The position numbers and the translations under genes were made by a program. A DNA stretch of 26,330 bases, from assembly GCA_020629335.1 (NCBI GenBank), contig JAHDDN010000017.1:1-26330 (forward strand). Direction: 5' to 3'. Every line of letters begins with the position of its first letter. Within the stretch, counting starts at the first letter, position 1. This DNA is from Chitinophagales bacterium (GTDB taxonomy: Bacteria; Bacteroidota; Bacteroidia; Chitinophagales; UBA2359). The notes under the pieces were generated by a model, which saw only the letters and a list, made by a program, of their open reading frames with translations, was not told the origin of the DNA and made no database searches. Shown piece after piece: positions 1 through 26,330 of this stretch.

Positions 1-23
1 ATCGCCCCAACATTTTTATAAAT

Positions 24-1574
24 CTAATTTACTACTAACTTACCTCTATAAACTTTTCGACCATTTATCTCGACGACATAAGGATAAATGCCACTTTGCA
101 TCTGATAAGGGATACTTAAGGCTCGACTATTTTCACTAGTAGATAAACGCAAGGATCGGACTTCTAAACCCTGTAAATTAAAAATTCGCAACCATGCATA
201 AGGGTTATCTGTAGGTAAGTCATAAGATACCACAGCACTGTTATGAACAGGATTTGGTGCCAACTGAAAGTAATGAGGCGACCGCAAACTCAGCACGGTA
301 GTCGTATCAATATAAGTGGTATCCATGACCAAACTATCACAATCCACCAAGTTACTACAAGTATTACCCAAACTATCTATTTTAGAGACCCAACTAAACT
401 GTGGAAACTCTGTGACACCCGATTTTCCACATAATATAAATCCCCCATCCGAAGTTTTTTCAATATCTACTAAAACTACGTCTTTACTATTACTCCAAGA
501 ATAGGGCTTAGACCATAAAGTATCTAAATTAGCATCTAAACTCACCAGATAAGGAGTAGATGGTGGATAATTATTCCCATTTCCATATCCAATAAAACCA
601 TCTCCATTGCTCTCCAATAATGAAAGACCTTGACAGGGAGAACCATAGTGTGTTTTGGTAAATAAAGTATCCCCTGTAGCTGTCATTTTAGCATAAAATG
701 GAACACCTATAAAATTAAAATTATAAGCTGTTGAAAAAATTAAACTAGAGTCTGCTAATTCTTTTACGTGGCCAGCACCATCATAATCATCTAAGCCAAA
801 AGCTCTATGCCAATCATAAAAGCCCTCTTCATCTAATTTTAATGCAAAAGGATCGCTATCAGATATATCCAAATATCTATAAGCACCACCTAATATATAA
901 CCTCCATCTAAGGTCGCTTCTATGGTACGTACTTCCGTATGACCTGTGTCTATTAAGGAATGCCCTCTTACCCATTCTTCTTCGCCTTCTTCATCAATTT
1001 TTAAGACATAAATAATCCCATTCATGAAAGGCAAGGGGGGGCCAGGTTGTTGTACGCCTGCTATCACATAACCACTGCTATCTATGGATTCTGCGATACA
1101 AACGGGCGATTCTCTCATGGTATCCGAGCCATAATCATGGGGCCATATTACTTCCCCATTAATATCGTGCTTTACTACGGTAATATCCATACTATTATAA
1201 GTCCCGACGCTATCAGCTTTGGTATAAGTTAGTAAGAAATGATTATCTGAAGTGGCAATATGTCCAGTCCCATGTGGTGGAGATATTTTGTCTGTAGGCC
1301 CATCATCTATAATACTAACCCACTCTGTCTCTCCTATTTCATTGAGCTTCCTCAAATAAACTGTTGGATAAATACCTAAAGCATTATACCCACCTGATAC
1401 AATATAGCCATTAGCTACTGGCATCACCGAATAGGACACAACACTAATACTATCTTCTAAATAGACTTTGCTAAAATAGGTGAAAGTAGTATCTATTTCA
1501 ATTTCTTGAGAGTAGACGAAGTTTATACACAGTATAGCGAAGAGGGTAATTATTAGGGTTTTGATTAGTTTCAT
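24..1574 (-). CDS. Secreted beta-repeat protein with T9SS type A sorting domain
   Basis: The 516-residue product begins with a clear signal peptide: Lys at 2 and 5, a hydrophobic core about 6-20, and a probable cut after Ser-Gln near 23. It is therefore exported through Sec. The middle carries irregular repeats of about 50-60 residues with phrases such as DGGYILGGAYRY and DGGFILCGKSG, each followed by a 'KIDEEGE'-like turn. This is the pattern of WD/kelch/delta-60-like beta-propeller proteins of Bacteroidota. The last 75 or so residues (from LAPNPVHNSAVVSYDLP to the terminal GKLVVN) match the type A T9SS C-terminal sorting domain, so surface anchoring or release by T9SS is expected. The start is an ATG directly before the signal peptide. 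The specific substrate or role is not recognisable. It is transcribed alone, away from the sigma factor gene. The 446-residue protein at 9728-11068 has similar repeats but no sorting domain. Confidence 0.85.
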   Translation of the reverse strand: MKLIKTLIITLFAILCINFVYSQEIEIDTTFTYFSKVYLEDSISVVSYSVMPVANGYIVSGGYNALGIYPTVYLRKLNEIGETEWVSIIDDGPTDKISPPHGTGHIATSDNHFLLTYTKADSVGTYNSMDITVVKHDINGEVIWPHDYGSDTMRESPVCIAESIDSSGYVIAGVQQPGPPLPFMNGIIYVLKIDEEGEEEWVRGHSLIDTGHTEVRTIEATLDGGYILGGAYRYLDISDSDPFALKLDEEGFYDWHRAFGLDDYDGAGHVKELADSSLIFSTAYNFNFIGVPFYAKMTATGDTLFTKTHYGSPCQGLSLLESNGDGFIGYGNGNNYPPSTPYLVSLDANLDTLWSKPYSWSNSKDVVLVDIEKTSDGGFILCGKSGVTEFPQFSWVSKIDSLGNTCSNLVDCDSLVMDTTYIDTTTVLSLRSPHYFQLAPNPVHNSAVVSYDLPTDNPYAWLRIFNLQGLEVRSLRLSTSENSRALSIPYQMQSGIYPYVVEINGRKVYRGKLVVN

Positions 1575-1615
1575 AATTACTAATATACCCTTTTTTTAGA
1601 AAAGAGACCGCTTCG

Positions 1616-1653
1616 CTGACAGATGTTAGATCGTTTGCTTCGCAAACTGTCAG
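1616..1653. repeat. Nested hairpin, CTGACAG...CTGTCAG
   Basis: CTGACAG (1616-1622) pairs with CTGTCAG (1647-1653). Inside is a second perfect hairpin, GTTTGC-TTC-GCAAAC (1633-1647). No T-tract follows closely, so it is not an obvious terminator, although it lies close upstream of the minus-strand gene start at 1574. Confidence 0.7.
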
Positions 1654-1678
1654 ACTTTTATCTATCTCAATATCTATC

Positions 1679-1691
1679 GCAAGCGTCTTGC
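1679..1691. repeat. Small hairpin GCAAG-CGT-CTTGC
   Basis: A 5-bp perfect stem with a CGT loop, within the wider string CGCAAGCGTCTTGCTTG. It sits between two other hairpin units in the same spacer. From memory, similar GCAAGCGnCTnGCTTG strings are common in intergenic DNA of several phyla. I cannot verify that here. Confidence 0.45.
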
Positions 1692-1714
1692 TTGTGATTT
1701 ATCTATCCTCGAAA

Positions 1715-1740
1715 GGGCGCACACATAGGTACGCCCCTAC
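1715..1740. repeat. GGGCGCACACATAGGT hairpin repeat, copy 1 (R3)
   Basis: GGGCG (1715-1719) pairs with CGCCC (1732-1736) around the loop CACACATAGGTA. The unit ends in CCTAC. The same unit recurs at 14748-14776 with one inserted G, there inside a longer palindrome. Two copies in the window show that it is a dispersed repeat. Confidence 0.8.
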
Positions 1741-1778
1741 CAATACACTATTTAACGAATGTACAAATTCTCCACATG

Positions 1779-1917
1779 CGTGAGGGATGGAAGCGGTATG
1801 TGGCGTCCATGATGCGACTTACGGCGCTTAGGCTCACGCAGGCTGGCCCGCAGGGCAGACAAGAGAGGCTTAGCAAAGTAGGAGCAGCATAGCCACATAA
1901 TAGCGGACAGCCCGACC
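1779..1917 (+). repeat. R1 structured GC-rich repeat, copy A
   Basis: A stretch of about 140 bp much richer in GC than its surroundings, found again at 14590-14807 and in reverse at 25597-25750. All copies share, in order, GGGATGG, GGTATGTGGCGTC, CTTACG, GGCTGGC-loop-GCAGACAAG, CTTAG, AAGTAG, AGCCACAT and GGACAGCCCGACC. TATGTGGC (1797-1804) pairs with GCCACATA (1892-1899) and closes the element. Inside is GCCC-GCA-GGGC, whose stem differs in the other copies while still pairing. Copy A lacks the GGGGAAGCCCC end seen in B and C and continues into different hairpin-rich sequence. The reading frames across it are not believed to be coding, because copy C differs by a single-base indel. Confidence 0.88.
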
Positions 1918-2146
1918 ATGCGCCTTCGGCGAATGCATAATGCATAATGATGAATGATAAATTGGCTTGTGCTGCGCACTTCGCTTTGAAAATCAGCATG
2001 GACACGCCCTAAAACAAATTTATACGATTAAAGCCTGCCTAAAATAAAATTTTTGAAAAAAACGTTTTCTACTTGAACCTGCTTGATACTTGGCGTGTAA
2101 AAGAGGTTGTATATAACATAAGCCAATAAAATCCCTGATATAATTG

Positions 2147-2749
2147 ATGTCATCTGAAACTCAGAAATACCACTTATTAACTGATGAGGAATTAATGCAG
2201 CATGTGCAGTCTAATGAAGTGGCTGCATTTGATGTGCTATATGATCGGTATAGTCAGAAGTTGCTCCATTTTTTCTATAGGCGATTAGGAAATGATGAGG
2301 AGAAGTCGCAGGATTTTTTGCAAGATTTATTTGTAAAAATCGTGGAGCGGCCAGAGATGTTTGATCGAAAGCGGAAGTTTTCTACTTGGGTTTATACGGT
2401 AGCAGGCAATATGTGCAAGAATGAGTATAGGCGATTGGATGTGAGGCGAAATGGGGCGACTGTGGTTAAGGAGATGAATGGGCATGATGCGCATATTTTG
2501 CTACCGCAATTAGATCGGGCGATAGATGAGGCGGATTTTAAGTCGGAATTATTTGATATGGTGGAGGAATTGGATGAAGTGAAGAAGCATACCTTCCTTT
2601 TACGTTATCAGGAGCATTGTTCGATTAAAGAGATTAGCGAGATTATGGAGTGTTCGGAAGGAACGGTTAAGTCGAGGCTGTTTTACACCACTAAGCAATT
2701 AGCGAAAAAATTGAGTATTTACAATCCTAAAAATGATTCAAATGGATAG
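2147..2749 (+). CDS. RNA polymerase ECF-family sigma-70 factor
   Basis: Directs core RNA polymerase to a dedicated promoter set in the cytoplasm. The product is 200 residues from the ATG at 2147. A TTG codon directly before it (2144) also keeps the frame open, but ATG is the better choice. Region 2 spans about 20-90 (FDVLYDRYSQKLLHFFYRRL, then the FLQDLFVKI and FSTWVYTVAGNMCKNEYRR helices for -10 recognition). Region 4 lies near the C terminus (FLLRYQEHCSIKEISEIM and CSEGTVKSRLFYTTKQLAKKL, a helix-turn-helix for -35 recognition). No region 1.1 or 3 is present, as usual for the ECF class. The end overlaps the next gene by 17 bp, which implies translational coupling to its putative inhibitor. 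The regulon cannot be read from the window; an adjacent TonB-dependent receptor (the FecI-like arrangement) is absent. Confidence 0.93.
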   Translation: MSSETQKYHLLTDEELMQHVQSNEVAAFDVLYDRYSQKLLHFFYRRLGNDEEKSQDFLQDLFVKIVERPEMFDRKRKFSTWVYTVAGNMCKNEYRRLDVRRNGATVVKEMNGHDAHILLPQLDRAIDEADFKSELFDMVEELDEVKKHTFLLRYQEHCSIKEISEIMECSEGTVKSRLFYTTKQLAKKLSIYNPKNDSNG

Positions 2750-3290
2750 GCAGTATTCCATCAACGACATAGAGCCTTTATTGCTTTCAAAGACTTTGGA
2801 GCAATTAAGTGAGCAGGAGCGTGGCTTTTTGCAAGCGCATTTAGGCAAGGAGGAGCAAATTTTAGCTTATCAGCAGATGTTGCAGATGAATAGAATGTTC
2901 TTAGATGCTAATGAGATGCCTGTGGTGCGCCCGAAGGAGTCTATACGTCTGGCAATAAGGGCTAAGATGATTCAGAAACAGACGCCACAAAAGAAGGGTT
3001 TTGAAGCGATCTTTATGAGTTTGTTTGCTTGGATGTCTATTAAGTCACCTGTTTATCGTACGAGCTTAGCTTTGGTAATGATGATGGCGATGGCTTGGTC
3101 AGGTTCTTATAACAGTATTGTAGGGGAGCGAGGCGTATTATTAACAGATACCTTATCGAGAAGCATTAATGTCCCTGTGCGAGTATTAGCAGATTCTAAT
3201 AATCGTCATTCAGCTAAGCCAACTCAATGGCGGGGTTTAGACAGCTTTAGTGTGAGAAGTAATATGGGGGATTTATTTAGAAGACAGTAA
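2733..3290 (+). CDS. Putative membrane anti-sigma factor
   Basis: A 185-residue protein with no family I can name from motifs. Residues 1-60 are helical and acidic/polar (LSKTLEQLSEQERGFLQAHL), followed by a Pro-Arg linker near 63-75. A single hydrophobic stretch at about 108-123 (SLALVMMMAMAW) is a likely membrane segment, and a polar tail of about 60 residues follows. The N-terminal helices in the cytoplasm, one TM segment and a short extracytoplasmic tail match the general plan of anti-sigma factors. The gene overlaps the ECF sigma gene by 17 bp, which strongly suggests that it holds that sigma factor at the membrane. No zinc HxxxCxxC motif of the ZAS class is visible. Function is inferred from layout, not from recognised sequence. 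Confidence 0.65.
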   Translation: MIQMDRQYSINDIEPLLLSKTLEQLSEQERGFLQAHLGKEEQILAYQQMLQMNRMFLDANEMPVVRPKESIRLAIRAKMIQKQTPQKKGFEAIFMSLFAWMSIKSPVYRTSLALVMMMAMAWSGSYNSIVGERGVLLTDTLSRSINVPVRVLADSNNRHSAKPTQWRGLDSFSVRSNMGDLFRRQ

Positions 3291-3331
3291 GCCGAGTTGA
3301 CTTGAATCTAAAATTAAAGTTAAACAATATA

Positions 3332-3369
3332 AAAAAAGCCCGCTACTCAATTGAGTAGCGGGCTTTTTT
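3332..3369. terminator. Perfect bidirectional Rho-independent terminator
   Basis: A 38-bp perfect palindrome (19-bp arms, centre between 3350 and 3351). The GC part, GCCCGCTACTCAA, is flanked by A-runs on the left and T-runs on the right, so either strand gives a hairpin followed by U-residues. It lies 42 bp past the anti-sigma gene stop and 28 bp from the stop of the convergent type B sorted protein gene, so it serves both. Confidence 0.95.
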
Positions 3370-3396
3370 GTTTTTAATTAGAATCTATCAACACTT

Positions 3397-5397
3397 CTAT
3401 TTTGCGAATTGTATAATACCGCTTAATACTTGTGCTATTTGAGTATCTTGTTTTACTTTTAAACGGTAACAATACATTCCAGTATTGGCATTGAAAGTAG
3501 TGTTTGCATTCCAAAGTGCGTGAATATTAGCTTCTTTGTTTTGATAAACTAATTGTCCATTTAGATCATATACCTCCAACTCATAAGTTGCGTTAGGATA
3601 ACAATTGTCTAATTGAGGCAAAGCAAAATTATCATTGAATCCATCGCCATCAGGGCTTAGCATTTGATTACTTCCTTTTAGGCAGTCTGTATCTAATTCA
3701 TTCGCATTTTGTTGTTTGAATTGATCTCCTCCATCTTGCATTCCGTCAAAATCGCTACAATCTCCTACAAACATTGAGATAACGGTATCTCCACAATTGC
3801 CAGCTGCATCGCAAGCAGTGACTGTGATTTCTTCATCGCCTACAAAAGCAGGAAGTGGTAGATAGGTGAAGCAATTGCTTGCTTCTTCTTCATTGATGCT
3901 GCATTCATAAAGCGTGTTGACCTGAACGATTTCAACATCTGTACCTAGTTGACAATCGTTGATACAAATTTCGATTGCTGTCATTTCTTCTGTACAAAGG
4001 TTTTGCGTGTTAAAGCATTCTTGAGTTACGTCTATTGTAACAGTGCCTATATCGCACATATTATCGCTATCACAAATTTCGTAAGTGAAGCTATCAGTGC
4101 CTGTGAAGCCGCTGTTAGGTGTATAGGTAAATGCGTTGAATTCATTGAAAGTAACGGTACCAGCTTGTGGCATAGTAAAGTTCGTGATAGAGAAGGTATC
4201 TCCATCAGGGTCAAAATCATTATTGACCACGACTATACTTACTCCATTGCCTGTTGTACTAGCGTTATCATCAGCAGCAACTGGAGGCTGATCTACTAAA
4301 CAAGTTTCAGAAACCAGCATATTTACGATTACAATCGCACAATTATTATTGCTATCACAAGCTTCAATTTCTAGTGTTTCACTACCTAAGAAACCAGGAA
4401 GAGGTGTATAAGTAACACATCCATTTTCATTGAAAAGGCTGCAAGGATAAAGCACTGATACATCTGTAATTTCGGCATCAGATCCTATGTTACAAAAATC
4501 AGGACAAATAAGGATTGGCATGATAGGCTGCGTACACATGTCCATGATATCATCACAAAGGCTTGGCTCTGGATCAGGATCAGGATCAGGATCAGGATCA
4601 GGATCTGGATCAGGATCTGGATCTGGATCTGGGTCTGGGTCCGGATCTGGCGCATCTGGATCATCTTCTGTATATACTTGAATATAAACAGTAGCGATGT
4701 CTGTCATCTCATCTTCGTCTACTCCATAGTAAGTAAAAGAATCTAAACCATAAAAATCAGGATTAGGCGTATATACTAATTCATTACCAACTTGAACGAC
4801 TGTTCCATTAGTAGGTTGGTTAAATTCAAATATAGTAACAATACTACCTTCAGGATCAGAATCATTGATAAGTACTGGCATATCAATAGGCTGATTGACT
4901 AAGGTAGCATATACGTCATCTACTACGTCTGGTTCATAATTACAATCAACTAATTTGAATTCTGCCCCTTCCGTATCAAGAGCGGCACAAACATCTCCGC
5001 CACCCTGAATTAATAATGAATTGACGTCAGAGATAGTACTTGTCCCTAAAGCTATGTTATTTAAATTAAAAGTTGCCGGATCATAAACCAAAGCATGTAT
5101 ATTAAAGTATGCTGGGTCGTCTGGTCCTAATGCTGTCATTGGCCCGAAAGTCGGGGTGTTGCCCAAATCAATAATGACTTGGCTATCAGTTAAGGTTACA
5201 AAGAATATTAGTTCATAACCTAGGGGTATACTTGGGGCATCTAGCTCTATGGCTTTGATATAATTACCAGAGCAAAGCTTATAAATATCGTGTTCCCATG
5301 CTCCTGCATCAGCCTCACAATTATCTTGTGCCATCAAGGGGATACTCAACCAAAGACAACACATCCATGCAAAGAGGATGGTATTGATCTTTCTCAT
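3397..5397 (-). CDS. Large secreted protein with cadherin-like and Cys-rich repeats and T9SS type B sorting domain
   Basis: 666 residues. A signal peptide spans 1-24, ending in LMAQ. An N-terminal region with few cysteines (about 25-155) is followed by a cadherin-like repeat (about 156-242, DVVDDVYATL...NDSDPEG...YTPNPDFYGLDSFTY) and a rigid Asp-Pro linker of about 14 dipeptides (about 250-277). Next come a Cys-rich domain (CTQPIMPILIC...CNIGSD...YPCS...GCVTYTPLPGF...ACDSNNNC), a second cadherin-like repeat (AADDNASTTGNG...GFTGTDSFTYEICD) and a second Cys-rich copy (CTEEMTAIEIC...CQLGTD...). The last 85 or so residues start with LSPDGDGFNDNF, the signature of the type B (CHU_C, 'gliding motility-associated') sorting domain, so T9SS export and surface attachment are expected. 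It is transcribed alone and converges with the sigma/anti-sigma pair. Likely role: surface adhesin or matrix protein (inference). Confidence 0.9.
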   Translation of the reverse strand: MRKINTILFAWMCCLWLSIPLMAQDNCEADAGAWEHDIYKLCSGNYIKAIELDAPSIPLGYELIFFVTLTDSQVIIDLGNTPTFGPMTALGPDDPAYFNIHALVYDPATFNLNNIALGTSTISDVNSLLIQGGGDVCAALDTEGAEFKLVDCNYEPDVVDDVYATLVNQPIDMPVLINDSDPEGSIVTIFEFNQPTNGTVVQVGNELVYTPNPDFYGLDSFTYYGVDEDEMTDIATVYIQVYTEDDPDAPDPDPDPDPDPDPDPDPDPDPDPDPDPEPSLCDDIMDMCTQPIMPILICPDFCNIGSDAEITDVSVLYPCSLFNENGCVTYTPLPGFLGSETLEIEACDSNNNCAIVIVNMLVSETCLVDQPPVAADDNASTTGNGVSIVVVNNDFDPDGDTFSITNFTMPQAGTVTFNEFNAFTYTPNSGFTGTDSFTYEICDSDNMCDIGTVTIDVTQECFNTQNLCTEEMTAIEICINDCQLGTDVEIVQVNTLYECSINEEEASNCFTYLPLPAFVGDEEITVTACDAAGNCGDTVISMFVGDCSDFDGMQDGGDQFKQQNANELDTDCLKGSNQMLSPDGDGFNDNFALPQLDNCYPNATYELEVYDLNGQLVYQNKEANIHALWNANTTFNANTGMYCYRLKVKQDTQIAQVLSGIIQFAK
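4571..4648. repeat. Hexamer microsatellite GGATC(A/T), 13 units
   Basis: Thirteen consecutive hexamers inside the 666-residue gene encode its Asp-Pro linker on the minus strand. The five units at the low-coordinate end are identical (GGATCA). Units toward the other end vary (GGATCT, GGGTCT, GGGTCC). Each change keeps the Asp-Pro reading, and a gain or loss of units would keep the frame. Eleven of the units contain a GATC site. Confidence 0.97.
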
Positions 5398-5598
5398 TTC
5401 CTATCTATTTAATCAAATGAAAAATTATACATACTGATAAGTTTTAAAACCTCAGATGTATACTTAAAATGCTATCACTAAAAATTTGGTGGATACTTAA
5501 TGGCTACTGCTGGTATTGCAAAAACCAATCCAAACCTCAATTGCTTAATGATAGTTGGTGCTTAATATGGGCATAACAAAAGTCATTCTTTATGATAA

Positions 5599-5775
5599 TG
5601 AACTCATTTAAAGTTTTCCTACTGGCTTAGAAAATGGCTGTTTTTCCGTATTTCTTCGTTATTTTTTCGGTCCGTAGCCCTGCTATGCACCTCAAAAATG
5701 CCTTGAACTACGAAAAAACAGCTAATCCTTACAGGACAGGCTTTCAGCTTCATTATAAAACTTTAAATGAGTTCA
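5599..5775 (+). repeat. R2 palindromic element, copy 1 (full length, 177 bp)
   Basis: Perfect 19-bp terminal inverted repeats, TGAACTCATTTAAAGTTTT and its complement, flank an inner stem: GCTGTTTTT at 5637-5645 pairs with AAAAACAGC at 5714-5722. The apical region carries the conserved core TTTCTTCGTTA...GTAGCCCTGCTATG and AAAAATGCCTTG. The whole unit can fold into one long hairpin. Copy 2 is at 14409-14568, an internally deleted copy at 13610-13659, and a core-sharing relative with different arms at 25361-25521. It contains no reading frame of note. Confidence 0.93.
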
Positions 5776-6040
5776 ATAAATGACTCTTAAAAAAAATATC
5801 GGGCTGAAATAGTTTGGGAAACTAAATTGCCATAGCCTAGAAGGCTTACATAATAGACATTAATCACGATATTAGTGGAAAGTCTTATTATATTAACACA
5901 TGTATTGTGAATTATTTGCAATTATTCAAAAATCAAAGGGGGAGGGTGTTAATTATACGTGTGGCGTCAAAAAAAAGTCACTTATTAGCGCTATCTTGAG
6001 AGAATGAAATTTTATTTTTCATCTATCCCATACTTATATG

Positions 6041-6048
6041 TATTTTTG
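6041..6048 (+). promoter_or_regulatory. Possible Bacteroidota -7 promoter box
   Basis: TATTTTTG matches the Bacteroidota sigma-A consensus TAnnTTTG and lies 17 bp before the ATG at 6066, implying a leader of roughly 10 nt. The -33 TTTG box is not clear (only a T-rich stretch near 6011-6019). This is a motif match only. Confidence 0.35.
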
Positions 6049-6065
6049 ACCCAAACAAACTACTT

Positions 6066-7229
6066 ATGCAGATACAAGCAGTTAACAATTCGCAAACGAA
6101 TAAGCAATTTTTAGAATGCCCTTTGGGTATTTATTCAGAAGATGATATTTATGTTAGGCCTTTAGACAAAGATATAAACTTTGTTTTTGATGAATCCAAA
6201 AATAAATTTTTTAAAAATGGGGGAGAGGCTCAAAGATGGATATTAAAGGATAATAATGATCGAGTAATTGGGAGAGTGGCGGCATTTCACAGCCCAAGAT
6301 TTTCTTTTAAACATGAGTTGCCTATTGGTGGCATGGGCTTTTTTGAGTGTATTAATGATAAAAAAGCTGCTTTTTTACTATTTGATACTTGCAAGACATG
6401 GTTGGAGGAAAGAGGTTTTAAAGGAATGGATGGCCCGATCAATTTTGGTCAGAGGGATCGTTGGTGGGGATTATTAGTAGATGGATTCTTACCGCCCAAT
6501 TATTGTATGAATTATAATCCACCTTATTATCAATCACTTTTTGAAGAGTATGGTTTTCAAGTTTACTTTAAGCAGTATACTTATGGGCGCGATATTTATG
6601 AGGTACAAGATAAATTTTACGAAAAGAGCAGACACATTAGAGAAAACCCTGATTTTCGCTTTGAACATATTGATAAAAAAAGATTGCCAAAATATGCAGA
6701 AGACTTTCGTTATATTTATAATAAGGCTTGGGCAGGCACGCATGAAAGCTTCAAGCCAATGAAGAAAGAGCAGGCAATGGCGATGATGAACAGCTTAAAG
6801 CCTGTATTAGATGAGCATATTGCCATTTTTGGGTATCACAAGGAAGAGCCTATAGCCATGTATATTAATATTCCCGATCTAAACGTATACTTCAAGCATT
6901 TGAACGGAAACTTAAACTGGTGGGGCAAATTAAAGTTTGCCTGGTATAGGTGGCGTAAACCGAATTCCCGCGCAGTTGGTTTAATATTTGGGGTGATACC
7001 TGATTTCCAAAAAATGGGTTGTGAAGGGGCTTTAATTACTGCTACTTATGATATCATTACTAGCAATAAGAAAAACTACAATCATGTAGAGCTAAACTGG
7101 ATCGGAGACTTTAATCCCAAAATGATGGCAGTTGCTAAAGGGCTAGATGCAGATATCATCAAAACACATCATACCTATAGAATGTTTTTTGATCCTTCAG
7201 TGCCATTTGAGCGCTACCCCATTGTCTAA
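6066..7229 (+). CDS. GNAT-fold (YghO-like) putative acyltransferase
   Basis: A 387-residue soluble protein without a signal peptide. It resembles a widespread group of GNAT-superfamily proteins related to E. coli YghO. The N-terminal half has the RVIGRVAAFHSPRF and IGGMGFFECINDKKAAFLLFD strands, and the hallmark 'GPINFGQRDRWWGLLVDGF...PPNYCMNYNPPYYQSLFEEYGF' region at about 125-170. The C-terminal half has PIAMYINIPDLN, then VGLIFGVIPDFQKMGCEGALITATYD (about 303-330), in the position of an acetyl-CoA-binding GNAT motif, though the usual RxxGxG/A is degenerate here (FQKMGCEG). No substrate is known for the family. It is followed by priA after 36 bp on the same strand and is probably cotranscribed with it. 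Family placement is from memory of the motif; the catalytic role is inferred. Confidence 0.7.
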   Translation: MQIQAVNNSQTNKQFLECPLGIYSEDDIYVRPLDKDINFVFDESKNKFFKNGGEAQRWILKDNNDRVIGRVAAFHSPRFSFKHELPIGGMGFFECINDKKAAFLLFDTCKTWLEERGFKGMDGPINFGQRDRWWGLLVDGFLPPNYCMNYNPPYYQSLFEEYGFQVYFKQYTYGRDIYEVQDKFYEKSRHIRENPDFRFEHIDKKRLPKYAEDFRYIYNKAWAGTHESFKPMKKEQAMAMMNSLKPVLDEHIAIFGYHKEEPIAMYINIPDLNVYFKHLNGNLNWWGKLKFAWYRWRKPNSRAVGLIFGVIPDFQKMGCEGALITATYDIITSNKKNYNHVELNWIGDFNPKMMAVAKGLDADIIKTHHTYRMFFDPSVPFERYPIV

Positions 7230-7265
7230 ATATTAATTTTGTCCACTTAATTTAAATACCTACTA

Positions 7266-9719
7266 TTGCCTTACGCAACTGTCATACTGCCATTAGCTGC
7301 ACCTGGTGAATACACCTACGAAATACCTGAAGAATTAATTGATCAGGTAAAACCTGGTATGAGGGTAGAAGTACAATTTGGTCCCAAAAGAGTATATGCG
7401 GCCATTGTTAAATGTGTGATGGAAGAATATCCTTTTGAATATTCTCCTAAGCTAATTATCAATGTACTAGATGATGAACCCATCTTATACCAGGCCCATC
7501 TGAAATTTTGGTCTTGGATGGCTGATTACTATATGTGTACAGAAGGAGAAGTCATGAATGCGGCTTTACCTACTGCTTTTAAGCTATCCAGCGAAACGGT
7601 ACTAGTCCTTAATCCGTCCTTTAGCCACGATTATTCTTTACTAAGTGATCAAGAGTATTTAGTTGTGGAGGCCCTTACCATACAGGAGGAGATTTCTATA
7701 GCAGATGTACAATCTATCTTAGAGCGAAAAAAAGTATATCACATTATTAAATCGCTGATTGAAAAAGGCGTACTATTTGTCAAAGAAATCCTCAAAGAGA
7801 AATATAAGCCCAAAACAGCTTCTTTCGTTCACTTAACAGAAGAAAATGTAAGTGATGAAGCCATGCAAGGAGTATTTGACAAAGTAGCCAAAGCACCTAA
7901 GCAACAAGCGATCTTACTCGCTTATTTACACTTTAGCCCCAATCGAAAAGAGGAAATACTTAAATCTAAAGTGCTAAAAAAAGCGGACGCAGATAATGCA
8001 GCCATGAAAGCCTTGATCAAAAAAGGAATCTTTATAGAAGAGAAAAAAGCAGTAGATCGGGTCAAGCAAGAACAAGGAGAACAAACGGAAAGTTTTGATT
8101 TAAGTGAGCAACAAGCGAATGCTTTAAGCGAGATCAGAAATTATTTTGAAGAACAAAAAGTAGTACTCTTACATGGAGTGACATCCAGTGGTAAAACTCA
8201 GCTCTATATCGAATTAATCAAGGATGCTATCACTGAAGAAAAACAGACGCTTTATCTATTGCCTGAAATTGCATTAACCGCTCAAATGATTGGCCGTTTA
8301 AAGAAAGTGTTTGGCAATGAAATAGGAATTTATCATTCCAAATTCAACGCCCAAGAACGGGTTGAAATATGGCATAAAGTCCGTAGAGGAGATTATAAAA
8401 TTGTCATTGGTGCGCGTTCAGCTCTCTTCTTGCCTTTCGTTGATTTAGGCTTAGTAATAGTGGATGAAGAACACGATCCTTCCTATAAACAAAGAGATCC
8501 AGCGCCACGATATAATGGCCGAGATGCGGCTATCTTTTTAGCCCATCAAAATAAAGCAAAGGTTATATTGGGTTCTGCTACACCAGCTTTTGAAAGCTAT
8601 CAAAATGCCCTTCGAAAAAAGTACGGTTTAGTCCGATTAACAGAGCGTTACGGTGGCGTACTGCCTCCAGAAGTCAGAATGATTGATCTCAGAGAGGCTC
8701 GAAAAAGCAAGTCCGTTAAATCTCAATTTAGCGATGGACTTTTATCTGAATTAGAACAAGCATTAGGAGAAAAAGAACAGGCAATCATCTTCCAAAATCG
8801 TAGAGGATATGCTCCCTTTGTAGCATGTGATACCTGCGACTGGGTACCTCGTTGCGTCCAATGTGATGTCACACTCACTTATCACAAATACGCCAACGAA
8901 CTCAAATGCCATTACTGCAACTATCGCAAAAAAATTCCTTCTAATTGCCCCGAGTGTAAATCACCCAGCGTAACGGTGCAAGGTTTTGGAACAGAAAAAA
9001 TACAAGAAGAATTAGGCATCTATTTCCACGAACATAAGATAGGTCGGTTAGATTTGGAAACAGCCAGAGGGAAGAATAGCCACACCAAAATCATCAATAG
9101 TTTTGAAGCACAAGATTTAGATATTTTAGTCGGAACCCAAATGGTCACCAAAGGACTCGATTTTGATAATGTCACCAAAGTAGGTATCATCAATGCGAAT
9201 ATGCTGATCAATTTTCCAGACTTTAGAGCAGGAGAGAGGGCTTTCCAATTACTGATGCAGGTGAGTGGGCGTGCAGGCCGTAGAAGCAAGCGAGGTAAGG
9301 TGATTATTCAATCCACCGATCCGACGCACATCCTATTGGAGCACCTTTTAAAAAATGATTACGAAGGCTACTTTCAAATCGAAATGTGGGAACGTCAGCA
9401 GTTTTTCTATCCCCCATTTAGCCGCCTAATCAAAATTACGATTAAGCACCGAGACAAGGATCGCATCAATGATACCGCCTTCGAATTCACCAAGTTATTG
9501 AAAGCACATTTGCCCAAACAAGAAGTTTTGATTTTAGGGCCAGCCGTGCCAGCCGTTTCCAGAATTCGCAATTTTTATCTGCGAGAAGTGCTGCTCAAAA
9601 TGGGTAAGTCTGGAGCCACTATGCGATTAGTAAAAGATCACTTAAGAGCCGTCATGGCCCACTTCAAAAAAGAGGCAAAATACAAAGCCGCCATCATACA
9701 AATGGATGTAGATCCCTAA
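7266..9719 (+). CDS. priA: Primosomal protein N' (replication restart helicase PriA)
   Basis: A 3'-5' DNA helicase that recognises stalled forks and reloads the replicative helicase. 817 residues, normal for Bacteroidota PriA. The N-terminal DNA-binding part begins PYATVILPLAAPGEYTYEIPEEL, a typical PriA start. Helicase motifs: Walker A GVTSSGKT (304-311), Walker B DEEH (400-403), GSATPAFES (about 436-444), then QNRRGY (510-515) and SGRAGR (667-672) in the second RecA-like lobe. Eight zinc-site cysteines are all present: 521, 524, 530, 533, 548, 551, 561 and 564. The start is a TTG: an in-frame stop lies at 7248-7250, no ATG occurs between, and the first internal ATG (residue 32) would remove conserved sequence. 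It converges with the next gene with only 8 bp between stop codons. Confidence 0.97.
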   Translation: MPYATVILPLAAPGEYTYEIPEELIDQVKPGMRVEVQFGPKRVYAAIVKCVMEEYPFEYSPKLIINVLDDEPILYQAHLKFWSWMADYYMCTEGEVMNAALPTAFKLSSETVLVLNPSFSHDYSLLSDQEYLVVEALTIQEEISIADVQSILERKKVYHIIKSLIEKGVLFVKEILKEKYKPKTASFVHLTEENVSDEAMQGVFDKVAKAPKQQAILLAYLHFSPNRKEEILKSKVLKKADADNAAMKALIKKGIFIEEKKAVDRVKQEQGEQTESFDLSEQQANALSEIRNYFEEQKVVLLHGVTSSGKTQLYIELIKDAITEEKQTLYLLPEIALTAQMIGRLKKVFGNEIGIYHSKFNAQERVEIWHKVRRGDYKIVIGARSALFLPFVDLGLVIVDEEHDPSYKQRDPAPRYNGRDAAIFLAHQNKAKVILGSATPAFESYQNALRKKYGLVRLTERYGGVLPPEVRMIDLREARKSKSVKSQFSDGLLSELEQALGEKEQAIIFQNRRGYAPFVACDTCDWVPRCVQCDVTLTYHKYANELKCHYCNYRKKIPSNCPECKSPSVTVQGFGTEKIQEELGIYFHEHKIGRLDLETARGKNSHTKIINSFEAQDLDILVGTQMVTKGLDFDNVTKVGIINANMLINFPDFRAGERAFQLLMQVSGRAGRRSKRGKVIIQSTDPTHILLEHLLKNDYEGYFQIEMWERQQFFYPPFSRLIKITIKHRDKDRINDTAFEFTKLLKAHLPKQEVLILGPAVPAVSRIRNFYLREVLLKMGKSGATMRLVKDHLRAVMAHFKKEAKYKAAIIQMDVDP

Positions 9720-9727
9720 GCCAATAA

Positions 9728-11068
9728 TTATTCGTCTTCGATTAAAACCTTAGCAATCATCCAAGATTTAAAATTGCTATATTCTTCATAAGCTAAGACC
9801 ATAAAACTATTTTCTTTAAAAGGGCACATAGATTGCATTTTTTGGAAACCCTTTCTTTTAACACGATGATGCTTTAACTGTCGTCCATCCTCATCTATAT
9901 GAAACATTAAAATGTCTGAATCAACCACCTTTCTCCCTACTGCTATAACTCCTCTTTGCGAAGTGCTTTTATCAGGTTCAATATTCGCATATCCACCAAT
10001 TAAAAAACCTTGCTTCGTTTTAGCGGCACTCACAAAATGTTCATCCCAACCAATACTATAAATACTATCTGCCAAAATTTTTCCCTGACGATCGGCTAAC
10101 AAAAAATTGAAATCATAATTGAGCCATTTCTTTTTATCATAATGTTCGCCAAACAAAGCCGTATTACCATTCGCTAATGGAATAACAGCTTGTAAAATAT
10201 CAGCTCCAACATCATCCTCTTTTTCATAGAGTTTCTCCCAAATCAATCCGCCCTTACTGTCTACTTGTGTTGCCCAATAATCACTTAAATTAATGGTATT
10301 CTCAGAACCTACCACATAAAACTTATCATCCAGAAAAGCGATGTCTCCAAATGCCTTAGTAAGCAGTTTCGAATTTTCTTCTTGAAATTTTTTGTATTCT
10401 GCGATCATGTCAGCGGTGGCTTTTATTTTTTGGCCATCAGCTCCTAAGAAGAGGACATCATCTGCGCCACCACTTCCCATTTTGCTGGGATTATTTCTAT
10501 TTAATTGGATGAGTTGTTCTTGTCCTGTTTTAGTATTATATCGCAATATGATAGGAAACACATTGCCTCCCTCATCTTCATAAGTCATAGCAATAGCTAA
10601 TTCTTGATCATTGATAGCCAGCATTCTTTCAGCATTAGCGACCTTATCTCCCTCTATTAAAAGTCCTAAATCTTTTCTCTCTGTAAGTAGTGTGTCATTT
10701 TTGATCTCATAAAGAATGACGTGTTTCTTTAAATTCTTTGTCGTACTATTCACTAATAAGCAAGTAATAGAATCTTGATTAGGCAATTTGACAATATCTG
10801 TTGCTCGCTCAAAAAGATCAGGTTTTCCAATAGTATTTGAGACAATTACTTCTCCTTCAGCATTAATTTTTTGTACAAAAGCATCAATATCTCCTGTCTT
10901 TTTTCTTTGATGTCCAATGACCCAAAAATTATCTCCATCTTGATATATACGCTTTAGTTCTACCTTTTCAGGTATATCGAGTGGCGTTAATTCCATTTTG
11001 ATAGTTTGGGCATTCATACTTATTCCAGAAAGGAGTAAACAGCCAATTAGAAGGAATAAAAGTTTCAT
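9728..11068 (-). CDS. Secreted repeat protein of unknown function
   Basis: 446 residues with a signal peptide at 1-21 (MKLLFLLIGCLLLSGISMNAQ region, cut likely after NAQ). The rest is rich in short beta-strand repeats with WVIGHQRKKTGDIDAFVQKI, FLIGGYANIEPD and MVLAYEEYSNFKSWMIAKV phrases. These suggest a beta-propeller-like fold of the kind seen in the 516-residue protein at 24-1574. Unlike that protein it ends in ...SWMIAKVLIEDE with no T9SS sorting domain, so a periplasmic location is more likely. No lipobox is clear: the cysteine in the hydrophobic core (residue 10) is not in an L-[AS]-[GA]-C context. It is the last gene of a minus-strand run obg-eamA-uma2, 12 bp after uma2. I do not recognise the family. 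Confidence 0.75.
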   Translation of the reverse strand: MKLLFLLIGCLLLSGISMNAQTIKMELTPLDIPEKVELKRIYQDGDNFWVIGHQRKKTGDIDAFVQKINAEGEVIVSNTIGKPDLFERATDIVKLPNQDSITCLLVNSTTKNLKKHVILYEIKNDTLLTERKDLGLLIEGDKVANAERMLAINDQELAIAMTYEDEGGNVFPIILRYNTKTGQEQLIQLNRNNPSKMGSGGADDVLFLGADGQKIKATADMIAEYKKFQEENSKLLTKAFGDIAFLDDKFYVVGSENTINLSDYWATQVDSKGGLIWEKLYEKEDDVGADILQAVIPLANGNTALFGEHYDKKKWLNYDFNFLLADRQGKILADSIYSIGWDEHFVSAAKTKQGFLIGGYANIEPDKSTSQRGVIAVGRKVVDSDILMFHIDEDGRQLKHHRVKRKGFQKMQSMCPFKENSFMVLAYEEYSNFKSWMIAKVLIEDE

Positions 11069-11080
11069 TAGAATGAATTT

Positions 11081-11674
11081 TTAAGGCACGCTAATATTGG
11101 GAATATTGCGGTAAATTTCTTGAAGAGGAAGCGAGAAATTGAGTGTGTGGATCATTAATTTTTTATCTAAGCCTACAATACTATTGAGGAGCCATTCGCC
11201 ATTATCCTGTTTGCGATAGGCGTCCACCAAAGCATGATATTGGTCAATTAGTATATACTCTTTTAAGGAGTTTAGCATACGATATTTATAAAATTTCTTC
11301 CCTCTATCATATCCTGCGGTAGACTTAGACAATACTTCAATAACCAAACTTGGATTGGTAATAGTCTCTTCATCTTCGTCTTGTGTTTCTATCGGTCCAC
11401 AAACTAAGGCAACATCAGGATAAACGATAGCATTGGCTTTTTCTATAAAAATTCGGATATCTGCATTAAAGGCTTCACAGCCTTTAGAATTTGTTCTGAT
11501 TTCATTAGTGAGAGAGTATAGTACATTAGAACTAATTCTACTGTGATTAATACTACCGCCAGTCATAGCCAGTACTTCCCCATTATCGAACTCATGTTTA
11601 GCATCGGTTGCTTGATTCTCAAATTGAAGGTACTCTTGAATAGTATATGGATTATCTAATTTCTTTTCTCCCAT
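11081..11674 (-). CDS. Uma2 family (DUF820) putative endonuclease
   Basis: 197 residues matching the Uma2/DUF820 family of PD-(D/E)xK nuclease-fold proteins. Typical order of motifs: YTIQEYLQFENQATDAKHEFDNGEVLAMTGGS (10-41), then HSRISSNVLYSL (44-55), an F-x-A-D-I-R-I-F strand, YPDVALVCG (85-93, acidic residue D87), PSLVIEVLSKSTAGYDRGKKFYKYR (108-132, E113 and downstream Lys) and LKEYILIDQ (137-145). Many members occur in cyanobacteria and in Bacteroidota such as Saprospiria, usually in several copies. The biological role is unproven; nuclease activity is inferred from the fold. It lies 21 bp after eamA and 12 bp before the 446-residue protein, probably in one transcript. No DNA methyltransferase is nearby. 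Confidence 0.9.
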   Translation of the reverse strand: MGEKKLDNPYTIQEYLQFENQATDAKHEFDNGEVLAMTGGSINHSRISSNVLYSLTNEIRTNSKGCEAFNADIRIFIEKANAIVYPDVALVCGPIETQDEDEETITNPSLVIEVLSKSTAGYDRGKKFYKYRMLNSLKEYILIDQYHALVDAYRKQDNGEWLLNSIVGLDKKLMIHTLNFSLPLQEIYRNIPNISVP

Positions 11675-11695
11675 TTCTACAAATATAAGTATTTT

Positions 11696-12601
11696 CTATT
11701 TCCCCGTTACATAAACGCCAGAAAGAATGAGTGCCATGGCTCCAATATAAAAAAATGTAATCGCTTCTCCATCAGCCAATCCCCATCCAATAGCCACCAT
11801 CGGTTGTAAATAAGTAACGGTAGAAGCAAAAAGGGCATTGGTCTCTTGGGTGAGTTTGAAGAATAACATAGTTGCCATAGCAGAACCCAAAACTGCCAGT
11901 AAAGTAATAAAAAATAAGGATTGATAAGCCCCATCTGCTGTTAGTGTTACATTCACAATATCTTCTACAAAAAATAGATGTAGGCCAGCAAAAGGCCCTA
12001 AGATAAGATAAACAATAGCCGTTAATAAAATAGGCTCAATATTTTGACAATAGCGCTTGATTGTGTTTAGTGAAAGGGCATAGAATAGACTTGCAATTAC
12101 CACCAATAAACCATAGATATAGCCGCCTTCACTTTGAGGAGGTGCTGATAAATAAATGAGTGCAGCAGCGCCAAACAAACCCATCATCACACCTGCTAAT
12201 TTGAACCATTTGTAGTCCATTCTAAATAGCAGCACACCCACTAACATCGTGAATAGTGGAGTGAGTGAGTTCAATATACCAACTACAGAGCTATCTAATT
12301 GTGTTTGAGCAGCGCAGAATAGATATGGAGGAATTCCACTTCCTAATATTGCTACGACTAAGGTAGGCACTAAATGCTTCTTCTTAAATAAGCGGAAGCG
12401 AGCAATAATAATAGGCGATAAAGCCAACATTGTGATGAATATGCGAAGGTCAGCCACCTGTGTATAAGAGTAAGCGACTAGTCCTTTCTTGATTAATATG
12501 AAAGAACTCCCCCAAACGAATGCCAAGAAGGCCAGCATAGCCCAATGTTTGCCTTTAGGTAGATTAGAATTAGAAGTTTGTTGCTTAGTCAATTGGGGCA
12601 T
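11696..12601 (-). CDS. EamA/DMT-superfamily transporter
   Basis: 301 residues with about ten hydrophobic segments in two similar halves, the 5+5 EamA layout. The first half starts [23 protein letters not shown], where the WGSSF motif is diagnostic of the EamA/RhaT-type drug/metabolite transporter family. The second half includes [24 protein letters not shown] and a conserved [24 protein letters not shown] segment near the C terminus. It sits in the inner membrane, and such proteins usually export amino acids or other small metabolites; the substrate cannot be told. The ATG overlaps the end of obg by 17 bp, so translation is likely coupled to obg. Confidence 0.92.
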
Positions 12602-13586
12602 TTAGTTGTTTCCATAATTCGTCTTTAAGTTCGGTAATTCCTAATTGAGCAATAGAGGAAATAAAGACAATTTTGATGTTTTTTGGAAGTTCTGGTGCGA
12701 TTAATTCCTTGTATTCTTCGTCTACTAAATCACATTTGGTGATCGCTAATACTCTTCTTTTGTGTAGCAGTTCTTTATTATATTGAGCACATTCATTGAG
12801 TAGTATATCGTATTCTTTTTGAATGTTTTCTGAATCGATTGGGATCATGAAAAGTAGGAGGGCATTTCGTTCGATATGTCTTAGGAATCGAAAGCCGAGT
12901 CCTTTACCTTTGTGAGCATTTTCGATGATTCCTGGGATATCTGCCATCACAAACGAGCGATCACCACGGTATTGAACAATTCCTAAGTTGGGGACTAAGG
13001 TAGTGAATGGGTAATCAGCTATACGTGGTTTGGCTGCGGAAACGACGGAAAGTAGGGTAGATTTACCTGCATTTGGAAAGCCAACTAATCCGACATCGGC
13101 TAAGATTTTTAGTTCGAGTATATTCCATTCTTCTAGACCATCCTCTCCTGGTTGAGCGTATCGAGGAGTTTGGTTGGTAGACGATTTGAAATGGCTATTA
13201 CCTAAGCCGCCTCTTCCACCTGGAGTAATGATAATTTCTTGATCGTGTTCAATGACTTCGAAACGGACTTCTTTGGTCTCTGCATTTTTTACGACTGTTC
13301 CTAAGGGAACTTCCAGGGTAATATCTTTTCCGTAGGCTCCTGTTGCAAGGGCGCCTTTGCCAGACTCTCCATGACCTGCTATGATGTGTTTTTTATATTT
13401 TAGGTGGAGTAGGGTCCAGAGTTGTTTATTACCTTTGAGTATGATGTGTCCACCTCGGCCTCCATCGCCACCATCGGGGCCTCCTTTAGAAGTTAGTTTA
13501 TCTCTTCTAAAGTGGGCGGCTCCTTGTCCGCCATTTCCAGAACGGCAGCATATTTTTACGTAATCTACGAAATTACCTCCTTTCAT
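12585..13586 (-). CDS. obg: Obg/CgtA ribosome-assembly GTPase
   Basis: 333 residues. GTPase that binds the large ribosomal subunit during assembly and responds to guanine nucleotides. The Obg fold is at 1-158 with its glycine-rich repeats ([28 protein letters not shown]). The G domain follows: G1 GFPNAGKST (169-177), G2 DYPFTT (191-196), G3 DIPG (216-219), G4 TKCD (283-286) and G5 SSIAQLG (310-316). G4 has Thr in place of the usual Asn, which is tolerated in Obg proteins. No long C-terminal extension is present. The start is the ATG directly before [11 protein letters not shown]. Codons 2-4 (AAAGGAGGT) happen to form a Shine-Dalgarno-like string but no start codon follows it in frame. Head of a probable operon with eamA, uma2 and the 446-residue gene. 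Confidence 0.97.
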
Positions 13587-13609
13587 TGCTATAGGTGGTT
13601 TTAGATGAT

Positions 13610-13659
13610 GAACTCGTTTAAAGTTTTTCAGTTTCTATCATAAAACTTTAAATGAGTTC
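13610..13659. repeat. R2 element remnant: arms only (50 bp)
   Basis: GAACTCGTTTAAAGTTTTTC at 13610-13629 faces AAAACTTTAAATGAGTTC at 13642-13659. These are the terminal arms of the R2 element with the 110-130 bp interior missing. The arms differ at one base, giving a G-T mismatch, unlike the full copies. It lies 23 bp upstream of the obg start codon and just past the adk terminator. Confidence 0.88.
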
Positions 13660-13663
13660 GATT

Positions 13664-13696
13664 AAAAAAAGAGACGCAAAATAGATTTTGCGTCTC
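13664..13696 (-). terminator. Rho-independent terminator of adk
   Basis: Read on the minus strand: GAGACGCAAAA (13696-13686), loop TCTA, then TTTTGCGTCTC (13681-13671), followed by a run of seven T (13670-13664). The 11-bp stem is perfect. It lies about 90 bp past the adk stop codon and separates adk from obg. Confidence 0.93.
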
Positions 13697-13786
13697 TATA
13701 CTCAATTAATCACGTGGTCATATAAAATACCATAAAATTGAGTTGAGCGGTCCAGCTAAAAGCAGGCCGCAGTTATTTTAATAATT

Positions 13787-14386
13787 TTATTCTTCCTCTT
13801 CAGTGATAGGTGTAAGAGCATCTATGACATTTGCTAATCTCTCAAATATTTCGTCGATAGATCCTACTCCTTCTACTTTAGAGAATTTGCTTTGTTCGTT
13901 GTAATGGCCAGCTACTAAAGCGGTTTTGTTTTCATATTCTTGTACTCTTTTGCGGATGGTCTCTTCATTTCGATCATCTGCCCGGCCAGAGGTTTCTCCT
14001 CTTTTGAGTAGTCTTTGTACGAGTTCTTCTTCAGGCACATCTAATGCGACTAATCTGTTGATAGAAAGTGCTCTATCTGTAAGTAATTGGTCGAGTGCTT
14101 CAGCTTGAGCAACTGTACGAGGGAAGCCATCAAATATAAAACCTTTTACGCAATTAGCCCTTTCCTCTAGTTTAGATGCAATCATTCCGATTACTACTTC
14201 ATCTGGTACTAGGAGTCCTTGTTCCATATATTTTTTAGCTTCTAGTCCAAGAGGTGTTTCTTTTGCTTTTTGTTCACGTAGAAGATCGCCTGTAGAAATG
14301 TGTTCTAAATTGTATTTTTCAATTAATTTGGCAGATTGAGTGCCTTTCCCACTACCAGGTGGGCCGAAAAGAATTAAATTAAGCAT
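13787..14386 (-). CDS. adk: Adenylate kinase
   Basis: Interconverts ATP + AMP and 2 ADP in the cytoplasm, keeping the adenylate balance. 199 residues. P-loop GPPGSGKGT (8-16), AMP-binding STGDLLR (31-37) and DGFPR (86-90), then the short LID RGETSGRADD (129-138) without the four zinc cysteines of long-LID forms, and RKRVQEYENKT (145-155). It ends with a short acidic tail (TEEEE). The start is the ATG before LNLILFGPPGSG, which fits the family exactly. The gene is alone on its transcript: the terminator at 13664-13696 lies downstream, and R2 element copy 2 ends just 22 bp upstream of its start codon, so its promoter must lie in or beyond that repeat, or in the short gap. Confidence 0.98.
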   Translation of the reverse strand: MLNLILFGPPGSGKGTQSAKLIEKYNLEHISTGDLLREQKAKETPLGLEAKKYMEQGLLVPDEVVIGMIASKLEERANCVKGFIFDGFPRTVAQAEALDQLLTDRALSINRLVALDVPEEELVQRLLKRGETSGRADDRNEETIRKRVQEYENKTALVAGHYNEQSKFSKVEGVGSIDEIFERLANVIDALTPITEEEE

Positions 14387-14408
14387 GACTTGCGTTTGGA
14401 TTTACTTT

Positions 14409-14568
14409 GAACTCGTTTAAAGTTTTTCTGCTGGCTTGGAAAATGGCTAATTTTACGTATTTCTGCGTTATTTTATTGGCCCGTAGCGCTGCTATGCACC
14501 TCAAAAATGCCTTGAACTACGAAAAATTAGCGGATTTTCAGCTTCACCATAAAACTTTAAACGAGTTC
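14409..14568 (+). repeat. R2 palindromic element, copy 2 (160 bp)
   Basis: Terminal arms GAACTCGTTTAAAGTTTT and AAAACTTTAAACGAGTTC pair perfectly. Compared with copy 1, A in the left arm became G and the paired T in the right arm became C. The inner stem GCTAATTTT (14446-14454) pairs with AAAATTAGC (14523-14531), where copy 1 has GCTGTTTTT and AAAAACAGC, again matched changes. The apical strand from CTGCTATGCACC to CTACGAAAAA is identical to copy 1. Confidence 0.93.
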
Positions 14569-14589
14569 TCTTTCAAAAAATGATTATAA

Positions 14590-14807
14590 GGCTTAGGGAT
14601 GGCAGCGGTATGTGGCGTCCATGCAGCGACTTACGTAGCTTAGTGATGCGATGGCTGGCTTTAGCAGACAAGCAGCACTTAGCGTAGTAGGAGCGGCATA
14701 GCCACATGAGAGCGGACAGCCCGACCCATTTCTTATTTTTCATCGGAGGGCGCACACATAGGTAGCGCCCCTACGGTCCGATGAAAAATAAGAAATGGGG
14801 AAGCCCC
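14590..14807 (+). repeat. R1 structured repeat, copy B, with extended tail
   Basis: Same block order as copy A. TATGTGGC (14609-14616) pairs with GCCACATG (14701-14708), and the internal hairpin is GCT-TT-AGC. After GACAGCCCGACCC the copy runs into a long palindrome (14725-14799) and returns to GGGGAAGCCCC at 14798-14807. In copy C these two ends are joined directly by GAA. Confidence 0.9.
14725..14799. repeat. 23-bp perfect palindrome enclosing an R3 hairpin
   Basis: Arms 14725-14747 and 14777-14799 are perfect inverse complements (left arm starts CCCATTTCTTATTTTTCATC). Between them lies the hairpin GGGCGCACACATAGGTAGCG...CCCTACGG (14748-14776), the second copy of the unit at 1715-1740. The structure sits in the tail loop of R1 copy B. 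Confidence 0.95.
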
Positions 14808-14837
14808 AAATTGAGAACAAAGATAGTTAATAATCGT

Positions 14838-16289
14838 TTAATTAGTCTTTTTACTAAAAAGTGCTAATCTTTCGTCTATTTTGGCTGTCAACCAGGATAA
14901 GACTGCGATTCTTTGTTCTTTTACTTTTTCTTTAAGTGTTTGGAGTTGTTCGGGTTCGTCTTGATATTTGAGTAATTCCTTCATGGCGTTGATAAGGTTG
15001 AGATATACATCTCGGTGTCCATCGGATATCAATTTGTTTCTTTTGATATAGATTTTGAAAGAACTAAATAGTGCGCTAAGTGCTTGATATTCATTTAGTT
15101 CATAGTAGACTCGGAGTAGTAGTAATCGGGAGTCGAGATTATAGATTAGGTCAGCAGTTGGCTCTACTTTATAGAGATATTCGTGAGCGGTTTGAAAATC
15201 ATTTTTGTAAAAATGTAGGAGTGCCATATTATACATGACAGCATTATTTCGGTCTTCTTCTTTCACATCTGGGCCGTATTGTTGGATAAAGTTTTCTGCC
15301 CATTCATATTCTTTTACTAGGCATGCGATGGTATTAATATTTTTGAAATTATTAAAATTTAATTGTCCATTGAGTGAGATGAACCCACTTTCTATTGTGT
15401 TTCGATAGATATCGAAGAGTTCTTTTTGGAATTCTTGTTGTCCACTATTAATTTTTTTTACACAATAGTTGATGGCGAAGAGGAACATATTTCTTGATTC
15501 TTTGGGTGCGAAGCTTTTATTATGTTCTTGTAATAGGTCTTTAAGGATGAAGAAATGGCTTGTTTCTTCACTATTGGTAAGAGATTTAAAGATTTGGAAG
15601 TAAATTAGGATAGCAGGGTTGGTATCTTTGTGATAAAGATTAGACTCCACATAATCCACGATTTCGTTGAGTAGAGGGACTTGGTACTGTGTTGAAACAA
15701 TATTTTGTCTATTATAGAGCTGGCAGCCGCTGCGAAGTTTTAGTAAAATAAAGCATTGATCGATGCATCTATCTAGTCTTTGTAGGATTTGATCAACTTC
15801 ATTTTGGTTTTGTTTTTCTTTAAAGATGAATTCATTTTCTTCTTCTTCTAAAAGGTAGTTGTAATAGAAGAAATTGCTATCTTTATATGGATAGTTTTTG
15901 AGTTGTTTTCTGGCATCTCTCATGGAACTGTGAAATGGTTTTTCCAGTTTCCATTCATTATAGCATTGTAGTAGTTGGTGTTGTTTTAGTATCGGTTGCG
16001 CTTCTATTTGTTTGATGGCGATAAATTCCTCTATCATTTTGAGGAGATCGCTCATTAGGTATCCTATTTTCTTTTCATTATATGCCTTGTTTGGAAAGAC
16101 AAAATTATAGGTTTTTTCTTTACTAAGTGCTTTTTTGTTGAAGAGTGGAGCAAATTTTTTGATATAGATGTAAGTTTTTACTAGTTCTTCACTTTTATTG
16201 AAGAATGGAGACATGAGGAAGTCCTCAAATCTTTTGAGATCTTTCTTAGTGAAGAATTTTAGTATGCTGATTAATTTACTGTTTTGCAT
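14838..16289 (-). CDS. Unrecognised 483-residue helical protein
   Basis: I do not recognise a named family. The sequence is soluble (no signal peptide or membrane segment), rich in Lys, Glu, Leu, Phe and Tyr, and almost entirely predicted helix by eye. It opens with LISILKFFTKKDLKRFEDFLMSPFFNKSEELVKTYIYIKK, followed by a long run of helix pairs. In the second half, phrases such as AVMYNMALLHFYKNDFQTAHEYLYKVEP and SRLLLLRVYYELNEYQALSALFSSFKIYIKR look like degenerate TPR units (about 350-430), so a scaffold or protein-binding role is possible. Similar proteins of about 480-500 residues are, as I recall, frequent in Saprospiria-type genomes. It is transcribed away from the giant adhesin gene, with about 410 bp between starts. 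Confidence 0.8.
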   Translation of the reverse strand: MQNSKLISILKFFTKKDLKRFEDFLMSPFFNKSEELVKTYIYIKKFAPLFNKKALSKEKTYNFVFPNKAYNEKKIGYLMSDLLKMIEEFIAIKQIEAQPILKQHQLLQCYNEWKLEKPFHSSMRDARKQLKNYPYKDSNFFYYNYLLEEEENEFIFKEKQNQNEVDQILQRLDRCIDQCFILLKLRSGCQLYNRQNIVSTQYQVPLLNEIVDYVESNLYHKDTNPAILIYFQIFKSLTNSEETSHFFILKDLLQEHNKSFAPKESRNMFLFAINYCVKKINSGQQEFQKELFDIYRNTIESGFISLNGQLNFNNFKNINTIACLVKEYEWAENFIQQYGPDVKEEDRNNAVMYNMALLHFYKNDFQTAHEYLYKVEPTADLIYNLDSRLLLLRVYYELNEYQALSALFSSFKIYIKRNKLISDGHRDVYLNLINAMKELLKYQDEPEQLQTLKEKVKEQRIAVLSWLTAKIDERLALFSKKTN

Positions 16290-16698
16290 TTTTGTATTGA
16301 GTGATATTCAAAATAATATATTACACAAGGGTTTTTATAGGTTTATAACAAATCAAAGCGTTTTGATTAGATAATTATTATTTATTAGCGCTGTAAATAT
16401 ATTGATTAAGTCAATAAATATAGTGTTTTCGTCGGAAAATAAAAAAAATGACAAAAAAAAGAAGATAAACCTTAAATTATTAGTTTGTTGTATAATAGGC
16501 TTGTAGAAGTGTTAAAATAAAATATGTATTATGGTAATACAGATGTAAATGCTTTATTTTGAGCGGAAAAATACTATATTTGTATTTGCAAATGCAGTTT
16601 ACAATTTAGATATTTACTATTTAATTGGAATTGCATGAAATAATGAGGAAGTATACTAGTAAATAATTGATATTTAATTTTACACGAGTCTTGCTTAT
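16290..16698. other. Divergent promoter region
   Basis: A 409-bp very AT-rich region between divergent starts (483-residue gene and giant adhesin). No repeat of the R1 or R2 type is present, unlike every other spacer of this size in the window. One good promoter box is at 16575-16582. No reading frame is seen. Confidence 0.6.
16575..16582 (+). promoter_or_regulatory. Probable -7 promoter box of the giant adhesin gene
   Basis: TATATTTG matches the Bacteroidota sigma-A -7 consensus TAnnTTTG. A TTTA at 16553-16556 is 18 bp upstream and could serve as a weak -33 box; the nearer TTTTG at 16557-16561 is too close. The implied leader is about 110 nt. Confidence 0.45.
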
Positions 16699-19600
16699 AT
16701 GTTTTTGAATAGACACACAAATATATACACTAATTACCATCTTTGGATACCCTTTGTTTTTGTTTTGACCCTATTGAATTTAAGTTTATTAGGGCAAGTG
16801 CAAGCAGAAGATGATAGTGTGAATGCTTTTACGAGTGTACCTTTGGTTATAGATGCTTTATCTAATGACCAATCAGGTATCAGTGTATCATTGGATGCTG
16901 TTTCAGTAGTAGCTGAGAACGGTTCGGTGGTACTAAATGGGGATGGTATGTTGGAGTATTTGTCGGTCCCATTTTTTGTAGGGGAAGATTCCTTTAGCTA
17001 TTGGGCTTGTGATGATGCAGGTAATTGTGATGAGGGCTTAGTTACTATTGATATTTCTTACTCTCCTTTTTGTACATCTCCAGCGACTCAGACTTATAAC
17101 GAAATGATTTACACTCATTTTTGTGATGATGCCTCGGTATTAGTCATTCCAAGTGTGGGTTATGAGCTATTGCAGGGGCAAGTACGTAATTATATTTTGC
17201 ATACTAATGATTTGTTGCATCCAGATGATGTATTTCATACTTCTTCGTCTTATGCGATACAATTGAATAGTGTCTCTAACTTATTGACTAATCAGTTATA
17301 TTATGCTACGGTGGTAACGGGGCCAGATTCAGGAAATGGAGTGGTGGATTTAAATGATCCTTGTTCGAGAGCTTCTATGTCGATTCCTTTTATTGCTTTA
17401 GAGTGTTTAGAAGCAAACTATAGCATCTTGTACGAAGAAGGAGATGATTTCTATAGTGTTTTGTTGAGTCCAGCTGGTGGAATGCCTTTATATGAAGGTT
17501 CTGAATATCAAATATCAGGTGTTTGGACAGGGAATTTAGCTGCTGGTGAAACTATTGAGATAGAGATGCCTTTAGGCGATTGTTTTATATTTAATGTAGA
17601 AGATAGTTCAGGTGAAATCGTTTCGACTTTCTATACTTGTCCTCAAGTAAATGATGCTCAGGGGGCTTGTTTGCCTATTTATGCGGATGTTTCTAATTGC
17701 GATAGTCTTTCTTATAATGTCGTTTATCATTTGGATGAAGTATTAATGAATGACTTGGGATTAGATTTAGCGGATGATTTTGCTTTAGAGAATTGGAGTG
17801 ACGATACCTTTATAGGGAATTATACCTTTGGTGATCTGCCGATTACTTTCGGTCCTTTTGACGTAGACTTTGGTAATGGTTATACAGATAAAACAAAGTG
17901 GTTTGCTATCGGTGATTCCTGCTGGTATTATTACGAGTTTGGTTCTGAAAGCTGTTTTCCGCTTCCAGTTCCTTCCACTTGTTTATCAAGTCCTGGTACT
18001 GTTGCGAGTGATACCTTATACGTTTGTGGAGATGAAACAATCACCATTGAGTCAGACGCACCCTATATTGGCCCAGGAGATTTCTTAACTTATGTCTTAC
18101 ACTCTGGTTCAGGAGATAATTTAGTCAATACCATTATCAGTAATCAGGATGGTGAGTTCAATGTAGATGATCATCCTAATATTCAAAAAAATCAAGTTTA
18201 TTATATATCACCAGTGATTTACCCTTATGATCCGATCTTTCAGGCGGATTGTAGTGAGTCAGGAGTTGGTACACCAGTAGTTTTTGTAGATCCTCCAGTC
18301 TTTGATGTGGAAGATAATTTCTACTGCTATTGGACAACGGAAGATTGTGAGAATTTTGTAGAGTACAAAGAAATATTTGTCACGATAGATGGAGGTACCT
18401 TGCCTTATAGTTATGAGGGGAATATCAATGGTTCTCCAGTGAGTGGAATTACTTATGATGGGACAATCAGTTTGGGTACCTATATTGGTTTTGGTCCTGA
18501 TATCAGAATCCATGTAAATGATGCAGAATATGAGTGCTCTTTTTATTATGAGAGCTTGTATAATTTCTGTACGCCTTTTGTAGCAGAAAATACTCCTTTC
18601 ATTGGTGCTATGCCTAATGAACCTTTAGTGGCTTGTGCTGATGAGGCTATCAGTGGGATAGCGTCCTGTATCAATAATGTGTCGAGTAGTTTGCTAGTTG
18701 GTTATGTTTTACATAGCAGTCATAGCGGTGCTTTAGGAGAAGTCGTCGCAGTAAGCACTGATGGTACTTTCTACTCTTCTGATATAGGAGAGTATACTGG
18801 GCCTTTATATTTATCTGGAGTTATCATTAATAATACGGTTGATGGACTTGATATCTTACTGGATGATAGTTTAGAAGCTGGGGTTTATTCCGTAGCTAAA
18901 GGAACACCAGTGTTATTTTTAGAAGATAACTGTAATGTGATTGCTGGTATTGATGATTACTTTGATGCTTTATCCAGTACGGAGATAATTTTAGATGTAT
19001 TGGCGAATGATTTTATTCCAGATAATATAGATGCTACGATCAGCGCTTTGGAAACAAACAGTTCTAATGGGACCCTTAACATAGCTGTTGATGGCTTAAG
19101 TTTGATCTATACAGCGAATGACTATTTTGAAGGAACTGATAACTTATCTTATATCCTTTGCGATACCAATGACCCAAATAACTGTGACACAGTAGAGGTG
19201 GTAATCAATGTAGCTTTTGCCTGTCCTTCTAATCCTGGTAGCATGCCTAGTGATATTATTCCTTTATGTGAAGGAGATGGTTTTGCAGTATCAAGTATGG
19301 GGGGACAATTAATTGCAGGAGATACTAAAGCTTATGTTTTACATACAGAGGAAAGTAATTTCTTAGGAGATGTCATTGCTATTTCTACAGATGGAAACTT
19401 TGATTATCCGGCAGAGCTTTCAGAGGGGGAAACCTATTATGTGTCAGCTGTAACAGGCCCAATGGATGCTAATGGAGAATTGGATTTAAACACTTCCTGT
19501 ACAATAGTAGCTGAAGGTACACCTTTATATTTATTATCTTCATTAGAAATTTTATCTACTTATACCTATAATGGGTATGCAGTAACAGATTGTGGAATTA

Positions 19601-22600
19601 CTCATTCTTATGATATAGCCTTATTTGTAGATGGGGGTTATCCTGCTTATAATAATGGGTATTATGAACTAAGTGGTGATATTAATGCAACAACTTTTGC
19701 CAATCAAGTAGTGAACGCAAGTGCAGAAGGAGATAACAATACAAGTGTTTCCTTTTCTATCTTAGATAACTTTGGTTGCTCAGCTGATTTTACAATAGAT
19801 TTAACAGGCAATCCAACATTTCAATATGCTGATATAAGCTTGAATCAAACAAATATAAATATTAATGCAGCGACTGACTTTAGTGTTAGTACGGATTGTG
19901 TATTAGTAGAAGGATATACTGAATATCAAGTAGGTTACGCCTTATTTACGGATAGTAATGATTGGCAGTCAAGTGTCATCGCAATTAATGAAAATGGTAA
20001 TTTTAGTGCAGAAGATTTAGGATGTAATAATGCATTTTATGTGATTGGAGTAATCAGTAATGGAAGTAGCCTTAATACAAATGATGTAATTACAACTTCG
20101 GCTATAGTACCTGTTACGATTAATGGAGGAGGTAGCTCACTAAGTGTAAGTAATAACTTTGAGTGTATTTCTGAGCAAAATGCTTGTGATTATATTACGG
20201 GTTTATCTCTTAGCTGGAATATTGAGAATGGCCAAGCTCCTTATGAAGTACTTTTTACTTTTGCTGGTGAAACAACGAGTTATTCTTTAGAATCTAATGA
20301 GTTGAATTTGGGTCCATATTATTATGAGTATGCTGCTGATTTGAATACGACCTATTCTATGTCAATTGTTGATGCATTGAACAATTGTTATGAAGTAAGT
20401 GATTTGCCAATTTATTGCGAATACAATCAAAATCCAACTTTCTTAGGCGATATTTCTAATGCTAATGATTCTTACTATTTATGTCCAGATGATACTCCAC
20501 TTTCCCTTTCAGTAGATTGTATAGGAGAGTGGATGCCAAATGCCAATGAGTATGTATTAGCTTACATCTTACATACTGTTCAAGATAATAGCTTGGGTGA
20601 TGTCATCAGTATCAATACGGATGGGATTTTTGCTTATGCTGATGGAATGAATAATATAGCTGAAGCGCTATTTATATCCGCAATTTATGCCCCTAATGAT
20701 GGAAGTGGGAATCCACAATTGAACGACTTAGTAGCTCAAAATATTAGCTTTGGTCCAAGTATTACTTTTGTACAAAACTGTAATATTGTCAATGCTAATG
20801 ATGATTTGCTTAATGTAATTATTGCTGAAGCAACAACAGTAGATCCGATTCAAAATGATACGGATGAGCTAGGACTAGGTTTAGAAATAACGGAAGTAAC
20901 AACTGCGCCAAGCAATGGTACTTTTACTTTAGAAAATAATATAATTACTTATACCTCTAATGATGATTTCATAGGAGTAGACTTTTTGATTTATACAGTA
21001 TGTAATGGAGAAGGATTCTGTGATAGTGCAGGAATCTATTTTCAAATTACAAGCTCTAATGTATCACCAGTAGCTACTGATGATATCGTATATATTGGTT
21101 ATGAAGATGTCATGCCAAGCGATACCTTAATCAATATATTAGCCAACGATTATGATCCTAATAATGACTTATTAAGCGTTAATATCATAGACGAAAATGC
21201 TAACCTAATTAATAATAATGATGGTACCACTACTTATATTTTAAGTGGAGAAACGACAGAAGTATATACCTATGTGATTTGTGATGCAGGTTTACCAGTA
21301 TATTGTGATACAGCAACTCTAAGTATAACAGTGGAAAATCTAAATGAAGCGCCAGTAGCCCTTGATGATGCGATAGAAATCGTTTATGATAATGCAGCTC
21401 CAGTTGATACTACTTTCAATATTCTTGCGAATGATTCGGATAGTAATGGAGATATTTTATCTGTATCAATATTAGAGGCTAACACTTTAGGTACAGTGCT
21501 TAATAATGAGGATGGTACGATCACTTATATAGTGAATGGAGAAACAGAAACAGCTGATATATTCGAATACGTTATCTGTGATGATGGAAGCCCTGCTTTA
21601 TGCGATACTGCTAATGTTAGCGTAAACGTAAGTAATATCAATGAGGCACCCATTGCTGTAGATGATGTGTTGAGTGTAAGTTATGATAATGCTCCACCAA
21701 CAGATTTATTAATTGAAGCATCTGCCAATGATAGCGATCCAAATGATACTGCTGCCGATTTGGTATGGAGTATCTTAACACCGCCATCCACTGGCGAAGC
21801 AATCAATAATAATGATGGCAGCTTTACTTATATGATAAATGGTGCAGGTTCCTTTAGTTTCACTTATACCTTATGTGATGATGCCACCCCAGCCTTATGC
21901 GATACGGCTACGGTAAATATAGAAATTCTAAACACGAATGAATCGCCTATTGCATTAGATGATGCGGTCAGTGTGAGTTATGATAACACACCACCAACCA
22001 ATGTTTTAATCGAAGCATCTGCCAACGATAGTGATCCCAATGATACTGCTGCCGATTTGGTATGGAGTATCTTAACACCGCCATCTACTGGCGAAGTCCT
22101 TAATAATAATGGTAGCTTTACTTATTTCACAGATGGTGCTGGTGACTTTAGTTTCACTTATACTTTGTGTGATGATGGAACACCAGCCTTATGCGATACG
22201 GCTACGGTGAGTATAGAAATTCTGAACACGAATGAATCGCCTATTGCATTAGATGATGCGGTCAGTGTGAGTTACGATAATACACCACCAACCAATGTTT
22301 TAATCGAAGCATTCACAAATGATAGTGATCCAAATGATACCGCTGCCGATTTGGTATGGAGTATTTTAACACCACCATCCACAGGCGAAGCAATCAATAA
22401 TAATGATGGTAGCTTCACTTATGTTACTGATGGTGCTGGTAACTTTAGTTTCACTTATACTTTGTGTGATGATGGAACACCAGCCTTATGCGATACGGCT
22501 ACGGTGAGTATAGAAATACTCAATACAAATGAATCGCCAATCGCAGTCGATGATGCGGTTAGTGTGATCTATGATAATGCACTACCAACTGATGTTTTAA

Positions 22601-25353
22601 TCGAAGCATTCGCAAATGATAGTGATCCAAATGATACAGCCGCCGACTTAGTATGGAGTATCTTAACACCACCATCTACAGGCGAGGCGATCAATAATAA
22701 TGATGGTAGCTTTAGCTATATCACAGATGGTGCTGGTGACTTTAGCTTCACTTATACTTTGTGTGATGATGGAACACCAGCCTTATGCGATACGGCTACG
22801 GTGAGTATAGAAATACTCAATACAAATGAATCTCCAATTGCAGTCGATGATATCGTCAGTGTGAGTTATGATAATGCTCCGCCAACAGATATATTAATCG
22901 AAGCGTCCACCAACGATAGTGATCCAAATGATACAGCCGCCGACTTAGTGTGGAGTATCTTAACACCACCGTCTACAGGCGAGGCGATCAATAATAATGA
23001 TGGTAGTTTTAGCTATATCACAGATGGCTCAGGCGATTTTAGTTTCACATATACTTTATGTGATGATGGTACACCAGCGCTTTGTGATACGGCAACAGTC
23101 AATATTGAAATCCTCAATACAAATGAATCTCCAATCGCAGAAGATGATGTGGTGAGTATTTCTTATGAAGATGCTCCTCCTACAACTTATAACATAATAG
23201 TCCTATCTAATGATAGCGACCCCAATGATGATATAGTAGATCTTACTGTTAGCTTATTAAGTGAAACAACACAGGGTACGATAGTACTTAATACAGATGG
23301 CACATTCACTTATACACTCAATGGACAAACGGAAGGTACAGCAGATGTATTCACTTACATCTTATGCGATGATGCCACACCAGCCCTTTGTGATACTGCT
23401 ATGGTCGCAATAGAAGTAATCAGCACAAATGAATCGCCAATTGCTACAGATGATTACTTAACCATTACCTATTTAGATTATCCTCCAGTGGATACGCTAA
23501 TCAATTTGTTAGCGAATGATAGTGATGCTAATAATGATGAATTAAGTGTCACTATTCTATCTCAAAATGGAGTAGGGGCAGCAACTAATAATGGAAATGG
23601 TACACTGACTTATACGCTTAATGGTTTAACAGATGCACCAGACTTAATCACCTATGTGCTTTGTGATGATGCAATACCGAGCTTATGTGATACGGCTGAT
23701 CTCTATGTAGAAGTAATCAGCTTAAACGAAGCACCGATTACAGCTTCAGATAGTATTTATTTGACTTACTATACGGATGCAGAATTACCAGAAGCCATCA
23801 CTATTGATGTGTTGGCTAATGATAGCGATCCAAATGATGATGTCTTAATAGTTGGTGTGACAACTCAGCCAAATATAGGAAGTATCGCTAATAATGGTGA
23901 TGGTACGATCACCTATACCGCTGCTGATGGTAGTGATGGCAGTATGATCATTGCCGACTTAAGCGTCTGTGATGATGCCATACCTGCGGCTTGTACAGAT
24001 AGTGAAGTGTACATTATGCTTTGCCCAATGGAAGTCCCAGTAGCTACTATTATAGAGGAGGAAATTATGCAAGGCTCAGAAGCATTATATAATTTAGGCT
24101 TAGCAGATACAGAGTCTTTATACGACTTCATCATTAATACACAGCCTGAACATGGCGAAATTAGTTTGTCAGGAGACGGAGCGGTTTATTATGAACCTTA
24201 TGATTATTTCTATGGTAATGATAGTTTCACCTTCACTTTCGCCACTTATGAAAACTTTGATAATTGCCCAATCGTTGATCAACTACAATATGAGGTCGAA
24301 GTAACAGAAAACTGCGAAACATGGTCTTGTGTATGGCCAGGTGATGCCAATAATGATGGCTTGGTAAACAATCATGATTTCCTTTCTATTGGAGTAGGAT
24401 ACGACTATACAGGAGATACTCGTTGGCAAGCATCCCTTGATTGGGAAGAACAAGCTATTCCAGATTGGGACGGCAATTTTGAAGATGGAGATAATCACAA
24501 ACATGCTGATTGTAATGGTGATGGAGTGATTAATCACGATGATATGTTGGCCATCGTAAGTAACTACAGCTTCGTACATGGCAAAACGGGTGATGAAGAA
24601 TCAGACGAACCAGAAACCGTCATCTATTTTGAGACGATCAATGAGACCATCAATGCCAATGATACAGTCTTTATGCGTATCATGTTAGGCTCTGAAGAAT
24701 ATCCAGCAGAAGATATTTATGGGATCTCATTTAGTGTCAACTATGATAGTACAATGGTAGTCGAAAATTCCTTTGAAGTAGACTGGGAAGGTTCTTGGTT
24801 AACTGAAGGTACCACTGATATTTCCTACTTCAATAATTTTATAGATGACCAACAATTAGACTTTGCACATGGCCGTACAGATCACGAAGAAGTGTCAGGT
24901 ATAGGTCAAGTAGGTACCTTATCCTTCACGATTACCTCAGTAGATAATTTAATCGGTAAAACGGAAGAAGGCATTGCCTCATTAGTCATGGACTTCAATA
25001 GTATATTAGCCATAGATCATCTCGAAAACGAAATTATTGTTTACGGAGAGGCAGATACTACAGAAATTGTCGGTATAGAAGACTTCGTCTATTTGGACAA
25101 TAACGAAAAAATAGAATTCTATCCAGTGCCAAGTCAAGACGTCTTATTCATAGAATCGACTGATATTAACTTAAAAGAAATAGATGATTTATTCATCACC
25201 AATATCGCTGGACAACAAATTCCAGTGAATATAGTCACTCAATATAGCCACCGCATTCAGCTCAATATGAGTGCATTCAATGCAGGCGTCTACTTCTTAC
25301 ACCTGCAAACAGACTCAGGCATCCTCACTAAGCGAATCCTAATATCTAAGTAA
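16699..25353 (+). CDS. Giant T9SS-exported multirepeat adhesin with dockerin-like and cohesin-like domains
   Basis: 2884 residues. A hydrophobic segment about 17-34 ends in GQVQA and acts as a signal peptide; the mature protein starts at once with a cadherin-like repeat (to about 120). Residues about 130-1370 hold six spaced copies of a unit built on Y(V/I)LHT...LG-x-V-(I/V)-(A/S)-(I/V)...DG-x-F, interleaved with other beta domains and one cadherin-like repeat. Residues about 1454-2440 hold ten tandem cadherin-like repeats of 98-102 residues, each with NDSDPND-like calcium-type turns and a C-DD-x-x-PALC-D pair. Then come another Ig-like domain, WPGDANNDG with two dockerin-type loops (about 2548 and 2604), a cohesin-like domain (about 2638-2785) and a type A sorting domain (about 2797-2884, starting KIEFYPVPSQD). 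Expected to be an extended, calcium-stiffened surface adhesin (inference from domains). Confidence 0.93.
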   Translation: MFLNRHTNIYTNYHLWIPFVFVLTLLNLSLLGQVQAEDDSVNAFTSVPLVIDALSNDQSGISVSLDAVSVVAENGSVVLNGDGMLEYLSVPFFVGEDSFSYWACDDAGNCDEGLVTIDISYSPFCTSPATQTYNEMIYTHFCDDASVLVIPSVGYELLQGQVRNYILHTNDLLHPDDVFHTSSSYAIQLNSVSNLLTNQLYYATVVTGPDSGNGVVDLNDPCSRASMSIPFIALECLEANYSILYEEGDDFYSVLLSPAGGMPLYEGSEYQISGVWTGNLAAGETIEIEMPLGDCFIFNVEDSSGEIVSTFYTCPQVNDAQGACLPIYADVSNCDSLSYNVVYHLDEVLMNDLGLDLADDFALENWSDDTFIGNYTFGDLPITFGPFDVDFGNGYTDKTKWFAIGDSCWYYYEFGSESCFPLPVPSTCLSSPGTVASDTLYVCGDETITIESDAPYIGPGDFLTYVLHSGSGDNLVNTIISNQDGEFNVDDHPNIQKNQVYYISPVIYPYDPIFQADCSESGVGTPVVFVDPPVFDVEDNFYCYWTTEDCENFVEYKEIFVTIDGGTLPYSYEGNINGSPVSGITYDGTISLGTYIGFGPDIRIHVNDAEYECSFYYESLYNFCTPFVAENTPFIGAMPNEPLVACADEAISGIASCINNVSSSLLVGYVLHSSHSGALGEVVAVSTDGTFYSSDIGEYTGPLYLSGVIINNTVDGLDILLDDSLEAGVYSVAKGTPVLFLEDNCNVIAGIDDYFDALSSTEIILDVLANDFIPDNIDATISALETNSSNGTLNIAVDGLSLIYTANDYFEGTDNLSYILCDTNDPNNCDTVEVVINVAFACPSNPGSMPSDIIPLCEGDGFAVSSMGGQLIAGDTKAYVLHTEESNFLGDVIAISTDGNFDYPAELSEGETYYVSAVTGPMDANGELDLNTSCTIVAEGTPLYLLSSLEILSTYTYNGYAVTDCGITHSYDIALFVDGGYPAYNNGYYELSGDINATTFANQVVNASAEGDNNTSVSFSILDNFGCSADFTIDLTGNPTFQYADISLNQTNININAATDFSVSTDCVLVEGYTEYQVGYALFTDSNDWQSSVIAINENGNFSAEDLGCNNAFYVIGVISNGSSLNTNDVITTSAIVPVTINGGGSSLSVSNNFECISEQNACDYITGLSLSWNIENGQAPYEVLFTFAGETTSYSLESNELNLGPYYYEYAADLNTTYSMSIVDALNNCYEVSDLPIYCEYNQNPTFLGDISNANDSYYLCPDDTPLSLSVDCIGEWMPNANEYVLAYILHTVQDNSLGDVISINTDGIFAYADGMNNIAEALFISAIYAPNDGSGNPQLNDLVAQNISFGPSITFVQNCNIVNANDDLLNVIIAEATTVDPIQNDTDELGLGLEITEVTTAPSNGTFTLENNIITYTSNDDFIGVDFLIYTVCNGEGFCDSAGIYFQITSSNVSPVATDDIVYIGYEDVMPSDTLINILANDYDPNNDLLSVNIIDENANLINNNDGTTTYILSGETTEVYTYVICDAGLPVYCDTATLSITVENLNEAPVALDDAIEIVYDNAAPVDTTFNILANDSDSNGDILSVSILEANTLGTVLNNEDGTITYIVNGETETADIFEYVICDDGSPALCDTANVSVNVSNINEAPIAVDDVLSVSYDNAPPTDLLIEASANDSDPNDTAADLVWSILTPPSTGEAINNNDGSFTYMINGAGSFSFTYTLCDDATPALCDTATVNIEILNTNESPIALDDAVSVSYDNTPPTNVLIEASANDSDPNDTAADLVWSILTPPSTGEVLNNNGSFTYFTDGAGDFSFTYTLCDDGTPALCDTATVSIEILNTNESPIALDDAVSVSYDNTPPTNVLIEAFTNDSDPNDTAADLVWSILTPPSTGEAINNNDGSFTYVTDGAGNFSFTYTLCDDGTPALCDTATVSIEILNTNESPIAVDDAVSVIYDNALPTDVLIEAFANDSDPNDTAADLVWSILTPPSTGEAINNNDGSFSYITDGAGDFSFTYTLCDDGTPALCDTATVSIEILNTNESPIAVDDIVSVSYDNAPPTDILIEASTNDSDPNDTAADLVWSILTPPSTGEAINNNDGSFSYITDGSGDFSFTYTLCDDGTPALCDTATVNIEILNTNESPIAEDDVVSISYEDAPPTTYNIIVLSNDSDPNDDIVDLTVSLLSETTQGTIVLNTDGTFTYTLNGQTEGTADVFTYILCDDATPALCDTAMVAIEVISTNESPIATDDYLTITYLDYPPVDTLINLLANDSDANNDELSVTILSQNGVGAATNNGNGTLTYTLNGLTDAPDLITYVLCDDAIPSLCDTADLYVEVISLNEAPITASDSIYLTYYTDAELPEAITIDVLANDSDPNDDVLIVGVTTQPNIGSIANNGDGTITYTAADGSDGSMIIADLSVCDDAIPAACTDSEVYIMLCPMEVPVATIIEEEIMQGSEALYNLGLADTESLYDFIINTQPEHGEISLSGDGAVYYEPYDYFYGNDSFTFTFATYENFDNCPIVDQLQYEVEVTENCETWSCVWPGDANNDGLVNNHDFLSIGVGYDYTGDTRWQASLDWEEQAIPDWDGNFEDGDNHKHADCNGDGVINHDDMLAIVSNYSFVHGKTGDEESDEPETVIYFETINETINANDTVFMRIMLGSEEYPAEDIYGISFSVNYDSTMVVENSFEVDWEGSWLTEGTTDISYFNNFIDDQQLDFAHGRTDHEEVSGIGQVGTLSFTITSVDNLIGKTEEGIASLVMDFNSILAIDHLENEIIVYGEADTTEIVGIEDFVYLDNNEKIEFYPVPSQDVLFIESTDINLKEIDDLFITNIAGQQIPVNIVTQYSHRIQLNMSAFNAGVYFLHLQTDSGILTKRILISK
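17161..20775 (+). repeat. Six dispersed copies of a 'YVLHT' protein repeat
   Basis: Within the giant gene, copies lie near 17161-17400, 18070-18290, 18685-18930, 19315-19545, 19915-20130 and 20540-20775. Shared order: Y-(V/I/A)-L-(H/F)-(T/S), then LG-x-V-(I/V), then (D/N)G-x-F, then a Y-(Y/V)-x-(S/I/T)-x-V strand, often GP-x-(D/S)-(A/G)-NG-x-(V/L)-DLN, then GTPVxF. Copies 3, 4 and 6 are closest to one another. Each is preceded by a strand starting (L/V)xxCxD/G. I know no accepted name for this unit. Confidence 0.8.
21640..23121 (+). repeat. Five near-identical 297-bp tandem repeats
   Basis: Units start at 21640, 21937, 22231, 22528 and 22825 (297, 294, 297, 297 and 297 bp; one codon is missing in the second). 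They encode 98-99-residue cadherin-like domains. The central part NDSDPNDTAADLVWSILTPP is the same in all five, and DNA identity is high even at silent sites. More diverged units flank the block: two before (from about 21060 and 21343) and three after (23122, 23428, 23725). Confidence 0.97.
24340..24573 (+). other. Dockerin-like calcium-loop pair within the giant protein
   Basis: Two loops with the dockerin/EF-hand pattern DxNxDGxxxxxD: DANNDGLVNNHD (residues from about 2549) and DCNGDGVINHDD (from about 2604). Each is followed by a hydrophobic helix (FLSIGVGYDY, MLAIVSNYSF). Unlike classical dockerins, which have about 10-20 residues between the repeats, the two loops are separated by about 44 residues rich in Trp, Asp and Glu, ending in KHAD. 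Confidence 0.8.
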
Positions 25354-25360
25354 ATTCGTT

Positions 25361-25521
25361 AGTGAAATAGAAGAAATAAAATGAGCCAAATTAAATGCCA
25401 TATTTTTGTCTGTTTTTAGGCAAAAAAATGTTTCATAGCAGGGCTATGAGACCATTTTTTTAACGAAGAAACAGGCAAAAAGATAAGGCTTAATGGTTCA
25501 GTTTATTTATTTTGTTTCACT
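25361..25521 (-). repeat. R2-like palindrome with unrelated arms (copy 4)
   Basis: Outer arms AGTGAAATAGAAGAAATAAA... and their approximate complement ...TTTATTTATTTTGTTTCACT pair with some mismatches. Inner stem TTTTTGTCTGTTT / AAACAGGCAAAAA and CAAAAAAATG / CATTTTTTT enclose CATAGCAGGGCTATG. On the minus strand the core TTTCTTCGTTA...CATAGCCCTGCTATG matches R2 copies 1 and 2, while the outer arms do not resemble theirs. Confidence 0.8.
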
Positions 25522-25525
25522 TAGT

Positions 25526-25585
25526 TAGTAGAATAGTATATTAGTTAATTAGTAGCATCTAATTAACCGATATACTAATCTGCTA
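25526..25585. repeat. AT-rich hairpin, 27-nt arms
   Basis: Arms 25526-25552 and 25559-25585 pair at 23 of 27 positions around the loop TAGCAT. The arms contain GTATAT and GTTAATTAG. It is AT-rich and has no T-tract, so it is not a clear terminator. Confidence 0.8.
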
Positions 25586-25596
25586 TTTTATTATCT

Positions 25597-25750
25597 GGGG
25601 CTTCCCCTTCGGGTCGGGCTGTCCACTCTTATGTGGCTGTTCGGCAGCTACTTCACTAAGGCATCCTTGTCTGCCTTTCAGGCCAGCCTACGGCTACCTA
25701 AGTTCCGTAAGCTCCCTCTCGACGCCACATACCGTTCCCATCCCTAAGCC
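25597..25750 (-). repeat. R1 structured repeat, copy C
   Basis: Reverse-oriented copy of the element at 1779-1917 and 14590-14807. On the minus strand: GGCTTAGGGATGG, GGTATGTGGCGTC, CTTACGGAACTTAG, then the internal hairpin GCCT-GAA-AGGC, GCAGACAAGG, AGCCACATAA, GGACAGCCCGACCC, GAA, GGGGAAGCCCC. The tail CCC-GAA-GGG is a short hairpin where copy B has a long one. Confidence 0.9.
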
Positions 25751-25790
25751 GAAAATAACAACAAATGATGAACGGAATAACTATAAATTT

Positions 25791-26192
25791 CTAGGTAACC
25801 CTCTTCCCCAAATCTCGATAAGGTAGTATCGTGACTTGATAATCATCTTCATAAATCTTTTTGCCAGGAAGTTTCTTACTATAGATTCTTTCGACAATAA
25901 CATGATGATCCTCTAAAATTCTTGCCAGTTGATTCATATTATCAATATAAACTTCCGCACTGTCCTTGAACCAAGAAGTGGCTGATTTAGCCTTTTGTCT
26001 ATTGCGTTTATCTTGGTAGTAATCAGGAATAGGAAGCTCATGATCAAACCAATGAATTAATTTCTCAATTTGCGTTTGATCTTCTTTAGATAAAACAGCA
26101 TGTTTTTTCAAGTACTCGGCAGCACTAAAGAATCCTAATTCCTCTTGTTCTTTTTCTTCATTATAATATTGGGCTAAATATCGTAGATACAT
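25791..26192 (-). CDS. Small unrecognised protein
   Basis: 133 residues from the ATG at 26192. A TTG seven codons upstream (26213) also keeps the frame open but is less likely. It is soluble and charged, with no signal peptide. The N-terminal part is helical (YLRYLAQYYNEEKEQEELGFFSAAEYLKKH, DQTQIEKLIHWFDHELPIPDYYQDK). The second part, ARILEDHHVIVERIYSKKLPGKKIYEDDYQVTILPYRDL, looks like a small alpha/beta fold. I cannot place it in a family. It is alone on the minus strand and converges with the giant adhesin gene. Reality as a gene rests on length, codon-like composition and a promoter-like box upstream. Confidence 0.65.
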   Translation of the reverse strand: MYLRYLAQYYNEEKEQEELGFFSAAEYLKKHAVLSKEDQTQIEKLIHWFDHELPIPDYYQDKRNRQKAKSATSWFKDSAEVYIDNMNQLARILEDHHVIVERIYSKKLPGKKIYEDDYQVTILPYRDLGKRVT

Positions 26193-26233
26193 GATAAGCA
26201 ATTTATGTGGCAATTGAATGTCTATAGTTTACG

Positions 26234-26241
26234 CAAAAATA
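26234..26241 (-). promoter_or_regulatory. Possible -7 promoter box of the small gene
   Basis: On the minus strand, TATTTTTG matches TAnnTTTG, 41 bp before the ATG at 26192. No convincing -33 TTTG box is seen at the right distance. If it is used, the start of transcription lies near or inside the TTG codon at 26213, which favours the ATG start. Confidence 0.3.
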
Positions 26242-26330
26242 AAAGAACTATATAGGAGAATAGTTCCCGATTTTTTTATTTCTCAACAATACTATTTGAA
26301 ATCAATTCTATTGCCAAATTTGGGGAACTT

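Follow-up and report, generated by a model that had tools for sequence, protein, structure and literature searches.

A palindromic, gene-less element family of near-fixed length in Bacteroidota, most likely a MITE of the IS5 type

Described systems and the copies in the window

Several described repeats resemble the palindromic element treated here (R2), and the following comparisons reach as far as the accessible text of each report. BrickBuilt of Porphyromonas gingivalis (PMC4596501) is, like R2, a gene-less, multi-copy element of Bacteroidota, and its ends are nearly identical to those of a resident IS5-family element. However, BrickBuilt is minisatellite-based and has duplications of variable length (PMC4596501), whereas the R2 palindrome keeps close to 160 bp, has its tip in the centre, is flanked by 3-bp duplications and occurs in distant genomes. 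The ERIC/IRU sequences (PMC2229807) share with R2 a long imperfect palindrome of near-fixed length (127 bp), a mostly intergenic location and stable stem-loop transcripts. They belong to enterobacteria and have 7-bp ends with a TA motif (PMC2229807), whereas R2 belongs to Bacteroidota, is about 160 bp long, and has IS5-like ends of 12-20 bp and 3-bp duplications. MITECca01 of Cardinium (PMC9769881) is also a Bacteroidota MITE with the ends of a resident IS, but it is about 240 bp long, of the IS982 family, and confined to a single strain (PMC9769881). The REPs with GTAG or CGTC tags (PMC3733652) are likewise repeated intergenic palindromes; they are 20-40 bp long with the tag at one end (PMC3733652), whereas R2 has inverted ends and target duplications.

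Other bacterial MITEs are highly variable in size (PMC10969869) or limited to one strain or genus (PMC9769881) according to the accessible text, and that of a 2024 review of prokaryotic MITEs (PMC10969869) contains no word starting with Bacteroid or Flavobacter. The literature searched, outside which most subscription papers lie, held no description of the R2 family, its core or its length rule in the text available. An IS5-type MITE is itself known; the near-fixed length, the centred tip, the spread over distant Bacteroidota and the lineage-specific ends look new.

The window, that is, the whole stretch of 26,330 nucleotides that was analysed, contains the following R2-type features.

5600..5774, minus strand: R2 copy 1, full element, 175 bp (model R1, 114.9 bits, minus strand)
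5597..5599, no strand: target duplication AAT left of copy 1 (flank read)
5775..5777, no strand: target duplication AAT right of copy 1 (flank read)
13610..13659, no strand: R2 copy with an internal deletion, both ends only, 50 bp (model R1, 36.2 bits)
14409..14568, minus strand: R2 copy 2, full element, 160 bp (model R1, 117.3 bits)
25362..25520, no strand: element sharing the R2 architecture but with different ends (GTGAAA..TTTCAC), 159 bp (architecture only)

A sequence-only reading of the window had described two full palindrome copies with matched arm changes, and both were present when the sequence was checked. Its limits were exact for copy 2 (14409-14568) but one base too wide on each side for copy 1 (5599-5775). 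The terminal pairs (CTCATTT/AAATGAG versus CTCGTTT/AAACGAG) and the inner-stem pairs (GCTGTTTTT/AAAAACAGC versus GCTAATTTT/AAAATTAGC) stood as quoted, and Pfam scans of 15 of the 34 ORFs of at least 60 aa (the other 19 being short) agreed with its description of the window as transposase-free. The near-invariance of the apical strand, also reported there, held for the two window copies but not for the wider set A1 described below, in which the tip alone was nearly constant.

Copies 1 and 2 both start with GAACTC and finish with GAGTTC, and the minus-strand left arm of copy 1 carries about 15 extra nt that include a small palindrome. Both copies are among the 45 rows behind model R1, and their own scores are thus scores on training rows. 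When folded with DNA parameters against dinucleotide shuffles, copy 1 had a z of -7.7 and copy 2 a z of -7.0 (0 of 200 shuffles folded as well in each case). No ORF of at least 60 aa was listed inside the two full copies. Copy 2 is flanked by TTT/TCT (one mismatch) and the 50-bp copy by GAT/GAT. The earlier reading had included neither these flanks and those of copy 1 nor the 50-bp copy and the element at 25362-25520. Since the GAT flanks are intact although the 50-bp copy is devoid of the hairpin interior, the interior may be dispensable for insertion. The ends of this copy, CTCGTTT/AAATGAG, show an incompletely matched arm change (G.T). Unmatched arms, which the earlier reading had named as evidence against its proposal, thus occur in single copies (13610-13659 and L013, with CTCG/TGAG ends), while matched changes prevail beyond chance. 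By themselves the two window copies offer few matched pairs, and the strong evidence comes from their relatives.

The element at 25362-25520 is flanked by TTA/TTA and starts 8 bases past the stop codon of the ORF at 16699-25353. Its tip, CATAGC-AGG-GCTATG, lies at the exact centre with 72 nt on each side, and its RNA fold had a z of -11.7. The family model matched it weakly (9.8 bits, E 5.9), and it is placed in the R2 family by architecture only.

Relatives, shared plan and insertion

Within the genome collection, a single locus had the exact core 21-mer; it belongs to Saccharicrinis aurantiacus (G001). The remaining relatives came from later similarity, pattern and model searches. At this locus (L002, about 1500-1550) the core is present, with no clear ends of the local kind, upstream of a reading frame that we take to be peroxiredoxin-like. 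The similarity search of 395 genomes of the phylum of G001 matched two, G001 and G112. In the family of G112 (60 genomes, E 0.01), eight genomes had a match: full elements were found in G112 and G408 and ends in G434 and G191, and the other four gave short hits with no visible element. With one element as the query, at least 49 matches at no fewer than 41 distinct places were obtained in G112 (40 of 122 candidates scored), and at least 24 core matches and at least 14 end-only matches in G434 (40 of 149 candidates scored); G408 had no match to this query. G434 also carries a second kind of element (L021:1357-1519, L021:1891-2054 and L026), 163-164 bp long with GAACTC ends and 3-bp duplications, in which the tip CATAGC..GCTATG is centred and the arms differ from those of R2.

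The pattern TTTTTN{4,7}CATAGCN{3,4}GCTAYG, with which one site may count twice where the T run permits, was found in 5 of the 395 genomes (48 hits in G112, 21 in G001, 6 in G235 and one each in G228 and G153, the last two being candidates only), and the backwards pattern used as a control gave four single hits. In G228, L072 (about 1500-1540) holds a single hairpin, CTTTTTCAGTTCATAGCAGCGCTACGGGCTGAAAAAG, with the family tip in a GC-rich context and with no ends in the stretch viewed. G270 was the best Obg match to the window (71% identity), and identity was at most 72% among the ten Obg hits with loci in the 395 sampled genomes. In the order of G270, the covariance model of 45 elements matched 7 of 201 genomes, no more than 14 candidates being scored in each: at least 14 matches in G523, where every candidate scored was a match, two each in G492 and G573, and one each in G598, G605, G626 and G640. 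Plasmid and phage records gave no match, nor did viral contigs scanned with one exact 21-mer. The repeat family proposed from the window is real, with numerous copies in some other genomes; because the genomes are few and the copies in some of them many, the family is patchy.

In total, 67 elements (two from the window and 65 from 12 genomes) follow one plan, with inverted ends and a hairpin tip near the centre. This set consists of the 45 rows of alignment A1 and 22 rows found with a 160-position model built on A1, on which the length and homology of these 22 therefore lean; the element at 25362-25520 and the 50-bp copy were left out. A1 was extracted by the tip motif, ends starting with GA and a length of 130-185 bp, with copies of identical central 120 nt counted once, and 20 of the 65 extracted rows were then dropped. 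Thirteen of these repeated G434 elements in reverse orientation, four rows (three elements; L021, L026) belonged to the other G434 kind, which has GAACTC ends and its tip in the centre, and L002, L068 and L079 had doubtful limits. The extraction criteria themselves select the tip and GA ends of the 45 rows; for length, they admitted a wider range than was obtained.

The length was 156-164 bp in 65 of the 67 elements. The two exceptions, copy 1 (175 bp) and L059:1302-1475 (174 bp), both have a left arm lengthened by about 15 nt, and these additional bases make up a small palindrome. An ERIC/IRU identity was rejected on this length together with the GA ends and 3-bp duplications, as against 127 bp and TA ends. 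The strict tip motif, by which A1 was selected, occurred in 45 of the 67, and in A1 the side lengths about the tip differed by no more than 4 nt, the two long elements excepted. From the outside in, the layout comprises about 12 terminal-repeat pairs, imperfect arms, a T run opposite an A run, and finally CATAGC-NNN-GCTAYG as the tip; in the first 12 columns the ends were paired in 96.5% of cells. Group representatives had 53-90% of positions in common, and the plan of about 160 bp with a centred tip and paired arms persists between groups sharing only 53%.

Exact 3-bp target duplications were found at 44 of the 67 elements, duplications with one mismatch at 21 and with more at 2, compared with a mean of 5.9 and a maximum of 15 exact duplications in 10,000 shuffles. 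Furthermore, the element L073:691-853 of Saccharicrinis, bordered by ATT left and right, lies within a reading frame; in G006, of the same genus, the frame is uninterrupted, and the joined flanks of L073 read through in frame. A script for empty sites across the fetched loci found none. Among the genomes covered, the genus of G112 was represented by G112 alone, and in the genus of G001 (9 genomes, 8 besides G001) one of six junctions was spanned, in one genome. No overlap with an ORF of at least 80 aa was observed for 58 of the 63 copies having neighbours on both sides, and the family represents an unannotated source of strong intergenic hairpins in some Bacteroidota. A terminator-like role between convergent genes was considered and rejected, as 8 of these 63 copies lay between convergent ORFs, 40 between tandem and 15 between divergent ones.

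Element ends and IS5 partners

The ends of the elements were compared with those of insertion sequences in the same genomes. G112 has an IS5-family ORF that matched NF033580 with 119.6 bits (curated cut-off 110) and the Pfam families DUF4096 and DDE_Tnp_1. The IS5-family ORFs of G112 are bounded by GAAGTGATTTAAACTTTTT and GAACTCATTTAAACTTTTT, and its elements have one end kind on both sides, either GAACTC.. or GAAGTG... For a third end kind, GAACTCATCTTGAC, no matching IS was found among those checked. In G523, a 948-bp IS5-like element shares its first 16 bases with the elements, is flanked by AGA/AGA and has no tip inside; its match of 52.7 bits is under the family cut-off of 110, and its gene is divided between two ORFs, of 141 and 135 aa, that overlap. 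The accessible part of PMC3196728 describes such a two-ORF layout in a Bacteroidota symbiont, in some of its IS5 elements. In G001, the end GAAGTTGTTTAAAGTTGTCT was found behind a piece of a transposase.

The mean number of mismatches per 16 bases between IS ends and element ends was 0.89 within G523 and 0.93 within G001, as against at least 2.5 with other genomes in both cases. Within G112 it was 2.32, compared with 1.5 for the window and 2.0 for G408; within G573 it was 2.0 (1.5 for three other genomes), and within G434 it was 3.15 (2.5 for three other genomes). These sequence comparisons suggest a lineage-wise match of the ends that is clear in G523 and G001, where the home fit was the best. 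In G112 and G573 the home fit was nearly the best and is compatible with such a match, which G434 did not show. An IS5-type partner was not found in 5 of the 12 element-bearing genomes (G235, G408, G598, G626 and G640). In the clearest genomes, the ends track the local IS5 lineage, and the plan of the middle is constant across distant groups.

The sequence-only reading had pointed to a REP-associated tyrosine transposase or an IS200/IS605-like gene as the partner. That the elements are REPs or REPINs moved by RAYT or an IS200-like tyrosine transposase would agree with their being palindromic, repeated and mostly intergenic; it is nevertheless scarcely credible in view of the terminal inverted repeats with 3-bp duplications, the length of about 160 bp and the ends resembling IS5 ends in several genomes, which contradict such a partner. 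The REP/RAYT identity was thus rejected on the target duplications and inverted ends; the length of about 160 bp also departs from the 20-40 bp of palindromes with a GTAG or CGTC tag at one end, and the elements showed no REP-like ends.

In place of a REP, the comparisons point to R2 being most likely a MITE of the IS5 type. We consider it very probable that R2 is a foldback MITE, mobile but gene-less and non-autonomous, that likely uses a host IS5 transposase and in which the hairpin is kept. The host transposase would act in trans on the element ends and insert the element at AT-rich sites, mostly between genes, with a stagger of 3 bp. The predicted partner IS5 in the genome of the window would have the ends GAACTC(A/G)TTTAAAGTTTT.

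Pairing of the arms

In a mobile element such as this, matched terminal arms are simply its ends, and recognition by the transposase makes their covariation expected. The informative parts are the inner arms and the tip. In A1, the 16 pairs of the ends and tip were paired in 97.4% of cells, with 96 double-changed cells against 27.4 in shuffles and a covariation score of 0.392 against 0.171; sliding the structure lowered pairing to 31-47%. The number of pairs with a double change, 8 against 7.2, was not higher than in shuffles (182 of 500). For the full hairpin of 50 pairs on alignment A2, whose structure was derived from the alignment it is tested on and is favoured by this, 19 pairs had double changes against 12.5 in shuffles (0 of 500). 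A2 contained 88 double-changed cells among 1093, compared with 30.4 in shuffles, and scored 0.242 compared with 0.118; the double changes occurred in all six helices, and no excess of further pair types over shuffles was seen (275 of 500). The tip also varies with compensation in the order of G270, from C-G to G-C and from C-G to A-U.

Pairing energies were compared among 17 group representatives. For inner arms the energy was -23.4 kcal/mol when each was matched to its own counterpart and -13.2 when matched to one from another group, and 12 of the 17 groups had no foreign arm as good. The ends had -20.3 with their own and -10.2 with foreign partners, and for them 6 of the 17 groups were without an equally good foreign end, because several groups have ends in common. 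With the outer 20 nt removed, the inner part of 21 representatives folded with z from -1.1 to -5.5. Within six near-copy groups, 34 double Watson-Crick cells were counted against about 9 doubles of any kind under independent change, and a stricter pair set over seven groups gave 42 double cells against 17 other doubles. The covariation is real and spans the whole hairpin. The matched arm changes that the earlier reading had noticed in two copies thus exceed chance in alignments with shuffle controls, and the two causes that it had offered, selection of the hairpin or copying of one arm from the other, are still the right pair, although they are not separated.

Since both ends must fit one transposase, the outer pairs are explained. 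For the inner arms, covariation could arise solely by mutual copying, with the replication fork switching template at the palindrome and the hairpin being without benefit. Hairpins are reported to arise and to be repaired through template switching (PMC8794818, in its accessible part), a process that quasipalindrome work in E. coli has also addressed. The small palindromes of about 15 nt inserted in the left arms of copy 1 and L059 fit such switching, and the isolated double changes (36 of 42 cells) could also result from the mending of one mismatch. On the other hand, adjacent double cells were only 6 of 42. Double changes were rich in transitions (23:8) in comparison with single changes (94:77, p 0.050) and with unpaired sites (78:67, p 0.045), both weak tests, and this richness fits stepwise compensation via tolerated wobble pairs. 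In a further weak test, paired sites changed more slowly than unpaired ones in six of six groups. We therefore give copying alone an appreciable chance that nevertheless falls short of even; between hairpin selection and arm-to-arm copying by template switching, which are unseparated, the data lean weakly to selection. The family provides natural replicates for the upkeep of pairing in palindromes, by selection or by template switching, and for how MITEs follow transposases.

Selection on one transcribed strand was also considered, in which R2 would be a strand-specific structured RNA, acting as a regulatory or processing hairpin and mobile only incidentally. As RNA, the strand with the core TTGCATAGC..GCTACGG had the better fold of the two strands in 59 of the 67 elements, which are related and thus not independent, and its advantage averaged 12-21 kcal/mol in G112a, G434, G235 and G001. 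ERIC hairpins affect mRNA stability in an orientation-dependent manner (PMC2229807, accessible text). However, the window, G573 and G626 showed no core-strand folding bias, recent single changes had no clear bias (55 G.T against 39 A.C events, p 0.12), and no Rfam family matches an element. The window had no match in Rfam 15 at the gathering score; with 10 sources at E 0.5, three weak window hits appeared near 3262-3412, none of them on an element. This explanation appears distinctly improbable.

Returning to the foldback MITE, pairing would be retained because both ends must suit one transposase, and perhaps also because the long hairpin is useful in itself, either in the RNA of read-through transcripts or in extruded DNA. 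Pairs are possibly restored with the help of template switching at the palindrome. A stronger form, which we regard as unlikely though somewhat less so than the strand-specific RNA, is that the 160-bp hairpin functions in its own right as a structured nucleic acid, a passenger distributed over distant Bacteroidota, with length, symmetry and centred tip under selection and with ends that adapt to the resident IS5 transposase. If true, the mobile family would be defined by structure and not by sequence, and its folded RNA or extruded DNA would aid its own transposition or host gene control.

Several other features were observed in the window. A GC-rich repeat of about 130-150 bp occurs in three copies (1783-1917, 14590-14727 and 25611-25750), two on the plus strand and one inverted, which are 77-93% alike in the aligned pieces; two of these copies lie less than 100 bases from an R2-type element. 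A perfect 23-bp inverted repeat with a 29-bp spacer (14725-14799) adjoins the GC-rich repeat, and another inverted repeat (25526-25585), whose 27-nt arms (85%) enclose a 6-nt loop, lies directly behind the element at 25362-25520. Between genes, a 30-nt AT-rich inverted repeat at 3321-3380 is terminator-like in appearance, and 3262-3412 gave sub-threshold Rfam hits to L10_leader and Thr_leader. The ORF at 16699-25353 encodes a 2884-aa protein with bacterial Ig/cadherin-like repeats and a Por_Secre_tail sorting domain, and the DNA repeats D1-D6 are 297-bp units of this ORF.
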